Part shown: one piece after another, positions 1 to 64,000 of the stretch
Position numbering within the stretch: position 1 is the stretch's first letter
Layout of the letters: the number at the start of each line of letters is the position of its first letter
NCBI RefSeq assembly: GCF_031458255.1
Contig: NZ_JAVDYC010000001.1
Span: 1,116,001-1,180,000 of the forward strand
Source of the DNA: Catenuloplanes niger
Lineage (GTDB): Bacteria; Actinomycetota; Actinomycetes; Mycobacteriales; Micromonosporaceae
DNA length: 64,000 nt
Direction of reading: 5' to 3'
Made by a program: the position numbers and the translations under genes
The notes under the pieces: generated by a model
Database searches by the model: none
What the model was told of the DNA's origin: nothing
The model's input: only the letters and a program-made list of their open reading frames with translations

Positions 1-1
1 G

Positions 2-676
2 ATCGTTGATGCGGTGCACGACGGTCAGCGGCCGGCTCGCCGCGGTGGCGATCGCGTCGACGGTGGCCGACAGCGGAAAGCCCTCGTGCACGCTGATCCA
101 CGGCTCGTCCACCACGTCGTACGGGCTGAGGCGCCGCTTCGCGGCCAGCGGATGGTCGCTGGGCAGCGCCACGTCCAGCGGCTCACGCAGCAGCGGGCTC
201 GCGACGACCGTGTCCGGCCACGGTGACGCGTGCCCGAGATGGTGCGCGAGCACCAGGTCGTGGTCGCGGGTGAGCCGCGGGAACTCGTCCTCGGCGACGT
301 CCTCGTCGGTGAGTGCGAGCCGCGGGCGTCCCGGCCCGGACCGGCGCAGCAGCAGGGGGAAGAAGGCGGCGGCCGCGCTGTGGAACGCGGCCACCGACAC
401 GTTCGCGTCCGGCCGCTCCACGAACTCCTCCACCACGCTCCGCGCCCTCGCCAGCGCGGTCTCCACCTCGATCGCGGCACCGGCCAGCGCACGCCCGGCG
501 TCGGTGAGCACCAGCCGCCGCCCGTCGCGCTCGGTGAGCGGCACCGGGATCGGGCGCTGCAGCAGCCGCAGCTGCTGGGAGATCGCCGACGGCGTCATCG
601 CCAGCGCCTCGGCCGCGGCGGTGACGCTGCCCAGCTCGCCGACCTCCCGCAGGATCTGCAACTGCCGCTCGTTCAC
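2..676 (-). CDS. LysR-family transcriptional regulator (3' end outside window)
   Basis: About 225 residues are visible and the C-terminus runs off the left edge. The chosen start is GTG at 676 (VNERQLQILREVGELGSVTA). The first 60 residues form the LysR winged helix-turn-helix, with the usual SVTAAAEAL..PSAISQQLRLL helix and LTERDGRRLVLTDAGRAL wing. The rest is the start of the periplasmic-binding-like effector domain. It is divergent from the EamA exporter gene at 757, the standard LysR arrangement, so control of that exporter and of itself is inferred. The effector is unknown. Confidence 0.9.
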   Translation of the reverse strand, partial: MNERQLQILREVGELGSVTAAAEALAMTPSAISQQLRLLQRPIPVPLTERDGRRLVLTDAGRALAGAAIEVETALARARSVVEEFVERPDANVSVAAFHSAAAAFFPLLLRRSGPGRPRLALTDEDVAEDEFPRLTRDHDLVLAHHLGHASPWPDTVVASPLLREPLDVALPSDHPLAAKRRLSPYDVVDEPWISVHEGFPLSATVDAIATAASRPLTVVHRIND

Positions 677-756
677 CCGCTGAGTGTAGTGATCCTTCAG
701 CGTTCCTGAAGAAGGTCGCTCTTGGCTTCACGATCGGCCCGCCGCAGGCTGTGCGC

Positions 757-1716
757 ATGTTCCCCGGCCGCCGCACCGACGCAGTGCTGCTCCTCGTCGC
801 GATCGTCTGGGGGTCCAGCTACCTGGCCGCCAAGACCGCCACCCACGACCTGCCCGTCCTCACGGTCCTGCTCGCCCGGTACGCGATCTCCACCATCGCC
901 TGCCTCGCCCTGGTCGAGGCACGCCGCCGCGGCGGGCGGCTCACCCCGGACGAGATCCGGATCGGCGCGCTGCTCGGCGTCACGCAGGCGGCCGTGCTGG
1001 TGCTGGAGACGTACGGCGTCGCGCACACCAGCGCCGCCAACGCCGGACTGATCATCAGCCTCACCATCGTGCTCACCCCGCTGCTCGACCGCGCGGCCGG
1101 CGCGGGCCGGCTGCCCGCCCGCTTCTTCGCCGCCACCGGCCTGTGCCTGCTCGCCGTCACGCTGCTCATGCTCGGCAGCGGCTTCCACCGCCCCCGGATC
1201 GGCGACCTGCTGATCCTCGCCGCGGCCGTGGTGCGCGCCGGGCACGTCGTCCTGGTCGGCCGGCTGACGAAGAGCCGGACCGTACGGCCCCTGCAGCTCA
1301 CGGCCGTGCAGATGGTCGTCGGCACCGTGCTGTTCGCCGGGCCCGCCGCGAGCGGCCTGCCGGCCCTCGCCCGGGCCGACGCCGCGACCTGGGGTGCGCT
1401 GCTCTACCTCGCGCTGTTCTGCAGCGTGTTCGCCTTCCTCGCCCAGACCTGGGCGGTGCAGCACAGCTCACCGAGCCGCGCCAGCCTGCTGCTGGGCACC
1501 GAACCGGTCTGGGCGGTCGCGATCGGCATCGGACTCGGCGGCGAGACGTTCACCGCCTTCGCCGGTCTCGGGGCGGCGCTCATGGTCGCCGGCACGTACT
1601 GGGGACAGCACATCGAAGAGGCGGCGAACCGGGATCGGGGTCAGCCGAGAAGCAGGGCCTCGGTCACGTCACTGGCGAAGTTGCCGCCGGCGCGCGTACC
1701 ACCGCCGAAGGTGTAG
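757..1716 (+). CDS. EamA/DMT-superfamily transporter (RhaT/YdcZ-like permease)
   Basis: A 319-residue inner-membrane protein with about ten hydrophobic segments in two EamA halves. The first half opens with LLLVAIVWGSSYLAAKTAT and the second holds SSPSRASLLLGTEPVWAVA, both typical of DMT-family metabolite exporters. ATG at 757 is preferred because AGG lies 8 nt upstream; GTG at 751 is the alternative. The hydrophilic C-terminal tail overlaps the convergent kelch gene by 76 bp. The divergent LysR gene probably controls it. The substrate cannot be read from the sequence; amino acids or small metabolites are usual for the family. Confidence 0.9.
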   Translation: MFPGRRTDAVLLLVAIVWGSSYLAAKTATHDLPVLTVLLARYAISTIACLALVEARRRGGRLTPDEIRIGALLGVTQAAVLVLETYGVAHTSAANAGLIISLTIVLTPLLDRAAGAGRLPARFFAATGLCLLAVTLLMLGSGFHRPRIGDLLILAAAVVRAGHVVLVGRLTKSRTVRPLQLTAVQMVVGTVLFAGPAASGLPALARADAATWGALLYLALFCSVFAFLAQTWAVQHSSPSRASLLLGTEPVWAVAIGIGLGGETFTAFAGLGAALMVAGTYWGQHIEEAANRDRGQPRSRASVTSLAKLPPARVPPPKV

Positions 1717-2675
1717 ACGGTGTCGCCGACGGCGGCGGCACCGAGGCCGTGACGGGGGGTGGGGAGCCGGCCGGCGGGGGTCCAGCGGTCGCGGCGCGGG
1801 TCGTAGCGCCACACGTCGTCGTACACCGCCGGCTCGGGACCCTGACGTTCGCCGCCGAAGGCGTAGAGGTGACCGTCGTGCGCGGCCGCGGCCAGGCCAC
1901 CACGCGCGCCGGGCATCGGTGCCCGCGTCTCCCAGCGGTTCGTGCGGGGGTCGAAGACCTCGACGGTGGCGAGGTTGCGCTGGATCGGGGTGCCGTCCGG
2001 GCCGAGGGAGAACCGGCGGCCGCCGATGACGTAGATCCGGCCGTCGATGACGGCGGAGGCGGCACTGTTGCGGGCGGTCGGCGCGGGCGGGAGCGTGGTC
2101 CACCGGCCGGTGGACGGGTCGAGCATCTCGTGGACGGTGGAGTCGACGTGGGTGGTGAAGCTGCTCGCGTCCGGGGTGGCCCGGACCCGGCCGCCGATGA
2201 CGTGGACCCGGTCGCCGACGCTCTCGATGACGAACTCGGCGCGTGGCGCGGGCAGCGCGGGACCGGCCGACCAGGCGTCCTCGGCCGGGGAGTAGACGTA
2301 CGTGTCGGCCTGTGCCTGCCAGCGGGGGAAGCCGCCGCTGAAGCCGCCGACGCCGTAGATGCGCCCGCCGGCGGCAGCCAGGCCGATGTGGTGGCGCGCG
2401 TCCGGCAGCGTGGCGAGCTGGACCCAGCGGTCGGCCGCGGGATCGTACGCGTCGAAGTGCGCGGACGCGCCGGTGTTCGGGTTGAGCAGCCCGCCGGCGA
2501 CGTAGACGCGGCCGTTCCACGACTCCGGGTAGAGTTCCTGTCGCTCCAGGGCCATCGGGGCGCGGGTCTGCCAGCGCTCCCGGCCGGACGCCGGGGTGCC
2601 GGCGCCGAGCGTCGCGGCGGTCGTCGTGACGAGGGCGGCGGAGAGGACCCGGCGCCGGGTCGGACGGAAGCTCAT
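1641..2675 (-). CDS. Secreted kelch-repeat beta-propeller protein
   Basis: A 344-residue protein. The N-terminus carries TRRRVLSAAL followed by a hydrophobic stretch ending near ASG, so export, possibly by Tat, is likely. Six kelch blades are visible through their GRxYxxGG-type motifs (GRVYVAGG, GRIYGVGG, DRVHVIGG, GRIYVIGG, GHLYAFGG, DTVYTFGG), giving one six-bladed propeller. No catalytic motif accompanies it; such proteins bind ligands or, in the galactose-oxidase group, oxidise sugars, but copper ligands are not evident. ATG at 2675 has AGGAAAGG upstream; longer upstream frames are not gene-like. It is divergent from the LysR gene at 2845 and shares a palindrome-bearing promoter region with it. 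Confidence 0.85.
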   Translation of the reverse strand: MSFRPTRRRVLSAALVTTTAATLGAGTPASGRERWQTRAPMALERQELYPESWNGRVYVAGGLLNPNTGASAHFDAYDPAADRWVQLATLPDARHHIGLAAAGGRIYGVGGFSGGFPRWQAQADTYVYSPAEDAWSAGPALPAPRAEFVIESVGDRVHVIGGRVRATPDASSFTTHVDSTVHEMLDPSTGRWTTLPPAPTARNSAASAVIDGRIYVIGGRRFSLGPDGTPIQRNLATVEVFDPRTNRWETRAPMPGARGGLAAAAHDGHLYAFGGERQGPEPAVYDDVWRYDPRRDRWTPAGRLPTPRHGLGAAAVGDTVYTFGGGTRAGGNFASDVTEALLLG

Positions 2676-2792
2676 GAAGTGCCTTTCCTCTGATCGTCCG
2701 GTGTGGTGGGACGGGATCCGCGGCCGGTGCACGGCCGCGCCGTCATCGCGTACCACGGTGCCCGCGATCCGGCACACCGGCACACTCGCTTT

Positions 2793-2811
2793 TGGCATGT
2801 CCGTCATGCCA
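2793..2811. promoter_or_regulatory. 7-5-7 inverted repeat, likely LysR operator
   Basis: TGGCATG and CATGCCA are separated by five bases, a perfect inverted repeat. It lies between the divergent kelch and LysR genes, 34 bp upstream of the LysR start. The size and T...A form fit a LysR-type T-N11-A site. Binding is inferred. Confidence 0.5.
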
Positions 2812-2844
2812 CGGGCACATACCTGCTGACATATCCTCACGATC

Positions 2845-3759
2845 ATGAGCGCGGGCGGGGGCATCGACGGGGTCGACCTCAACCTGCTCAAGCCGCTCGC
2901 CGCGCTCCTGGACGAACGCAGCGTCTCCCGGGCCGCGATCCGCGCCCACATGAGCCAGCCGGCGATGAGCCGCACCCTGCAGCGCCTGCGCAAGGCGTTC
3001 AAGGACGACCTGCTCGTGCGCGGGACCGGCGGGTACGAACTGACCCCGGCCGGCGAGCGGATCCGGCGGCAGCTCGCCACCCTGCTGCCGGACGTGGCGG
3101 ACATGTTCGGCCGCGGGCCGTTCGCGCCCGCCGGCGCCGCGGAGACGTTCCGCGTCGCCGGCAGCGACTACGCCGCCACCGTGCTCGGCGACCCGCTGTT
3201 CCGTGACGTGCTGCGGCAGTCGCCCCGGTCCCGCCTGCACTACCGGACCTGGCACGACAGCGTGTTCGACGAGCTCGACCACGGCCGGCTGGACCTCGCG
3301 TTCTGCGGTGTGATCCCGTCCGGGCCGCTGCGCGCCGAACGGCTCTTCGACGAGCGGTTCGTCTGCGTGCTCTCCAGCGACCATCCGCTCGCCGGGCGTC
3401 CCGCCCTGGACCTGGAGGAATATCTCGGCGTCCGGCACGTCGTCGTCGACGTGTCCCGCGGCGAGCAGGGCGTGGTCGACGCCGACCTGCGGCGGGCCGG
3501 CCGGCGCCGCAGCCCGGCCCTGACCGTGCCGTACCACAGCGCGGCTCTGCACGTGGTGCCCGGAACCGACTTCGTGGCGACGATGCCGGAGCGCCTGGTC
3601 CACCCGCACGACGGCATCCGGGTGGCCGCGGTCCCGCCGCAGATCGGCGTGATGGCGTACGCGATGGTCTGGCACCCCCGGCTGGACACCGACCCGGCCC
3701 AGCACTGGCTGCGCGACCGCGCCCGCGCCGCAGCCGGGCCCCTGACCCGACACCGATGA
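2845..3759 (+). CDS. LysR-family transcriptional regulator (NodD/LeuO-like subgroup)
   Basis: 304 residues. The N-terminal helix-turn-helix (about residues 7-65: LNLLKPLAALLDERSVSRAA, HMSQPAMSRTLQRLRKAF, DDLLVRGTGGYELTPAGERI) is followed by a type-2 periplasmic-binding effector domain. The DDLLVR..GYELTPAGERI form is typical of the subgroup whose members often act on aromatic or stress genes. It is divergent from the kelch gene with an inverted repeat between them. No clear Shine-Dalgarno precedes the ATG at 2845. The effector is unknown. Confidence 0.9.
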   Translation: MSAGGGIDGVDLNLLKPLAALLDERSVSRAAIRAHMSQPAMSRTLQRLRKAFKDDLLVRGTGGYELTPAGERIRRQLATLLPDVADMFGRGPFAPAGAAETFRVAGSDYAATVLGDPLFRDVLRQSPRSRLHYRTWHDSVFDELDHGRLDLAFCGVIPSGPLRAERLFDERFVCVLSSDHPLAGRPALDLEEYLGVRHVVVDVSRGEQGVVDADLRRAGRRRSPALTVPYHSAALHVVPGTDFVATMPERLVHPHDGIRVAAVPPQIGVMAYAMVWHPRLDTDPAQHWLRDRARAAAGPLTRHR

Positions 3760-3825
3760 CGGCGGGACGCGCACCGAACCCGAGGTGACGCACGAGGGCG
3801 GGGCCGCGGCTGCCGGAAGAACCGG

Positions 3826-4761
3826 TCAGGCGGGCGCGGCGGGGCGCGGCTCACGGGAGAACCGGCGGAAGCGGGACGGCGGCATGCCGCGCTCCCGGTG
3901 GAACGCGCGGGTGAACGCGAACACCGACGTGTAGCCGACCGCCCGGGCCACCCGCTCGACCGGCTCGTCGAGGTCCCGCAGCCGGTTCGCGGCGACGCTC
4001 ATCCGCCACCGGGTCAGATAGCCGACCGGGTTCATGCCGGTCGCGGCCAGGAACCGCCGGTGCAGGGTCGACTTCGACATCGCCGCCACCTCGGCCAGCC
4101 CGGCCGCCGTCCACGGCAGGTCCGGGCGGTCGTGGATGCTCGCCACCACCGCGCTCAGCTGCGGGTCGCGCAGCACCGCCCACCACGCCGCATCGATGAT
4201 CGGCGTGCCGGTGATCCAGCCGCGCAGGACATGCGCCTGCAACAGATCCACCAGCCGGTCCAGGACGAACGACGACGCCGGCGCGCCCGGATCGGCGAAC
4301 TCCCGCTCCACCGCGCCGACCATGCCGCCGAGCGGGCCGGCCCGCTCGGCCGGGACGTGCAGGACCGCGGGCAGCATCGCCAGCAGCGGCGCGTCATGGA
4401 CGTAGGAGACCCCGACCAGCCGGGTGACCGCACCGCCACCCCCTCCGCCGGCCGCCACCGGCACCCCGGCCTCGCGCGCCACCCGGACCGCCGCACCGTC
4501 ACAGACCGGCGTGGGCGCGCCCGCCGAGCCCGCCATCGTGTGCGTGGCACCCGTCGGCAGCAGCGCCACGTCCCCCGGCCGCAGCCGCACCACGGTCCGC
4601 CCGGCGACGGTGAGCAACGCCGACCCGGACGTCAGCGCGTACACGGTGGCCTCGCCGGCCACACCGGGCCGGCCGAACCCCCACGGCCCGGCCGCGTCGA
4701 GGCACGCCCCGGCGCTGCCCCGCACCCCGGAGACCGCCAGCACCTGCGACAGCACGTCCAT
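3826..4761 (-). CDS. AraC-family regulator with cupin sensor (cupin_6 type)
   Basis: 311 residues starting at ATG 4761. Residues 1-190 are a cupin-like sensor (TVVRLRPGDVALLPTGATHT). The C-terminal 100 residues are an AraC DNA-binding domain with two helix-turn-helix units: AGLAEVAAMSKSTLHRRFLA and VERVARAVGYTSVFAFTRAF, closing with RGMPPSRFRR. A run of seven glycines links parts of the sensor. It is divergent from the alpha/beta hydrolase gene at 4849, with 87 bp between, which suggests it controls that gene. This cupin-AraC plus oxidoreductase or hydrolase pairing is common in actinomycetes. The ligand is unknown. Confidence 0.9.
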   Translation of the reverse strand: MDVLSQVLAVSGVRGSAGACLDAAGPWGFGRPGVAGEATVYALTSGSALLTVAGRTVVRLRPGDVALLPTGATHTMAGSAGAPTPVCDGAAVRVAREAGVPVAAGGGGGGAVTRLVGVSYVHDAPLLAMLPAVLHVPAERAGPLGGMVGAVEREFADPGAPASSFVLDRLVDLLQAHVLRGWITGTPIIDAAWWAVLRDPQLSAVVASIHDRPDLPWTAAGLAEVAAMSKSTLHRRFLAATGMNPVGYLTRWRMSVAANRLRDLDEPVERVARAVGYTSVFAFTRAFHRERGMPPSRFRRFSREPRPAAPA

Positions 4762-4848
4762 GTCACCACGGTAGGGCTGACACTGCCGGGCAAGGATCCG
4801 GCATCGTCGAGCATGGTCCACCGCACACGCCGTCGATAGCGTCCACGC

Positions 4849-5796
4849 ATGCCGTACACGATCGATCCGGATTTCGCCCCGGTCCTCCCCGCACCGGACC
4901 TCGCCGCCGCGCGCACACCCGCCCCGGCCCGCGACGTGACCACCCTGCGCACGTCGATGAACCAGGCCGTCGCGCACACCCTCGCCGCGAACGCCGTCCC
5001 GGCCGACGTCACCCGCACCGACCACCACGCGACCGCCGCGGACGGAACGACGATCCTCCTGCGCTGGTACGCCAAGGACGGCGCGGCCCCTGGCTCGGCC
5101 GTGCTGTTCCTGCACGGCGGCGGCATGATCTCCGGCTCGGTCGACGCGTTCGACACCACCGTCGCCCGGTACGTCTCCGCCAGCGGCGTGCCGATGCTGT
5201 CCGCCGAGTACCGGCTCGCCCCCGAACACCCGTACCCGGCACCGCTCGAGGACGCCTGCACCGCCCTCACCTGGCTGCACGAACACGCCGGCGACCTCGG
5301 CGTCGACCCGAACCGGATCGCCGTGCTCGGCGAGAGCGCCGGCGGTGGGCTCGCCGCCACCCTGGCCGTCCTCGCCCGCGACCGCGGCGGCCCGGCCATC
5401 GCCCGCCAGATCCTGATCCAGGCGATGCTCGACGACCGTGCCACGATCCCCGACGACCACCTGCCGCCGTACGTCATCTGGTCCCACCAGGACCACGCCA
5501 CCGTCTGGCAGGCCTACCTCGGCGACCTCGCCGAATCTCCGGACCTCCCCGCGACCGCCGCGGCGGCCCGCCTCACCGACCCGGCGGGCCTGCCGCCCGC
5601 ATACCTCGAGATCGGCCAGCTCGACATCCTCCGCGACGAGAACATCGCCTACGCGACGCTCCTCGGCCGCGCCGGCATCGACGTCGAGCTGCACGTGCAC
5701 CCGGGCGTCCCCCACGGCTTCGACCAGATCCTCCCGCACAGCGACATCGCCCGCCGCGCCACCGCCGACCGCGTCCGCGTCCTCAGATCCGTCTGA
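4849..5796 (+). CDS. Alpha/beta hydrolase, hormone-sensitive-lipase (HSL) family esterase
   Basis: 315 residues, no signal peptide, so cytosolic. The HSL oxyanion motif HGGG is at about residues 89-92, the nucleophile elbow GESAGG puts Ser at 163, and the acid and base lie in LDILRDEN and GVPHGF near the C-terminus. YRLAPEHPYPAPLEDA is the family signature after the oxyanion hole. Length matches the family (300-320). Likely hydrolyses short-chain esters; the substrate is unknown. The AraC regulator on the other strand is the obvious controller. Confidence 0.92.
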   Translation: MPYTIDPDFAPVLPAPDLAAARTPAPARDVTTLRTSMNQAVAHTLAANAVPADVTRTDHHATAADGTTILLRWYAKDGAAPGSAVLFLHGGGMISGSVDAFDTTVARYVSASGVPMLSAEYRLAPEHPYPAPLEDACTALTWLHEHAGDLGVDPNRIAVLGESAGGGLAATLAVLARDRGGPAIARQILIQAMLDDRATIPDDHLPPYVIWSHQDHATVWQAYLGDLAESPDLPATAAAARLTDPAGLPPAYLEIGQLDILRDENIAYATLLGRAGIDVELHVHPGVPHGFDQILPHSDIARRATADRVRVLRSV

Positions 5797-5867
5797 CCCG
5801 GCGACAGCGAACGCACCGCCCGGCACGGCCGAGGCGGACCGCTCCGGGAGCCACGCCGCGGCGGGCG

Positions 5868-6058
5868 TCAGACCGCGGGGCGGGCCTGGCGGAGCGTGGT
5901 GACCGTCATGTGCACCGTGCGCGGGCCGGCGATGCCGTCGGCGGGCAGACCGACGGCGGTCTGGAAGCGGCGGGACAGCGCGCCGGGCGCGCTTCGGCCG
6001 AGCCGGACCCGCGGGGAACCGTCCGGGGGTAGCCGCACGGCGTACCCCCGAATCGGGT
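5868..6058 (-). pseudogene. Peptidoglycan-binding-domain-like remnant
   Basis: Directly left of the IS5 element, an open minus-strand stretch without a start ends at a stop at 5868. It encodes a segment with SRRFQTAVGLPADGIAGPRT, which resembles the second half of a PG_binding_1 domain (FQ..xGL..DGI.GP.T). It is not in frame with the secreted hydrolase on the other side of the IS when the insertion is mentally removed, and that gene ends at its own stop codon. It is therefore a separate, headless gene piece. Family assignment rests on about 25 residues. Confidence 0.35.
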
Positions 6059-6076
6059 CTAGAGCGTGTATCGAAG

Positions 6077-6976
6077 TCAGAGCCAGATGTTGATGCAGGC
6101 GATCTGGACGGTGGCTTCGTAGCGGACGGCGAGTTTGTCGTACCGGGTCGCGACCGCGCGGTGCTGCTTCAGCCGGCTGATCCCGCGTTCGATGGTGTTC
6201 CGTTGTTTGTACCGCTCAGCATCGAAGTCGTAGGGCCGGCCGCCGGCTGCACCCTTCCGGGTGCGGCCGGCGGCCTGGTCGGTCTTGATCGGGATGACAC
6301 AGGTGATCCGGCGGCGGCGCAGATAGGCGCGGTTGGCCCGGCTGGAGTAGGCCTTATCGGCCATCACCGCCTCCGGCCGGGTTCTCGTCCGGCCGGACAG
6401 TTTCACGACCTTCACCCGTTCCAAGACCTTGACGAACTGCGGGCTGTCGCCCCGGTGCCCGGCCGTGACCACGATCGCCATGGGCTTGCATCCCTGCTCA
6501 CAGGCCAGATGGACCTTTGTCGTCCAGCCGCCACGCGACCGGTCCAACCCGTGATCGTCAGGCTCCGGATCACCGACACCGCCCGGCGGCTCCGCCTGCC
6601 CGGCGCTGTCGCGGCGTGCTCCGGCGGCATGCTGATGCGCCCGCGCGATGGTCGAATCAACCGACAGATTCCAGATGATCGCGCCCACCGCCTCGGCCAA
6701 AGCTTGCAGCCGGGCGAGGATTCTCGACCAGGTCCCGTTGCGTTGCCACCGGCGAAACAAAGCGTATGCCGCGGACCATGACCCGTAACACGGCGGTATG
6801 TCCCGCCACGCACAGCCGACCCTCACCCGCCATCGGATCGCGTCGATCACCGTCCGTCGGCACGTCGCAGGCGGGCGGCCGGAACGCCGCTGGTCAGGAA
6901 CAGAAAGCAACGGCTCCAGACGCGCCCACTGCACGTCGGTCAGGTCATGCCGCCGCAACACCGCTAAGGTGTCCAC
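6077..6976 (-). CDS. IS5-family transposase (DUF4096 head plus DDE domain)
   Basis: 299 residues from GTG 6976. The head LTDVQWARLEPLLSVPDQRR is the DUF4096/IS5 N-terminal helix region. Catalytic acids of the DDE fold are seen as VDSTIARAHQHAAG (first Asp), VMADKAYSS (second Asp) and NTIERGISRLKQHRAVATRY (Glu). The frame is uninterrupted and reaches into the left inverted repeat, as in related elements. It catalyses excision and insertion of its own element. Confidence 0.95.
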   Translation of the reverse strand: MDTLAVLRRHDLTDVQWARLEPLLSVPDQRRSGRPPATCRRTVIDAIRWRVRVGCAWRDIPPCYGSWSAAYALFRRWQRNGTWSRILARLQALAEAVGAIIWNLSVDSTIARAHQHAAGARRDSAGQAEPPGGVGDPEPDDHGLDRSRGGWTTKVHLACEQGCKPMAIVVTAGHRGDSPQFVKVLERVKVVKLSGRTRTRPEAVMADKAYSSRANRAYLRRRRITCVIPIKTDQAAGRTRKGAAGGRPYDFDAERYKQRNTIERGISRLKQHRAVATRYDKLAVRYEATVQIACINIWL

Positions 6977-7032
6977 GAGGTCTCCGGTATTCAGGTGTTT
7001 CTTGGTCGAAAAACCTTCTACCGGAGACCTCG
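6976..7032 (-). repeat. 14-bp inverted repeat in transposase leader
   Basis: CGAGGTCTCCGGTA at 6976-6989 and its exact complement at 7019-7032 flank a 29-nt loop just upstream of, and touching, the transposase GTG start. In mRNA read in from outside it would form a strong hairpin hiding the start. Many IS elements use this device against activation by neighbouring promoters. Role inferred. Confidence 0.6.
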
Positions 7033-7082
7033 CCTATTTCAGCCACGACGCGCCGCAACCCTCGTGGACTTCGATACACGCT

Positions 7083-9698
7083 CTAGTCGGTCACGACGCC
7101 GGTCAGCGGCGGCCGCTCGTCGGAGATCGGCCGCAGCTCGACGGTCTCGGCCGGTTCGGCCAGGTCGTCGCGGATCGTCGGGATGCTGAACTCCGCGGTC
7201 AGCGAGCCGGCCGGGATGTACGGCCACCAGTACACGACCTCGTGCAGCGGCCTCGCCGGTTCCGCGGGCACGCCGAACGTGTCGAGCAGCCATTGCGGGT
7301 CGACGTCCACCGTGGACAGCTCCGGTCCCCCGGCCGGCGGGAACGCGGCGTACACGGTCTCGGCGTAGTAGCTCTCCGACGGCGTGGAGAGCGTGAGCCG
7401 CCAGGTGAGGGTGCCGCCCTCGGTGACGCTGCCGGTGACCGGGCCCGCGGTGACGGTGCCGGCCGGGTCGTCGTTGACGACGTCGACGGTGCCGACGTAG
7501 TCGCCGACGAGCACGCCGGTCTCCGCCTTCGCGAGCACCTCGATGACCTCCGCGGTGTGGTTCCAGACGTCGTCACCGCGGACCGTGACCGGCACGTCGA
7601 TCCTGGTCTGACCCGGCCGGACGGTGGTGGTCCAGCTGACGCTGGAGGCACCGTCGGGCTGCACCACGGACAGGCGAAGGCGCGCGTCGCCGGCGCCGGT
7701 GACCGCGACCGGGATCCGGTAGGTCCGATCCTCGCCGGGCCCGCCCTCGGTGACCACGCGGCCGGCCACGTCGACGCGCGGCAGCGGGGTCGTGCGCGGG
7801 TCGGGGGTGCCCGGTGACCAACCCCAGGCGTCGATCAGCCAGGCGGTGCCGGACGCGGCGCGGGGCGTGAGCGTCAGCGTGGCGACGTCACGGACGCCGT
7901 GGCGCGGCACCCGGACCTCCTGCGCCCACACCGGTGTGCCGAACTCGCCGGCGGGCAGCCCGGTCACGGTCACGTCGCCGAGCGCGGTGGTCCTCCCGGC
8001 CGTGTCGGTCACGGACACGCCGAACGTGGCCGGCGGCGTGTTCTGCGGCACGGCCAGCCGCAGGGCCAGCCGCTCGGCGGACCCGAGCCGGGCGGCGGTG
8101 GGCGGGCTGACCGTCATCGGGGTGCCGGCCGCGGTCCAGTCGTAGCGGATCGCCTGCCGGCCGGGCTCGTCGTACAGCAGCCGGAACATCGCGGCGTGCG
8201 GCGAACCGTAGAACGGGAGCGGTTCGCACGCGTCGTCGTCGCGGGTGACCTGGTCGCAGAGCCGCGCTCCCCCGCCGGTGCGGTAGCCGTCGGCGGGCAG
8301 GATCGCGGTGGTCCGGTTGCCGCCGACCGCGTGGCTGAGCACCCGGGCCGGGTCGGCGGACGGCGCGCGGCGGCCGGTGCCGTCCAGCAGCGGCCGGACC
8401 CGGTCGTCACCGGCGACGAACAGCCGGGCGGCGGCCGCGATGTAGGTGGCGCCCATGGTCTGCTGCGCGGCCGGGGCGAGCCGGGTCGGCGCGTCCGGCC
8501 CGCACACCGCGTCGTCCGGCAGGAACCAGTCGTCGTTCGCGGGTGCGGCGGCCTGGCCGGGCGTCCACTCGGTGTTGAAGTAGTTGTGGTTCGCGCCGAC
8601 CGCGTAGAGCACGCTGTGCAGGGCACGGCCCTTGCTGACGCCGCGGGTCGCGTCGGCGAACATCTGGCCCTGCAGATCGGCCACGTCGCCGTCGCAGCCG
8701 GGCAGGATCGTCGCCGACGGTACGTCCGGGGCCGGGTTCTGCCCGAAGATCGTCGGGCCGATGAGCAGCAGACCGCGGATCGTCCACCGGGGCCGGGTGC
8801 CGGGGGTGAGCGAGTCGATCGCGGCCCGGTTGACGCCCTCACCGCCGCGGGAGTGGCCGATCAGCAACACCTTCGACAGGTCCGCGGCGGGCACGGACCG
8901 CACGATCGGCGGCGCGCCGGCCCGGCCGGCCCACACCTCGAGGTGCCGGCGCACGAGCGCGGACCGGGCGCCGGCGCCGGCCTCGTCGAGCGCGCCGTCC
9001 TGGGCGTTGATGCCGTTGGCCGCGATCGACACGGTGATGTAGCCCTGCGAGGCGAGCAGTTCCTGGGCCTGCAGATAGCCGAGGTGGCTGGGGACGGGCA
9101 CGCTGCCGGGCGCGCACGGCCAGTCGAGCGTGAAGTCGGTGCCGCCGTCCGGGGCGTAGCACCACAGGTGCCGGCCGTGCAGGAACAGCGCGAGCGGGCG
9201 GGCGCCGGGCGCGTCACGCGGGGCCACGACCTCGGCGACCATCTCGACCGGTGCGGGCAGGCCGGGCAGCGTCGCGGCGGGCAGCTCGTACCCGCCGCGC
9301 ACCGTCCGGTATGGACCCCTGATGCCGGGGTCGACCGGATTCGCGGGCAGCGGCGGGATCTCGGTGACCGGGGCCTGCGCCCGGCTCGACGACGGCCGCG
9401 CGTCGAGCGGACGGCCGCCGACCTTGACGGTCAGGTCGTCCGGGAGCGGCCCGGTGCCGACGTCGAGGCGGAGGGTGCGCTGGTCGGCGTCGGGTGCCGG
9501 GCGGCCGAGCAGTCGGTCACCGGCCCAGAACTCGACCATGGCGTCACCGATCGGCACCAACGAGTCCGAGCGCCAGGTGAGCTTGCCGTCCTCGATGGAC
9601 CAGCCGGGAGCGGCATTCGGTGGGGCGGCCGACACCGGAACGCCGGTGCCGGCCACCAGGACCGCGGCGAGCGCGGCCGTCAACAGGGTTCTGCGCAT
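7083..9698 (-). CDS. Large secreted alpha/beta hydrolase-like protein with C-terminal Calx-beta-like domain
   Basis: 871 residues from ATG 9698 (GTG 9704 possible). A signal peptide (RRTLLTAALAAVLVAGTGVP, ending at VSAAP) is followed by a beta-rich region and an alpha/beta hydrolase core with LALFLHGRHLWC, a nucleophile elbow LIGHSRGGEGVNRAA, and GANHNYFNTEW near the expected histidine. The last 200 residues are beta-strand rich, with VTEGGTLTWRLTLS and LTGVVTD typical of Calx-beta domains that bind calcium. Related secreted proteins of about 850-900 residues occur in streptomycetes. Substrate unknown. The stop TAG is part of the CTAG duplicated by the downstream IS element. Confidence 0.8.
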   Translation of the reverse strand: MRRTLLTAALAAVLVAGTGVPVSAAPPNAAPGWSIEDGKLTWRSDSLVPIGDAMVEFWAGDRLLGRPAPDADQRTLRLDVGTGPLPDDLTVKVGGRPLDARPSSSRAQAPVTEIPPLPANPVDPGIRGPYRTVRGGYELPAATLPGLPAPVEMVAEVVAPRDAPGARPLALFLHGRHLWCYAPDGGTDFTLDWPCAPGSVPVPSHLGYLQAQELLASQGYITVSIAANGINAQDGALDEAGAGARSALVRRHLEVWAGRAGAPPIVRSVPAADLSKVLLIGHSRGGEGVNRAAIDSLTPGTRPRWTIRGLLLIGPTIFGQNPAPDVPSATILPGCDGDVADLQGQMFADATRGVSKGRALHSVLYAVGANHNYFNTEWTPGQAAAPANDDWFLPDDAVCGPDAPTRLAPAAQQTMGATYIAAAARLFVAGDDRVRPLLDGTGRRAPSADPARVLSHAVGGNRTTAILPADGYRTGGGARLCDQVTRDDDACEPLPFYGSPHAAMFRLLYDEPGRQAIRYDWTAAGTPMTVSPPTAARLGSAERLALRLAVPQNTPPATFGVSVTDTAGRTTALGDVTVTGLPAGEFGTPVWAQEVRVPRHGVRDVATLTLTPRAASGTAWLIDAWGWSPGTPDPRTTPLPRVDVAGRVVTEGGPGEDRTYRIPVAVTGAGDARLRLSVVQPDGASSVSWTTTVRPGQTRIDVPVTVRGDDVWNHTAEVIEVLAKAETGVLVGDYVGTVDVVNDDPAGTVTAGPVTGSVTEGGTLTWRLTLSTPSESYYAETVYAAFPPAGGPELSTVDVDPQWLLDTFGVPAEPARPLHEVVYWWPYIPAGSLTAEFSIPTIRDDLAEPAETVELRPISDERPPLTGVVTD

Positions 9699-9881
9699 GC
9701 CCACTTTCTAGCAATACATGTCGATGCCTGGTCACGGGCGCGGCAGGGTGGCGTATCAGGCAGCGGACGACCGGCCCGCTCGCCGGCGCTCCTCCCTGCC
9801 GGTCCCGGCGTGGCCGTGCGCGGGCTCGGCGGCGGGCCGGCAGCACGCCGCCGGTGGCACGTCCGAGAGCCGAGCCCCGGA

Positions 9882-10367
9882 TCAGGCGCCGAGCAGCTCG
9901 TCGATCTGGTTGATCGCCGTGGTGGCGCCCTCCACCACTCCCATGTCCAGCACCTGCTGCAGCGCGTCGGCGGACGCGTACCGGCTGACGTAGACCGCCC
10001 GGGTGCCGCCGTCGTGCGCGGTGAAGGTGTAGACGTTCGACGAGGCCGGCAGCCCCGGCAGCGGGTTGAAGTCCAGGTCGGCGAACCCGTCCTGGAAGGA
10101 GAACGACCGCGGCTCGTCCACCTCCGTGACCTGCCAGTACCCGGCGTGCTTGTCGCCCTCGGGCCCGGTCATGTAGTAGGTGACGCGGCCGCCGGGCGAC
10201 AGGTCGTGGTCGACGACCGTGGCCGGGTAGCCGGGCGGCCCCCAGATCTTCTCCAGCTGGCGCGGATCGGCGTACACCCGCCAGACGCGCTCGACCGGCG
10301 CGGCGAAGTCCGCGGTCATCGTCAGGGTCAGGTCGTCGAGGTCGTGCCGGACATCGGTCACGGGCAT
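9882..10367 (-). CDS. SRPBCC/AHSA1-domain protein
   Basis: 161 residues, cytosolic. The fold family (START/Bet v1, AHSA1 branch) shows in ADFAAPVERVWRVYADPRQL, IWGPPGYPATVVDHDLSPGG and YYMTGPEGDKHAGYWQVTEV. Such proteins bind hydrophobic ligands in a cavity; no catalytic residues are known for this branch. It begins three bases after the HTH repressor stop, and its GGAGG ribosome site lies in the end of that gene, so the two are translationally coupled. The pair is a widespread actinobacterial module. Confidence 0.92.
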   Translation of the reverse strand: MPVTDVRHDLDDLTLTMTADFAAPVERVWRVYADPRQLEKIWGPPGYPATVVDHDLSPGGRVTYYMTGPEGDKHAGYWQVTEVDEPRSFSFQDGFADLDFNPLPGLPASSNVYTFTAHDGGTRAVYVSRYASADALQQVLDMGVVEGATTAINQIDELLGA

Positions 10368-10370
10368 CGG

Positions 10371-10715
10371 TCAGTCCTCCTGCTCGGGGTCGAATGCGAG
10401 AAGCGCGTCGATACGGGCGACGCGGCCGCGCCAGATCTCCTCCAGCTCGGCCAGCATGGCCGCCACCGACCGCACGGTCGCCACGTCACCGCTGGCCAGT
10501 TGCTCACGGCCGACGCGTCGCTTGGTCACCAGGCCGGCTCGCTCCAGCACGGCGACATGTTTCTGGACCGCGGCGAAGCTCATGTCGTACTCCGCCGCGA
10601 GGGCCGAGACGGAAAGCTCCCGGACCAGCACGCGACGCAGGATGTCACGCCGGGTGCGGTCGGCGAGCGCATGGAACAGAGCGTCCGCCCGCTCCACGTT
10701 CTCCTCGGTCACCAC
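10371..10715 (-). CDS. ArsR-like winged-helix repressor (HTH_20 type)
   Basis: About 114 residues. LFHALADRTRRDILRRVLVR and SVSALAAEYDMSFAAVQKHV are the winged-helix recognition segments of this family; there are no metal-binding cysteines, so it is not a metal sensor. No ribosome site precedes the GTG codons at 10715 and 10712, and the operator-like repeat ends 7 bp upstream, so a leaderless transcript is likely. A TTG at 10727 would extend it into the operator and is less likely. It leads the operon with the SRPBCC gene and probably represses both. Confidence 0.88.
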   Translation of the reverse strand: MVTEENVERADALFHALADRTRRDILRRVLVRELSVSALAAEYDMSFAAVQKHVAVLERAGLVTKRRVGREQLASGDVATVRSVAAMLAELEEIWRGRVARIDALLAFDPEQED

Positions 10716-10722
10716 CCCAATA

Positions 10723-10740
10723 TACAACCAATCAGTTGTA
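10723..10740. promoter_or_regulatory. TACAAC-N6-GTTGTA operator
   Basis: A perfect 6-6-6 inverted repeat immediately upstream of the HTH repressor start. Its AT-rich content stands out from the surroundings, and position and symmetry fit autoregulation by the winged-helix protein. Binding is inferred. Confidence 0.65.
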
Positions 10741-10866
10741 CGTTGTCAACGGCGCCGACGACACGACCCCACCCGGTGCCGGCCGCCGGCCCCGGGGCGC
10801 GCCGCGGATCCGGCGGCGCGACGGCGGTCGCGGCTCGTCCCGGTGCCGCGCGGAACCGGCTCCGAC

Positions 10867-10909
10867 GCCGGCCGGCAAGCGGAGCGCGAGCGGAGTCTTG
10901 CCGGCCGGC
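10867..10909. repeat. 13-bp perfect hairpin in intergenic region
   Basis: GCCGGCCGGCAAG (10867-10879) pairs exactly with 10897-10909 across a 17-nt loop. It lies in the 350-bp gap between the repressor operon and the SDR gene, where no coding sequence is seen. No T-run follows. It could be a terminator for unseen transcription or an RNA structure; neither flanking gene ends here. Confidence 0.5.
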
Positions 10910-11092
10910 GAGGTTGGCCCGCGGGAGCATGCGGGCCGCACCACGCCGGAAGCGGGAAGATCACGACCTTCGGCCCCTGGTCCATGTGAGTGCGTGGCCC
11001 GGTCTACTGCGGCGGTGCCGGCCGGATGCGTCTCGAGCAGCGGGGCTCTGGGTAAAGGGCGATCCTGACGGAGCGCGCGAAGGGACCCGATC

Positions 11093-11830
11093 ATGGCCGA
11101 TACCGCGATCGTCACCGGTGCCGGTGACGGGCTGGGGCGCGAGATCGCGCTCGGCCTGGCCCGGGCCGGGTACGGCGTCGTCGTGACCGATGTCGACGAG
11201 CGGGCCGCGCGGACGTGCGCGGACCTGATCGAGGGGCACGGCGCACCGGCCCACGCGCTGCGGGCCGACGTCCGGCAGCCCCAGGACCTCGATCGCGTCG
11301 TGACGCTCGCGCGGGAGCTCGGCGGGCCGCACGTGCTCGTCAACAACGCCGGCGGCTGGACACCGCAGCGACAGTATCCGCAAGCGGCGGCCGACGAGTG
11401 GACGGCGACGATCCACCTGAACCTGATCGCGCCGATGAGGCTCAGCCAGCTCGTGCTCGAACCCATGCGGGCCCGGGGCGGCGGCGCCGTCGTCAACATC
11501 GCCTCCAGCGGTGGAATCGGTTTCGAGGCCTACGGTTCACCCGAGTACGGCGCGGCCAAGGCCGGCCTGATCCGTTTCACCGCGACCCTGGCCGGCCTGG
11601 CGGACACCCACGGGGTCCGGATGATGTGCGTGGCTCCGGACTGGATCGGGCTGAGCCGGGCGCACGCCCAGTGGCAGCGCATGAGCGCCGGGGAGCGCGC
11701 CGCATCCCGCCCGCTGATCCCTCCGGCCGAGGTCGTCGCCGTCGTCCTGGACCTCGTCGCGCGGGGAAACGGCGGAACGGTCGTGGAGATGTGGGGAGGC
11801 GGTCAGCGCATCGTGCACGGCGCGGGGTGA
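11093..11830 (+). CDS. Short-chain dehydrogenase/reductase (SDR)
   Basis: 245 residues, a classical SDR. The dinucleotide motif TGAGDGLGREIA is near residue 8, the structural motif is LVNNAGG near residue 81, the catalytic Ser lies in NIASSGGIG and the catalytic Tyr/Lys pair is YGSPEYGAAKAG. Asp after the second strand (VVTDVDE) favours NAD(H) over NADPH. GAAGGGA precedes the ATG. It stands alone, with a convergent lectin gene downstream. Substrate unknown. Confidence 0.93.
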   Translation: MADTAIVTGAGDGLGREIALGLARAGYGVVVTDVDERAARTCADLIEGHGAPAHALRADVRQPQDLDRVVTLARELGGPHVLVNNAGGWTPQRQYPQAAADEWTATIHLNLIAPMRLSQLVLEPMRARGGGAVVNIASSGGIGFEAYGSPEYGAAKAGLIRFTATLAGLADTHGVRMMCVAPDWIGLSRAHAQWQRMSAGERAASRPLIPPAEVVAVVLDLVARGNGGTVVEMWGGGQRIVHGAG

Positions 11831-11865
11831 GGAGCGCGCGGCTGTCCCCCGCGTCGCACGATCAG

Positions 11866-11890
11866 CGCGGCGGACGTGACGCCCGCCGCG
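11866..11890. terminator. Short GC-rich hairpin between convergent genes
   Basis: CGCGGCGG and CCGCCGCG (11866-11873, 11883-11890) form an 8-bp stem between the SDR stop and the lectin gene stop. Position suggests a shared bidirectional terminator. The stem is short and low in complexity. Confidence 0.4.
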
Positions 11891-11918
11891 GCCGCTCCCG
11901 GATGCATGACAATCTCGG

Positions 11919-12428
11919 TCAGCGGTTTCCGAGCCACTGCCAGTATTGGCTTTCCCGGCCCGCACAGGGCTCCGTGGTGAGCAGGAACCCGCCGTAGCTG
12001 TCATCATTCGACCTGGTCAGGCAGAGGCCGGGGTAGGCCACGCTGTCGAAGTACGGTCGATCGCCCGCGTAGCGGACGGCCCAGTACTGCTGCGGGCTGG
12101 TGACACAGGAGTAACCGACGGCCTGCCGGCCGTTTCCGTACGCCGTCAAGCAGGAGTTGAAGTTCGCCGATCCGCTGTTGCCGATGATCCGATACACGTC
12201 GGGGTCCCCGGTGGTGTGCTGAAAGTACTGCCATTGATAGCGGAAGTCGCCGTTGCAGCCGGAGAAGACCCGCCAGCCGAATTGCACCGAGTGGTCCAGG
12301 CAGCCACCGGCGCTGTTCTTCACGTACCAGTACCCCGTGGCCGCGCTCGCGGGAGCCGCGCCGACGACGATCAGCGCGAGGACCGCGACGAGCACGGTGA
12401 GCAGTCTGGTGGGCTTCCATACCTTCAC
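11919..12428 (-). CDS. Small secreted ricin-type (beta-trefoil) lectin
   Basis: 169 residues. A signal peptide (hydrophobic residues 9-29, APASA cleavage site) leads to a mature domain of about 140 residues. Three repeats are visible, each with a CL.. start, a second Cys and a QxW-like end: CLDHS..GC..YQWQY, CLTAYGNG..SC..QQYWAV, LCLTRSND..PC..SQYWQW. That is the beta-trefoil (QxW)3 pattern of carbohydrate-binding ricin B domains. No catalytic domain is attached, so it is probably a free extracellular lectin. The upstream region at 12429-12657 holds no gene. Confidence 0.8.
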   Translation of the reverse strand: MKVWKPTRLLTVLVAVLALIVVGAAPASAATGYWYVKNSAGGCLDHSVQFGWRVFSGCNGDFRYQWQYFQHTTGDPDVYRIIGNSGSANFNSCLTAYGNGRQAVGYSCVTSPQQYWAVRYAGDRPYFDSVAYPGLCLTRSNDDSYGGFLLTTEPCAGRESQYWQWLGNR

Positions 12429-12657
12429 GAGCGTTCTCCCTCGGGTGCGTGTCAGACCGGGGCGGACGGCGCCGGCCGGTGCCCTCAGGCTAGGAACGCG
12501 GCTGCCGACCGGTCACGACACCTGTTCCGGGAACAGCGGGCCGCCGGCACCCCCGCACCGAATCGACTCCACGGCGCCGGGTCCGTTCTGAATTCGGGCT
12601 GAGAGTTGCCGGTTACGTTCCTCCGTACGGAGACACCCATCCTTTTCGGAGGCGACC

Positions 12658-13122
12658 GTGACAGCACGTCGAATCCTCATTCGCTCGATTCTCGGTATCG
12701 CGATCGGACTGACGCTGACCGTGACCGCCGGCCCACCCACCGCCGCGGCCGCGGCGAGCGCGTCACCGGTCACGTGGCGGCTCAGAGACCTGCATCAGCG
12801 CTTCTGTACGCCCACCGGCCTCGCGCGCCTCATCTACTTCCCCGTCTTCATCGAGGGCGCCTGGTCGCAGGAACTCCGCATCCGGCTCGTGGACACTCCG
12901 CCGGGGTTCGAGCCGACAGCGGGCCCGGACGTCCCGCCCGGCCACTCGGACGACGTCGGCGCCGTGGGCGCGGCGTCGGCCTGGATGCCCGCGATCCCGG
13001 AGAAGTCCGAGTACGTGCTGACGGTGCGCGCCACCTCGGGCTCCGAGACGCAAGAGGTCCCGGTGTATCTCGGCATCGACGACGACTGGCTGAACTGCAT
13101 CAACAACGGGCCACGGGGATGA
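12658..13122 (+). CDS. Small secreted protein, DUF5980-like
   Basis: 154 residues from GTG 12658 with GGAGG seven bases upstream. A signal peptide (residues 1-37, ending at AAAA) precedes a domain with TWRLRDLHQRFC, VFIEGAWSQELRI and VPVYLGIDDDW, which I recall as resembling the actinobacterial DUF5980 family of uncharacterised secreted proteins. Two cysteines (in QRFC and LNCINN) could form a disulphide. Function unknown. A 12-bp palindrome CTCCGTACGGAG at 12621-12632 lies in its leader. Confidence 0.65.
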   Translation: MTARRILIRSILGIAIGLTLTVTAGPPTAAAAASASPVTWRLRDLHQRFCTPTGLARLIYFPVFIEGAWSQELRIRLVDTPPGFEPTAGPDVPPGHSDDVGAVGAASAWMPAIPEKSEYVLTVRATSGSETQEVPVYLGIDDDWLNCINNGPRG

Positions 13123-13343
13123 CCCCGATCGGCCCGGACACGTCTTCCGCGGGCCGCTGACGACGGGACGCGGCGTGGTCACCGCTCGCCGGACGCGCAC
13201 CGGCACCGGTCCGGACCGGTGCGGAGCGCGCGCCGACGTGGGCGCGCCGGGCGGTGGCTGAGCCGTGGCCGCCGCGGCCGGCGCCGGCCGCGGTCGGCGG
13301 GCCGGTGATCGATGGCCGCCGTGCTCGTCGCGGCGGACGGCAC

Positions 13344-13378
13344 AGCGGCTCGGGCGCGCTGCCGGCGCCCGAGCCGCT
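13344..13378 (-). terminator. Terminator hairpin of subtilase gene
   Basis: AGCGGCTCGGGCGC (13344-13357) pairs perfectly with 13365-13378 over a 7-nt loop. It starts 8 bp after the subtilase stop codon. There is no T-run, as usual in actinomycetes. Confidence 0.75.
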
Positions 13379-13385
13379 GCCCGGC

Positions 13386-16300
13386 TCACCGCAGGCCGAA
13401 CGCCCTCGTGATGCGCTGTTCGACCGTGTTGCCCCGCGCGTCGCGGGCGCTGGTGCGCAACGTGACGAACTGGGCCGTCCTGGGCGCCGCGATCCGCGTG
13501 CTCCAGCCGTCCGGCTGCCGGCGGAGCGTCGTCCGGTGCCAGGTGGCCCCGTCGTCGTACGAGACGTCGAGCGTGACCGTCCGCACGACTCCGGGATCGG
13601 TCGCCGTAGCCAGCGTGGAGGCGGCGATCGTCAGGTCGAAGGTCCGACGCGCCCGGCCGTCCCGGTCGGTGTCCACGTCGTAGTCGAGCTGGATCAGCGG
13701 TGGGCTGATCACCGTCCCCGGCTGCACGTCACCGGAGCTGAACGACCACTCGGTGCGGGTGCTGGTCGAGTAGGGCCCGGGCCACGCGTCCCGGTTGTTC
13801 TCCGACACCAGCCGGTACGGAAGCACCTGCGCCGGCAGCGAACCGGCGGCCAGCAGCGCGTTGTACCGGTCGTTGGCGCCCACCACCTTGTCACCCTGAT
13901 AAAGGGTCAGCCGGTTGTCGGCGCCCGGGTTGTCGCCGGTGCTGCCCGCGTGCGCGGCGCCCGAGTCGCCCCAGCCGGGGATGTTGGCGAAGAACCAGCC
14001 GCCTTCCTGGCGGAAGACGTTGAGGCCGTCCGGCTCGTCCACCAGGCGGGGCCGCTGCACCGGGCCGAACCACCGCTGCTGCTGCACCGAACCGGCCCGG
14101 TACGCGGTCGGCGCGGTGTGCTGGGCCTGCTCCCCCGGTATCGCCACGTTGGAGATCCACTTCCGGCCGGCGGTGACCCAGTCCGTGCGGTCACCGCGGG
14201 CCGGAGCCTCGGCGTGGTCCAGGAACATCGGGAACCCGAGGGAATTGATCTCGGACCGTTGCTCGATCGCGCGGCCGGGGCGCCAGTTGTCGAACGACAT
14301 GTCGACCCGGGCCAGACTGCCCGGCGTGGCCCGGTAGGACAGGTCCGCCGGCACCGCGCCGACGTAGTCGGTGACCAGGTCGTAGGCGTACTCGGTGACC
14401 GGGTGCGAGGTGACGTCCAGCCGCACACCACGCTCGCGCTGGATGCGGGCGATGAGTTTCTCACCCTCGTCACGGGTGAGGGTGGCGACGGTGACCGGTG
14501 GCGGATCCGACGGCATCCACACCGTACCGGGCCAGGGCTCGAGGCGACCCGGGCCGTCGTTGACGACGAGCAGCAGCTTGGCGCCCGCCGCGGCCGCCGC
14601 GACGGCCCGGTCCTGGATCGAGGTCTCGCCACCGGCCCGGACCACCAGCGCCTTGCCGCGCACGGCACCGCCCAGCACCGCGTCGAGGCTGCGCACCGTG
14701 GCCGGCAACGGTGTCGCGCCCTGCCGCACCCGCAGGTCGTCATAGCCGGCGACGGTGAGTTCGGGCTGGGCGAGGCGCCAGCGTGCCGACGCGGTCAAGG
14801 TGCCGTCCGGAACCTTGCCGGTCGGCAACACCCAGACGCTGTCGTACTCCGGTCCCGGATACCACGCGTCCAGCCACGGATTGCCGCCGGTGATGTCCCG
14901 GATGAGCGTGAACCGGGACGCGGTCACCGTGGACGGCAGCGGGGTGCTCGCGGTCAACCGGCGGGCCTTGGCCGAGTCGAAGACCACCGTGCGGTCCCCG
15001 TCCAGCTGGATGCCGGTCACCGGCAGGATCGCCAGACCCATGGAGCTCGGCCCGTGGGTCCCCTCGACGTCGCCGGTCAGATAGGCGGTGTACGTGCCCA
15101 CCGGCAGCCGCAGGTCGAGCGCTCCCGTCTCGTCGATCATCTGGATGACCGTCCGGTCACGGCTCAACACGACGACCACGCCACCGAGCGGCTTGCCGCT
15201 GCGGTCCCGGCCCCGCAGCGCGAGCTGATGGCGTGGGCCTTCCTTGCCACCACCGACGGAGGTACGCAGGCCGCCGGTCGCGGTCACGTAGCCGGAGAAG
15301 GTCTGCTCGGGCGGGACCCGGTCGAACGACGTCGTCGCCGTCACCGTGGCGGTGCCGTGGGCCGGCACGGTGACCCGCTTCGCCGACAGGGTGACCAGGT
15401 CGAGCGAGGAAGTCAGATCGAGCGTCACCGGAGCCGCGCCGACGTTGGTATAGGTGATCTCCCGGTCGACCGGGCCGGTCGGCGCGGTGGGATAGGACGG
15501 ATAACCGAAGTTGACCGAACCCGTCGCGAAGACCGTGGCACGCGCCGTCGCGGCGACGTCGAGCCGGCCCGTACCACCCTGGTAGGCGTTCAGGTCCGGG
15601 GTGGCCTTGGTCGTGCTGACCAGGGCGTCCTTGAGCTGCTGACCCTTCAGCTCGGAATGCGCCGCGGCGACCAGCGCGGCGGCGCCGGCGACGTGCGGCG
15701 TCGCCATCGACGTGCCGCTCATCGACAGGTAGGGCCCCTCACCGGTCGCGCTGAGGTGGGAACGGGCGGCCACGATGTTCACGCCCGGCGCGGTCAGGTC
15801 GGGCTTGAGCGCCCGATCACCGACCCGCGGCCCCTGACTGGAGAAGCCGGCGAGCACGTCGTGGCCGTCCACGGCGCCGACGGTCAGCGCCGCGTCGGCG
15901 GCACCCGGCGTACCCACGGTGTACTTGCTCGGGCCCGCGTTGCCGGCCGCGATGACGAACAACGCGCCGGTCTCCTCGCTGAGCTGGTTCACGGCCACAC
16001 TCATCGGGTCCGTACCGTCGGTCGGGTCACCGCCGAGGCTCATGCTGACGATGCGGGCGCGCTGGTCACGGACCGCCCACTCCATGCCACTGATGATCCA
16101 CGACGCCTGGCCGAAGCCCTCGTTGTCGAGCACCTTACCGACGTGCAGGCGGGCGCCCGGCGCGACGCCGCGCTCCTTGCCACCGGACGCGGCACCGCTG
16201 CCGGCGATCGTGGACGCGACGTGGGTGCCGTGGCCCATGCCGTCCTCGACCGACTCGCCGGGCACGAACGACGTGGTCGAGGCCACCGCGTCGGCCAGGT

Positions 16301-17006
16301 CCGGATGGGAGGTGTCGATCCCGGTGTCGAGGACGGCCACGTCGACGCCGGTACCGGTGTTGCCCTTCTGCCAGACCTCCGGCGCGCCGATCTGCGCGGT
16401 GCTGTCGGCCAGGGCCGCCTTGGCCTTGCCGTCCAGCCAGATCTTCTTGACCCCCGATGCCGATCGGGCGCCGATCGCGGAGTCCAGGAACCGGCCGGAA
16501 CGGTCCGCGGTCAGCGCGGCGCCGCCGATGCTGTCCAACGGCCGGACAGCGGTGGCGCCGGGCAGTGCCGTCGTACGCATGACGGCGCCCGGGTCGCCGT
16601 AGGTGACGATCAGCGGGATGCCGGAGCTGTGCGCGTCGTCGTAGCCGTCGGCCACCAGCTCGGTGACGTTGAACAGGTCCTCGTCGAGCAGGCCGGAAGC
16701 CAGGTGACGAAAAGCCTCGTGCGGATAGACGTACGTGTCACCGTCCTTGACGTTCGACACGTAGCCGGCCATCCGGCCCGCCGGGTTACGGACCTGAACA
16801 CCACCGTCGGCGGCGACGGTCACGATGTCGCCGGTGATCAGGGTGACGGTGGCGGCCGGCGCGATCTCGGGCGGCGGCGCGGACGGGGCGGCATGGGCGA
16901 CCGAGGGGACGAACGTGACCGAACCTGCGGTCAGCACGACGAGCCCGAGCCCACGCAAGCGTGACAGTGACAATGAAACCTCGCGGATGATCGATGAATC
17001 GAGCAC
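13386..17006 (-). CDS. Secreted S8-family subtilisin-like serine protease
   Basis: 1206 residues from GTG 17006. A signal peptide ends near AHAAP (residue 40) and a propeptide of about 170 residues follows. The peptidase S8 domain has the triad Asp227 (VAVLDTGID), His259 (GHGTHVAS) and Ser433 (SGTSMATPHV), plus the oxyanion Asn in VIAAGNAG. The C-terminal 700 residues are beta-rich and include a PA-like segment (GETSIQDRAVAAAAAGAKLL) and a Fn-like end. This architecture matches large streptomycete extracellular subtilases of 1100-1250 residues. Likely self-processed extracellular protease. A perfect hairpin follows the stop. Confidence 0.95.
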   Translation of the reverse strand: MLDSSIIREVSLSLSRLRGLGLVVLTAGSVTFVPSVAHAAPSAPPPEIAPAATVTLITGDIVTVAADGGVQVRNPAGRMAGYVSNVKDGDTYVYPHEAFRHLASGLLDEDLFNVTELVADGYDDAHSSGIPLIVTYGDPGAVMRTTALPGATAVRPLDSIGGAALTADRSGRFLDSAIGARSASGVKKIWLDGKAKAALADSTAQIGAPEVWQKGNTGTGVDVAVLDTGIDTSHPDLADAVASTTSFVPGESVEDGMGHGTHVASTIAGSGAASGGKERGVAPGARLHVGKVLDNEGFGQASWIISGMEWAVRDQRARIVSMSLGGDPTDGTDPMSVAVNQLSEETGALFVIAAGNAGPSKYTVGTPGAADAALTVGAVDGHDVLAGFSSQGPRVGDRALKPDLTAPGVNIVAARSHLSATGEGPYLSMSGTSMATPHVAGAAALVAAAHSELKGQQLKDALVSTTKATPDLNAYQGGTGRLDVAATARATVFATGSVNFGYPSYPTAPTGPVDREITYTNVGAAPVTLDLTSSLDLVTLSAKRVTVPAHGTATVTATTSFDRVPPEQTFSGYVTATGGLRTSVGGGKEGPRHQLALRGRDRSGKPLGGVVVVLSRDRTVIQMIDETGALDLRLPVGTYTAYLTGDVEGTHGPSSMGLAILPVTGIQLDGDRTVVFDSAKARRLTASTPLPSTVTASRFTLIRDITGGNPWLDAWYPGPEYDSVWVLPTGKVPDGTLTASARWRLAQPELTVAGYDDLRVRQGATPLPATVRSLDAVLGGAVRGKALVVRAGGETSIQDRAVAAAAAGAKLLLVVNDGPGRLEPWPGTVWMPSDPPPVTVATLTRDEGEKLIARIQRERGVRLDVTSHPVTEYAYDLVTDYVGAVPADLSYRATPGSLARVDMSFDNWRPGRAIEQRSEINSLGFPMFLDHAEAPARGDRTDWVTAGRKWISNVAIPGEQAQHTAPTAYRAGSVQQQRWFGPVQRPRLVDEPDGLNVFRQEGGWFFANIPGWGDSGAAHAGSTGDNPGADNRLTLYQGDKVVGANDRYNALLAAGSLPAQVLPYRLVSENNRDAWPGPYSTSTRTEWSFSSGDVQPGTVISPPLIQLDYDVDTDRDGRARRTFDLTIAASTLATATDPGVVRTVTLDVSYDDGATWHRTTLRRQPDGWSTRIAAPRTAQFVTLRTSARDARGNTVEQRITRAFGLR

Positions 17007-17452
17007 CGCCCACTATGAGGATCTTCGATTACGGTGTGATCAACTGCCCGTATCAGGTGGACTTGTCCGGTCGACACCAATCCGCGCACCGTCATTACGT
17101 CCGACATGCGCTCCACAGCCCGAGGCCGGCACCCACCCCACCGGCAACCCGCGACACAGCCCGACGCACCGCGCCGTCCCCGCCCCGGGCCGGCATGAGA
17201 GCAATAACGGGAGCATTCGTTGCCTCGCCTCCGCACCATACGAACAATCGTTGCGACCGAAGCCCGATGGTGACCGTCCACTGTGTCCACGCCGGTCCAC
17301 GAGGCGTCGGATCGCGGCAGTCTGAGGTGACAACCGGTGGCGGTGGTGTGCTCGTGGGCCTGGAGGCCTCCTGCGGCGCGGAGCAGTCGCGCAGTTCGGC
17401 CCCTTCTCCAGGTTCTCGAGAGTTCCGCGGTCCCCAGCGAGAGGAATGTTGC
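17007..17452. other. Divergent intergenic region without recognisable gene
   Basis: The 446 bp between the subtilase start and the decayed peptidase gene shows only short frames with no family resemblance and no conserved start signals. It must hold the promoters of both flanking genes; no confident -35/-10 pair or palindrome was found. Confidence 0.5.
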
Positions 17453-18863
17453 ATGGCGTCAGGAAAACGCCGATTGCTTGCGGCGGCTCTGACCGGGGCG
17501 GTGTTCGCCTCGGTGGCCACCGTGGTTGTCGTCGCGGATGCGGCCACCACCCACGACAATGCCACGAGCCGGACCGAGAGTTCCCGGGTCGACAGGGTGC
17601 CCACGCCGGTGCTGGATTGGCAGCCGTGCGAGGAGACCGCGGAATGCGCCACCGTGGCGCTGCCCCTGGATTACGACCAGCCCGGCGGAGCGACCGTCGA
17701 TGTCGCACTCCTCCGGCTCAAGACCAAGGACCGGAGCCGCCGGATCGGCAGCCTGTTCGTCAACCCCGGCGGCCCGGGCCTGCCCGGCACCCGCTTCGCG
17801 CTGGAAGCCCCGGGCCATCTGAGCGCCGGGCTGCTCGAGCGTTTCGACATCGTCGGGTTCGATCCGCGCGGCGTCGGCCGGAGCACCCAGGTCCGGTGTT
17901 TCGGCTCCGTCGAGGAGCAGGCGGAGGCCTTCGCCTACCAGTCCGTCATCTTCCCGTTCGGCGCGGCGGAGGAGAGGTCGTGGGTGCGGGGCGCGAAGGC
18001 GTTCAGCCAGGCGTGCTCAGCCAACGGCAGGCCACTGGCCGGCGCGATGTCGACCGCCGAGGTCGCCCGGGACATGGACGTCCTACGCCGCGCGGTCGGT
18101 GACACGAAGCTGAGCTACCTGGGCCGCAGCTAGAGCTCACCGACGGCGACGAGACGTTCACGCTGACCTATGCCGACTTCGTCGCCTTCGCACTGGACGG
18201 GTTGCTGGCGGAGGACGTCGCCGACGTCACCCGGTTCGCGGCCGAGGTGCGGACGGCGCTCGACGGCGGCTCCACCGAGGCGATCAGCAAGCGGTTCCGG
18301 GCCATCGCGGCCGCCGCCGAGGACGAGGACACGTACGACAACAGTTTTGAGGCCCTCAGCGCGGTGACCTGCACCGACGCCCGCCACCCCGCCGGCGCCC
18401 GCCTACCCGGCCGCAGTGGCCCGGGTCGACCGGCAGGCGCCGCACTTCGGGCGGCTCTGGGGCTGGAACGAGCCGCAGTGCGGCACCGACGGCTGGACCG
18501 TGCGCGACGAGGACGCCTACACCGGGCCGTTCAACCGGAGAACCGCCGCCCCGGTCCTGGTGGTCGTTCCTGGACCCGGTGACGAACTACGACGGAGCCG
18601 TCTCGTCGAGCCGTCTACTGCCCAACTCCCGGCTGCTCTCCAGCAACAACTGGGGCCACACCGCGTACGCCACCGGAACGTGCGTCACCGAGGCGGTCGA
18701 CAGCTACCTGCTGACCGGCAAGCCGCCGGCGGCGGGCACGGTCTGCACCGACGCGCCGCAACCGTTCACCGAGCCGATCGGGTCCGAGGGTGCATCGACC
18801 GCCCGGCAGCCGGGTGATCCCCGCCCGGCGACGGTCCCGTCCCCCGGTTACCGCGCCGGCTGA
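17453..18863 (+). pseudogene. Decayed TAP-like alpha/beta hydrolase (tripeptidyl aminopeptidase family)
   Basis: The start is good (AGAGGAA before ATG 17453, signal peptide, then WQPCEETAECATVALPLDYD, SLFVNPGGPG and DIVGFDPRGVGRS, all family hallmarks). The frame stops at 18133 after KLSYLGRS, exactly where the nucleophile elbow GxSYG should follow. The next open piece (about 18135-18390) resumes well inside the family's lid region, so perhaps 130-150 codons including the catalytic Ser are gone. Two more frame changes (near 18400 and near 18565) separate QAPHFGRLWGWNEPQCG and LDPVTNYDGA, the usual C-terminal segments. The protein cannot be catalytic. Confidence 0.85.
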
Positions 18864-18877
18864 CCCATCCGACGGGT

Positions 18878-18903
18878 CGGGTGGCCGAACGATCGGCCAC
18901 CCG
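18878..18903. terminator. Perfect 11-bp hairpin with 4-nt loop
   Basis: CGGGTGGCCGA and TCGGCCACCCG are separated by ACGA. It sits 14 bp after the last stop of the peptidase pseudogene and 60 bp before the end of the convergent DUF4132 gene, so it could stop transcription from both sides. Confidence 0.75.
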
Positions 18904-18962
18904 GCCCGTCTCCCCGTCGACTCCTACGAACCGGACCGGGGACACACAGCCACGACCATGGC

Positions 18963-21665
18963 TCACAGCTGATGCAGGATGACCTGATCTTCGATCTTCT
19001 CGTCCGCGGCCAGCAACAGTGCCTTGCTGATGATCTCGGAGAGCCGGCTGTCCCCCTCGAACGGCAGGTACAGGTCCGGTTCCGCCGCGCGTTTCGCCGA
19101 TGCCGGGATGATGCACAGGTAGCGGTCGTCCGGAGCGATCAGGATGTTGCCCGAGCCGTAATGGATGCGGTACGTGTGGAGGCTTCCGCGAACCTCGAGG
19201 AACCGCTCACCGAGCGTGCACCGATCCGCGATCGCCAGTTGCGGGATCAGCCCGGCCAGCACCTCCCGGCGCATGGTCCCGGACGGCGCCAGTTCGCCGA
19301 AGCTGCTGCGCGTCCAGTACTCCCGGTACCGGCCGTGCGGCCCGCCGTCGAACCAGTCCGGGTCGCTGCCCACGCCCGCCACGGCCACGAACAGGTCGAC
19401 GTCGCGCATCACCTCACTCAGCACGACGGCCGGGATCCGCTCCAACGGCACGCTCGGCAGGAACAGCAACTGATCGGTCACCATGGTGTCGAACGTGATG
19501 TCGTCGGATTCCCGCACGTCCATGCCGGCCAGGGTCAGCTCGGCGCGCAACGCCAGGTCCGGCAGCTTCAGATGCGGATGTTCCTTCGAGTACGGATCGT
19601 TGCGCCACAGCTCGTACCACCAGCCGCGCCGGGACATCACCGCGTGCAGGCGGTGCTGCAGCACGACGTGCGCGGCGAACCGGTTGGAATAGGTGCCGGT
19701 GGCCCGCTCCGCGTCGGTGAGCAGGTACTGCTCGCGGTGCGCCTGCTTGAACGGCTGGGTGATCTCGTGCCGGACCAGGAACTCCCGCCACGCCGCCACC
19801 ACGGGGGCCTCCTCGACCACCGGGTGCCAGAGCCGGACCTCGGCGTCGTCCCCGGGCACCAGCGCGGTGTCGTCCACCGTGCGCAGGGTGTCACCGGCCC
19901 AGCAGACCGCGACGCCGTCCACCGTCCAGATCAGCCGGCGGGCCAGCACCCGGGCCAGCGGATGGTCCAGCAGCCGCTCCCGCCATGCTCCGGCGGTCCA
20001 CCTCCGATCGCGCCGCAGCAGTCCTTCGAGCCGGTCCCGGGTGGCGATCAGGGTGGCGCCGATGTCCTTGACGGTCGCCTTCAGCTCCTTCAGCTCCTCG
20101 CCGAACTCGGCGCGCACCTGCGCCGGAACGGCCTTGACCGGCTTACCGTTCGCGTTACGCCAGGTCATCGTCGCGTTCATGCCGTGGAGCGCGACCTCGT
20201 AGGAGCAGTCACCGAGGCTGTCCGCCAGCGGCAGCCCGTACCCCGGCAGCGCCATCTCCTCGACGTCCTCCCGCGGGATGCCGAGCGCGGTCGCCCGCGC
20301 GTCCAGACCCTTCTCGATCAGCCGGAGCGTGCCCTTGTACTTCACCCGCGAAGCCAGGCGGGCCAGCTGCGCGACCGCCACCGGATGATCGGTGCCGGCG
20401 AGCACCGCGACCGCCGCGTTCGCCAGTTTCGGGCTGGCCGCCCCGTGACCGGAGATCATCGCAGTGGCGCGCTCCGCGATCCGGCCGAGGTGTCGCAGCA
20501 ACTCCTCCGACGGCGGGCACAGCGCGCGTGCCCACAGCAAACCGGCCAGCAACCGTACGTTGTAGCGGTCGAAATGCCGTGGCGAGCGTGCCTTCCTCAG
20601 CGTTCTGACGCGCCCGGGCTCGCACCCGCACCCGCACCCGCCCCTGGGTCCAGGGTCGTACAGCGGCCGGGTGCGTGGCGCGCCCACCAGCTCGAGCCAG
20701 CCGTCGACCCGGGCCGCGAACTCCTCCGTGCCGACCGCGTCGAGCAGCGGTCTCACCTGCTTGCGCCAGAGGGCGGACGGGCGCGTGGAGTCCACGGCCG
20801 GCACACAGTGCGAGAGCAACGCGTGCCAGGCGGATCGGCGCTCCGCGGGCATCCCCTCGACCTCGGCGACGGCGCGTTCGGCCCACGGTTCACCCGGATT
20901 CGGAACCGGCCACCACGTCGCGTACACGTCAAGGTCGCGGTAGTCCTCGATCTGCGCCCGCCGCCGGACGGCGAGCGCCCAGGAGTGCGTTCGCCCGGCG
21001 GCATGCTCCGCCTCGACGAGTTCCCATGTCAGGCCCTCAGCGCCGTGGGAGTGGAAGCCGCCCACCGCGTCCAGCCAGGCGGTGCCGTCCACGTCGCCGC
21101 CCAGCATGTGCAAGGCTAGGTCGTCGTACGGGCCTGCGCCGTACGTCGAGAACGCCGCGGCGGTCCACTCGTCGAACAGCACCTGACGCACACCGGCCGG
21201 CTGCGTGCGCAGCACACCGATCGCCTGGGTACGCATGGCGTCCACGGCGGACGGCCATGGGCCTCGGTCGGGGCCGTAGACGGTCTCCCGCCGAGCGTCC
21301 TGCAGGGAGCGGATCATCTCCCGTGCCGCCGCCACCCGCTGGTCGTGATCCGCGTCGGATCCCTCGAGCAACGCCACGGGGGCGGCGAGTCGTTCCGCAC
21401 GCTCGACGGCCGCGGGCAACGCGCGGCGCTGCTCGGGAAGAAGCGGGATCGGCGCTTGCGGATCGGCGAACGCGGCAAGGAGCGCCGCGCGCCGGTCGGC
21501 CGGCGTCCAGACGTACACCAGGGCCACCTGCCTGATGAAGCCCTGCAGCTCGTGTTCGTCCACCTCCCTGGTGGGCCAGTTCTCCAGGCTGTACCGGATC
21601 GAGCCGGCTACCCCTTGCAGGGTCAGTTCCGCGTCGAGTCCTGACTCGTCCTGCTGCGTCCCCAT
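18963..21665 (-). CDS. DUF4132 (MolR-like) domain protein
   Basis: 900 residues from ATG 21665 with GGAGAG upstream; longer upstream frames look non-coding. The C-terminal 550 residues show the DUF4132 pattern: YGLPLADSLGDCSYEVALHG, RRLIWTVDGVAVCWAGDTLR, ITQPFKQAHREQYLLTDAER, YSNRFAAHVVLQHRL and a DVDLFVAVAGVGSDPDW tail. No signal peptide, so cytosolic. Relatives include Escherichia coli MolR and WGR-DUF4132 proteins; their biochemistry is unsettled. An unusual GGCGCGCEPG segment interrupts the middle. Neighbours give no clue to its role. Confidence 0.85.
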   Translation of the reverse strand: MGTQQDESGLDAELTLQGVAGSIRYSLENWPTREVDEHELQGFIRQVALVYVWTPADRRAALLAAFADPQAPIPLLPEQRRALPAAVERAERLAAPVALLEGSDADHDQRVAAAREMIRSLQDARRETVYGPDRGPWPSAVDAMRTQAIGVLRTQPAGVRQVLFDEWTAAAFSTYGAGPYDDLALHMLGGDVDGTAWLDAVGGFHSHGAEGLTWELVEAEHAAGRTHSWALAVRRRAQIEDYRDLDVYATWWPVPNPGEPWAERAVAEVEGMPAERRSAWHALLSHCVPAVDSTRPSALWRKQVRPLLDAVGTEEFAARVDGWLELVGAPRTRPLYDPGPRGGCGCGCEPGRVRTLRKARSPRHFDRYNVRLLAGLLWARALCPPSEELLRHLGRIAERATAMISGHGAASPKLANAAVAVLAGTDHPVAVAQLARLASRVKYKGTLRLIEKGLDARATALGIPREDVEEMALPGYGLPLADSLGDCSYEVALHGMNATMTWRNANGKPVKAVPAQVRAEFGEELKELKATVKDIGATLIATRDRLEGLLRRDRRWTAGAWRERLLDHPLARVLARRLIWTVDGVAVCWAGDTLRTVDDTALVPGDDAEVRLWHPVVEEAPVVAAWREFLVRHEITQPFKQAHREQYLLTDAERATGTYSNRFAAHVVLQHRLHAVMSRRGWWYELWRNDPYSKEHPHLKLPDLALRAELTLAGMDVRESDDITFDTMVTDQLLFLPSVPLERIPAVVLSEVMRDVDLFVAVAGVGSDPDWFDGGPHGRYREYWTRSSFGELAPSGTMRREVLAGLIPQLAIADRCTLGERFLEVRGSLHTYRIHYGSGNILIAPDDRYLCIIPASAKRAAEPDLYLPFEGDSRLSEIISKALLLAADEKIEDQVILHQL

Positions 21666-22121
21666 CAGCGACTCTCCAGCTCGTTCAATCGATCTCTTCC
21701 TCATCAATGCAATGGGTCCGCGGCGCACACCCGGTGCACGCCGGTCTCCATTCGGAGCGTGAATGTGTAGACCACGGCATGGCCGTGGCGGCGGGGGTGG
21801 AGGATTTCGCCGATCCGCGGCCAGGACCGTCCGGACAGCGGCGAATCTCCTCATCCCCCCTTGACCGGAACCGCCGGAGGCGCAAATCGCCCTGGCCAGC
21901 CGCGCAGCGCCGGCGGTAGCGGGCCGTCGCGGCGTCGATTACGGCCGGCGACTCGCGGCTCGGTCCGGACCTCGTCGAAGAAGGTGGACATCGCACGGGT
22001 CGCGGCCCTGACGAGTCTGGGTGCGACGTGGACCCGAGTCAACGAATGCCCCCGATATTGCGTCGGCAGCGCGACGCCGACGACCACATCAAGAGTGCAA
22101 AAGGCAGCCCGGCCAACGACT
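21666..22121. other. Non-coding region between DUF4132 gene and sugar dehydrogenase terminator
   Basis: About 450 bp with only short overlapping frames that do not resemble known families. It should contain the DUF4132 promoter near its left end. Nothing else is recognised. Confidence 0.5.
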
Positions 22122-22155
22122 ACCGCCACCGCGTCGACGTCGACGCGGTGGCGGT
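22122..22155 (-). terminator. 34-bp perfect palindrome, probable terminator
   Basis: ACCGCCACCGCGTCGAC is followed at once by its exact complement (centre 22138/22139). It begins 26 bp past the stop of the sugar dehydrogenase on that strand and runs into a short GGCGGT triplet repeat (to about 22170). As RNA it would fold into a long stem, fitting a terminator; as DNA it could extrude a cruciform. Confidence 0.6.
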
Positions 22156-22180
22156 GGCGGTGGCGGTGCGGGTCTCCGGG

Positions 22181-23404
22181 TCAGCCGGCGGCGGGCGGGA
22201 CGTGCACGAAGCTCACCTTGTTCAGCCAGCCCGGCAGGTCGCTGAGGGAGTACAGCTCACCGGACACGTCGGCGGCGATGGCGGTGGGCTGGGTGCGGAG
22301 ACTGCCGATGACGGCGGAGTCGTAGCCGCCGCCGGCCCTGGGGCGCACCGCGAACACGCGGGTCGAGCAGTAGTCGCTCGCGATGTACGTACCCCGCGCC
22401 TCGGGGGTCCGGGAACCCCGGTAGACCACGCCGCCGGTCACTGAGCAGTTGTCGTTCAAGTGGTCGTACTCGAAGACCGGGTCGGTGTACCGCACGCCCG
22501 GCCGGCACTGCTCCGGGTCGAAGATCGGGGTACCCTCCCGGCAGGACCAGCCCAGGTTCGCCCCGCCCTGCCAGGGGCGGACGTGGTTGATCTCCTCGAC
22601 CAGGCCCTGGCCGACGTCGCCGATCCAGAGCGAGCCGTCGACCGGGTCGACGGAGAAGCGCCACGGGTTGCGCAGTCCGTAGAGCCAGATCTCCGGCCGC
22701 GCGCCCGGCGTACGCACGAACGGGTTGTCGCCGGGAACGCAGTAGGCCTTCGCCCCGCACGCCCGGCTGACGTCGATCCGCACGATCTTGCCGAGCAGCG
22801 TGCCGAGGTCCTGACCGGCCTTGTACGGGTCGTTCGAGTGACCGCCGTCGCCGGTGGACCAGTAGAGGTAGCCGTCGCGGCCGAACGCCACCTGCCCACC
22901 GTTGTGGTTGCCGTACTCGGCATGTTCCTGGGTGAGCAGCACCTGCAACCGGTCCGGGGCACCGAGCGGCACGCGCGCGAGCGTCAGCGCGCCGGCCGGC
23001 AGGCTCGTGTAGGCCACGTAGACGATCCCGGTGCGCGCGAAGGTCGGCGCGGGGGTGATGCCGAGGAGGCCGCGCTCGTTGTTCGACGTGTCGACCCGGG
23101 CGGTCAGGTCGAGCACCGGGTCGGCGGCCAGCCCGGTGTCGGGATGGTAGGCGCGGACGGTGCCGTTCTTCTCCGCGATCAGCATCCGCCCGTCCGGCAG
23201 CCCGGTGATCGCGATCGGGCGCCGCAGGCCGGAGGCCACCTGTTCGGAGACCACGGTCAGCTCCGTGAGCGGCGCCGCACGATCGGGCGGGGCGTCGGCC
23301 GCTGCGGTGCCGGCGGCCGACGCCGAGGGCAGCACCAGCGCGGTCAGCACCAGGGCGAGCAGGCCGGACAGCACGGTGGCCGGGCGGCGACTCCGTCGTG
23401 ACAT
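22181..23404 (-). CDS. Secreted PQQ-dependent glucose/sorbosone dehydrogenase-like protein
   Basis: 407 residues, signal peptide (SGLLALVLTALVLPSASA). It is a six-bladed propeller of the GSDH/soluble aldose dehydrogenase family: VASGLRRPIAITGLPDGRML, NNERGLLGITPAPTF, YGNHNGGQVAFGRDGYLYWS, GDGGHSNDPYKAGQ, YGLRNPWRFSVDP. The histidine after YGN and the LRNPWR arginine correspond to family catalytic/PQQ-contact positions. Oxidation of sugars outside the membrane is the family activity; the substrate is unknown and some members lack PQQ. GAGGAG precedes the ATG at 23404. Confidence 0.9.
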   Translation of the reverse strand: MSRRSRRPATVLSGLLALVLTALVLPSASAAGTAAADAPPDRAAPLTELTVVSEQVASGLRRPIAITGLPDGRMLIAEKNGTVRAYHPDTGLAADPVLDLTARVDTSNNERGLLGITPAPTFARTGIVYVAYTSLPAGALTLARVPLGAPDRLQVLLTQEHAEYGNHNGGQVAFGRDGYLYWSTGDGGHSNDPYKAGQDLGTLLGKIVRIDVSRACGAKAYCVPGDNPFVRTPGARPEIWLYGLRNPWRFSVDPVDGSLWIGDVGQGLVEEINHVRPWQGGANLGWSCREGTPIFDPEQCRPGVRYTDPVFEYDHLNDNCSVTGGVVYRGSRTPEARGTYIASDYCSTRVFAVRPRAGGGYDSAVIGSLRTQPTAIAADVSGELYSLSDLPGWLNKVSFVHVPPAAG

Positions 23405-23730
23405 GGCGGCTCCTCGATGAGTATGCAGAGGACCCCACGCTACATCGAATAACGTCTATGTCAAAGACGGGCCGGCCGCCCACCTCGGCCACACGCCCGC
23501 CCGCGAGAACGGCCGCCGTTCGCCACCATGCCGGCCCCCGTTTCCCCGTAACCCCACCGGCATGGTGGCGATGCACCGCCGCGGTGTCAGCGGTCGCGGC
23601 CGCGGACCACACGTGTGAGCACCGTGCGCTCTCCGCCGATCGTCGCGGTACTCCGATCTTGGCGCTCCCGTCGTCGGCACAACAGCGGCGCGAGGGCCAT
23701 CGATCGCGGGTTTCGTGCCAATATGCGACG
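23405..23730. other. Divergent promoter region, no gene seen
   Basis: About 325 bp between the sugar dehydrogenase start and the GlxA-type regulator start. The reading frame of the regulator is open through it, but composition and lack of family similarity argue against translation from upstream. No palindrome stands out. Confidence 0.4.
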
Positions 23731-24702
23731 GTGAGCGCATTCAGTCGTGTCGTCGCCTACGCCCCACCGGGCGTGACCGGCCTGGGCCTCGGCGTGGTGA
23801 CCGGGGTCTTCGCCGCGAACGGCGTCTTCGATCTCCGTCCCGGCCTTCCGGTCTTCGACCTGACGATCTGCGCCCGACGCACCGGCGTGCTGCGCACCGA
23901 CAGCGGCGTACCGCTGCATATCGATCGTGACCTGGACGCGTTCGGCACCGCTGAGCTGATCATGGTGCTGCCCGGGACCGGGTTCCGCCAGGACCGCGAC
24001 GACGACCTGCTGAACGCGTTGCGGGCCGCGCACCGGCGTGGAGCGATCGTGGCCGGCCACTGTGTCGGGTCGTTCCTGCTGGCCGCCGCCGGTCTCCTCG
24101 ACGGGCTGGACGCGACCACCCACTGGCAGTACGCCGACGAGATGGCCGCCGCATACCCCGAGGTCACGGTCCGCCGCGACGCGCTGTACATAGATCACGG
24201 CCAGGTCTCCACCGGGGCCGGTGCCACCGCGGGCTTCGACCTGAGCCTGCACCTGCTGCGAACCCACCACGGCGCGGCGGTCGCCAACCGGATCGCCCGG
24301 AACCTGGTCACCCCACCGCACCGGGCCGGCGGCCAGGCCCAGTACCTCGACACCCCGGTACCACCCGGCGGCGACGATTCGCTCGACGAGGTGCTCGGCT
24401 GGGCCCGGGAAAACCTCCACCGGCGGCTCTCGGTGGACCAGCTCGCGGCCCGGGCGATGACCAGCCGCCGCACGTTCCTGCGCCGGTTCCGGCGGGCGAC
24501 CGGAACGTCACCGCAGGCCTGGCTGACCACTCAGCGCCTGCACAACGCCGAGGAACTGCTCGAGACCACCGAGCTGCCCGTCGAGCAGATCGCCCACCGC
24601 GTCGGTTACGCCAGCGCGGCCGCCCTGCGCGACCAGTTCGTCCAGCACCGCGGCGTGCCACCGCGCGACTACCGGCACACCTTCCGCCACCACCGGCCGT
24701 AA
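23731..24702 (+). CDS. GlxA-type regulator (DJ-1/PfpI domain plus AraC HTH)
   Basis: 323 residues from GTG 23731. Residues 1-190 are a DJ-1/PfpI-like amidotransferase fold, with the nucleophile-elbow cysteine at 111 (AGHCVGSFLLAAAGLLDG). Residues 215-315 are an AraC DNA-binding domain (LSVDQLAARAMTSRRTFLRR, EQIAHRVGYASAAALRDQF). The amidotransferase fold acts as sensor here rather than enzyme. The family typically activates catabolic genes for amino compounds. It is divergent from the sugar dehydrogenase, which may be a target. Confidence 0.92.
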   Translation: MSAFSRVVAYAPPGVTGLGLGVVTGVFAANGVFDLRPGLPVFDLTICARRTGVLRTDSGVPLHIDRDLDAFGTAELIMVLPGTGFRQDRDDDLLNALRAAHRRGAIVAGHCVGSFLLAAAGLLDGLDATTHWQYADEMAAAYPEVTVRRDALYIDHGQVSTGAGATAGFDLSLHLLRTHHGAAVANRIARNLVTPPHRAGGQAQYLDTPVPPGGDDSLDEVLGWARENLHRRLSVDQLAARAMTSRRTFLRRFRRATGTSPQAWLTTQRLHNAEELLETTELPVEQIAHRVGYASAAALRDQFVQHRGVPPRDYRHTFRHHRP

Positions 24703-24852
24703 ATCCGCCGTAGCTGCCCGGACCTCTCACCGCAGCACAGAGACCGCACGTACCCGAGCGATCAGGCAGAGCTGCACGATGACGATCCTCGCCGACCGTG
24801 CCCCTCAACGGCTCACCCGATGACGGCGTCGGCACGCGGCACCGCGCCCACG

Positions 24853-26049
24853 TCAAGCCACCAGGAACGTACCGGCCATGAAGACGGCGAGGAACACGGC
24901 CTGCAGGGCGGCACCGATCACCAGCACGGTGCGGTCGACCGTCTGATCCGCGCCCATCCGCGCCAGGACGAAAAAGATCGCCACCGCCTCCATGACGTAG
25001 CGCGCCGACGACTGCATCGCCCGGCCCCCGACCTCGGTCGACGTCAGCATGACGAGCGTGATGCCGGCCTGCACCACCAGGTACACCTGGTCGCGCCGGA
25101 ACCGGAACGGTCCGCGCACGCAGAGGATCAGCAGGATCACCGCGAGCAGGACGGTGCCGGCCTCCAGCACCGCACCCAGGGTGACCGGGTCGAGGGGACC
25201 GTGCCCGGCGATCTGCCCGACCGAGGTGAGCCACGCCCCGCCCGGCAGGGTGTAGCGGCGGCCCCACTGGTCCTGGGCGATGCTGAACTGCAGCGGATCA
25301 CCCAACTCGATCAGGCAGTAGACGCTGTACGCGGCCACCCCGAGCGGCACCATGGCCAGCGACAGCACGTCGAGCCGGATCGCGCGTGGCCGCCAGCCGA
25401 TCTGCCGCAGGTACTCGACCGCCAGCGGGAGGATCAGCAGCAGGCCGAACAGCCGGGTGGCCGAGGACAGGGCGCCCAACGTTCCGGCCAGCCACCAGTG
25501 CCCGCGCCGGCCCGCGTAGAGCGCCCCGATCGCCAGCAGCATGAACAGCGACTCGTTGTAGCCCAGGAACAGGAAGAACCCCATCGGGAAGAAAGCCAGG
25601 TACCAGGCGGCGCGCTGCGCGACCCGCGGCCCGAACTCGTGGTCGGCCAGCCGGTGCAGCATGACCAGGGCGCCGTACGCGGCGGCGTTCGCCACCACCA
25701 GGGCGCTGATCACGCCGTCCCCCGGCAGCACCGGGTCGAAGACACGGATCAGGACCGGGTAGAGCGGGAAGAACGCCGGGAAGCCCGGCCCGAGGTGGTA
25801 GCCGTGCTGGGCGATCGCGACGTAGTGGCCGGCATCCCAGCGGTTCCAGTCCAACAGGATCGACGACAGCGCCGGGGCCGGGGTACGGGCCCGGTAGGTC
25901 ATCCACGCGAGCGCGCTCACCAGGAGGTGGACGGCGACCGCGGCCGACCACACCGCGAACGCGGCCAGCAGCGCCGCGCGCCACGGCCGGTGGACCGGCG
26001 TGACGGACCCGGACGGTACGGTGAGTTCCTCGGTGGCCGTCGCGGTCAC
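24853..26049 (-). CDS. PIG-V-like polytopic mannosyltransferase
   Basis: 398 residues from GTG 26049 with about ten membrane segments. The signature WNRWDAGHYVAIAQHGY after the first membrane helix matches the PIG-V (GPI mannosyltransferase II) family and related bacterial GT-C enzymes that use polyprenyl-phosphate sugars on the outer membrane face. RLFGLLLILP and a PLGVAAYSVYCL segment follow the usual pattern. It overlaps the GT2 gene by 4 bp (GTGA), so the two are co-translated: GT2 would charge the lipid carrier and this enzyme would transfer the sugar. The acceptor is unknown. Confidence 0.85.
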   Translation of the reverse strand: MTATATEELTVPSGSVTPVHRPWRAALLAAFAVWSAAVAVHLLVSALAWMTYRARTPAPALSSILLDWNRWDAGHYVAIAQHGYHLGPGFPAFFPLYPVLIRVFDPVLPGDGVISALVVANAAAYGALVMLHRLADHEFGPRVAQRAAWYLAFFPMGFFLFLGYNESLFMLLAIGALYAGRRGHWWLAGTLGALSSATRLFGLLLILPLAVEYLRQIGWRPRAIRLDVLSLAMVPLGVAAYSVYCLIELGDPLQFSIAQDQWGRRYTLPGGAWLTSVGQIAGHGPLDPVTLGAVLEAGTVLLAVILLILCVRGPFRFRRDQVYLVVQAGITLVMLTSTEVGGRAMQSSARYVMEAVAIFFVLARMGADQTVDRTVLVIGAALQAVFLAVFMAGTFLVA

Positions 26050-27008
26050 GACGGCACCCGGACCGGCCGGCGGGTGCTCGGCGCGGCGGAGTCGAAGGTC
26101 ACGACGTACGCCGGGCGGTTCTGCATCGATGTGAACACGCGCGCCACGTACTCGCCGAGCAGCCCGAGGCACAACAGTTGCAGCGCGCCGAGGAACACCA
26201 GCGCCACGAACATCGACGTCCAGCCCGGCACGACGCTCCCCCACAGGTAGGCGGCCAGGACCGCCCCGCCCATGACGAAGCAGAGCGCGATGCCCACGCA
26301 GCCCAGCCAGGTCGCGACCCGCAGTGGCGCGGCCGAGAACCCGGTGACGCTGTCGAACGCCAGCCGGGCCATCTTGGCCAGCGGATACTTGGACCGGCCG
26401 GCGGCACGCTCCGCGCGGGCGTACGGCACCTCGCCGCTCGGCAGGCCCAGCCACGGAACGAGCAGCCGGTAGACCGGCCGGTCCTCCGGCAGGTCCAGCA
26501 GGGCGTTCACGGCGTTGCGGCTGAGCATCCGGAAGTCGCCGGCGTTGTGCGGCACGGCGCTGCCGGTCAGCCGCCGCATCAGCCGGTAGTACGACTCGGC
26601 GGTCCAGCGCTTGAACAGGCTGTCGGTGCCACGATCGGCGCGTACGCCGTAGACGACGTCGAGCCCTCCGCCCTCGGCCACGGCGAGCATCCGGGCGATG
26701 ACCTCCGGCGGGTCCTGCAGGTCGACGTCGATGCTCACCACGTACTCGCCGCGTGCCCGGTGCAGACCGGCGGTGAGGGCGTTCTGATGCCCGGCGTTAC
26801 GGCGCAGACGGACGACCCGGAGCTGCGGCCAGCGGCGGCGCATCGTCTCCAGCACCACCGGTGTCGCGTCCCGGCTGCCGTCGTCGACGGCCACCACCTC
26901 GTACGTCACGAGCAGCCCGTCGAGCACCGGGCGCAGCCGCTCGGCGAACAACGGCAGCACGTCCTCCTCGTTGAACACGGGGACCACCACTGACAGTCTC
27001 GGGTACAT
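26046..27008 (-). CDS. GT2 polyprenyl-phosphate sugar transferase (GtrB/DPM1-like) with two C-terminal TM helices
   Basis: 320 residues from ATG 27008, preceded by GAGGGG; GTG 27035 is possible but lacks a ribosome site. The GT-A domain has SVVVPVFNEEDVLPLF, EVVAVDDGSRD, NAGHQNALTAGL and the metal-binding SIDVDLQDPPE. Two hydrophobic segments near the C-terminus (WLGCVGIALCFVMGGAVLA and MFVALVFLGALQLLCLGLLG) anchor it, as in GtrB. The predicted reaction moves a sugar from a nucleotide donor to polyprenyl phosphate on the cytosolic face. It is first in the two-gene unit with the PIG-V-like enzyme. Confidence 0.93.
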   Translation of the reverse strand: MYPRLSVVVPVFNEEDVLPLFAERLRPVLDGLLVTYEVVAVDDGSRDATPVVLETMRRRWPQLRVVRLRRNAGHQNALTAGLHRARGEYVVSIDVDLQDPPEVIARMLAVAEGGGLDVVYGVRADRGTDSLFKRWTAESYYRLMRRLTGSAVPHNAGDFRMLSRNAVNALLDLPEDRPVYRLLVPWLGLPSGEVPYARAERAAGRSKYPLAKMARLAFDSVTGFSAAPLRVATWLGCVGIALCFVMGGAVLAAYLWGSVVPGWTSMFVALVFLGALQLLCLGLLGEYVARVFTSMQNRPAYVVTFDSAAPSTRRPVRVPS

Positions 27009-27264
27009 CCCGCCGCACCCCTCGTCGATCGTCACCGGGACAGAGTGGCGAAACCCCCATAAGCGCCGGATAAGCGTGACCGGTGAACCGGCTCGGCCCG
27101 GTGGGACGTCCAGGAGGGCCCGGCACCGGAGATCGTGACGGTGCCGGCCTGCCGTTTACGGACGGGTCACAGATCTTGCTGGGGTAACACGCGGACGGAG
27201 TGGCATCGCGGTTCGCCCGGTGGTCGCCTACCCCGGGCGGCGGAAGGCGACCGCCAGGCGACGC

Positions 27265-27624
27265 TCAGGCGTTGACGGTCATTGGAAGGTCGGCGCCGTA
27301 GTGCTTGGCGTAGCCGTTCTCGACGCCCACCAGGATTTCGACGACCTCGAAGTAGTGGTCCCAGAACGGCGTCTCGCGTAACGCCTCGATGACCAGTTGG
27401 AAAGCATCGTGGTCACGGGCCTCCCAGACCCAGATGTCGGTCACGCGGGCCGTGTAGAACTCGGTGTCATAGTAGCGCCAACGTACGTCCTTGGCCTTGT
27501 CCTCGATGGCGGGCAGAACGCTTTCCCGGAAGGCGGCGACACGCTCCGGTACGGACAGTTCCAACCAGGCGCGATTGGTCTTGAGGAGGATGAACGCCGT
27601 CACGGCGGGCTCGAAGTCGGACAT
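27265..27624 (-). CDS. Darcynin-family protein
   Basis: 119 residues from ATG 27624. [20 protein letters not shown] at the start and [20 protein letters not shown] near the end are the conserved parts of the darcynin family, small ferredoxin-like-fold proteins without known activity. [20 protein letters not shown] in between supports it. GGAGGA precedes the start. It stands alone downstream of the siderophore-interacting protein gene on the same strand, 183 bp away. Confidence 0.85.
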
Positions 27625-27807
27625 GGAGGATCTCCTCGCAGGGTGCTGATCGGTGGTCGCGATGCGGTGCCGCAGGCCCCGCACACAGGGCGTTCCGGCC
27701 GAGCTGAGGCCGGCCGGGTGCCAGTCAGGGGGCTCGCGCGCGGATTCCCGCAGCCGCTGTGACTATGACCAAGGCAGAGGCTGCGCACGCTGGCTGCCGT
27801 CGCCGCA

Positions 27808-28533
27808 CTAGTCGAGGCCCTTGCGGCCGGGTGTCCAGAACGGTTTGGTGAGCACCGAGCGGCGAGACCAGCGTCGTTCGGCGACCAAGTGGGTCCGGAT
27901 GGCGGCGATGGTCTTAGCCTCCCCGGCGAGGTACGCCACGCCGGGGACGGACGGGAGCGGCAGCGCGCGGACCGCTTCGAGCAGGCCGGCCGACTCCGCC
28001 GCCGGGGCGTCACCGCGGTAGGTCCAGGTGAGCTCGTCGGCCCGGGGAAAGTCGACACGCTCATCCGGGGTGGACACCTCGACAACTCCTCGCACGTCCG
28101 CGCCAGGCTTTGTCGCGCCGAGGATCGCGGCGAACGCGACCTGTGCGGTCTCCTCGCCGACGACGAGGTGGTAAGGCGCGTCCGGCTGGACCACAAGGCG
28201 ACCGGAGGGACCCATGAACGTCACAGGATCGCCCGGGGCGACGGTTCGGCTCCAGTCCAGGCCGGGGGTGCTCTCGTCGCTCCGTTGGTAGATCCACAGG
28301 TCGAGCCACTGCTGGCGGAGGTTGATGTCGGCGACCGTGTAGGTGCGTAGCACCACGCCGTCCCCGCGGACCTTCACCCGGATGTGCTGCCCCGGCCTGA
28401 CCTGCGTGATCTGCGGGCCGCTGAGCCGTACTCGCAGGATTCTCGGCCGAAGCCGCTCCACCTCGGTCGCGGTGACATGACGCAGCATCAGGATCCGGTC
28501 GGCGATCCCCCTCTTCGGGGACTTGGTGATCAT
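27808..28533 (-). CDS. Siderophore-interacting protein (FAD-dependent ferric-siderophore reductase)
   Basis: 241 residues from ATG 28533. The N-terminal FAD-binding barrel contains RLSGPQITQVRPGQHIRVKV, VLRTYTVADINLRQQWLDLW and GDPVTFMGPSGRLV; the C-terminal SIP domain has YHLVVGEETAQVAFAAIL and VPGVAYLAGEAKTIAAIRTH. The family reduces ferric siderophores with NAD(P)H through FAD to release iron. Only 24 bp separate its ATG from the divergent AraC regulator ATG. Control by that regulator, and perhaps by iron, is likely; no clear iron box was recognised. Confidence 0.93.
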   Translation of the reverse strand: MITKSPKRGIADRILMLRHVTATEVERLRPRILRVRLSGPQITQVRPGQHIRVKVRGDGVVLRTYTVADINLRQQWLDLWIYQRSDESTPGLDWSRTVAPGDPVTFMGPSGRLVVQPDAPYHLVVGEETAQVAFAAILGATKPGADVRGVVEVSTPDERVDFPRADELTWTYRGDAPAAESAGLLEAVRALPLPSVPGVAYLAGEAKTIAAIRTHLVAERRWSRRSVLTKPFWTPGRKGLD

Positions 28534-28557
28534 GGGTCCGACGTTAGAGTGGCCCGG
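28534..28557. promoter_or_regulatory. 24-bp divergent promoter region (SIP / AraC)
   Basis: The two ATG starts are 24 bp apart, or 15 bp if the AraC gene starts at GTG 28549. No room exists for two leaders with ribosome sites, so at least one gene is probably leaderless and the promoters must reach into the opposite coding sequence. Confidence 0.6.
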
Positions 28558-29376
28558 ATGCGCATAGGAGACATCCAATACCCCGCACCGGACAGCTCGC
28601 CGATCCTCACGATCGAGCGCGGCTCGTCGTACGAGAACGGGCAACCAGATGTCCGCGAGACCCACACCCACGCCGGACCAGAGTTCCTGTGGACGATCAC
28701 CGCGACGGTAACGGTGACGACCGAGTCCCGCGACTGGCTGTTGCCGCCCGGATACGGGATCTGGATCCCCGCCCACGTCCCGCACGCGGGCGCCGTCCGG
28801 CATCCCGGAGAGGGTGGACTCATGGCCATGAACCCCGGGCGGTGCCCCATCGCCTGGACGTCGGTCACGGGGGTACGGGTCACCCCGCTGCTGCGCGAGT
28901 TACTGGCCTACGTGCTCGATGCGGACCCGGTCGATCCAGCCCGGCCGGCCGCCGAATCGCTGATGCTCCACCTGATCACCCCGTGTCCGGCTCACGACAT
29001 CGCGATCGCGATGCCAACCGACCAGCGTCTGCGGATGATCGCCGAACAGCTCCTGACGACACCGTCCGACCAGCGGGAACTGGCGGACTGGGCAGACCTC
29101 GCGCACGCCAGCGTGCGGACGCTGACGCGGCTGTTCCGTTCCGAGACCGGGCTGAGCTTCGCCGAGTGGCGCACCCGGGTGCGGATCCGCGCGGCGATCC
29201 AGAAGCTCTCGACGGGCACGCCGGTCGGGGCGACGGCGCGGCAGGTCGGCTATCGGAAGACGAGTGCGTTCATCGCGGTCTTCCAGCGGGTGACCGGCCA
29301 GACGCCCGGTACCTACCTCACCACCGAGCCCCGGCTCGGGGTGAAGCGAGACGCTGCGAAACCCTTCTCGGCATGA
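28558..29376 (+). CDS. AraC-family regulator with cupin-like sensor
   Basis: 272 residues from ATG 28558. The N-terminal half is a cupin sensor (RETHTHAGPEFLWTITATVT, LLPPGYGIWIPAHVPHAG) in which the His pairs could hold a metal or bind a ligand. The C-terminal half is the double helix-turn-helix (WADLAHASVRTLTRLFRSET, ATARQVGYRKTSAFIAVFQR, TGQTPGTYL). The combination of this regulator type and a siderophore-interacting protein recurs in actinomycetes, which supports iron- or siderophore-linked control; the inducer is unknown. Confidence 0.92.
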   Translation: MRIGDIQYPAPDSSPILTIERGSSYENGQPDVRETHTHAGPEFLWTITATVTVTTESRDWLLPPGYGIWIPAHVPHAGAVRHPGEGGLMAMNPGRCPIAWTSVTGVRVTPLLRELLAYVLDADPVDPARPAAESLMLHLITPCPAHDIAIAMPTDQRLRMIAEQLLTTPSDQRELADWADLAHASVRTLTRLFRSETGLSFAEWRTRVRIRAAIQKLSTGTPVGATARQVGYRKTSAFIAVFQRVTGQTPGTYLTTEPRLGVKRDAAKPFSA

Positions 29377-29522
29377 GCAGTGCGCAGGGGTCGGCACCAC
29401 GTCGTGGAAGCCGGCCCGGTCGCCTATGCCCGCTGATCCTCCTCCCAGCCGGTGCCGCTCCCCGCGAGCTGGGGCGCCGCGCGTCGATCGGCGGCAGGTC
29501 CCGCGGTTTGTCGAGGCCACGT

Positions 29523-30114
29523 CTACGAGGAACAAGCGTCGGCGATCTCCTGAAATGTGCCGTCGGGCATCATGCGGTAGCGGCGAGGCGATCCCATCTG
29601 TTGCAGTAACTGCTGCATGCGGGCCTCGCGTTCGGCCTGTTCGTGGCCGGTGGGGTCAGCGACCCGGAATCCTTGCAGGGGAACCTCGTACGGGTCGACG
29701 TCGTCAGGATCCGGACGGCCTTCCAGAATGAAACCGAACAAGGCGCGTAAGGCGTCCTGACCCAACTCCAGCGGATGAAACGGCAGCGGGTACGGATCTC
29801 CGGAGAGCGTCGACTCGACCGGCCGCTCGCCCGCCCAGTACGGATGCTCGAAGTCGTATGGTGCGCCGATGTTCTCCCCGATGCCGCCGTCCGGGGAAAC
29901 GGTGAGCGAGCGGACCAGAGAACCGCTCTCCCACACCGCAAAGCACAGCCAGTCAGAGGCCGAGTGCATCCCGTGCATGATGATGCGCCGGTCGCCTGCG
30001 GCACGAAGCAGACGGGCGGGTAGCTGCGACGGTGGGGTCGGCTCGCACCGCTCCCCGGAGAGCGGGGCGCAGATCGCCTCCCGTGAAAGCGAGCAGTGCA
30101 GTCTTCGCGCCCAT
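29523..30114 (-). pseudogene. DUF6928-family gene with internal out-of-frame deletion
   Basis: From ATG 30114 (GGAGG upstream) the protein begins MGAKTALLAFTGGDLRPALR, the conserved head of the actinobacterial DUF6928 family. After about 30 residues (ADPTVA, near 30025) the frame departs and ends at 29953. The second frame holds the family's remaining part: RRIIMHGMHSASDWL, SPDGGIGENIGAPYDFEHPY and PLPFHPLELGQDALRALFGF, to a stop at 29523. About 40 residues appear missing at the junction. Function of the family is unknown, and this copy is very likely dead. Confidence 0.8.
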
Positions 30115-30317
30115 GGGACCTCCTTCTCCAGCGGGGATGATCACGCAGACTACGGCCGACCGATTCTTGCGACCGTCTCGGCAGGTGGCGACAGCAACGT
30201 GGTGCCGAGAGTCGCGAACATCCGGCGCCCATGAACTCGCGAACGAAACCAGTTGTCCGCGCGTGCGAACGCCAGCAGGTCGTAGGTGGGAATGAGGTCC
30301 TCGAACACGGCGACCGG

Positions 30318-30363
30318 GCGTGCTTGCCGTGGCGCCGTGGCAACGGCGGCACGGCAAGCACGC
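30318..30363 (-). terminator. 14-bp perfect hairpin downstream of ABC operon
   Basis: GCGTGCTTGCCGTG (30318-30331) pairs exactly with 30350-30363 across 18 nt. It lies 45 bp after the permease stop, so it most likely ends the four-gene ABC operon. Confidence 0.7.
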
Positions 30364-30407
30364 CTCGGATCGGCAGTGCGATACCGGCATCGATAGCCGG
30401 CATCCGG

Positions 30408-31595
30408 CTACGGCGCGCTCAGCGCCTCTGTCGGTGGCAGGCGGGCTGCGCGCACCGCGGGGTAGAGGCCGGCCACGCCGCCGATCAGCACGGTGACCGC
30501 GAAACCGGCGGCGTGCGCCCAGGCGGGCACGGCCGGGGGCCAGCCCCGGGACCAGGCGTACGCCCCGGTCACCGCCGCGCCCAGGAGTAGACCGGTCGCG
30601 CCGCCGAGCGCGGACAGCAGCAGCGATTCCGCGAGGAACTGGGTGCGGATCTGCGCTCTGGTGGCGCCGAGTGCGCGGCGCAGCCCGACCTCGGCCCTGC
30701 GTTCGAGCACCGACACGATCATCGTGTTGGCCACGCCGACGCCGCCGACCAGCAGCGCGACCGCGCCGAGCCCGAGCAGCAGCCCGGTCAGCGCACGATC
30801 GGTGACCGCCTGGGCGAGGAGCGCGTCGGACGGCCGTTCGACCAGGACCTCGTTGGGGTGGGCCGGGGCGACCGCGCGGGCGAGCAGCGTCCGTACGTCG
30901 GTGACCCGGTCCGGGTCGGTACGGACGTAGACCGTGCCGATGCCTCCGTCGAAGCCGAGCAGTGTCTCGGCGGCCGACCAGCCGACCAGGACCGCGGTGT
31001 CCAGCTCCGGCGCGAGCCGGATCGGCTGGAGCACGCCGACCACGACGAACCATCGGTTGCCGAGCCAGAGCCGCACGTCGGTGTCGACCCGGTGCACGCC
31101 GAGCAGCCGGGCGGCCTCCGCGCCGAGCACGACCGCCGGGCCGCGTAGCGTCACCTGGTTGAGCCAGGAGCCGTAGGCGAGCGCGCCGCCGACGGGCCCG
31201 AGCAGGTCGGTGCGGGCGGCGCGTACCCCGAGGCCGTTGGTCTCCCCCACCGGCATCAGGTCGGAGCGGTAGACGGCCACGTCCACCGGCCCGGTCGCGG
31301 ACGCCCCGGTGACACCGTCGATCCGGCCGGCCATCTCGACCGCCTCGTCCGGCAGTCGCGCGGCCTCGCCGCCGAACGTCTGGCCCGGCGCGGCCGTGAG
31401 CAGGTTCGTGCCGATCGCGGCCAGCTCCCGCTCCACGCCGGCGCGGCTCGACGCGGAGATACCGACCACGGCCACCATGGCGGCGACCCCGATCGCGATG
31501 CCGGCCGCGGCCAGGCATGCGCGCAGCGGGCGGGTGACGAGCCCGGCCGCGCCCACCCGGGCCACGTCCGGCAGGGACATCCGGGCCGGTTTCAC
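30408..31595 (-). CDS. MacB/FtsX-family ABC transporter permease
   Basis: 395 residues. The first membrane helix ([20 protein letters not shown]) is followed by a MacB-like extracytoplasmic domain of about 200 residues, then three C-terminal helices with [20 protein letters not shown] and [20 protein letters not shown], the MacB/FtsX signature. The start ATGA overlaps the ATPase stop by 4 bp. With the ATPase, HlyD-like adaptor and lipoprotein it should form a mechanotransmission-type exporter or envelope-stress system. Substrate unknown. Confidence 0.93.
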
Positions 31596-32254
31596 GTGGT
31601 CACCCGCCCGTCCCGCATCGCGATCACCCGGGGGAGGCCGGCGGCCAGCTCCCGGTCGTGCGTGATGATCACGACGGTGGTGCCGGTATCGTGCAGCGCC
31701 CGCAGCAGCCGCAGCACCTCCGCGCCGGACGCGGTGTCCAGGTTGCCGGTCGGCTCGTCCGCCAGGAGCAGCGAGGGGTGGCCGGCGACCGCGCGCGCGA
31801 TCGCCACCCGCTGCCGTTCGCCGCCGGACAGCTCGTGCGGCCGGTGCGTCAGCCGGTGTGCGAGGCCGACGTCGCCGAGTGCCCCGGCCGCCCGTGCCTG
31901 CCGTTCCCGCCGGGGCAGGCCCGTGTAGAGCAGACCGTCCGCCACGTTGTCCCGCACGCTGACGCCCGGCGCGAGATGGAACTGCTGGAACACGAACCCG
32001 ATCCGCTGTGCGCGCAGCGCGGACAGCTGCCGGTCGGACAGTGCGGACACCTCATGGCCGGCGACGTGCACGCTGCCGCTGGTGGGCCGGTCGAGTGTGC
32101 CGGCCAGATGCAGCATGGTGGACTTGCCGGACCCGGACGGGCCGACGATCGCGGTCAGCTCGCCGGGCTCGACGCGGACCGTCACACCGGCCAGGGCGGT
32201 GACGGCACCGTAGGACTTCACCACGTCACGCAGCTCGATCATCGCGGTGCTCAT
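31592..32254 (-). CDS. ABC transporter ATPase (LolD/MacB type)
   Basis: 220 residues. Walker [11 protein letters not shown]-loop [14 protein letters not shown], signature [15 protein letters not shown], Walker [13 protein letters not shown] and the switch His in [10 protein letters not shown] are all present. Short length and the PTGNLD form place it with LolD/MacB ATPases. It shares 4 bp (ATGA) with both the upstream adaptor gene and the downstream permease gene, so expression is coupled. Confidence 0.95.
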
Positions 32255-33273
32255 GACGCCGGCACGCTGACCCGCATGCCCGCGGCGAGCCCGGCCGCGC
32301 GGATCTCCACCTTGCCGTCCGTGAACAGCCCCACCTCGACCGGCACGAGCGTGACCGTGTCCCCGTCGACGACTTCCACGCCGTAGCGGTCACCGTCCAG
32401 CGCCAGCAGTGCGACGACCGGCACGGCGAGCACGTCACGGCGCTCCTGGACGACCAGCCGCACATCGGCCGGATCGCCCTCCGGCGTGTCCAGCGCCTTG
32501 GGGTCGGTGGCCTTCACGGTGACCGTCGCGTCCTTTCCGGCCTCGGCGGGCTTCTCCACCGCGGCCACGGTGCCGGCTATCTCCCGGCCGTCCGCGAGGA
32601 CCACGGTGGCCGGGCCGCCGACCGGGGCCAGCCGCTGGTGCTTGGGGTCCATCGGGAAAGTCACCCGCCGCTCGGTGCTGGTCGCCTCGTACAGTGGGGC
32701 CGGCCCGGCCTGCTCGCCGACACGGACCCGGTGTTCGCCCACCCGTACCTCCCCGGTGGTGAAGATGACGTGGCCGAGCGGCACCGTGCCGGTCTGCGCG
32801 ACGCCCAGCCGCTTCTGCCAGGACCTGACCGCCTCGGCGGTCGAGTACCGGTACACGCCGTCCGCGGTGAAACCGGTGTAGCCGAGCCCGGTCAGCGCGC
32901 GTTCCAGCTGCCGGACGTCGGGGCCGCTGATCCCGGGGACCATCGCCCGGAACGCGGGCGTATCACCGGCGAGCAGGATCACCGGCACGTCATCGACCCG
33001 GTAGGCCTCGTCACCGGCCTTCAGGACCGCACCGACCTTCGGCAGTGAGGTCACGGTGCCGGTCAGCCGGCCGAGCAGGGGCGGCGCCTCGGCGTACCGG
33101 ATCCGGCCCTTGAACGTCTGTCCCTCGACCAGCGTCGTGAGCCGGACCTCGGTCGTCGCCCGCGGCGCCGCCGGCGTCTCGCGCGGCTGCGTGGTGCGGA
33201 CATAGCGCACCACACCCGTACCGGCACCCACCAGGATGCCGGTCACCAGGATCCACCGCCGGGTGCGGCTCAT
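32251..33273 (-). CDS. HlyD-like periplasmic adaptor with peptidoglycan-binding domain
   Basis: 340 residues from ATG 33273. An N-terminal anchor helix ([16 protein letters not shown]) precedes a beta-rich adaptor region with a PG_binding_1 insertion ([37 protein letters not shown]). The C-terminal part ([37 protein letters not shown]) is the membrane-proximal domain of RND/MacA-type adaptors. In Gram-positive actinobacteria such proteins link the ABC pump to the cell wall. ATGA overlaps join it to both neighbours. Confidence 0.9.
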
Positions 33274-33770
33274 TTGCCGGGCACCGCGCGGACCGCACCG
33301 GCCGGTGCGCCACACGCCTCGCTGGCCGTGGTGAACCGCTCCATCGCATCCTCGTACCCGGGGTCCTCCGGCTCCGGCATGTCGAAGTCACCGGGACGGC
33401 CCTCCGCGTCCGGGTCGGGGTAGTCCTCGATGCCGTGCTCGCGCATGCACGCCGCGAACGTCAGCGCCTCCGCACGCTCCTGTTCGGACATCGGCTCCGC
33501 CTCGCCGCCGTTCGGCAGCAGTGGCCGGCACTTCTCCACCGCGGCGTTGAACTCGGGATCATCCGGGCTCGCCGGTTGCGCCGCGACCACGCCGCCCTTC
33601 CCGGCCGGCTTCGGATCCTCGTACTCGGTCACGCCGTTGTCCCGCATGCACTGCGCGAATGCCAGTTGCTTCTCATGGTCACCGTCGGCGGCTTCGTCCG
33701 GGCCACCGCCACAACCGCTCAGGACAACAGTCAGAAGCAGCAGCGGTACGGCGAGGTGTCGTCTTCTCAT
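33270..33770 (-). CDS. Putative lipoprotein with duplicated Cys motif
   Basis: 166 residues from ATG 33770. Lipobox LSGC puts the lipidated Cys at about residue 20. The mature part contains two copies of a motif, FAQCMRDNGVTEYEDP and FAACMREHGIEDYPDP, about 75 residues apart, with further single cysteines (EKCRPLL and SEACGAP). Proteins of this type often precede HlyD/MacB exporters in actinobacteria; the cysteines may form two disulphides. It opens the four-gene ABC operon and is divergent from the response regulator. Function unknown. Confidence 0.85.
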   Translation of the reverse strand: MRRRHLAVPLLLLTVVLSGCGGGPDEAADGDHEKQLAFAQCMRDNGVTEYEDPKPAGKGGVVAAQPASPDDPEFNAAVEKCRPLLPNGGEAEPMSEQERAEALTFAACMREHGIEDYPDPDAEGRPGDFDMPEPEDPGYEDAMERFTTASEACGAPAGAVRAVPGK

Positions 33771-33857
33771 GACCGCCACCGTGCCGGGCCGGATGTGACA
33801 TCCCGGTGTCCCACCGGCTCACACGGACGCCACATCACCGGAGGAGAATCAGCCACC

Positions 33858-34514
33858 ATGCGGGTGCTGGTGGTGGAGGACGACGAGACGTTGGCGGAGA
33901 TCATCGCGGAAGGGCTGCGTGAGCACGATCTCGTGGTCGACGTGACCCGCGACGGCGCCGAGGCGCTGGAACGCGCCGGACAGATCGCACCGGACGTCAT
34001 CGTGCTCGACCGGGACCTGCCGATCCTGCACGGCGACGACGTGTGCCGGGCCCTGGTCCGTGCGGGCTCCCCGGCCCGGGTGCTGATGCTGACCGCGGAC
34101 GGCGCGGTGGAGAGCAGGGTCGAGGGTCTGTCCATCGGCGCCGACGACTACCTGCCGAAACCGTTCGCGTTCATCGAACTGGTCGCGCGCGTCACCGCGC
34201 TCGGCCGGCGTACCCCGCCACGCCGCCCGACCGTGCTGCGCCGGGCCGGGATCACCATGGACGTCGGCCGGCACGAGGTGCGCCGCGGTGAGCGGTCCCT
34301 GCACCTGACCCGCAAGGAGTTCGGCGTGCTCGCCGCGCTGTTGTGGGCCGAGGGTGAGCTGGTCAGCGCGGAACGGCTGCTCGACACCGTGTGGGACGAG
34401 CACACCGACCCGTTCACCGGCGCGGTACGGACCACGCTGAAGACCCTGCGGCAGAAGCTCGGCGATCCCGACCCGATCGTGACCGTCATCGGCCGTGGCT
34501 ACCGGCTGCCGTGA
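33858..34514 (+). CDS. OmpR/PhoB-family response regulator
   Basis: 218 residues from ATG 33858 with GAGGAG upstream. Receiver domain: acidic pair EDD at 7-9, phospho-acceptor Asp51 (VIVLDRDLP), Thr in LMLTADG and Lys in YLPKPF. The C-terminal winged helix has LTRKEFGVLAALLWAEGELV and VRTTLKTLRQKLGDPD. Its stop overlaps the histidine kinase start (GTGA). The ABC operon lies divergently 87 bp away and is the likely target. Confidence 0.95.
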   Translation: MRVLVVEDDETLAEIIAEGLREHDLVVDVTRDGAEALERAGQIAPDVIVLDRDLPILHGDDVCRALVRAGSPARVLMLTADGAVESRVEGLSIGADDYLPKPFAFIELVARVTALGRRTPPRRPTVLRRAGITMDVGRHEVRRGERSLHLTRKEFGVLAALLWAEGELVSAERLLDTVWDEHTDPFTGAVRTTLKTLRQKLGDPDPIVTVIGRGYRLP

Positions 34515-35725
34515 CCGTGCGCCCGTACCGGCTCTCCATCCGCACCCGGCTGACGCTCGCCTACGCGGCCGTCTCCGCGATCACCGGCGGTGTCCTGCTG
34601 TCCGTGGTCCACCTTCTCGCCCGGCGCTCGCTGTTCTCCGCCGACGCGGACCTGGTCTCGACGGTCGGCGCGATCGCCGCGACGCCGGCCGTCGCGCCGT
34701 CCGCCACCCGCGTGTCGGACCTCCCGCCGCCGGACACCGCCGGCCAGGTGGACGTGGCCTGGGCACCGCACGTCTACGAGGCCATCGACCGTGCCCGCGA
34801 GGAGGCACTACGGTCGATCCTGCTGCAGTCCGGCATCGTCTTCGCCATCAGCGTGGTCGTCGCGCTGCTGCTGTGCTGGATCGTCGCGAGCCGCGCCCTG
34901 CGCCCGTTGCGGACCATCACCGAGGTCGCCGACCGGCTGTCGCACGAGACGCTCGAGGAGCGCATCACGGCGTCCGGCCCGCGCGATGAACTGTCCACGC
35001 TGGCCGAGACGTTCAACACGATGCTCGACCGACTCGGCGCGGCCTTCCAGGCCCAGCAACTCTTCGCCGCGAATGCCTCACACGAGCTGCGGACGCCCCT
35101 GACCATCATCCAGGCCGCCGCGGAACGCGCGCTGTCCCGGCCGCATCGCTCCGAGGACGAGTACCGCGCGACCCTGACCACCGTCGTCTCCGCCGCGCAC
35201 CGCAGCGAACGCCTGCTCTCCAGCCTGCTGACGCTCGCCCGCCTCCGGCAGCCTCCCGCTCCCCGCCGCCTCGACCTGGCCGACACCGCCGCCGAGCTCA
35301 TCCGCGCGGCGGGCCTCCCCGTGATCCACGCGGAGCTCGCCCCGGCCACCACGACCGCCGACCCGGTCCTGATCGGCCTGGCCGTCCGCAACCTGGTGGA
35401 GAACGCGGTCCGGCACAACATCCCCGGCGGCACCGTCTGGCTCTCCACCCGCACCGTCGGCGGTGCCGCCGTCCTCGAGATCGCCAACACCGGACCGGTC
35501 GTTCCCGCCGACATCATTCCCACGCTCCGGCAGGCGTTTCAGCGCGGCGGACGGCACACACGCGGCGCCGAGGGATCCGGCCTGGGGCTGGCCATCGTCG
35601 ACGCCGTCGTCAGCGCGCACGACGGCGCATGGTCCGCCGCTCCGCGTGCCGGCGGCGGCCTCGTCGTGGCAGTGCGTCTGCCCGGTTGCCCTGGCGCACC
35701 GGCCGACGACCCGCCGGCGCGATGA
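34511..35725 (+). CDS. Sensor histidine kinase
   Basis: 404 residues from GTG 34511. Two membrane helices (about 13-35 and 105-126) bound an extracytoplasmic loop of about 70 residues that would be the sensor. HAMP follows, then the HisKA helix with phospho-His191 (NASHELRTPLTII). The ATPase domain has the N box (RNLVENAVRHN) and G box (GSGLGLAIVDAV). It forms a two-component system with the upstream regulator. The small loop suggests membrane-level or cell-envelope sensing, perhaps of peptides handled by the neighbouring exporter. Confidence 0.94.
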   Translation: MTVRPYRLSIRTRLTLAYAAVSAITGGVLLSVVHLLARRSLFSADADLVSTVGAIAATPAVAPSATRVSDLPPPDTAGQVDVAWAPHVYEAIDRAREEALRSILLQSGIVFAISVVVALLLCWIVASRALRPLRTITEVADRLSHETLEERITASGPRDELSTLAETFNTMLDRLGAAFQAQQLFAANASHELRTPLTIIQAAAERALSRPHRSEDEYRATLTTVVSAAHRSERLLSSLLTLARLRQPPAPRRLDLADTAAELIRAAGLPVIHAELAPATTTADPVLIGLAVRNLVENAVRHNIPGGTVWLSTRTVGGAAVLEIANTGPVVPADIIPTLRQAFQRGGRHTRGAEGSGLGLAIVDAVVSAHDGAWSAAPRAGGGLVVAVRLPGCPGAPADDPPAR

Positions 35726-35816
35726 CGGTCGGCCACGGCTGTTCCAGGCCGTCGCGCCCCCGCCCGGCACGTGTCGCCTGTGTCGCCGCGGCCTGAGTAC
35801 ATGAACCGGGTGGCCC

Positions 35817-36338
35817 TCATAGGCCCAGGTAGATGCGGCGCACCTGGGGGTCGCGGCGTAGCTGGCCGGAGGTGCCGGTCATCGCCGCCTCGCCGTTGTC
35901 GACCACCAGGCATCGGTTGGTGACTTCGAAGGTGAGTTTGGCGTTCTGCTCGACGAGCAGGATGCCGAGCCCTTCGGTGCGCAGCCGCTGCAGGACCGCG
36001 ACGATGTCCTCGACCAGCTTCGGCGACAGGCCCATCGACGGTTCGTCGAGCAGCAACAGCCGGGGGCGGGACATCAGCGCGCGGCCGATGGCCAGCATCT
36101 GTTGCTGGCCGCCGGAGAGCGCCCCGGCCAGCCGGGACCGCATGTCGGCGAGCACCGGGAACAGCGCGTAGACCTCGTCCAGGGTGGTCCGGGTTTCGGC
36201 GTTCCACCTGCGGGCGTACGCGCCGAGCAGCAGGTTCTTCTCCACCGGCAGTCCGGGGAAGACGTGCCTGCCCTCCGGCACGTAGCCGATGCCGTGCCGG
36301 ACCATGTCGCGGGCGCCCACCCGGCTCAGGTCATCGTT
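35817..36338 (-). pseudogene. livF: 5'-truncated livF (branched-chain amino acid ABC ATPase)
   Basis: The last 173 residues match LivF: GIGYVPEGRHVFPGLPVEKN, signature LSGGQQQMLAIGRALMSRPR, Walker B LLLLDEPSMGLSP and the switch in ILLVEQNAKL. The N-terminal 60-70 residues with Walker A are absent. Homology stops near 36338, 20 bp from the DUF1906 stop, so the upstream part of the frame belongs to the neighbouring gene in a shadow frame. No other liv genes are in the window. It cannot bind ATP properly and is a remnant left by a rearrangement. Confidence 0.85.
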
Positions 36339-36357
36339 TCTCAGCCGATGCGCGAGG

Positions 36358-36939
36358 TCACCACTGTCCGTAGTCCGACGCGTGGGCCGTGTCGAGGTCC
36401 ACCGCGTTGCCGTCCATGGTGACCCCGTCCTTGTCCTGGGCCAGCTGGCACCGCTGGTCGTACTGGCCATTCGACCAGGCGTACGTCTGCCACGCCCATG
36501 CCACGAGCTTGTGGTCGAGCAGGTATTTCACCACGTCGTACGAGCCGTACACGCCGGTGCGTTCGTGACCGATGACGCCGGCGACGCCGGTGAAGTAGTC
36601 GGACACGCTCTCACCGGACGTCTCCGTGTCGACGCTGAAATAGATCGGCCGGTTGGCCGGCCCACCGACCTCGAGGTGTTGCGCGGCCGCGACCTTCGCG
36701 TCTTCCACGCCGGCGGCATGACCTTCCAGGGCGCGGTTGCCGTACCACTCGAAGTTGCTGACGATGTGGATACCGCCGCTGTGGTACTCCTGCACCTCGG
36801 CCTTGGTGAGCAGCTTCCAGGCGGTGTCCGGATTGCTCGGTGCGAGGTACCGGATGACGAAGGACTTGCCGTTCTTCTTCAGCGTGTCGACGCTCGGTCG
36901 TGCTCCGGAGAAGTCGACACCATTGGCTACCACTGTCAT
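36358..36939 (-). CDS. DUF1906 glycoside-hydrolase-like protein (Rv2525c-like domain)
   Basis: 193 residues from ATG 36939. GVDFSGARPSVDTLKKNGKS, FVIRYLAPSNPDTAWKLLTK, GIHIVSNFEWYGNRALEGHA, PIYFSVDTETSGES and the AWQTYAWSNGQYD end follow the DUF1906 (GH25-like TIM barrel) pattern. Asp and Glu at barrel positions are kept. No signal peptide or wall-binding domain is present, unlike secreted family members. It is the last gene of the borosin-type operon, 1 bp after the oxygenase stop. Its part in the pathway is unknown; action on a glycosylated or peptidoglycan-like substrate is only a guess. Confidence 0.8.
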   Translation of the reverse strand: MTVVANGVDFSGARPSVDTLKKNGKSFVIRYLAPSNPDTAWKLLTKAEVQEYHSGGIHIVSNFEWYGNRALEGHAAGVEDAKVAAAQHLEVGGPANRPIYFSVDTETSGESVSDYFTGVAGVIGHERTGVYGSYDVVKYLLDHKLVAWAWQTYAWSNGQYDQRCQLAQDKDGVTMDGNAVDLDTAHASDYGQW

Positions 36940-36940
36940 G

Positions 36941-37636
36941 TCAGCCTCCGCTTGAGGAGAGAGAGGTGAGCGTCTCGCTGCGCGCACGGCTGGGCAGGAA
37001 GTCGTGCAGCACCCCGGGCTGCTTCGGTGCGAATCGGAAGTCCATCCCGACCCGGGTGTGGCCGCTGTCGTTGGCGACGCTGCCGTGCATCAGAAAGGTG
37101 CCGTCGAACAGCAGGATCTCGCCGTACCGCACGGGTACCGGCGCGTAGTCGTGGGTGCCGTAGTCGCTCTCCACCCACAGCGTGTTGGTGCCCCAGGCGT
37201 CGACGAACGGCAGCCACGCGTTGATCTGGTCGGTACGGTGCAGCACCTGGTGGTCGGTGTGCCACGCGCTGGCGCTCGGCCCACCGGCGAGGTGCACCCG
37301 TAACTGAGGATTGCGGGAGAAGGCCAGCCCGCAGCCGAAGATCGGTGCGACGACCTCACGCATCAACGCGGTGTACACCGTCCCGAAGCCCAGATCCGCC
37401 AGGCGGTCGCGCAGCTGGGTGCGCAGCGCGACGTTGTCCTGATAGGTCGGGCGACCGGCGCCGTCGTCGTACAGGCCGGGTTTGTCGTGCAGACGGCCGA
37501 GGTCGTCGACCTCGAACGCCCGGGCCGCCAGCGCGGCGAAGGGATAGCGGCCGGTGTCGTAGCGCACCAGGCGCGCATCGCGCATCGCACCGCGGGCGTC
37601 CGGCACCGGGCTCAGCGGTAGCAGCGTTCTCACCAT
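36941..37636 (-). CDS. StrG/PhyH-like Fe(II)/2-oxoglutarate-dependent oxygenase
   Basis: 231 residues from ATG 37636. The iron triad is seen as His126 and Asp128 (SAWHTDHQ) and His184 (FLMHGSVAND), with Arg195 or Arg201 (HTRVGMDFRF) placed to bind 2-oxoglutarate. The pattern WLPFVDAWGTNTLWVESDYG recalls the StrG group of antibiotic-cluster oxygenases within the PhyH-like superfamily. It lies 5 bp after the Val-Asp repeat gene and 1 bp before the DUF1906 gene, clearly one operon. Hydroxylation of side chains in the neighbouring repeat protein is a reasonable, untested role. Confidence 0.8.
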   Translation of the reverse strand: MVRTLLPLSPVPDARGAMRDARLVRYDTGRYPFAALAARAFEVDDLGRLHDKPGLYDDGAGRPTYQDNVALRTQLRDRLADLGFGTVYTALMREVVAPIFGCGLAFSRNPQLRVHLAGGPSASAWHTDHQVLHRTDQINAWLPFVDAWGTNTLWVESDYGTHDYAPVPVRYGEILLFDGTFLMHGSVANDSGHTRVGMDFRFAPKQPGVLHDFLPSRARSETLTSLSSSGG

Positions 37637-37641
37637 CGGGG

Positions 37642-38436
37642 CTAGCCGTGCGTCTGCCGCAGGGCGCTGAGGATCACCGCTGCGGCGGTCTTCACCGGCA
37701 ACGTGCGGCCCTGATACTGGTACGTGGAGACGAAGGTGTAGATCGACGAGACGGGCGTCATCGCGGCCAGCTGGTTGACCAGAGCGGTCTTGTCCGCCTC
37801 GGTCCAGCGCCAGGCCGCCGCCTGGGTGTCGGAGGTCTGGTCGGGCGTGGACATCATCATCGCCAGGATCAGCTCCTGGTCGCCGACGGCCGGCGACTCG
37901 CTCTGCACGAATGAGCCGAACGTCTGCCACCGTTCCTGCGCCGGCACCGCATCGGTGAGCATGTAGTTGAGGATGATGACGAGGCCCTGGGTGGTCTGCG
38001 GGTCGGTGTTGGGCGCGTCGGTGTCACCCTGGCCCTCTGCCCACGCCATCAGCTTCTTGACGAAGTACGAGCCGACCGCACCGCCGAGATACTTCAGCAG
38101 CGACGCCTTGATCGGGTTCGCCTGTACCCAGGTGTTGAGGCTGCTGACGATCCGGGTGAAGTTGCCCGGCTGCGCCGGGACGTCGGTGTCGATGTCCACG
38201 TCGACGTCCACGTCCACGTCCACGTCGACCTCCACGTCGACGTCGATGTCCACGTCGATGTCCACGTCCACGACCGCGATCGCGTCGACGTCGATGTCCA
38301 CATCGATGTCCACGTCGACATCCACGTCGACATCGACATCGACGTCCACGTCGACGTCCACGTCGACATCCACGTCGACGTTGATCGGATCCATCTGAGT
38401 GCCGTCGGGTACGGCGGGCAGCACGGGTTGCGACAT
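37642..38436 (-). CDS. Val-Asp dipeptide-repeat protein, candidate borosin-type precursor
   Basis: 264 residues from ATG 38436, no family recognised. Residues 1-19 are a short proline-containing head. Residues 20-86 alternate hydrophobic (mostly Val, some Ile) and acidic residues with only a four-residue break (AIAV, 52-55) and single changes E69 and T84: 30 Asp plus 1 Glu in 67 residues. Residues 90-264 look like a helical globular domain (FTRIVSSLNTWVQANPIKAS, LVIILNYMLTDAV, DQELILAMMMSTPDQ). No signal peptide. It lies between the borosin-type methyltransferase (76 bp upstream) and the oxygenase (5 bp downstream), hence the precursor proposal. Such a strand would be strongly amphipathic and metal-binding. 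Confidence 0.75.
   Translation of the reverse strand: MSQPVLPAVPDGTQMDPINVDVDVDVDVDVDVDVDVDVDVDVDIDVDIDVDAIAVVDVDIDVDIDVDVEVDVDVDVDVDVDIDTDVPAQPGNFTRIVSSLNTWVQANPIKASLLKYLGGAVGSYFVKKLMAWAEGQGDTDAPNTDPQTTQGLVIILNYMLTDAVPAQERWQTFGSFVQSESPAVGDQELILAMMMSTPDQTSDTQAAAWRWTEADKTALVNQLAAMTPVSSIYTFVSTYQYQGRTLPVKTAAAVILSALRQTHG
38179..38379 (-). repeat. Hexanucleotide-type coding repeat (GT[CG]GA[CT])n
   Basis: 201 bp of imperfect 6-bp units encoding Val-Asp and Ile-Asp pairs. Codons are not uniform (GTC/GTG/ATC with GAC/GAT), so the array is not a fresh slippage product and the amino-acid pattern seems selected. The opposite strand is also open and would read Ser-Thr, but that frame has no operon context. 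The array is a likely source of length variation. Confidence 0.9.
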
Positions 38437-38512
38437 GGTGTGGTCTCGTTTCAGCAGTCGGCTCTGGTGGGTGGCATTCCGGCGCCGGTGATGGCCGGCG
38501 CCGGTGCGCCCG

Positions 38513-40984
38513 TCAGCTGTCGTGGACGACGGAGCGCAGGTGCGGCAGCCGCTCGGCGACGCCGCGCAGAAGCTGGTGGGTGGCGGTGACCTTCAGCCAC
38601 TCGGAGTAGAGCTGCAGGCCGCCGTGGGGGCGCCACGGCTCGGCGACGGCGCGCAACGACGCGACGGCCCAGCCCGGCAGCGACCACGCGGGCAGCGACC
38701 CGGCCCCGACGTGCCACACCGTGGGCTCGTCACCACCGGTCCCGCCGGCTCCTCCCGCGGTGATGCCCTGGATGCGGATCTCGCCGGCGAGCGTGCCGTA
38801 CAGCGAGGGCGCCCCGGTCAGCGGATCGACGAACAGGCGTACCGAGCCCGAGTCCCAGGTCAGCTCCCGGTTGTGGAACACGGCCTCGTGCTCACCGTCG
38901 AGGCAGGATCCGCCGACGAGCACCCGGCCCGGCGCGGCCGTGACGGTCAGAGTCGCGACGCGGCCGCCGCCGCGGACGTGGTAGACGCCGGCGTAGGGCG
39001 CGATGTAACCGGGATCCTCGTCTCCCTGCACCGGGCCGAGGCCGTCGATCGTGCCGGTCAGGCGCCGGCTCTGCCCCGTCGGCGCCTGCACCCGCACGGA
39101 GCCGCCGGCCCAGCGCAGGGCGCCGTCCGCCGGGAGAGCCCCGGCGATCCGCTCGCCGGCCACGCCGAGCACCGGCCTGCCGTCGGAACCGACACCGATC
39201 TCCACGGGTACGGCCGGGCCGGTGCCGGAACGCACGAGGTAGCGGCCGGTCCACCCGGCCAGTGCGGGGCCGGCCGCCGTCGGCTCCGCGGCGTCGAGTT
39301 CCCGTGCCGGCCCGTCCGCGCCGGTCCGCCAGGTGCCCGTCACCCGGCGCACCCGATCGGCGCAGCCGAACGTCAGCGAGGCGAACCCCACCCCGCCGGG
39401 CCCGTCCCACCGCAGCCGGCCGTCGACGAACGTGACGTCACGCAGCCGAACGCCGTCGAGAAACACCACGCTGGCGCCGTTCGCGCGGGCGCTGCCGACG
39501 ACGGTCAGCACCGCCCGGCTCGCCTCGTCGAGGTATACACCGCTCCACGGTTGCAGCGAGTCGCTCAGCACGTCGTCGATCGCCGTACCCAGGCTCGGCC
39601 AGCGGACCCGGTAGCCGAGGCCGTCGGCGAAAGCGAGCAGTGGCCGGCGGCTGCGTTCCCGTCCGCAGCGGGTGATGGCGTCGGCCAGCTGTCGCGCGGT
39701 GTGCACCCGGCGCAGCGCGCCACGGACCAGGCGCTCGTTCGGCGCGTCCGACACGACGGCGCCCTTCGCCGCGAGCTGCGCGGCGCCCTCCCGGCGGGTC
39801 AGCAGCAGCCTCCGCTCCCGGTCGCTGAGGCCCGGGAACGACTCCGGGGACAGGGCACCGGCCGGATCGGTACGGTAGCGGCGCTGCAGTTCGATGTCGT
39901 CGGCGAGCTGGATCAGGAAGTCACAGGCCGCGGTCGGATGCTGGTACTGATAGTCCTCGGGCACTTCGAAACCGGCGAATTCCCGCACCGCACGGCTCTC
40001 CCGCGGCCCGTGCTGGTCGATCTCCCGCAGCGGCCGGGGCGGCAGTGGCGTGTCACCCGGCCGGGCGAGCCCGAGCCGCACCGCCATCTCCATGTCGGTC
40101 GCGATGCCGTCCTTGGGCGGCAGATACAGCGACGAGATGCCGGTGACCGTCCGGTGCACCCGCGGGTCGGTGAGTTCGCTGAGCCGGTGCACCGCGATCG
40201 TCGGCTCCATCGTCGGATAGCGGGCGGCGATGTAGTGGGTGACCTCGTAGTCCTCGCCGTACGCACGTTGCAGGTATTCGACCAGGACCCCGAGGTTGCG
40301 GTTGTGGAAGCCCTTGCGGCGATAACCCATGTCCCCGATCAGGCCGACCTGCCAGAGGACGACGTGCATGCTGGTGTCCAGGCGGCGTCCGCGGATGAGC
40401 ATGTCGGTCGCCTCGTAGGTCTGCAGACCGGGCTGCGCCGGGTCGACGCCGAGATCGGCGCAGAGGCAGTCGAGCGCCGAGATCCCGGCCCGCATGACCG
40501 CACGGTGCCCTTCCTGCCGCGCGATCTTCATCGCCCGGTGGGTGGAGAGCACGAAGACACCCGGGTGGCCGTAGAAGACCGCCACCACCCGCTGCCCGGC
40601 CCGCACGTAGTGCAGGATCGCCTCGGTCATCTGCACGTACGTGTGGTAGCGCGGCTTGCTGTCCTCGTAGAGGACGTAGAGGTCGAACGCGTCGGGCCGC
40701 AGCCGGCGCAGCCACACCGCAGTCGGCACGTCCGCGACACAGAAGAAGACCCGGTCGGCGGCGCGCAACTCGGCCTCGGCGTCGCGGGTGAAGCCCAGGC
40801 TGGCGATGCCGGATCCGAGAATCAGCAGCGAACCCGGTCCGGCGGACGACGGGCTCGGCCCACCGTCATCGCGACGCAGGGCCGCCTCAGTGATCTCCTT
40901 GGCGAGGTCGCTCCACCGGGCCGCCGCCACCGCGGCGGATGGATAGTCCTCGGTGCACGGCGCCCGCCCATCGACCTCGATCAT
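38513..40984 (-). CDS. Borosin-type peptide backbone alpha-N-methyltransferase fused to BBD-like and beta-repeat domains
   Basis: 823 residues from ATG 40984 (GGGGGT upstream). Residues 52-285 are a tetrapyrrole-methylase fold of the borosin (OphMA/SonM) kind: LLILGSGIASLGF, YEDSKPRYHTYVQM, AVFYGHPGVFVLSTHRAMKI, MRAGISALDCLCADLGVDPA, and HVVLWQVGLIGD. Tyr106, Arg112 and Tyr116 align with OphMA Tyr66, Arg72 and Tyr76 as I recall them. Residues 345-408 (ACDFLIQLADDIELQRRYRT, SFPGLSDRERRLLLTRREG) resemble the helical borosin-binding/LigA-like domain. Three beta-rich repeats follow (about 478-552, 577-647, 661-735), each opening with a W/Y-x-G-x-Y step. No short hydrophobic core is seen at the C-terminus, so a trans substrate is likely. 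Confidence 0.88.
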   Translation of the reverse strand: MIEVDGRAPCTEDYPSAAVAAARWSDLAKEITEAALRRDDGGPSPSSAGPGSLLILGSGIASLGFTRDAEAELRAADRVFFCVADVPTAVWLRRLRPDAFDLYVLYEDSKPRYHTYVQMTEAILHYVRAGQRVVAVFYGHPGVFVLSTHRAMKIARQEGHRAVMRAGISALDCLCADLGVDPAQPGLQTYEATDMLIRGRRLDTSMHVVLWQVGLIGDMGYRRKGFHNRNLGVLVEYLQRAYGEDYEVTHYIAARYPTMEPTIAVHRLSELTDPRVHRTVTGISSLYLPPKDGIATDMEMAVRLGLARPGDTPLPPRPLREIDQHGPRESRAVREFAGFEVPEDYQYQHPTAACDFLIQLADDIELQRRYRTDPAGALSPESFPGLSDRERRLLLTRREGAAQLAAKGAVVSDAPNERLVRGALRRVHTARQLADAITRCGRERSRRPLLAFADGLGYRVRWPSLGTAIDDVLSDSLQPWSGVYLDEASRAVLTVVGSARANGASVVFLDGVRLRDVTFVDGRLRWDGPGGVGFASLTFGCADRVRRVTGTWRTGADGPARELDAAEPTAAGPALAGWTGRYLVRSGTGPAVPVEIGVGSDGRPVLGVAGERIAGALPADGALRWAGGSVRVQAPTGQSRRLTGTIDGLGPVQGDEDPGYIAPYAGVYHVRGGGRVATLTVTAAPGRVLVGGSCLDGEHEAVFHNRELTWDSGSVRLFVDPLTGAPSLYGTLAGEIRIQGITAGGAGGTGGDEPTVWHVGAGSLPAWSLPGWAVASLRAVAEPWRPHGGLQLYSEWLKVTATHQLLRGVAERLPHLRSVVHDS

Positions 40985-41800
40985 CGAGCGACCCCCACTT
41001 TCATTGCCGAGTGTTAGCGCTACGCTACCGCCCGCTATGTCAGATATCTGCTCTTTGCCGGAGGCCGGCCGAAGCGGGCGAGGGCGGCGAGCCAGGCCGC
41101 GAGCAGCGGCGGCTTCCTCCGCGCCGTCGTGCAGGCCGGTCCGGGTGACGGCGCACCGCAACAGTCGCGCGCCGGGCGGCGCGGCCCCACCGACGGTCGG
41201 CGCCACCGTCCGCGCCGAAGAGGCCGCGACGAGCGCGGACGCACGAGGTTGCAGTCGGCGACTGCGGAGGTGGGCACGACCCGGGACCCGCGCGCCGGCC
41301 ATCGGCCGCCCACGAGAAATCACCGTACGTACTGTCGGGTGCTCACGGCCGTACCGCGGAGATGTGGGTTGTTGTCGCCGGGACGGCATCATCTCTCATC
41401 CCTGCACTCGCGGTAGCAGCGCGCCCCCACATCCCCGCCGCACCGGTCACCCACGGGAACACGGCGGACCGCTGGACGCGCTTGCCGCCGTTCCCGGTCC
41501 GCGTGACCCGCGCGGGGTGCGTGTCAGGTGCAGCATGCCGGGTAGCGGGCCGCTACGTTCGCCGCGGCGCCCGCCGGCCCGTGGCCGCCGCGGCGCGGGC
41601 CGGCCTTGGTGCTGTGGCGCGTGACCGCGTCGGGCGGTGGTCACGCGGGAGCCGAGCTGACGACTCGCGCGCCGCAGAACGGCGCCGGTGGGCGGTGGAA
41701 CTCCGGCTTCGGTCCGTTGCCGCGGTGACCGGGTTGGCGGCCGCGGCCGGGTCATTTCCGCCGGATCGGCGCGTACGGCATTCCGGAAGTTTTCCGGGAG
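40985..41800. other. Non-coding divergent region with TAGCGCTA palindrome
   Basis: About 815 bp upstream of the methyltransferase operon and the xylanase. Frames crossing it look non-coding (arginine-rich shadow type). GTGTTAGCGCTAC at 41011-41023 contains the palindrome TAGCGCTA (41015-41022), 30 bp upstream of the methyltransferase ATG, a LacI-like operator form. The promoter of that operon should lie here. Confidence 0.45.
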
Positions 41801-41830
41801 TTGACATCCCGACGTACCGGTATCGATACT
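41801..41830 (+). promoter_or_regulatory. Sigma-70-like promoter with overlapping palindrome, xylanase gene
   Basis: TTGACA at 41801 and GATACT at 41825 are 18 bp apart. The palindrome GTATCGATAC (41820-41829) overlaps the -10, so a repressor bound there would block transcription. It lies 53 bp upstream of the xylanase start. Role inferred. Confidence 0.65.
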
Positions 41831-41882
41831 TTGCGACGGTGAAACATATCGACGCATGACGATCGATTTGGAGGGAGTCCCC

Positions 41883-43355
41883 GTGAGCCGCAGCCCGGAC
41901 CAGCGCAGGAGACGTACCAGAATGGCCCTGCCGGCGGCGGTACTGCTGCTGGCCGGTGGCGCGGCCATCGTCCAAGGGATCACGCCGGCCGCCGCGGCCG
42001 AGACCACGCTGCGGGCGGCCGCCGCCAAGGCCGGCCTCTTCTTCGGGGTGGCGGCCTCACCCGGCCGGCTCAGCCCGATCGTGGCCCAGGAGTTCAACCA
42101 GCTCACCCCCGAGAACGACATGAAACCGGCCACGATCGCCACGTCCAGCGGCGGGCTGCAGAACACCGGGGCCGCCGACACGCTGGTCAACTACGCGCAG
42201 TCCAACAACATGCTCGTCCGCGGCCACACGCTGGTCTGGCACTCGCAGGCCGGCGCCCTCCAAGGCACCAACCAGGCCACGCTCAACACCTTCATCGGCA
42301 ACGCGCTGACCCGCTGGGGCAACCGGATCGCGTACTGGGACGTGGTCAACGAGGCGCTGGCCGACAACAACGCGGGCACCCGGCGCGGCGAGTGGCCGCA
42401 CACCCTGAACCGGGACGCGAACGGCGACGGTGACCTCTTCGACGCCGGCGACACCGACGTCATCCGCGACTCGTTCGTCCGGGCCAAGCAGGTCGTCCAG
42501 GCCAACGGGCTCTCCACCAAGCTGTGCATCAACGACTACGACGTGGAAGGGCTGACCGTCCGCGGCGGCACCCCCAACCGCAAGGCGAACGCGCTGTACG
42601 ACATCGTCAGCAACTACCGGCAGTACATCGACTGCGTCGGCTTCCAGGCGCACTTCAACGACAACCCGAACAGCATCATCAGCGACGACCTGCAGGCCAA
42701 CATCCAGCGCTTCGCCGACCTGGGCGTCGAGGTGCACATCACCGAGCTGGACATCGACGACGACCTGAGCAACAACGACATCGGCCAGGGCCAGGCGGAC
42801 AACTACCGCAAGGTCGTCCGCGCCTGCCTGAACGTCACGAGGTGCACCGGCATCACCGTGTGGGGCATCGCGGACAGCGAGTCGTGGCGCTCCTCCGAGC
42901 GGGGCCTGCTCTTCACCGGCGGCAACGGCAACTACCAGAAAAAGGCCGCGTACCACGCCGTGCTCGACGAGCTGAACAAGGGCCGCAGCGGCACCGGCAC
43001 GCCCACCACACCACCGGTCACCCCGACGGTGACGCCCTCCACCTCACCCAGCCCGGTAGTACCGGCCGGATGCACGGCCACCGCGTCCCTGAACTCCTGG
43101 AACGGCGGCTTCGTCGCCACGGTACGGGTCACCGCCGGCTCCGCGTCGATCAACGGCTGGTCCGTCGGGGTGAACCTGCCCAGCGGCGCCACCGTGACCA
43201 ACGCGTGGAACAGCACCCCGAGCGGCACCAGCGGCGCCGTCCGCTTCGCCAACGTCGGCCACAACGGACGCCTCGGCACCGGGCAGACCACCGAGTTCGG
43301 CTTCCAGGGCACCGGATCGGCGACCGGCATCACCCCGACCTGCACGGCCTCCTGA
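41883..43355 (+). CDS. Secreted GH10 endo-1,4-beta-xylanase with CBM2
   Basis: 490 residues from GTG 41883, chosen because GGAGGG lies just upstream; ATG 41856 would lack one. A signal peptide (about 14-39) is followed by the GH10 barrel: NQLTPENDMKP, RGHTLVWHSQ, acid/base Glu157 (YWDVVNEAL), nucleophile Glu288 (VHITELDID), and GITVWGIADSESW. A Pro/Thr linker (about 375-400) leads to a family-2 cellulose-binding module (CTATASLNSWNGGFVATVRV to the end) with its surface Trp residues. It cleaves xylan outside the cell and is held to plant fibre by the module. A strong hairpin follows. Confidence 0.96.
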   Translation: MSRSPDQRRRRTRMALPAAVLLLAGGAAIVQGITPAAAAETTLRAAAAKAGLFFGVAASPGRLSPIVAQEFNQLTPENDMKPATIATSSGGLQNTGAADTLVNYAQSNNMLVRGHTLVWHSQAGALQGTNQATLNTFIGNALTRWGNRIAYWDVVNEALADNNAGTRRGEWPHTLNRDANGDGDLFDAGDTDVIRDSFVRAKQVVQANGLSTKLCINDYDVEGLTVRGGTPNRKANALYDIVSNYRQYIDCVGFQAHFNDNPNSIISDDLQANIQRFADLGVEVHITELDIDDDLSNNDIGQGQADNYRKVVRACLNVTRCTGITVWGIADSESWRSSERGLLFTGGNGNYQKKAAYHAVLDELNKGRSGTGTPTTPPVTPTVTPSTSPSPVVPAGCTATASLNSWNGGFVATVRVTAGSASINGWSVGVNLPSGATVTNAWNSTPSGTSGAVRFANVGHNGRLGTGQTTEFGFQGTGSATGITPTCTAS

Positions 43356-43362
43356 CCGCACC

Positions 43363-43397
43363 GGTGTCCGGGGCGGGCGTCGCCCGCTCCGGACACC
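43363..43397 (+). terminator. Xylanase terminator hairpin
   Basis: GGTGTCCGGGGCGGGC and GCCCGCTCCGGACACC form a 16-bp stem with one mismatch and a 3-nt loop, starting 8 bp after the stop codon. Confidence 0.85.
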
Positions 43398-43603
43398 TCA
43401 CGGCAAACCGTGACGAGCCGCCGTATCGACAGGATCGCCGACCGCGGCTCCTGCCGGTAGCGCTCGGCCCAGAACGCGTACAAGCCCTCCCCATGGCCTA
43501 CCGATCCACGGCACCACAGACTCCCGCCCGCGCGGTCGCCACTCACGACAAAGCCCGGCAAGGCGACAAAGGTGGACGCAGGCCCTCTCCCGGACTGGAT
43601 CGC

Positions 43604-43690
43604 CAGTCGAACGTTGATGCAGGCGATCCGGACCGTGGCTTCGTAGCGGACGGCGAGTTTGTCGAAGCGGGTCGCGACCGCACGGAGCCC
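43604..43690 (-). mobile_element. IS5-family transposase C-terminal remnant
   Basis: This stretch is nearly identical to the end of the intact transposase gene (compare 6090-6160) and encodes its last 25 or so residues on the minus strand. Flanks are unrelated. The surrounding 43398-44124 holds no other recognisable gene. Confidence 0.8.
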
Positions 43691-44124
43691 AGTCCACAGG
43701 TGGCCGCGGCCGCCGTCCCGAGGCCGATGACGGAACGCCGGGAGGGACGGAAGCGTGCATGGTCCGCGGGCGCGGGTCGGCGGGCCGTCACGAAATCAGA
43801 CCGGTCGCGGGGCAGAACCAGCCGCTCCTCGCTCAGGCGCCAACGATATGCACTTTCGCGGTTATATGGGGCACTCCCGCCCTGTTCCACCGTTAACGAG
43901 TGGAAGGTGGCCGCCGGGCAGGATCCGAGGGCCGCTGCCGAGCCACCGGCGGTGCACCGCGTGCTCGAGATCGCCGGTTGCGATGCGGTGCGGCACGGCC
44001 CCGTACCCGCGCGGGTCGTGCAGTTCTTGTGGAGATCGGCCGATGTCGGCAAGACGACAGGAGTGGCCGGGCGGCGCACTCTACCGTGAAGCCATCGATC
44101 GACATTGGACGATGGAGGTGTGCG

Positions 44125-45459
44125 GTGGGATCTCGATGGATCGCGCTTGCCTGCGCGGTGCTGGCCGTCGCCGTGCCGGGTGTGGCGGTGGCGTCGCAGG
44201 GCGGGACGGAGCTGGTCAGCGTGGCCGGCGGTGGCGGGCCGGGCGGTGGGGTGAGTCAGGCGCCGTCGATGAGCGCGGACGGGCGGTTCGTGGCGTTCGA
44301 GTCGCAGGCGCCGGACCTCGTACCGGGGGACGTCAACGGTGTCTCGGACGTGTTCGTCCACGACCGCCTGCTCGGGACCACGGTGCGGCCGGCGACGACC
44401 GCCGCGACCGGGTTCGTCACGGACGGGCTGTTCGACCCGGAGATCAGCGCGGACGGGCGGTTCCTCGCGTTCACGTCGTGGGCGCCGGACCTGGTCCCCG
44501 GTGACACGAACGGGTACGCGGACGTGTTCCTGATGGACCTGACCACCGGCGCGATCGAGCGGATCAACGTGACCGGCGCGGGCGCGGAGGCGACCGGGTC
44601 GATCAGCTGGGGCGCGGACATCAGCGCGGACGGCCGGTTCGTGTCGTTCACCTCGCGGGCGCAGAACCTGCTGCCGGGCCGGGACGCGAACCACAAGCGC
44701 GGCGCGGACGCGTTCGTCCGGGACCGGCTGCTCGGCACGACCACGCTGATCAGCGTGGCGACGACCGGCTTGAACGGGCACTGGCCGAGTTACAGCCGGG
44801 GAATCAGCGCGGACGGCCGGTACGTCGCGTTCACCACCTCCGCGACCGACATCATGCCGGACGGTCTGCCGGTGGTCGGCCTGTACGTGCGGGATCTGCA
44901 GACCGGCGTCACCACCCGGGAAAGCCTCACCGCGACCGGCGACCCGGCCGACGGCAACCGCGCCTACGAGCTGCACACGGCGTCGCTGAGCCGGGACGGC
45001 CGCTACGTCACGTTCGAGTCGGCGTCGAACCAGGTGGTGCCGGGTGACACGAACGACGCGATGGACGTCTTCGTACGGGACCGGCTGACCGGCGAGGTCG
45101 AGCTGGTCAGCGTCGCCTCCGACGGCACGCAGGCGGACGGGGACAGCTGGGGCCAGCGGGTCAGCGACGGCGGCAGGTGCGTGGTGTTCGTCTCGGACGC
45201 GACCACGCTCGTCCCGGGCGACACCAACGGCCGCTCCGACCTGTTCGCCCGGGACCGGCTGACCGGCACCACCACCCGGCTGACCGGCGACGCCGACGGT
45301 GACACGGACGCCGGCGGGCGCGACGGTGGCGGCGAGAGCGCGGTGTCGCTGCGGCCGGACGGGACGGAGGTCGCGTTCACGTCCGAGGCGTCGAATCTGA
45401 CCGCACCCGACACCAACGCCGCCGCGGACGTCTTCGTCACCGGCACCGCCTGTTCCTGA
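44125..45459 (+). CDS. Secreted PD40/WD40-like beta-propeller protein
   Basis: 444 residues from GTG 44125 with GGAGG six bases upstream. The signal peptide (WIALACAVLAVAVPGVAVAS) leads to about seven repeats of a TolB/PD40 blade: SADGRFVAFES, LVPGDVNGVSDVFVHDRLLG and variants at roughly 55-residue spacing. It is a single propeller without catalytic residues, probably an extracellular binding protein. A repeated PGDTN motif in each blade may bind calcium. A perfect hairpin follows the gene. Confidence 0.88.
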   Translation: MGSRWIALACAVLAVAVPGVAVASQGGTELVSVAGGGGPGGGVSQAPSMSADGRFVAFESQAPDLVPGDVNGVSDVFVHDRLLGTTVRPATTAATGFVTDGLFDPEISADGRFLAFTSWAPDLVPGDTNGYADVFLMDLTTGAIERINVTGAGAEATGSISWGADISADGRFVSFTSRAQNLLPGRDANHKRGADAFVRDRLLGTTTLISVATTGLNGHWPSYSRGISADGRYVAFTTSATDIMPDGLPVVGLYVRDLQTGVTTRESLTATGDPADGNRAYELHTASLSRDGRYVTFESASNQVVPGDTNDAMDVFVRDRLTGEVELVSVASDGTQADGDSWGQRVSDGGRCVVFVSDATTLVPGDTNGRSDLFARDRLTGTTTRLTGDADGDTDAGGRDGGGESAVSLRPDGTEVAFTSEASNLTAPDTNAAADVFVTGTACS

Positions 45460-45475
45460 CCGCCCGTCGCCGATG

Positions 45476-45506
45476 GTTCCCTGGGCAGCCGGCCCACCCA
45501 GGGAAC
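45476..45506 (+). terminator. Perfect 10-bp hairpin
   Basis: GTTCCCTGGG (45476-45485) and CCCAGGGAAC (45497-45506) with an 11-nt loop, 17 bp after the propeller gene stop. Confidence 0.8.
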
Positions 45507-45872
45507 ACCTGAGGACGGCGCCCGGAATCACATCCGGGGACCTCGTCGGCACCGAACCCACCGACACGACCGTGAGGCCGGCCGCCGCGCACCGGGCGCC
45601 GCATGCCGAGACCGTGGTCGGGGCGGCCGGTGGACGGCTCGGTGACGATCCGCTCGCCGACGTAGCACCGGCTTCCGTCATCCTGCGCAGCGCTGCCGCA
45701 GCGATCGGCGTGAAGCCGCCCTCCCGTCTCATTAGCGGTAATTCCGGCAAAACGACTTCGGGGCTTCTCGTCCGCACCTCATCATCGGTGTTCACGGGAG
45801 GCGGTCATCCACCGACGCGGCAGCCTCCACACCCAGCCCTGACACCGCGTTTCGCAGAAGAAGGAGAATGTC
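45507..45872. other. Non-coding region upstream of repeat protein
   Basis: About 365 bp without a credible gene; it must hold the promoter of the next secreted protein. Nothing palindromic stands out. Confidence 0.4.
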
Positions 45873-46829
45873 GTGCCCGCACTGAGGCGTCACCTGGCGA
45901 CGATCCTCGTCGTCGTTCTCGCCGCGTTGTCCACGACGAAGGCGCCCGCCTTCGCGGCGGTGAGTCACCGGTCCGGGCACTCTCCTGCAGTGGCCGTCTT
46001 CAACGGTGTCATCTTCGTCGCCTACACAGCCGACAACAGCCGGCGGGATCTGCTGCTGGCGGTCTCCACGGACGGTGAGACCTGGTCCGGGCCATTCCCG
46101 GTGGGATCCCAGTCGAGCGATGCGGCTCCCGCACTGGCGGTCATGAACGGCAGGCTGTATCTCGCCTACCGCGCCAACAACAGCAGTCGGACCCTGCTGG
46201 TCGCGAACTCACCCAACGGCTTCGACTGGACCGGCGGCAGCACGGTGGGATCGCAGTCCACAAACGCGAGCCCGGCGCTGGTGGCATTCAACGGCGGCCT
46301 GAACATCGCCTATCGCGCCAACAACAGCAGCCGGACACTACTGGTCGCGAGCTCGCCCGACGGGATCAGCTGGAATGCCGAGAGCACCGTCGGCACTCAG
46401 TCGAGCAACGCGGTCCCGGCACTGGCCGCGTTCAACGATCGGCTGGTCCTCGGGTACGGCGCGAACAACAGCAGCAACCGGCTTCAGACCACGAACTCGG
46501 GCAACGGACTCTCCTGGACAGCCAACAAGAACGTCGGACGGGAGTCGAGTCCCACCGGGCCGGCGTTCGCCGCCCTCGGCGGCAAACTCTTCATGGCGTT
46601 CATCGCCAACAATCCCAGTCATACCTTGCTGGTCACGAACTCCGTGGACGGCAACGACTGGAGCCCCGGGCGGACGGTCGGATCACAGTCGAGCAACCTG
46701 AGCCCGGCACTCGCCACGTTCAACAACAGGCTGCTCCTCGTCTACAAGGCGAACAACAACAGCAATCAGCTGCTGTACACGACATCGGCGGACGGAGCCT
46801 CCTGGAGCACGGCCGAATCGATCGCCTGA
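45873..46829 (+). CDS. Secreted six-repeat beta-propeller-like protein
   Basis: 318 residues from GTG 45873 (AAGGAG upstream). After a signal peptide (about 1-30) the entire protein is six repeats of 48 residues, each patterned VGSQSSNxxPALAxFNGxL, xxxYxANNSSRTLLV, SPDGxxW. Repeats 2 and 3 are nearly identical, showing recent duplication. The spacing fits a six-bladed propeller of the lectin/sialidase-like (BNR) kind, but no Asp-box or catalytic set is present. Probably a carbohydrate-binding extracellular protein; specificity unknown. It has no close functional neighbour. Confidence 0.82.
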   Translation: MPALRRHLATILVVVLAALSTTKAPAFAAVSHRSGHSPAVAVFNGVIFVAYTADNSRRDLLLAVSTDGETWSGPFPVGSQSSDAAPALAVMNGRLYLAYRANNSSRTLLVANSPNGFDWTGGSTVGSQSTNASPALVAFNGGLNIAYRANNSSRTLLVASSPDGISWNAESTVGTQSSNAVPALAAFNDRLVLGYGANNSSNRLQTTNSGNGLSWTANKNVGRESSPTGPAFAALGGKLFMAFIANNPSHTLLVTNSVDGNDWSPGRTVGSQSSNLSPALATFNNRLLLVYKANNNSNQLLYTTSADGASWSTAESIA

Positions 46830-46896
46830 CCACCTACCGAACCGCTCCACATCGGACGGGACACACAACGCGACGGCCGACCCGCAGGACGCCGGA

Positions 46897-47061
46897 AAGC
46901 GCGGCCCGGACAGCCTCAATCAGTCGGGTTCCCATTCTCGGCGCCTTCGCAGCGACGATCTCTGCCAAGTCACCTGGTGCGGTCTTGCGTAGGCCGGCCG
47001 GGCCGCCGCAGGCCGACAGCAGGTCCAGGACCGCCGGGTGGGTGATCTTCGGTCCGAGGAC
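46897..47061 (-). mobile_element. IS110-family transposase fragment
   Basis: About 55 residues (ITHPAVLDLLSACGGPAGLR, AKAPRMGTRLIEAVRAAL) match the linker region of IS110-type transposases. Both ends are missing. The stretch 47062-47314 between it and the next remnant shows no gene. Confidence 0.65.
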
Positions 47062-47314
47062 GCGGGAGCGCCAGGTCCACGACACCGGCGGCGAGCGCGG
47101 CCGCCGCGTTCCACCGGGCCCGCACCTGCAGGCCGGACGCGCCAGCAGCAGGGCCGAACCTGCCGTCGACGCTCTCGCCGTCCGTGTGCGCTGGCACGCC
47201 CAGCCCCGGCAGCAGGAGCATTCCGGCGCCGCAGGCGCACCTGGGACCGCCGCCACGGCGCCAAGCTGCCCGCCGGCGCCGGGCGCTCGGGCGGCGGTAT
47301 CCGGCCCGGTGTGC

Positions 47315-47702
47315 TCACGCCGCGCGGTTGTGCCAAACCGCGGCGGTCAGTGCGAGGAGGCGTTGGGTGATGCGGACGGCGGCGCCGTCTGGGGTTCGGC
47401 CGCCGTGGAGTGCGAGGTCGAGTTGGCCTTTGAGGGTGTCGTTGATCGATTCGATGAGTGGCGAACGACTTTGAGCTGGTGTTCTCCGGGGCGTGGAGTT
47501 TTGTTGCGGTGGGACGGGCGTAGTAGCTGTATGCCGCGTGCGGCAAGGTTCGGTCGTGGCGTTTCGATACGTAACCTTTGTCGGCAATGATCAGCAGTTC
47601 GTGCCGGTCGGTGGTCAGGGTCGGGTTGTGGTCGAGGATCACGGTCAGGACCTGGCGTTCGTCGATCTTGGCGTTGGCGAGGGCCCAGGTGATCGGGAGC
47701 CC
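47315..47702 (-). mobile_element. IS982-like transposase remnant, frameshifted
   Basis: Two frames on the minus strand hold the C-terminal third of a transposase: LPITWALANAKIDERQVLTV and ELLIIADKGYVSK in one, SPLIESINDTLKGQLDLALH and RITQRLLALTAAVWHN in the other. A frame change lies near 47500-47560. The 5' part is cut off exactly where the IS3 element begins (47703). Confidence 0.75.
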
Positions 47703-47741
47703 TGAGCTTGACCCCGCAGTCCGGACACCCGCGGTGTGGGG

Positions 47742-48621
47742 TCAACGGTCGTGGCGTGGCGGGTTGTAGAGCGTTTCGTGGTCGATGGGGCTGCGCATTC
47801 CGATGCTGGAATGGCGTCTGACCGGGTTGTACCAGCACTCTATCCACTCGAATATGGCGTTGGCAAGGTCAGTTCGGCTTTTCCAGGACTGCTTGTCGAG
47901 GACTTCGAGTTGCAGAGTGCCCCAGAACGATTCCATCATCGAGTTGTCGTAGCAGTCGCCGACGGTTCCCATGGAACCGAGAAGGTTCGCGGCGCGGAGG
48001 GTTGCCCGAATGCCCAGGATGTGTATTGCGTCCCGTGGTCGCTGTGCAGAATTGTTTCGTTCTTGGTCGGGTTCCTGCGGATCAGGGCCATGCCGAGCGC
48101 GTCGGTAACCAACTCGGTGCGGATATGGTCAGCGATTGACCATCCGACGATCATGCGTGAATAGGCGTCCATGACCGCGGCGCAGTACAGTTTCCCCTCA
48201 CTCGTTGGGTGTTCGGTGATGTCGGTGAACCACAACCGGTCGGGTGCCTCCACGGCGAATCGGCGGTGGACCAGGTCGTCCTCCGTCGCCGGCCGAGCCG
48301 GCCCGGACCTGGTCCGGCGCCGGTACAGGCCCTGAACGCCTGCCTGGCGCATGAGCCGGGCGACGCGCTTGTGGTTGACATGCCAGCCCAGCCCAGCCCC
48401 AGACGCAGTTCGGCGTGTACCCGCGGCCACCCGTACGTATGACGGGATTCGGCGTGGATCTGCACGATATGTTTCGTCAACAGTTCATTCTCGGCGGCAC
48501 GGGCGGAAAGCGGCCGGTCTTTCCAGCCGTAGTAGCCGGAACGCGATACGTTGAGGACCCGGCAGGCCACGGCGACGTCGATACCGGCGTCGGCGCATTC
48601 ACGGACCAGCGGGTAGATCAC
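47742..48621 (-). pseudogene. IS3 orfB (integrase-type DDE transposase) with two frameshifts
   Basis: The frame begins at 48621, overlapping the orfA stop, as for programmed frameshift expression. It breaks near 48395 at a triple CTGGG run (one extra 5-bp unit), continues in a second frame (LWFTDITEHPTSEGKLYCAA, HSDHGTQYTSWAFG), and changes again near 48005 before SMGTVGDCYDNSMMESFWGT. All rve catalytic acids are otherwise kept. It cannot produce a full transposase. Confidence 0.85.
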
Positions 48622-48911
48622 TTTGGGAGGACGTTCTCCCGGGCGAAATACGCGGCGGCGCGTTTCAGGACGTCGACTTCCATCTCCAATTGCCGGTTCC
48701 GGCGGCGTAACTCCGCGAGTTCCTTCTTCTCCGCGCTGCTCAACCGATCCGCACCGCCGGGCGCGTCATCGGTATCGGCCTGACGCATCCAGTTACGCAG
48801 ACACGACTCCGAGATCCGCAGACTCTTCGCGATCTCAGCGACCGGTTTATCGCCGGCACGGGCCAACGCGACAGCTCGCTCACGGAACTCAGCAGGGTGT
48901 GGGGCAGGCAT
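48618..48911 (-). CDS. IS3 orfA (HTH transposase subunit)
   Basis: 97 residues from ATG 48911 with AAGGA upstream. HTH segment EIAKSLRISESCLRNWMRQA is followed by a leucine-zipper-like region (KELAELRRRNRQLEMEVDVL) ending KRAAAYFARENVLPK. Intact, but its partner orfB is broken. Confidence 0.9.
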   Translation of the reverse strand: MPAPHPAEFRERAVALARAGDKPVAEIAKSLRISESCLRNWMRQADTDDAPGGADRLSSAEKKELAELRRRNRQLEMEVDVLKRAAAYFARENVLPK

Positions 48912-48979
48912 AGACGACATCCTTCATGGCTACCGCCGGCCACCTCACCTCAGGTGTCCGCCCCGCGGGGCCAAGCTCA

Positions 48980-49286
48980 TACCTTGGTGCGTGGTCGACC
49001 CCGATCGAACTGACGAGCAACAGCCGATGATCCGGCGCTCAGTCCCGCAGCGGCGCCCGGACCGCCTCAGCAAGAGGCACGCCAGCTCCGAGGCCGGCGC
49101 ATCTTGATCAAGCTCCGGATTGGCGTTCTGTACATCTTCGCCAGGGCATGGGGCCCGGTCACCGATACGTCCACGGAGCAGGACCACCACGCGCCACTGG
49201 CGGCCGGAGGCTGACCGGCCCTTGTGACAGTCGGGTGCCGTGCATTCTCCGGCACCGTCACGCTTATCGGAAAGGAACGTGAGCGG
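48980..49286. other. Region between IS3 and MetE-like gene, nothing recognised
   Basis: About 305 bp. Short minus-strand frames are present but none resembles a known family. It may be IS debris. Confidence 0.35.
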
Positions 49287-50408
49287 TCAGCCCCAGATCT
49301 CCTCCGCGGTTGCGGCGATCAGCCGGAGTTTGGCGACCTCCTCGTCGTAGGTCAGCACGTTGCCCTCGACCGTTGAGGAGAAACCGCACTGCGGCGAGAG
49401 ACAGATTCGGTCGAGCGGGACGTATTTGGCAGCCTCGTCGATGCGGCGCTTGAGGGTGTCCTTGGATTCGAGGGCTCCCTTCTTCGTGGTGACCAGGCCG
49501 AGGACGACCAGTTTGCCGGGCGGGACGAAACGCAGCGGGGCAAAACCGCCCGAGCGATCGTCGTCGTACTCCAGGAAGAAGCCGTCGACGGCCAGCTCGC
49601 TGAACAGGGCTTCGGCGACGAAGTCATAGCCGCCTTGGGCGGCCCAGGAGGAGCGGAAGTTGCCACGGCACATGTGGGTGGTGACGGCCAGGCCGGCGGG
49701 GCGATCGGCGATCGCGGCGTTGATCTGGCGGATGTAGCGCAGGTGCTGGTGTTCGGCGTCGTCGCCGCGTTCGTTGAGCAGCTGCCGCTGGGCGGGGTCG
49801 TTCAGGTAGGCGAGGCTGGTGTCGTCAAGCTGTAGGTAGCGGCAGCCCAGGTCGGCGACCCGGCGAACCTGTTCGGCGTAGGCGGCACTGAGGTCGGCCC
49901 AGAACCGCTCCTCGTCGGGGTAGACCTTCGGGTCGATGGCCGCGCGGCCACCCCGGTAGTGGACCATGCTGGGCGACGGGATGGTCAGCTTGGCGGTGAT
50001 GTCGTCATCCACCTCGTTCGCCAGGAAGGCGAAGTCGTCGCCGAAGATCGTCTCGATGAGCCGGACCGGGGCGTCGATCGCCAGCGCTGCCGACTCGAAA
50101 TCGAGCTCGCCCTGCTCGTTGCGGAAGTGCACCTGGATCTTCTCATCGGTGGGACGGATCCCACCTAAGCGGTAGATAAAATCCATATGCCACGAGGTAC
50201 GCCGGAACTCACCGTCGGTGGCCGAGCGCAGACCCACATCGCGCTGCATGCGAATCACGTCGCGGATGGCGTCGTCCTCGATGGCACGCAGCTCGTCGGC
50301 GCTGATCTCGCCGGCGGCCTTCTGCTCGCGCGCTTTGAGCAGAACGGGCGGGCGAAGCAGGCTGCCGACGTGGTCGGCACGGAACGGCGGGATGTCGCGC
50401 AGCGTCAT
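49287..50408 (-). CDS. Cobalamin-independent methionine synthase family protein (MetE C-terminal-domain type)
   Basis: 373 residues from ATG 50408. It lacks the MetE N-terminal half; such single-domain UROD/MetE-like proteins resemble Bacillus YxjG/YxjH. FRADHVGSLLRPPVLLKARE, RDVGLRSATDGEFRRTSWHM, LGCRYLQLDDTSLAYL, TTHMCRGNFRS and CLSPQCGFSSTVEGN are seen; the cysteines, with His, are the zinc ligands that activate the thiol. It should transfer a methyl group to homocysteine or a related thiol; the donor is uncertain. It stands alone between IS pieces, with 102 bp upstream to the window's next IS debris. Confidence 0.9.
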   Translation of the reverse strand: MTLRDIPPFRADHVGSLLRPPVLLKAREQKAAGEISADELRAIEDDAIRDVIRMQRDVGLRSATDGEFRRTSWHMDFIYRLGGIRPTDEKIQVHFRNEQGELDFESAALAIDAPVRLIETIFGDDFAFLANEVDDDITAKLTIPSPSMVHYRGGRAAIDPKVYPDEERFWADLSAAYAEQVRRVADLGCRYLQLDDTSLAYLNDPAQRQLLNERGDDAEHQHLRYIRQINAAIADRPAGLAVTTHMCRGNFRSSWAAQGGYDFVAEALFSELAVDGFFLEYDDDRSGGFAPLRFVPPGKLVVLGLVTTKKGALESKDTLKRRIDEAAKYVPLDRICLSPQCGFSSTVEGNVLTYDEEVAKLRLIAATAEEIWG

Positions 50409-50573
50409 CGCTGATCCTTCCGTGGTGTTTACCGTGATGAATACGCTACCGCTTGCAAACGGATCAGGCGATGAGCGCTCGCAGGCCATAGAGGGTGACG
50501 TCGCCGGCAAGGATCAAGGCAGCGGCAGGTCACAGGCGCCTGAGCCGACATGCCCGGTTCGAGTGATGTGCGA

Positions 50574-50745
50574 CCGATCTTCAGGATCAAGACCGACCGG
50601 ACTGTCGGCCACGCCCAACGGGGTGCGGCCGGCAGTCTGCCCTACGACTTCGATGCTGGGCAGTGGAAACAACGGAACACGATCGAACGCGGGATCGGCC
50701 GACTGCAGCAGCACCGCGCGGTCGCGACCCCGTTACGACTGAAGC
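50574..50745 (+). mobile_element. IS5-family transposase C-terminal remnant
   Basis: Encodes PYDFDAGQWKQRNTIERGIG and RLQQHRAVAT, close to the Glu-containing end of the intact IS5 transposase in this window. Head and tail are missing and the frame breaks near 50730. Confidence 0.82.
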
Positions 50746-50889
50746 CCTCGTGCGGCAAGCCGCCGATCACGGCGACATCATCGGGACTGTCACGTTCCTA
50801 CAATCCCGTCCAGGTCACCCATGCACCCATTCTGCGCAGCGCGTTCCGCCGCCACCCGACCGAAGCCTGGTGACGTAGTGTCACCGGTC

Positions 50890-51726
50890 ATGACGATCAT
50901 CGACGACCTGGTGCGACGGGTGCCCCCGCCCGCCACGCCGGTCGACGCGCACGCCGACTGGGACGCGATCGAGGCCGCGCTGGGCACACCGCTCCCGGCC
51001 GACTTCAAGAAGATCACCCGGCGGTACGGGGCCGGACAGTTCTGCGGCCTGGTCTCCGCGCACCCGCCGGAGCGGCTCGCCGCGCAGAACCGGGACATCC
51101 TCGGCGAGGAGCGCGACTACCGCGACGACGACCCCGAGGACTATCCGTACCCGCTGCACCCCGAACCGGGCGGCATCCTGCTGTGGGGCGAGACCGGCAA
51201 CGGCGAACGGCTGTGCTGGCTGACCGAGGGCGAGCCGGACACCTGGCCGATCGTCGTCTGGCAGCCCCGCGGCGCCGGCTGGACGCTCCACCCCGGCGGC
51301 GTCGCGAACTTCCTCGACGGCTGGCTGTCCGGCCGGACCGGCGGCGTGTTCCCCACCGAGTTCACCGCGGCCGCGCAGTGGTTCACCCCGTTCACCGAGC
51401 TGGCGTACGCCACCGTCGGCCTGTCCCGCAGCAACCTGCCACCCTTCGAGGCACGCCTGACCGCCCTGCTCGAGGCGCTGCCCGCGGCGCGGCTACTGAT
51501 GACGGCCGGCCCGGACGCCTCCCGGCAGGACACACTCGCCGCCGCCGACGGCCGCTGGCACGTGATGTACGAGACGGCCTACCGTCACCAGATCCGCTTC
51601 GCCTTTCCACCCACCGACACCGACCTCGTGCGCGAGGCCGCCCAGCGCGCCGCCCCCGCGATGGGTTGCCGCCTGAACTCGTCCCGCGACGCCTTCGGCG
51701 ACGACCTCGGCTGGGTCCAGGACTGA
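50890..51726 (+). CDS. SMI1/KNR4 (SUKH)-family protein
   Basis: 278 residues from ATG 50890. DWDAIEAALGTPLPADFKKI with RRYGAGQFCGLVSAH and ILLWGETGNGERLCWLTEGE follow the SUKH-fold pattern. SUKH proteins often serve as immunity proteins against polymorphic toxins, but no toxin gene is adjacent, and standalone copies are common in actinomycetes. No signal peptide. The second half (about 150-278) is less conserved and could be a separate small domain. Confidence 0.75.
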   Translation: MTIIDDLVRRVPPPATPVDAHADWDAIEAALGTPLPADFKKITRRYGAGQFCGLVSAHPPERLAAQNRDILGEERDYRDDDPEDYPYPLHPEPGGILLWGETGNGERLCWLTEGEPDTWPIVVWQPRGAGWTLHPGGVANFLDGWLSGRTGGVFPTEFTAAAQWFTPFTELAYATVGLSRSNLPPFEARLTALLEALPAARLLMTAGPDASRQDTLAAADGRWHVMYETAYRHQIRFAFPPTDTDLVREAAQRAAPAMGCRLNSSRDAFGDDLGWVQD

Positions 51727-52065
51727 GTGCCCGCTCCTTCGCCGGGTGTGCGCACGCCGTGGTTTCTTCAAGGTCCGGCCCGGCGGACAGCTGAGCGCGC
51801 ACCGGACGGTAGCGATCGGCCGGCGCGGCGTCAGTGGCCAGACCGAAGACCCGGGTCAGCGGTCGCTCGAGATCAGTCCGGTCGAACCAATGCCTCGGCA
51901 GGCCCGCGAGCCTGGTCACCGCCGCCGCGAGCGCAGCACCGAGGTTCGTGTTCGCGCCGGGCGTACGCTCGACGGTCTGCTGTCGCACGTGACGAGTGGC
52001 ACGACGCTGTGAGGACGGCGACGTGGCACGATCGTTCGGGGAACGGGTGTGCGAAAGGCGGCGGG
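51727..52065. other. Gap with possible minus-strand coding fragment
   Basis: About 340 bp. The minus strand from GTG 51988 reads 75-90 residues with codon use like a real gene (AALAAAVTRLAGLPRHWFDR and PADRYRPVRAQLSAGPDLEE) before running into the opposite SMI1 gene. No family recognised; may be a gene fragment. Confidence 0.25.
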
Positions 52066-52748
52066 TTGGATCTCACGGACGTGCGGGAACTCGCCACGGG
52101 GCTGATGGCGCGGCACAGGTTGACGGGTTGGCGGCTGCGGTTCGACAACGCCAAGACCAGGGCCGGGGTCTGCCGTGCGGATCAGCGGGTGATCGCGCTT
52201 TCGCGGCCGCTGATGGGGCTCTACTCTCCGGAACAGGTCACCGAGACGGTGCTGCACGAGATCGCGCACGCGCTGGCCGGCCCCCGGCACGGGCACGATC
52301 GGGTCTGGCGGACGGTCGCCCGGCGCATCGGCTGCTCGGGCGCGCGCTGCATGCCGCCGGACGCGCCGCGGGTCGAGGGCGCCTGGGCCGGTATCTGCCC
52401 GGCCGGTCATCGCACGACGGCCCATCGCCGGCCGATCCGCGTCCGGTCCTGCCTGGAGTGCGCTCCCCGCTTCGACCCGGCCGCCCGTTACACCTGGACT
52501 CATCACGGCCACCCCGCGCAGATGGACCCGCGCTACGAGGCCGAACTGTCGTGGCTGCTCGACACCCGGCCACAGCCCACGCCGGCTCCCGTCGCGATAG
52601 GCGACCGCGTACGGCTGACGGCTCAGGCAGGTACGCGGGCCTGACCGGCACCGTCGAGAAACGCGGCCGGAGCCGCTACCAGGTCCGCACCAGGGCCGGC
52701 CTGCTGAGCGTCGCCTTCACGGCGGTCCAGCCTTTGGTAGCCCGCTGA
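52066..52748 (+). pseudogene. SprT-like metallopeptidase gene with C-terminal frameshift
   Basis: From TTG 52066 (or GTG 52081) the frame encodes a SprT-like domain with the zinc motif HEIAHAL preceded by LYSPEQVTETVL, plus paired cysteines (GCSGARCMPP, ICPAGHRT, CLECAPRF) that can hold a second zinc. At about 52618-52630 the frame should shift: the first frame ends at 52644 after GDRVRLTAQAGTRA, while the second continues RYAGLTGTVEKRGRSRYQVR to 52748, a KOW/SH3-like tail expected for this protein type. The catalytic domain is intact, so the shortened protein could still act, or the shift may be a sequence error. Confidence 0.7.
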
Positions 52749-52867
52749 CGGTAAGCACTTCGCTGAGGGCTCGGGAACCGCACATGGCCGACGGCCTGCG
52801 ATTAGCTGTCCTACCTGGAGCGTCGCCCTCATCGATCACCGGCCCCCTCCAGTCCGGCCTGAACTGC

Positions 52868-53800
52868 AAAATCAGGTTGAAAAAGGCTCATTCTTTTGCA
52901 GCAGGGCGAAGAACGACTCCATCGCGGCGTTGTCACCACAGGCGCCGACGCGGCCCATGGATCCGATCAACCCGTTGCGGTGTAACGCTTTCACGAATTG
53001 CCGGGACCGGAATTGGCTGCCTCTGTCCGAGTGGACCACGGTCCCGGCCGGGTCACGGAGCTGGACCGCGTGACGCAGCGCGGCAACGGCCAAAGACGCC
53101 TCCATCCGTGAGTCGATGGAGTAGCCGACGATCCGGCCGGAGTGCACGTCTTTGATCGCGCACAGATACAGCTTGCCTTCGGCTGTGGGGTGTTCGGTGA
53201 TGTCGGTCAGCCACAGTCGGTTCGGGCCGTCGGCGGTGAACTGTTCACGGATCAGGTCATCGTGTACTGGTGGCTCGGCCCGGCGGGTCAGGCCGCGTTT
53301 CTTGGCGAACACCGACCAGATCTTGTTCTGGGTGCAGAGCCTTGCCACCCGGTTGATCCCGGTGGTGATCCCGTGAGCGGACAACTCGTCGGCGATGAAG
53401 CGATGCCCGAACGCCGGATCGTCGGCGTGGATGCCACGGGCGGCGTTGATCAGGTACGCGTCATCGCGGTCACGTGCGGTGATCGGGTGGCGTTACCAAT
53501 GGTAGTAGGCCTGCTTGCTGAACCCCAGCACCCGGCAGGTCACCGCGACGGGGATCCCGTCGACGGCCAGGTCATCGACCAGCGGGTACATCATTTTGGG
53601 GAGATCTCCTTGGCGAAGTACGCCGCGGCCCGGCGCAGGATCGTTCTCCTGCTCCAGGAGCTTGTTGCGTTTACGCAGTTCACGGAGTTCCGTCGGCTCG
53701 GTCGTGGTGACCCCGGGACGGTTCCCGTCATCGACGTCGGCGATCTTCAGCCACCGTTGCAGACACGACGCGGAGATCCCGAAATCCTTCGCGACCTGCC
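52868..53800 (-). mobile_element. IS3-family element remnant (broken orfA and orfB)
   Basis: The orfB part (about 53590 to 52872) contains AKKRGLTRRAEPPVHDDLIR, LWLTDITEHPTAEGKLYLCA and HSDRGSQFRSRQFVKALHRN, but a TAA interrupts it near 53495 (YYHW then stop) and it ends short at 52872. The orfA part (53800 to about 53590) has ISASCLQRWLKIADVDDG and a frame break before ILRRAAAYFAKEISPK. It is a different subgroup from the IS3 at 47.7 kb. No inverted repeats were found. Confidence 0.8.
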
Positions 53801-53881
53801 AAGCTGAAACGCCTGGTCAACCAGCACATCCTGACCGAAGCGCAACCCGGCCTATTCACGCTCACCGAGAAACAGGCATAA
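53801..53881 (+). pseudogene. Short C-terminal gene fragment
   Basis: KLKRLVNQHILTEAQPGLFT followed by LTEKQA and a stop. It resembles the last winged-helix segment seen at the end of some streptomycete IS-linked proteins. No start or upstream part exists, as the IS3 remnant abuts it. Family uncertain. Confidence 0.3.
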
Positions 53882-54094
53882 CCTCACGGACCGCCCTCTC
53901 ACAGGTCAGGAGTCAACCAAACCGGGGGCAGTCCCCAGGCATCCAGTCTGCCCTTCTCGACTTCGTGTGGGACCTCGGCGCCGGGTACTGCCGCTCTCCG
54001 CCGCCAATCGAGCATCGGCCACGATGGTCGCCGCCGGTCCCTCGGTCCGTTGTACCGCATCGCCGCACTGGATAACGTCGCGCTCGGGACCACG

Positions 54095-54704
54095 ATGAGA
54101 AAGACCAACCTGCCGATCGATCGAGCACTGCTGGCGGACATGCTCCGGGCGCCTCGAAGCGCTGCAGCCGGAGGATGTCGGGCTTTCCCGGGGACCGCGT
54201 CATCGTACGGGCGGACTGCGGCGCGAGGAGGTCGCTGTTCTCGCCGGGATGTCAGCTGACTACTACAGCCGCCTTGAGCAGCAGCGTAGTCCGATGCCGT
54301 CTGAGCAGATGCGGACGGCCCTGGCGCGGGGCTGTGTCTCAGCCCGAGTGAGCAGAGGCATCTGGTCGACCTCGGCGGGCATTCGGCACCGCGAGGCACC
54401 TCGCGTGACGAGAAGGTCAGCCCGGCCATGGAGCGCATCATCGAACAGCTCGCCGACGGGCCCGCGATGGTGTTGTCCCGCTTCGGAGTCAGCCCTGAGT
54501 CCGCCGAGGTCTGGCCCTGGCACGAGGTGGACGTCAGGCACCATCTCGACCTCAAGCGCTATCTGCATCCGGAGCTGGGTTAGCTGGAGCTGTACACCAG
54601 GTATCTGGTGGACCCCGACGAGGGCCCAGGGTCTGCTGGCCTTCGCGGCCGAGCCGGGCTCGCCGACCGAGGAGAAGTTGCAGCGCCTGATCTCGATGAC
54701 CTGA
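54095..54704 (+). pseudogene. Degraded XRE-family (MmyB-like) regulator gene
   Basis: Pieces in several frames match the MmyB-like regulator family in order: RALLADMLRA, then LRREEVAVLAGMSADYYSRL (helix-turn-helix), later MERIIEQLADGPAMVLSR, DLKRYLHPELG and GLLAFAAEPGSPTEEKLQRL. At least three frame changes and an in-frame TAG after HPELG prevent expression. The middle part, where the ligand pocket would be, is shortened. Confidence 0.7.
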
Positions 54705-54728
54705 GTTCTTATCCAGGGACTATCTATC

Positions 54729-55730
54729 ACTGAGGTGATCTCAGTGAGTTTCGGGCAGGATTCGGTATTCGAAGTGGGTGAGGTGAAGTGCGGCGGCGAC
54801 GATGTCACCGATTCGTCGTGGGCTGGCGGTGGTATGGCGTAGCGTTTTCCAGCGGCCGACGAGGATGGCGAAGCCGCGTTCGCCTTGCCAGCGCAGGCCG
54901 CGTAGCAGCCGGTTCACCGTCCGGTTCGCCACCGCGAGTTGCCGGCCGCCGGCCGGTTGTTTGGTGGGGGTTTTGATGCCGTGACCTGCTCCTTCGTAGC
55001 CGGCGTCGGCGAGGGCCGGCAGCTGCAGTTCGGCGGCGGCCCAGTTCAACGCGGCGGTGACGCCCAGCTGCTGAGCGCAGCTGAGATCATGCATATGCCC
55101 GGGCAGTGACGGTGAGGTCCAGATGATCAGCCCGTCAGGGCGCATGACGGCCTGGACGTTCGCGCCGAAGTCCCGGTGCTTTCCCGAGTACCAGGCGTCG
55201 ATCGTCTCGCCCTTCACGCTGGTGGCGGTCTCCGCGAGGCGGTCACAGTCGAACAGCTTGCCGTCCAGAATGACGAACGCCCAGCCCTCGTCGGCGGCCC
55301 GTTGTAACGCCTCATGCAGATCAGGTGCCTGGGCGGACAGCACGGTGATGCCTTCGGCGAGATACCGGTAAACGGTGGCCCGGGAGATCCCGAACCCGGC
55401 GCCCAGCACCGTGGCGTCTTCGGCTTTGCGGAACCACACTATGACCAGCAGCGCCTGGTAGAAGCAGGTCAACGACCGTGTCCCGCGACGGGTGCCCCTC
55501 GCCCGCCGTTCGGCGGACAGCAGCTGGGCAAGGTAGCGCACCAGTTCCCTGGGCACGTCGAGCATGGCAGGATAAGCGATCACGTGGAGCCCTCTCGTAG
55601 ACCTGTTCCGTCGCAAGAACCTGTCTATCGATGGCTCCACGCCCATATCCAGCACCATCCGCTTCGACCCGATATGCCCGTGTCTACAGCAGAACCGCGC
55701 CGCAAGTCCTCGTTGAGATCACCTCACTGG
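54729..55730 (-). mobile_element. IS5-family (DDE_Tnp_4) insertion sequence, apparently intact
   Basis: GAGGTGATCTCA at 54732-54743 and its complement at 55716-55727 form the core of the imperfect terminal repeats, each extending a few bases either way. One open transposase gene fills the interior. Exact outer limits and the target duplication could not be fixed by eye. Confidence 0.75.
54741..55583 (-). CDS. IS5-family transposase, HTH_Tnp_4/DDE_Tnp_4 type
   Basis: 280 residues from GTG 55583 (GAGAGGG upstream). Head VIAYPAMLDVPRELVRYLAQ and GAGFGISRATVYRYLAEGIT form the HTH part. DDE acids lie in FVILDGKLFDCDRL, LPALADAGYEGAG and LRWQGERGFAILVGRWKTLR. The frame is complete. A longer start at 55658 would extend past the family's normal head. 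Confidence 0.92.
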   Translation of the reverse strand: MIAYPAMLDVPRELVRYLAQLLSAERRARGTRRGTRSLTCFYQALLVIVWFRKAEDATVLGAGFGISRATVYRYLAEGITVLSAQAPDLHEALQRAADEGWAFVILDGKLFDCDRLAETATSVKGETIDAWYSGKHRDFGANVQAVMRPDGLIIWTSPSLPGHMHDLSCAQQLGVTAALNWAAAELQLPALADAGYEGAGHGIKTPTKQPAGGRQLAVANRTVNRLLRGLRWQGERGFAILVGRWKTLRHTTASPRRIGDIVAAALHLTHFEYRILPETH

Positions 55731-55787
55731 CAACGGATGTGGGCAGGCAGAAGACTCGAATCACCAACGAGCAAAGGAAATTCGACA

Positions 55788-56108
55788 ATGACCACGACGT
55801 CTAACGGCTATGTGACTGTAATTTGGCAGGCCCGGGCCAGGACTGGGCGGGAGGCCGATCTGAAGGCTTTCATCACGGCCGCCGTCACGCCCTCCCGCAA
55901 CGACGCCGGCAACATTGACTATGAGGCTTACGAGGTCGAAGGCCGGCCTGACACCTTCGTCATCTACGAACGCTGGGAGAATCGCGAGGCCCTCGACTCG
56001 CACCTCGGCGCGCCCCGTATGCAAGAGCTCGTGCCGCAGATGCTCGAGCTGATCGAGGGTTCCATCGAGGACGGAATCACCTTGCTCCGCCCATTCCGGC
56101 CCGCTTAG
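55788..56108 (+). CDS. Antibiotic biosynthesis monooxygenase (ABM)-domain protein
   Basis: 106 residues from ATG 55788 with AAAGGA upstream. The ferredoxin-like ABM fold shows in YVTVIWQARARTGREADLKA, NIDYEAYEVEGRPDTFVIYE, RWENREALDSHLGAPRMQEL. Members are cofactor-free monooxygenases or quinone-handling proteins such as YgiN. It is squeezed between two IS elements and has no operon partner. Substrate unknown. Confidence 0.9.
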   Translation: MTTTSNGYVTVIWQARARTGREADLKAFITAAVTPSRNDAGNIDYEAYEVEGRPDTFVIYERWENREALDSHLGAPRMQELVPQMLELIEGSIEDGITLLRPFRPA

Positions 56109-56256
56109 TACGGCAGCCGCCATTCGTCATCATGGAGCCATTTCATCGTGATGGTGTAGGTCACGGGCGGGGTGGGAGGCCGGTGTCCATGTAGGACGGG
56201 ACTCCCGGTAAGACAGCAATCGACCAAGATCAGATGCCCCAACCGGGAGCCTCGCC

Positions 56257-56905
56257 ATGCTGTCTTACCCTCCACGATCTCGTTGTCCAGCCGGACCCTG
56301 CACCGCCTCGCCGACCGCGTCCGCAGCCACCGCCGGCAGCGCAAATCCCGGTGGAGACCGACTGGCCTCAGGTGAGCCAGGCCCTGCTCGCCCTGGCTCA
56401 CCTGGGCAACGGCGACACCTACACCTGTCTCGCCGCCGGGTCCGAGATCGGGATCGCGACCGCCTGGCGCTACGTCCAGGAAGCAATCACCCTGCTCAGC
56501 GCCGCCGCCGACGACCTGAATGCCGCGATGCGGCGCATCAGGCTGCTGGCCTACGCGATCCTGGACGGTGCCCTGATCCCGATCGACCGGGTCGCCGACC
56601 AGAAGCCTCACTACTCGGGAGAACACAAACGTCACGGGGTGAACGTGCAGGTCGTCGCGGACGCGGCCGGGCGTCCGGTCTGGGCGTCGGCCGCATTGCC
56701 CGGTGCCGTTCACGACCTGACCGCCGCTCACGCCCACGGCATCATCGACGCGCTGAACAGCGCGAACGTGATGACTTTCGCGGACAAGGGCTATCAGGGC
56801 GCCTGCGGCACCGTCCGGACACCGTTCAAGCGGCACTGCCGCCGGCCGAAGCTGTCACGCCGACAGAAGGCCGTCAACCGCGCCCACGCGAAGCTGCTCT
56901 TGCCT
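56257..56905 (+). pseudogene. IS5-family (DDE_Tnp_4) transposase, frameshifted and truncated
   Basis: Begins ATGCTGTCTTACCC (MLSYP) and needs two frame changes (near 56272 and 56365) to join the HTH and DDE parts (YAILDGALIPIDRVADQKPH, VMTFADKGYQGACGTVRTPF). It stops matching after VNRAHAKL at about 56900, where an IS110 fragment in the opposite direction begins. The Glu-bearing end is lost. Confidence 0.85.
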
Positions 56906-57435
56906 GACGCCCTCGTTACCGGGGCCGCGCCAGCGAACGCCCGAAGCGCTCGTGCGTCGGCGAACCTGCCCCGGTCGTCGCCGATTTCCGCCAGCAGCCG
57001 CGCGCCCAGCTGGACCCCGAGCCCCGGCACACTGGTGACGATCTTCGCGTCAGGGTGCGCTGTGAACATCTCGTCGATGCGCTGCTCTAGCCGTTCCAAC
57101 GTTCGGCAGAGCGCATCGAGCTGCCCGACCAGGCCCAGCAGCTGCAGCCCCATCGCGTCTTCCACTGCCGCGGACTGGCGCATCTGCTTGCTGCTCAAGT
57201 GCGCATGAAGCTGGGCCGCCTCTGCGGTGATGCCGCGCTGGCGGCCAGCAGTGCGCAGCAACGACGCCAGCTCGTCGACGGTCAATGCGGCCGCGGCCTC
57301 CGGCGTGGACGCCGCGGTCAGAACGGCCCGTGCGGCCGGCGAGTCGAGCCGGTGTCGACCACCGCGCTCGAACGCGGCCAGCGCGGCCGGGAAGAACAGA
57401 CGCAGCACCGCCCGGATCCTGTTGGTGAGCGTCAC
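56906..57435 (-). mobile_element. IS110-family transposase fragment
   Basis: About 177 residues from 57435 (MTLTNRIRAVLRLFF) to VTRASGKS match the middle and Transposase_20 region of IS110 proteins (IVTSVPGLGVQLGARLLAEI, GRFADARALRAFAGAAPVTR). The N-terminal DEDD catalytic part and the C-terminal end are missing. Confidence 0.82.
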
Positions 57436-57445
57436 CTGGTCCCAG

Positions 57446-57866
57446 GCTGCGTCCTACTGAGCCCGCGAAAGTCCCGCGCGCGAGACTTTGGCCAGCGTGC
57501 GCTGCAGCGAACCCAGCGCGGTTCCGCTCCAGTCCACCGCGCTGGCCGGGAGAACGCCAGCCGCTTTGCGAGCCCCGTTGCCGATGGCGCTCGCCCCCTT
57601 GGCGACGATGCCCTGCCCCCGCGATACGGCCACAACGCGAAGTAGTAGTAGGTTGCGGACTTCGGCGGCAGGTCGTGCGGCAGACATGCCCACTGACATC
57701 CGGTCCGGTTCTGGTAGAAGATCGAGTTGAGGATCTCCCGCAACGAGTAGCGACCGGTGTGTCCCGACACTGACGGATGCTTCGCTTTCCACGCGTCCGA
57801 GAACGGGCCCACCACCGCCCACTGCTCATCGGTGAGGTCACTGGGATATGCCTTCCGCTCGCCCAT
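57446..57866 (-). mobile_element. IS5-family transposase N-terminal fragment
   Basis: From ATG 57866, YPSDLTDEQWAVVGPFSDAW and YQNRTGCQWACLPHDLPPKS are the DUF4096 head of an IS5 transposase. After YYYFALWPY (near 57640) similarity ends; a second frame then reads SAIGNGARKAAGVLPASAVD to a stop at 57454, of unknown origin. Confidence 0.8.
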
Positions 57867-58022
57867 GACCAGCTCAACCCAACCGCCGACCCTTCAGCGC
57901 TTGAGCGGCTCCCCCACCGTGACGCCGGCACACATCAGCGGCGCGGCACCGGGACGTCGAGGTTGCCGGGAGGGCGGTAGACGAATCGTTCCGTGAGTTG
58001 CGCTGCCGGCAGCGGGTCCCAC

Positions 58023-58322
58023 TCAGTCACCGCAGATCCAGAGATATCCGCGCGCCCGGGTCGCCTCCTCGATGAGCGCCCCCAACGCCTGCACGTCGGC
58101 CCGCAGTTCCGGTTTGCGGCTCGCGATCTCGTCCAGCTCCACGGTCAGCTGCGGCAGCTGGATCAGGTTGATCATGGTGTCACCGTAGGAATCGACCCTC
58201 GACACCAGGTGGTGCCGCTCCCGGTCACTCGCCGCCACCAGGCGTTGCAGCGAAGAGCTCGCCTCCGTGCCGGCATAGCGTCGCTCGTGCACCTGGTTCT
58301 CGACATACACCCCGAGCCCCAC
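58023..58322 (-). CDS. Small conserved hypothetical protein
   Basis: 99 residues from GTG 58322 with AAGGAGG eight bases upstream. No family named. It reads VENQVHERRYAGTEASSSLQ, SDRERHHLVSRVDSYGDTMI, LIQLPQLTVELDEIASRKPE, ending EEATRARGYLWICGD. Helical, soluble, with no signal peptide. Similar small proteins seem common in streptomycetes, from memory. It lies downstream of the XRE-NB-ARC-TPR regulator on the same strand (166 bp), but co-transcription is uncertain. Confidence 0.7.
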   Translation of the reverse strand: MGLGVYVENQVHERRYAGTEASSSLQRLVAASDRERHHLVSRVDSYGDTMINLIQLPQLTVELDEIASRKPELRADVQALGALIEEATRARGYLWICGD

Positions 58323-58488
58323 CGCCGCGCCTCCTTGACGACATGGCCGGCCGGGGCATCGCATACCCCGGGCGGCCAACCTTACGGTCGTCGACGAGCC
58401 GGAGGGCCGTGGAACCACCACGAAGCCCAAGACCTGGCGAGCCGGCAGGTCGGAGACGGGGTCGAGGCCGGTTACCCGCGCGCTCGGT

Positions 58489-60762
58489 TCAATGCTGCTG
58501 CGGTGTGCGGAGAGTGCGTAGTCGCTCCTCCACCTCGCGCAGACCCGCTGTATCGCCGTCGACAGTTTTGATGTCCCGTACCGCGACGAGATCGGCGCGG
58601 GCCGCGATCGGATCGCCGAGTTCCTGGTAGGCCCGCGCGCGGATATTGAGGCTGCGGCTGCGGCTGGCGGCCGCGGCCGACAAGCCCGGGGTCCGCATCG
58701 CTCGGGTGGTGACCCGGATCGCGGCGTCCCATTGCTGCAGCTCCACGTGCACAAGGGCCGACAGGGACAGCGCTCCGGCGATGGTCATGGCCGCGGACGA
58801 CTCGCTCGGTGCCGTGGCGGGGTCCTCGGTCAGCGCCACGGCACGTCCGAAGGCGGCGAGCGCCTCGTGATAGCGGCCCAGAGCGTGCAGCGTGACACCC
58901 TGACCGATCATGGCCTGTGACAGTCCGACCCAGTCCTGAGCGTCGGTGAAGTAGTCGGCGGCCTGCTGCGCCGCCGACAGGTGCTCCTCGTCGCGCTCCC
59001 CGAGCTTCGCGAGCGCCGCACAGCGGTAGGCGCGTGCCCAGCCCATCTGGGCGCGGTCACCGACGCGAGACGCGATATCGAACGCCTGATCGGCATACCG
59101 CAAGGCGTGCTCGTAATCCACCATCGAGTGCAGCCGGGTCCAGGACAGGTGTGCCAGATGGGTGGCCTGGAGCCGATCGTCGCCTAGCGCACGGGCGGCC
59201 TCGGCGGAGAGCGCGAAGACGTCGTGCCAGCGGTGCCAGTACGGCCACCGGTCGGAGTACCAGTGCAGGGACTCGGCGACATCGACCACCAGCCGATGCT
59301 CCCCGTCCCGGGCGGCCTGTCGCAGAGCGGCGAACCAGGAGTCGTTCTCAGCCTGCAGCCAGGCCTCCGCCGTCTCCTGCGACGTGATCTTCGGCAGTGC
59401 GGCGGTACGAGCGACCGAGGCGGGGTCAGGCGCGAACCACCGGCCGGCGGTGACGGTCGTGGTCAGCAGCCACTGCCGCAGCCGTCGGCGGACTGCCTGG
59501 ACCTGCTCGGACGGTTCCTCCTGCCGCAGCTTCTGTTCGCCGTAGTAGCGCAACAGGTCGTGGCAGCGGACACGGCCGGGTGACGCTTCGTCGAGCAGGC
59601 TCGCCTCGATCAATTCGTCGAGTAGATCCTCGGTCTCGCCGGTGGACCGGTCCATGAGTACCGCGGCCGTCTGGAGGCTTGTGGTGGCACCCGTCGCGAG
59701 TGACAGCCGGCGGAACAATCGCTGGGCGTCCGGGGTCAACCGGTCGTAGGACAGCGCAAACGCGGCGTTCACCTGCAGATCACCGGCGGAGAGTGCGCCC
59801 AGGCGACGCCGATCGGTCGCCAGCCGGGCGATCAGATCGGCCGCGGTCCAGTACCGGCGGCTGGCCAGCCGGTTGCTGGCCACGCGCATCGCCAGCGGCA
59901 CGTGGTAGCACAGTTCGGCCAGTTGCCGTAGCTCGTCGGTGGCCACGGTGCGTCCAGCCGTCAGCCGGCCGAGAAGCGCCAAGGAATCCTGTTCGCTCAG
60001 ATGTTCCAACGGCAGTCGTTCGAGCCCGTCGACGCCACGTAACAGACGGCGGCTCGTCACGATCGTCAATGCCGGGCCGTCGTCGGATAACACGGCCCGG
60101 ATCTGGGCTTCGTCAGTGGCGTTGTCCAGCACGAGCAGAATGTGCCGGGTGCGGCTGATGCGCTGCCACATCGCGGTGGCCTTCATCAGGTCCTGCGGGA
60201 CGGCGGGTGAGCGTGGGTTGGCGGCGCGGATGAGCCGGGTCAGCACGTCGAGTGGGCCCAGCCCCTGCAGCTCGACGAAGTACTGCCCGTCAGGGAAGGC
60301 CGATGTCAGTTCGGCGGCGGCGTGCAGGGCCAGCGAGGTCTTACCGAACCCGGCGGGCCCGCTGATCAGGACCGCCCGAGGCGGGTGTGCCGCTGTGGCC
60401 CGTTCGCGGATGCTGTTCAGTTCGTCGTTACGGCCGGTGAAGTCGGGCACGGCGCGCGGTAGCGGCAGGCCGGCGTACCCGCCGGTCTGCGGAAGGTCGC
60501 GCTGCCGACCGGCCCGGGCCGCTGCCGTCAGCGCGTGCCGGTTCTCGTCGTCCAGGCTCAGCGCCGTGCAGAGCAGGGTGACGGTGCCGGCCCGGGGGCC
60601 CTTGCTGATTCCGCGCTCCATGTCACCGATGGCGCGGTCACTGACACCGGACGCCTCCGACAACTGCTCGAGGGTCATCCCGGCGGCCAGGCGCAGCCGG
60701 CGCAGCAGTGGGCCGAACTCGGCGCGTTCGACGGCGGCTGGTTCACCCACGACATTTACCAC
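58489..60762 (-). CDS. XRE-NB-ARC-TPR (STAND/AfsR-like) transcriptional regulator
   Basis: 757 residues. HTH_3 domain at 15-80 (FGPLLRRLRLAAGMTLEQLS, SGVSDRAIGDMERGISKGP). The NB-ARC ATPase has Walker A GPAGFGKTSLALHAA, Walker B HILLVLDNATD, sensor TIVTSRRLL and CYHVPLAMRVASNRLASR. The C-terminal 300 residues are TPR-like helices. The protein would bind DNA and switch on or off through ATP-driven assembly sensed by its repeats; such proteins often steer secondary metabolism. It is divergent from the oxidoreductase gene at 61014. Confidence 0.92.
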   Translation of the reverse strand: MVNVVGEPAAVERAEFGPLLRRLRLAAGMTLEQLSEASGVSDRAIGDMERGISKGPRAGTVTLLCTALSLDDENRHALTAAARAGRQRDLPQTGGYAGLPLPRAVPDFTGRNDELNSIRERATAAHPPRAVLISGPAGFGKTSLALHAAAELTSAFPDGQYFVELQGLGPLDVLTRLIRAANPRSPAVPQDLMKATAMWQRISRTRHILLVLDNATDEAQIRAVLSDDGPALTIVTSRRLLRGVDGLERLPLEHLSEQDSLALLGRLTAGRTVATDELRQLAELCYHVPLAMRVASNRLASRRYWTAADLIARLATDRRRLGALSAGDLQVNAAFALSYDRLTPDAQRLFRRLSLATGATTSLQTAAVLMDRSTGETEDLLDELIEASLLDEASPGRVRCHDLLRYYGEQKLRQEEPSEQVQAVRRRLRQWLLTTTVTAGRWFAPDPASVARTAALPKITSQETAEAWLQAENDSWFAALRQAARDGEHRLVVDVAESLHWYSDRWPYWHRWHDVFALSAEAARALGDDRLQATHLAHLSWTRLHSMVDYEHALRYADQAFDIASRVGDRAQMGWARAYRCAALAKLGERDEEHLSAAQQAADYFTDAQDWVGLSQAMIGQGVTLHALGRYHEALAAFGRAVALTEDPATAPSESSAAMTIAGALSLSALVHVELQQWDAAIRVTTRAMRTPGLSAAAASRSRSLNIRARAYQELGDPIAARADLVAVRDIKTVDGDTAGLREVEERLRTLRTPQQH

Positions 60763-61013
60763 GCTTCCATGATCACAGCGGCGGAGTGACCGGGACGGTC
60801 CGTGCGGGCGTGACGTTGCCGACGCTCTTCCCGTCTGCGCAAATCGCGGCGGGCACCCAGCTGATCGAGGGGCGCGTGGCCGGCCGAGGTGCTTCGGCCG
60901 AAGGCGGCCGGGGTGTGGTGATTAGGCGAGTCACACGGATACCAGGGCCCGGCCGGATCGGCAGAATCGGCAACGCGGACGTCACCGCGCCGACAACCAT
61001 CTGAAGGAGAACA

Positions 61014-61967
61014 GTGCCCCGAGCAGTGCGATTCGAGCGGTACGGCGGTCCCGAGGTGCTGAGGGTGGTGGACGTCCCTCGGCCGGAGACTCCGCCCGGT
61101 CGGGTGCTGGTCGAGGTGGTCACCGCCGCCATGAATCCCGGCGAGATCGGCATCCGTGAGGGCGTCTTCGCCGCGATCTGGCCGGCGGCGTTCCCGGAGG
61201 GGCAGGGCAACGACTACTCCGGCGTCGTGGCCGAGGTCGGGGAGGGCGTGACGGAATTCCGCGTCGGTCAGCCGGTGCTCGGCTTCGCACCGCGGGCCGC
61301 GCAAGCCGAGTTCGTCGTAGCCGCCCCCTCGGCACTCGCCAGCAAGCCGGCGGGGCTCGGCTGGGATGAGGCGGCGACGATTGCGGGTGCCGGCGCGACC
61401 GCGTGGGCCGGTGTCGGCGTGGTCGCCCCCCAGCAGGGTGAGACCGTGGTCGTGTCCGCGGCGGCCGGCGGGGTCGGCGTCATCACCGCACAGCTGGCGG
61501 CTCTGCGCGGCGCCCACGTCATCGGCACCGCGGGCGAGGGCAACCTCGGCTACCTCGCCTCCCTGGGCGTGACCCCGGTCCGGTACGGCCCGGGCCTGCT
61601 CGGGCGTCTCCAGGAGGCGGCGCCCGACGGGGTGGACGCGTACCTGGACACCTTCGGTGCCGGCAACGTCGACGTGGCGATCGCGTTGGGAGTGCCGCCG
61701 TACCGGATCAACACGATCGCCGACGGAAACGCCATCAGGAAGTACGGTGTCCGCTCCGCGGCTCAGGAGCAGGCGGACACCCCGGAGATCTGGGAGCGGA
61801 TCGCCGGCCTCGCAGCGACCGGACAGCTCGTCATTCCGATCACGCGGGCCTACCCGATGGACCAGATTCAGGACGCCTACCGGGATCTGGGTACCCGCCG
61901 CGTTCGCGGCAAGCGGGTGCTGCACGTGATGTCGCCAGAGCGGCGCTCCGGACTTCTCGCCCCCTGA
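61014..61967 (+). CDS. MDR-family NADPH:quinone oxidoreductase-like enzyme
   Basis: 317 residues from GTG 61014 (GAAGGAG upstream). The GroES-like head (VRFERYGGPEVLRVVDVPRP, GNDYSGVVAEVGEGVTEFRV) has no catalytic zinc ligands, so it is the quinone-reductase branch. The nucleotide fold has VVVSAAAGGVGVITAQLAAL and VIGTAGEGNLGYLASLG. Expected to reduce quinones or enones with NADPH. It is divergent from the STAND regulator and convergent with the DUF1330 gene; a shared hairpin lies between the latter two. Confidence 0.92.
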   Translation: MPRAVRFERYGGPEVLRVVDVPRPETPPGRVLVEVVTAAMNPGEIGIREGVFAAIWPAAFPEGQGNDYSGVVAEVGEGVTEFRVGQPVLGFAPRAAQAEFVVAAPSALASKPAGLGWDEAATIAGAGATAWAGVGVVAPQQGETVVVSAAAGGVGVITAQLAALRGAHVIGTAGEGNLGYLASLGVTPVRYGPGLLGRLQEAAPDGVDAYLDTFGAGNVDVAIALGVPPYRINTIADGNAIRKYGVRSAAQEQADTPEIWERIAGLAATGQLVIPITRAYPMDQIQDAYRDLGTRRVRGKRVLHVMSPERRSGLLAP

Positions 61968-61991
61968 CCTGTCCGTTCCGGCGGGACGCCT

Positions 61992-62013
61992 GGCGCCGAT
62001 GAGGCTCGGCGCC
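61992..62013. terminator. Bidirectional hairpin between convergent genes
   Basis: GGCGCCGA (61992-61999) and TCGGCGCC (62006-62013) with a 6-nt loop, between the oxidoreductase stop and the DUF1330 stop. Confidence 0.6.
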
Positions 62014-62039
62014 GGGCTCCGCGGCCGTCCCGGCCCTGC

Positions 62040-62330
62040 TCAGGACGGGTTCTCGCCGACGACGACCTTCACCGTGGAGTGCTTACGACGCAGGTCTTTG
62101 AGCGGCTGGTACTCCGGGGAGTCCCAGAACCGCTGGACGGTCTCCCGGTCGGGGAACTCGTGGATCACCAGCGTCGACGGCTTCCAGTCGCCCTCCAGGA
62201 CCAGGGCGTTCTCGTCAGTGATGAGGTTGCGGCCACCGAATCGCTCGATCAGGGGCCCGGCGCCCTCGACGTACTGACGGAACCCGTCCGGGCCGGCGAT
62301 GTCGAGGTCGATGACGACGAATGCGGACAT
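62040..62330 (-). CDS. DUF1330 family protein
   Basis: 96 residues from ATG 62330 with AAAGGAG upstream. FVVIDLDIAGPDGFRQYVEG, RNLITDENALVLEGDWKPST, VIHEFPDRETVQRFWDSPEY are the DUF1330 conserved segments, a ferredoxin-like dimeric fold with no settled activity. It is divergent from the AraC regulator at 62463, which likely controls it. Confidence 0.93.
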   Translation of the reverse strand: MSAFVVIDLDIAGPDGFRQYVEGAGPLIERFGGRNLITDENALVLEGDWKPSTLVIHEFPDRETVQRFWDSPEYQPLKDLRRKHSTVKVVVGENPS

Positions 62331-62462
62331 GCTGGCTCCTTTAGATCTTGGTCGGCACGGTTACCGACCTGCCCTCCACGTTAAGTACCGGAATTGAGCG
62401 CCTCCATGCTTGATACGGCCCATTTCATACGTGGTCGTACCAGTAGGCGATACGCTGGATAC

Positions 62463-63419
62463 GTGGACATCTTCAGCGAGGTGATCGGCTCCCTGCGGAC
62501 CGGCCGGGCCAAGTTCGCCCGGACCCGCCATCTGGGCACGTGGGGCAACCGTTTCGGCCCGGAGCCGGGGATGGGCTTCCACGTCGTGCTGGCCGGCAGC
62601 TGCTGGCTGCTCACCGACTCGGAGCCGCCGGTGCGTCTGTCCGCCGGTGACGTCGTGTTGCTGCCCCGCGGAGCGGTGCACGGTCTGGCCGGCAGCCCGG
62701 ACCGGGATCTCGCTCTCCTGCCGCCGGACTCGGGCGGCCCCGATCGCGGTGACGGCGACGAGGAGGCCGACTGTGCCACCCTGCTCTGTGGCGCCTACCG
62801 CTTGGATCACGCGCAGCCGCACCCGTTCCTGAGGTCCCTGCCGGAGGTCATCCACCTTCCGGCGCAGCTCGGGCACCACCCCGCACTGCGGTCGGCGGTC
62901 GACCTGCTGGCCGCCGACCTGTCCGACCCGCAGCCGGGCGCCGACGCGGCCCTGCCGGCCTTGCTGGACCTGCTGCTCGTCTACGTGCTGCGTGCCTGGC
63001 TGAGGGAGGAGGCGACGCGGCGTCCGGGTACGGGCTGGCAGGCCGCCCTCGACGATCCCGCAGTCGCGGCCGCCCTCCGCCAGATGCATGTCGCACCGCA
63101 GCGGCCATGGACCGTCCAGCAACTCGCGGCGCTGACCGATCTGTCCCGCACCACGTTCGCACGGCGGTTCGCCGCTGCCATGGGCGTGCCACCACTCGCC
63201 TACCTCACCTGGTGGCGGCTCAACCGCGCGGCCCAGCTCCTCGTCCGCGAGGACGCGCCACTGGCATCCATCGCCCGGCGGGTGGGCTACGCCTCGGAGT
63301 TCGCTTTCGCGAACGCGTTCAAACGGCGATTCGGGGTGTCACCGGGCCGGTTCCGCCGCACTCGGCGGCAGGAACCTGTCCAGCACGACTACGACCTGGG
63401 CGGGGTGTCGACCGCCTGA
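62463..63419 (+). CDS. AraC-family regulator with cupin sensor (cupin_6 type)
   Basis: 318 residues from GTG 62463. The sensor has GMGFHVVLAGSCWLLTDSEP and LSAGDVVLLPRGAVHGLAGS. The DNA-binding domain has VQQLAALTDLSRTTFARRFA, ASIARRVGYASEFAFANAFK and FGVSPGRFRR. It is the same architecture as the AraC gene at 4.8 kb. Two direct copies of ATACGTGG (62427 and 62459, 32 bp apart) lie at and before the start and may be autoregulatory. Longer starts back to 62394 are unlikely. Confidence 0.9.
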   Translation: MDIFSEVIGSLRTGRAKFARTRHLGTWGNRFGPEPGMGFHVVLAGSCWLLTDSEPPVRLSAGDVVLLPRGAVHGLAGSPDRDLALLPPDSGGPDRGDGDEEADCATLLCGAYRLDHAQPHPFLRSLPEVIHLPAQLGHHPALRSAVDLLAADLSDPQPGADAALPALLDLLLVYVLRAWLREEATRRPGTGWQAALDDPAVAAALRQMHVAPQRPWTVQQLAALTDLSRTTFARRFAAAMGVPPLAYLTWWRLNRAAQLLVREDAPLASIARRVGYASEFAFANAFKRRFGVSPGRFRRTRRQEPVQHDYDLGGVSTA

Positions 63420-63580
63420 TCCACGTCCGGGGATCAGACGGCGACCGGGATCAGCCGGTACGCCTCCAGGCCGGACACGATGAGGCCGGTAGCTGAGCGA
63501 AGTTGTCCCGCATGAACGGCTGCTGCAGATGGGCCGGCACAGCCGCCTTTGACCGCGCCCGGCCATGAACCTCCGGGTCG

Positions 63581-64000
63581 CTATCGCGCCACGTCCCGTG
63601 CCTCGTCTCGCACGCCGGCAGCAGCCTGACCGGGATCGTCCTCCGGGCCCGCACTGCCGAGAAGGGCCGCCCAGCGGGCCTCCTCGAGATCGAGTCGCTC
63701 CTGGACCTGCCACATCAGCGAATCCTCCACCTCGTTGCGCGACGCCATGGTCACCAGCTCGCGCCGGAGATGCTCGAGCAGGCGCAGCCGTACCTGTGCG
63801 GTGTGCCGATCGTGGTCGGACAGCCCGCCGCCGCGCTCCCGCTCGTCCAGGAGGTCTGCGAGCACCCGCTCGACCGCTTCCGGCGACGCGTCACCCCGCA
63901 CCGCGGCCTGGTCCAGGGCGGTGACCGCCCGGTCGGCGAGGAGTCGATTGACCGCCCGCAGCGCCGGCCGCGGATCGTCGTGGTCCGCACCGATACGCGA
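63581..64000 (-). CDS. C-terminal cytoplasmic tail, probable Na+/H+ antiporter (start outside window)
   Basis: 140 residues, incomplete at the right edge. Helical and charged: HDRHTAQVRLRLLEHLRREL, MASRNEVEDSLMWQVQERLD followed by LEEARW, which recalls the tail of CPA1 Na+/H+ antiporters (..ISDEVLRRLQRELDLEEAR). No membrane segment lies inside the visible part, so the call rests on this tail only. Confidence 0.5.
   Translation of the reverse strand, partial: SRIGADHDDPRPALRAVNRLLADRAVTALDQAAVRGDASPEAVERVLADLLDERERGGGLSDHDRHTAQVRLRLLEHLRRELVTMASRNEVEDSLMWQVQERLDLEEARWAALLGSAGPEDDPGQAAAGVRDEARDVAR

Follow-up and report, generated by a model that had tools for sequence, protein, structure and literature searches.

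The window, a stretch of 64,000 nucleotides from Catenuloplanes niger, probably encodes a split (trans-acting) borosin system, in which a Val-Asp repeat protein is the methylated substrate, an oxygenase serves as tailoring enzyme and the modified strand is kept in the precursor. Four adjacent genes lie on the minus strand with intergenic gaps of 76, 5 and 1 bp between ORFs with ATG starts (Table 1), and the ORF coordinates confirm the operon as the initial annotation had described it. Because the mechanical ORFs stay open further upstream (gene 1 to 41392, gene 3 to 37930, gene 4 to 36987), the starts of these three genes are choices. At E 0.01, PADLOC assigned none of its families to the four proteins of the operon or to two proteins of locus L016. 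A PHROGs search with P0002, P0003, P0004 and P0005 gave no match except for the DUF1906 protein, which hit two endolysin families and one family of unknown function. Using one simple pattern, we did not find the Walker A part of a truncated ABC gene within the window.

Table 1. Coordinates of the operon genes and of the domains and core they encode.
Feature	Position in window	Strand	Basis
Gene 1, borosin-type peptide alpha-N-methyltransferase protein P0002, 823 aa	38513..40984	-	phmmer, Pfam, Foldseek
Methyltransferase domain, ~residues 49-306 of P0002	40067..40840	-	phmmer, Pfam
Borosin-binding domain (BBD) in cis, ~residues 338-412 of P0002	39749..39973	-	OphMA alignment to residue 407; hhalign
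Beta-type region, ~residues 475-750 of P0002	38735..39562	-	hhalign; predicted model
Gene 2, Val/Ile-Asp repeat protein P0001, 264 aa, proposed trans substrate	37642..38436	-	sequence; homologues at relatives' loci
(V/I-D)n core, residues 20-86 of P0001, one central D-X5-D gap (AIAVV)	38179..38379	-	sequence; repeat analysis
Conserved C-terminal domain P0005, residues 88-264 of P0001 (177 aa)	37645..38175	-	alignment with relatives
Gene 3, 2-oxoglutarate/Fe(II) oxygenase, proposed tailoring enzyme	36941..37636	-	PhyH; TIGR04324
Gene 4, Rv2525c/DUF1906-like protein, last of operon	36358..36939	-	PF08924

By homology, the gene 1 product is a borosin-type peptide N-methyltransferase with OphMA as its nearest relative, its own BBD and about 400 further residues. 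The OphMA/SonM-like assignment of the initial annotation was borne out by phmmer matches to OphMA (E 1.3e-72 over residues 49-407) and SonM (E 5.6e-40); P0002 also matches Pfam TP_methylase (39 bits), and its predicted model (mean pLDDT 57) matches OphMA in Foldseek with E 5.4e-27, so both sequence and fold are of OphMA/SonM type. Residues Y103, Y106, R112, Y116, Y138, S169 and Q212 align with the KchMA positions at an offset of 33, Y73, R79, Y83, Y105, S136 and Q179 being the counterparts of Y106, R112, Y116, Y138, S169 and Q212. P0002 thus has the catalytic, SAM-site and substrate-site residues that were tested in KchMA; KchMA mutants equivalent to Y116F, R112A and S169A in P0002 had reduced activity (PMC11395268). 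The P0002 BBD aligned in hhalign with three split-borosin leader domains of the window's family or class (35 columns, probability 83.5%, E 8e-6). For residues 504-754, hhalign gave a match to the beta-type region found in precursors of (TTEV)n type (E 4e-8, probability 94.9%), and a predicted model of low confidence renders this region mostly as strands. The BBD and the C-terminal region of P0002, like the conserved domain that ends P0001, are absent from the initial annotation.

The Val/Ile-Asp repeat recognized by that annotation was readily recovered: from D21 to D85, P0001 (calculated average mass 28,477.4 Da) holds 30 Asp, and the 32 intervening positions hold 24 Val and 5 Ile. Across the six frames of the window, the pattern ([VIT]D)x8 occurred in gene 2 only. 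In nine V/I-D runs, from the window and eight relatives and including two near-identical pairs, 316 of 331 Asp lie on one parity, and the central D-X5-D gap occurs exactly once per run (9/9). Core-like stretches were found in 17 of 83 related loci among the matches listed, using a screen that was tuned on known cores. A hydropathy scan for transmembrane flanks gave a weak segment ahead of the core in five of nine precursors, and in this simple scan the window protein has no transmembrane segment flanking its core; transmembrane flanks were therefore dropped and are not claimed.

The core is followed by a domain that is kept across phyla. P0005 shares 26-32% identity with five relatives, and an alignment of seven rows has 17 invariant columns. 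We rejected P0005 as a hidden BBD (hhalign probability 0.3%), and hhalign recognized no BBD in P0001. A search of viral contigs for P0005 gave 53 pattern matches, none of them a relative. In eight relatives among the matches listed, the repeat protein carries an N-terminal domain of about 340 residues that the window P0001 lacks and that a search of its own genome did not find (best match E 0.18). Among the matches listed, all eight relative loci with repeat protein and oxygenase also contain the gene of a companion protein; none was found in the window or in the own genome, the genome search having been run without positive control. As neither the N-terminal domain nor the companion was found, the copy in the window may be in decay or may have been put to a new use, which counts against the preferred reading. 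Against solved structures, the companion profile gave coiled-coil-type and weak matches only and the precursor profile nothing at E 1. With the predicted model of the long L016 precursor (mean pLDDT 53.8, about 30 in the core), no PDB entry scored better than E 1e-3; VHL came nearest, with E 3e-3.

A methyltransferase-first scan recovered the repeat protein in 5 of 80 loci, all within the six most query-similar among the matches listed and each with the oxygenase. On plasmids, 12 records contained the methyltransferase, and the top three are the three with a P0005-like C-terminal domain. In a quick tree without bootstrap, ten rows from the matches listed form one group (SH-aLRT 98): the window's enzyme, eight enzymes from Bacillota, Pseudomonadota and Bacteroidota with repeat protein and oxygenase nearby, and that of the Streptomyces locus L018. 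The latter has only an 87-aa Asp-rich ORF instead of a full repeat protein and no oxygenase match; it adjoins the Paenibacillus rows, which suggests loss or replacement of the repeat gene there. The initial annotation had named a methyltransferase without the repeat gene as evidence against its proposal. Such cases exist in the wider family and at L018, but not in eight of the nine other group members among the matches listed. Within about 10 kb, no gene beyond those of the companion, repeat protein, methyltransferase and oxygenase was common to most compared loci. The gene set is rare and apparently horizontally spread.

The oxygenase predicted by the initial annotation was corroborated by a PhyH match of gene 3 (2.6e-6, above cut-off); the match to TIGR04324 (2OG-Fe(II) oxygenase, 1.9e-11) lies below the curated cut-off. 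The protein contains H126-T-D128, and a candidate distal His for an HxD...H metal motif was read by eye from the translation. Among the matches listed, this family occurs in 12 of 83 related loci, eight with the repeat protein and four with (TTEV)n precursors. Among the 71 related loci that gave no oxygenase match, 4 kb or more of DNA follow the match in 59, of which 52 also include 3 kb upstream; the oxygenase of a few could thus have been lost to contig ends. The co-occurrence of oxygenase and methyltransferase, seen in the window and eight of the nine other group members among the matches listed, argues for the proposed partnership. The DUF1906 assignment of gene 4 also stood (PF08924, 2.2e-26), but its place in the system did not: the gene is found in none of the eight repeat-protein loci and in one of 83 related loci among the matches listed (L028, Microcystis), and we rejected it as a core part. 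Its presence in the operon is not accounted for by the preferred reading and counts against it, as do the lack of a recognizable BBD in P0001 and, at L018, of a full repeat protein and an oxygenase match.

A precedent for the core is provided by KchMA (PMC11395268), a type III borosin from the bacterium Kitasatospora cheerisanensis, the gene of which we identified in related locus L025. The initial annotation regarded such a core as not known from described borosins; this does not hold, since KchMA has a V/I-D-rich core reported to be N-methylated, and type III cores are described as acidic residues alternating with others (PMC11395268). KchMA and P0002 align over methyltransferase, BBD and middle region with 34% identity. 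While the KchMA core is less regular and fused to its own C-terminus, the type III trait, the window core alternates more strictly and sits on a separate protein. P0002 stops before the KchMA core position and contains no core-like stretch in this alignment. The KchMA locus is without oxygenase match, in contrast to the window operon. In fungal type I OphMA, methyltransferase, clasp and BBD likewise form one chain, to which P0002 can be aligned up to the BBD end, but the core is in cis, whereas the proposed core of the window is in trans. The OphMA core is short and hydrophobic. Among the closest described split systems are also types VII and VIII and class 2. Class 2 borosins combine methyltransferase and BBD in one protein and carry the core in another (PMC11395268), a split arrangement found by sequence in the window with the repeat as putative core. 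The system is possibly a member of published type VIII, for which about 160 aa behind the core are described (PMC11395268), compared with 177 aa in P0001. Type IV SonM/SonA also has its core on a separate protein, but the SonA leader is a BBD (PMC8429565), while the window BBD belongs to the enzyme and the C-terminal domain of the precursor is apparently unrelated. Together with the KchMA precedent, the position of the repeat gene beside the methyltransferase in the window and in eight of nine other members among the matches listed makes the repeat protein a well supported candidate substrate, as the initial annotation had proposed.

We propose that the methyltransferase with its cis BBD would put several methyl groups on backbone nitrogens of the neighboring Val-Asp repeat, mainly at Val/Ile if the homologue is a guide. 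In wild-type KchMA, as many as 11 modifications are reported for residues 742-796, preferentially on Ala, Val and Leu and in part on Asp, and when the protein was engineered, acidic residues in the site under test stayed unmethylated (PMC11395268). Full alternation of methyl groups is therefore a guess; if every second residue were methylated, one hydrogen-bonding edge would be blocked and an extended, protease-resistant, non-aggregating strand would result. A soluble, metal-binding polymer, as suggested by the initial annotation, would be a further putative property of the product. The 2OG oxygenase would then probably hydroxylate the methylated core. The modified, strongly acidic strand would most likely remain within the precursor, since a conserved domain follows the core and, as stated in the initial annotation, no protease gene was seen in the operon. 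Such methylation is so far known from the borosins, a narrow group of peptidic natural products. Backbone N-methylation is rare in ribosomal peptides and mature borosin compounds are few (PMC11395268). Here, a long, acidic, strictly regular substrate recurs in several phyla with enzyme and oxygenase (and, outside the window, the companion). Should the modified strand be retained, borosin chemistry would reach beyond small peptides to structural proteins. A wider and rather doubtful reading is that borosin-type enzymes of one clade place backbone methyl groups periodically on acidic repeat proteins with periods of 2 (VD), 3 (TEV, AEV) and 4 (TTEV, TTDV), the VD strand being kept as a structural element. 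Its VD branch would comprise a strand of about 80 residues with near-alternate methylation in a large protein that works with the companion. If true, the product would be a one-edged, polyanionic, protease-proof ribbon, and backbone N-methylation would be used for making a structural protein, not a small natural product.

Retention of the strand has to be weighed against a classical borosin pathway, in which a host protease excises the methylated core for export as a free acidic peptide. Released macrocyclic peptides are the known fungal borosins (PMC7878506), in L028 the oxygenase gene is followed by one for an esterase that weakly matches S9 peptidases (with a related gene in L023), and two ABC-transporter genes lie some kilobases upstream in the Azospirillum locus. 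However, within about 10 kb neither gene type belongs to the set shared by most compared loci, and release is made unlikely by the operon, in which no protease gene was seen, and by the conserved domain behind the core. It is more improbable still that the methyltransferase has itself or some other protein as substrate and that the repeat protein stays unmodified, with a separate role such as cation binding. OphMA-type enzymes do act in cis (PMC11395268) and P0001 has no recognizable BBD, but P0002 lacks a KchMA-like core tail and the repeat gene recurs beside eight of the nine other group members among the matches listed.

A last alternative is that the Val-Asp run is a functionless DNA repeat expansion or low-complexity tract, since the core DNA contains a 6/12/18-bp array according to Tandem Repeats Finder. 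With only 74-77% matching, mixed codons and an even spacing of Asp and a central gap that are preserved from phylum to phylum, this is hardly credible. Between two Paenibacillus loci, the 86 core codons show 29 synonymous versus 1 nonsynonymous differences, and the 350 codons of the N-terminal domain 68 versus 31. Thus, Asp at alternate residues and one central gap are kept in the core, and selection acts on the protein.

The order of the four minus-strand genes and their gaps (76, 5 and 1 bp), as given in the initial annotation, were reproduced exactly with ATG starts. Gene 1 encodes a borosin-type methyltransferase of 823 aa. In phmmer searches against solved structures its residues 49-407 aligned to OphMA (E 1.3e-72), a match that spans the methyltransferase, the clasp and the borosin-binding domain (BBD), and residues 51-307 aligned to the split-borosin enzyme SonM (E 5.6e-40). 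By these alignments the enzyme is closer to the fused fungal enzyme OphMA than to SonM. OphMA was also the top Foldseek match (E 5.4e-27) of the AlphaFold model (mean pLDDT 57, pTM 0.46). With hhalign, residues 338-412 matched three split-borosin leader domains, taken from members of the window's family or class (83.5%, E 8e-6, 35 columns). About 400 further residues follow the BBD, and residues 504-754 are related to a region that sits on the precursor in other loci (94.9%, E 4e-8).

Gene 2 encodes a repeat protein of 264 aa, consisting of a core and a 177-aa C-terminal domain. The core has 30 Asp between residues 21 and 85, and 29 of the 32 intervening positions are Val or Ile. Nine such runs were compared, which are not nine independent cases since L015/L017 and L096/L097 are near-identical pairs; one parity holds 316 of their 331 Asp. 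Every run contains a single central D-X5-D gap with a hydrophobic filling (AIAVV, FLAVV, VFAVI, AFVVV, FVVIA or ALVVV). By eye, most of the 15 off-parity Asp fall in the flanks and the DDD preceding the gap of L016 and L095. A scan of 2.8 million six-frame residues for ([VIT]D)x5 returned 8 of 83 related loci, precisely those with the repeat protein. Codon differences between the two Paenibacillus loci show that the repeat is maintained at the protein level: the core differs by 29 synonymous versus 1 nonsynonymous changes in 86 codons, the N-terminal domain by 68 versus 31 in 350 and the C-terminal domain by 37 versus 7 in 171.

In the eight other loci (L015, L016, L017, L019, L020 and L095-L097) the repeat protein has 607-634 aa, with start codons chosen by us, above all in L020, and comprises an N-terminal domain (~340 aa), the core and the C-terminal domain. 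Its gene is followed by the methyltransferase and then the oxygenase, the latter two being separated by a 537-aa ORF in L019. Upstream of the repeat gene, all eight encode a companion protein (~570-630 aa, mostly acidic-tailed) in one or two copies; its solved-structure matches were only of coiled-coil type or weak. Unlike these loci, the window has the order methyltransferase, repeat protein, oxygenase, DUF1906. Its repeat protein lacks the N-terminal domain, and neither this domain nor the companion was found in the window's genome. An all-against-all ORF comparison of 14 loci and the window revealed no further gene common to more than four, antisense shadow ORFs aside.

When the genome_contigs collection (84,980 species) was searched with a 115-aa fragment of the methyltransferase, at least 569 stretches proved to encode a relative. 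Within the best 80 loci, which were retained, tblastn detected the repeat protein's C-terminal domain in five: L015 and L017 (Paenibacillus), L016 (Pseudoduganella flava), L019 (uncultured Flavobacteriaceae) and L020 (Ruegeria atlantica). Together with L018 (Streptomyces), these are the six most query-similar loci among the matches listed. Among plasmids, twelve records encode the methyltransferase and three the C-terminal domain; these three, from Azospirillum lipoferum 4B and two Mycetohabitans endofungorum, are the top three of the twelve. In a draw of 300 genomes of the window's own family the C-terminal domain profile found only the window's own. The methyltransferase occurred in four of the 300 at E 1e-20, with >35% identity only in the window's genome, and in one of five genomes of the genus. 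This scattered distribution suggests horizontal acquisition.

A quick tree was built from 88 methyltransferase rows (SH-aLRT support only, with a long-branch warning elsewhere in the tree). In it the nine repeat-protein enzymes and L018 form one group (98), nested in a 25-row group (97) that includes KchMA, a bacterial type III borosin. L018 adjoins the Paenibacillus rows, so the preferred reading is that its repeat protein was lost or replaced. A screen tuned on known cores listed 17 of the 83 loci as having acidic, beta-branched stretches; every one belongs to the 25-row group and has the stretch on the same strand as the methyltransferase. Of the rows in this group apart from that of the window, seven gave no such stretch (L018, L031, L032, L033, L035, L038 and L039).

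Features of the window and of loci with methyltransferase relatives
Feature	Locus	Position	Remark
Four-gene operon	window	36358-40984	minus strand
ABC-transporter ATPase ORF (LivF/UrtE-like)	window	35817-36470	overlaps end of DUF1906 gene
VD stretches	8 loci		acidic-stretch screen
TTEV or TTDV stretches	L022, L023, L024, L026, L027, L028		acidic-stretch screen
KchMA stretch	L025		acidic-stretch screen
TEV/VEV repeats	L021 (Desulforamulus)	12571-13167	acidic-stretch screen; separate 198-aa ORF beside long methyltransferase ORF
Enzyme with AEV repeat	L029 (Erwinia)	9212-12214	acidic-stretch screen; repeat at N-terminal side of enzyme; extra region ahead of methyltransferase domain
Enzyme with extra region ahead of methyltransferase domain	L038 (Xenorhabdus)	600-2516
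87-aa Asp-rich ORF only	L018 (Streptomyces, VD group)	9349-9612	upstream of enzyme; no oxygenase profile match
DUF1906	L028 (Microcystis)	667-1323	upstream of borosin locus
Poly-Pro stretch, split-borosin-type precursor	L012	2289-3008	L012 and L014: positions are those of the precursors, which hold poly-Pro stretches; genomes of window's family and class
Poly-Pro stretch, split-borosin-type precursor	L014	2337-2987

KchMA offers a precedent for such a core. PMC11395268 reports that it self-methylates, that residues 742-796 carry as many as 11 modifications, with a preference for nonpolar residues but also some Asp, and that acidic and other residues alternate in type III cores. The KchMA gene was located in L025: T747/D748 and nine residues named in that paper have the expected numbering, and the 742-796 segment is rich in V/I-D. 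The same paper describes class 2 borosins as an enzyme plus BBD with a separate core, and type VIII borosins as having ~160 aa after the core. The window system, with a separate putative core and 177 aa after it, fits both descriptions and may be a type VIII member. Its gene set is described in none of the open-access titles and abstract openings searched.

Most likely, the gene 1 enzyme would act in trans, methylating backbone nitrogens of Val and Ile in the core, and the same core would also be modified by the oxygenase. The initial annotation had further envisaged a non-stacking, metal-binding strand. The non-stacking part gains support from a review (PMC3426787), which notes that alternate N-methylation leaves a short peptide soluble and monomeric and makes it more resistant to proteases; metal binding, like export, is a guess. 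Release of the core as a free peptide is less favoured, because in eight loci the core has conserved domains on both sides and the compared stretches show no recurrent protease gene next to it. We therefore favour retention, in which the modified strand would stay within the repeat protein.

Gene 3 encodes a 2OG-Fe(II) oxygenase (PhyH match, TIGR04324 match below cut-off) and gene 4 a DUF1906/Rv2525c-like protein. The oxygenase profile matched 12 of the 83 loci, eight with the repeat protein and four with (TTEV)n precursors, and none of the other 71; in 59 of these, 4 kb or more of sequence lies downstream of the match. In these four (L023, L026, L027 and L028) the precursor joins a beta-type region to a (TTEV)n core, and an extra esterase-like gene is common to L023 and L028. 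DUF1906 occurs in one of the 83 loci. At the operon edge, the ABC-transporter ORF is likely a truncated remnant; it lacks the Walker A part, as the Pfam profile matched only from position 43 on.
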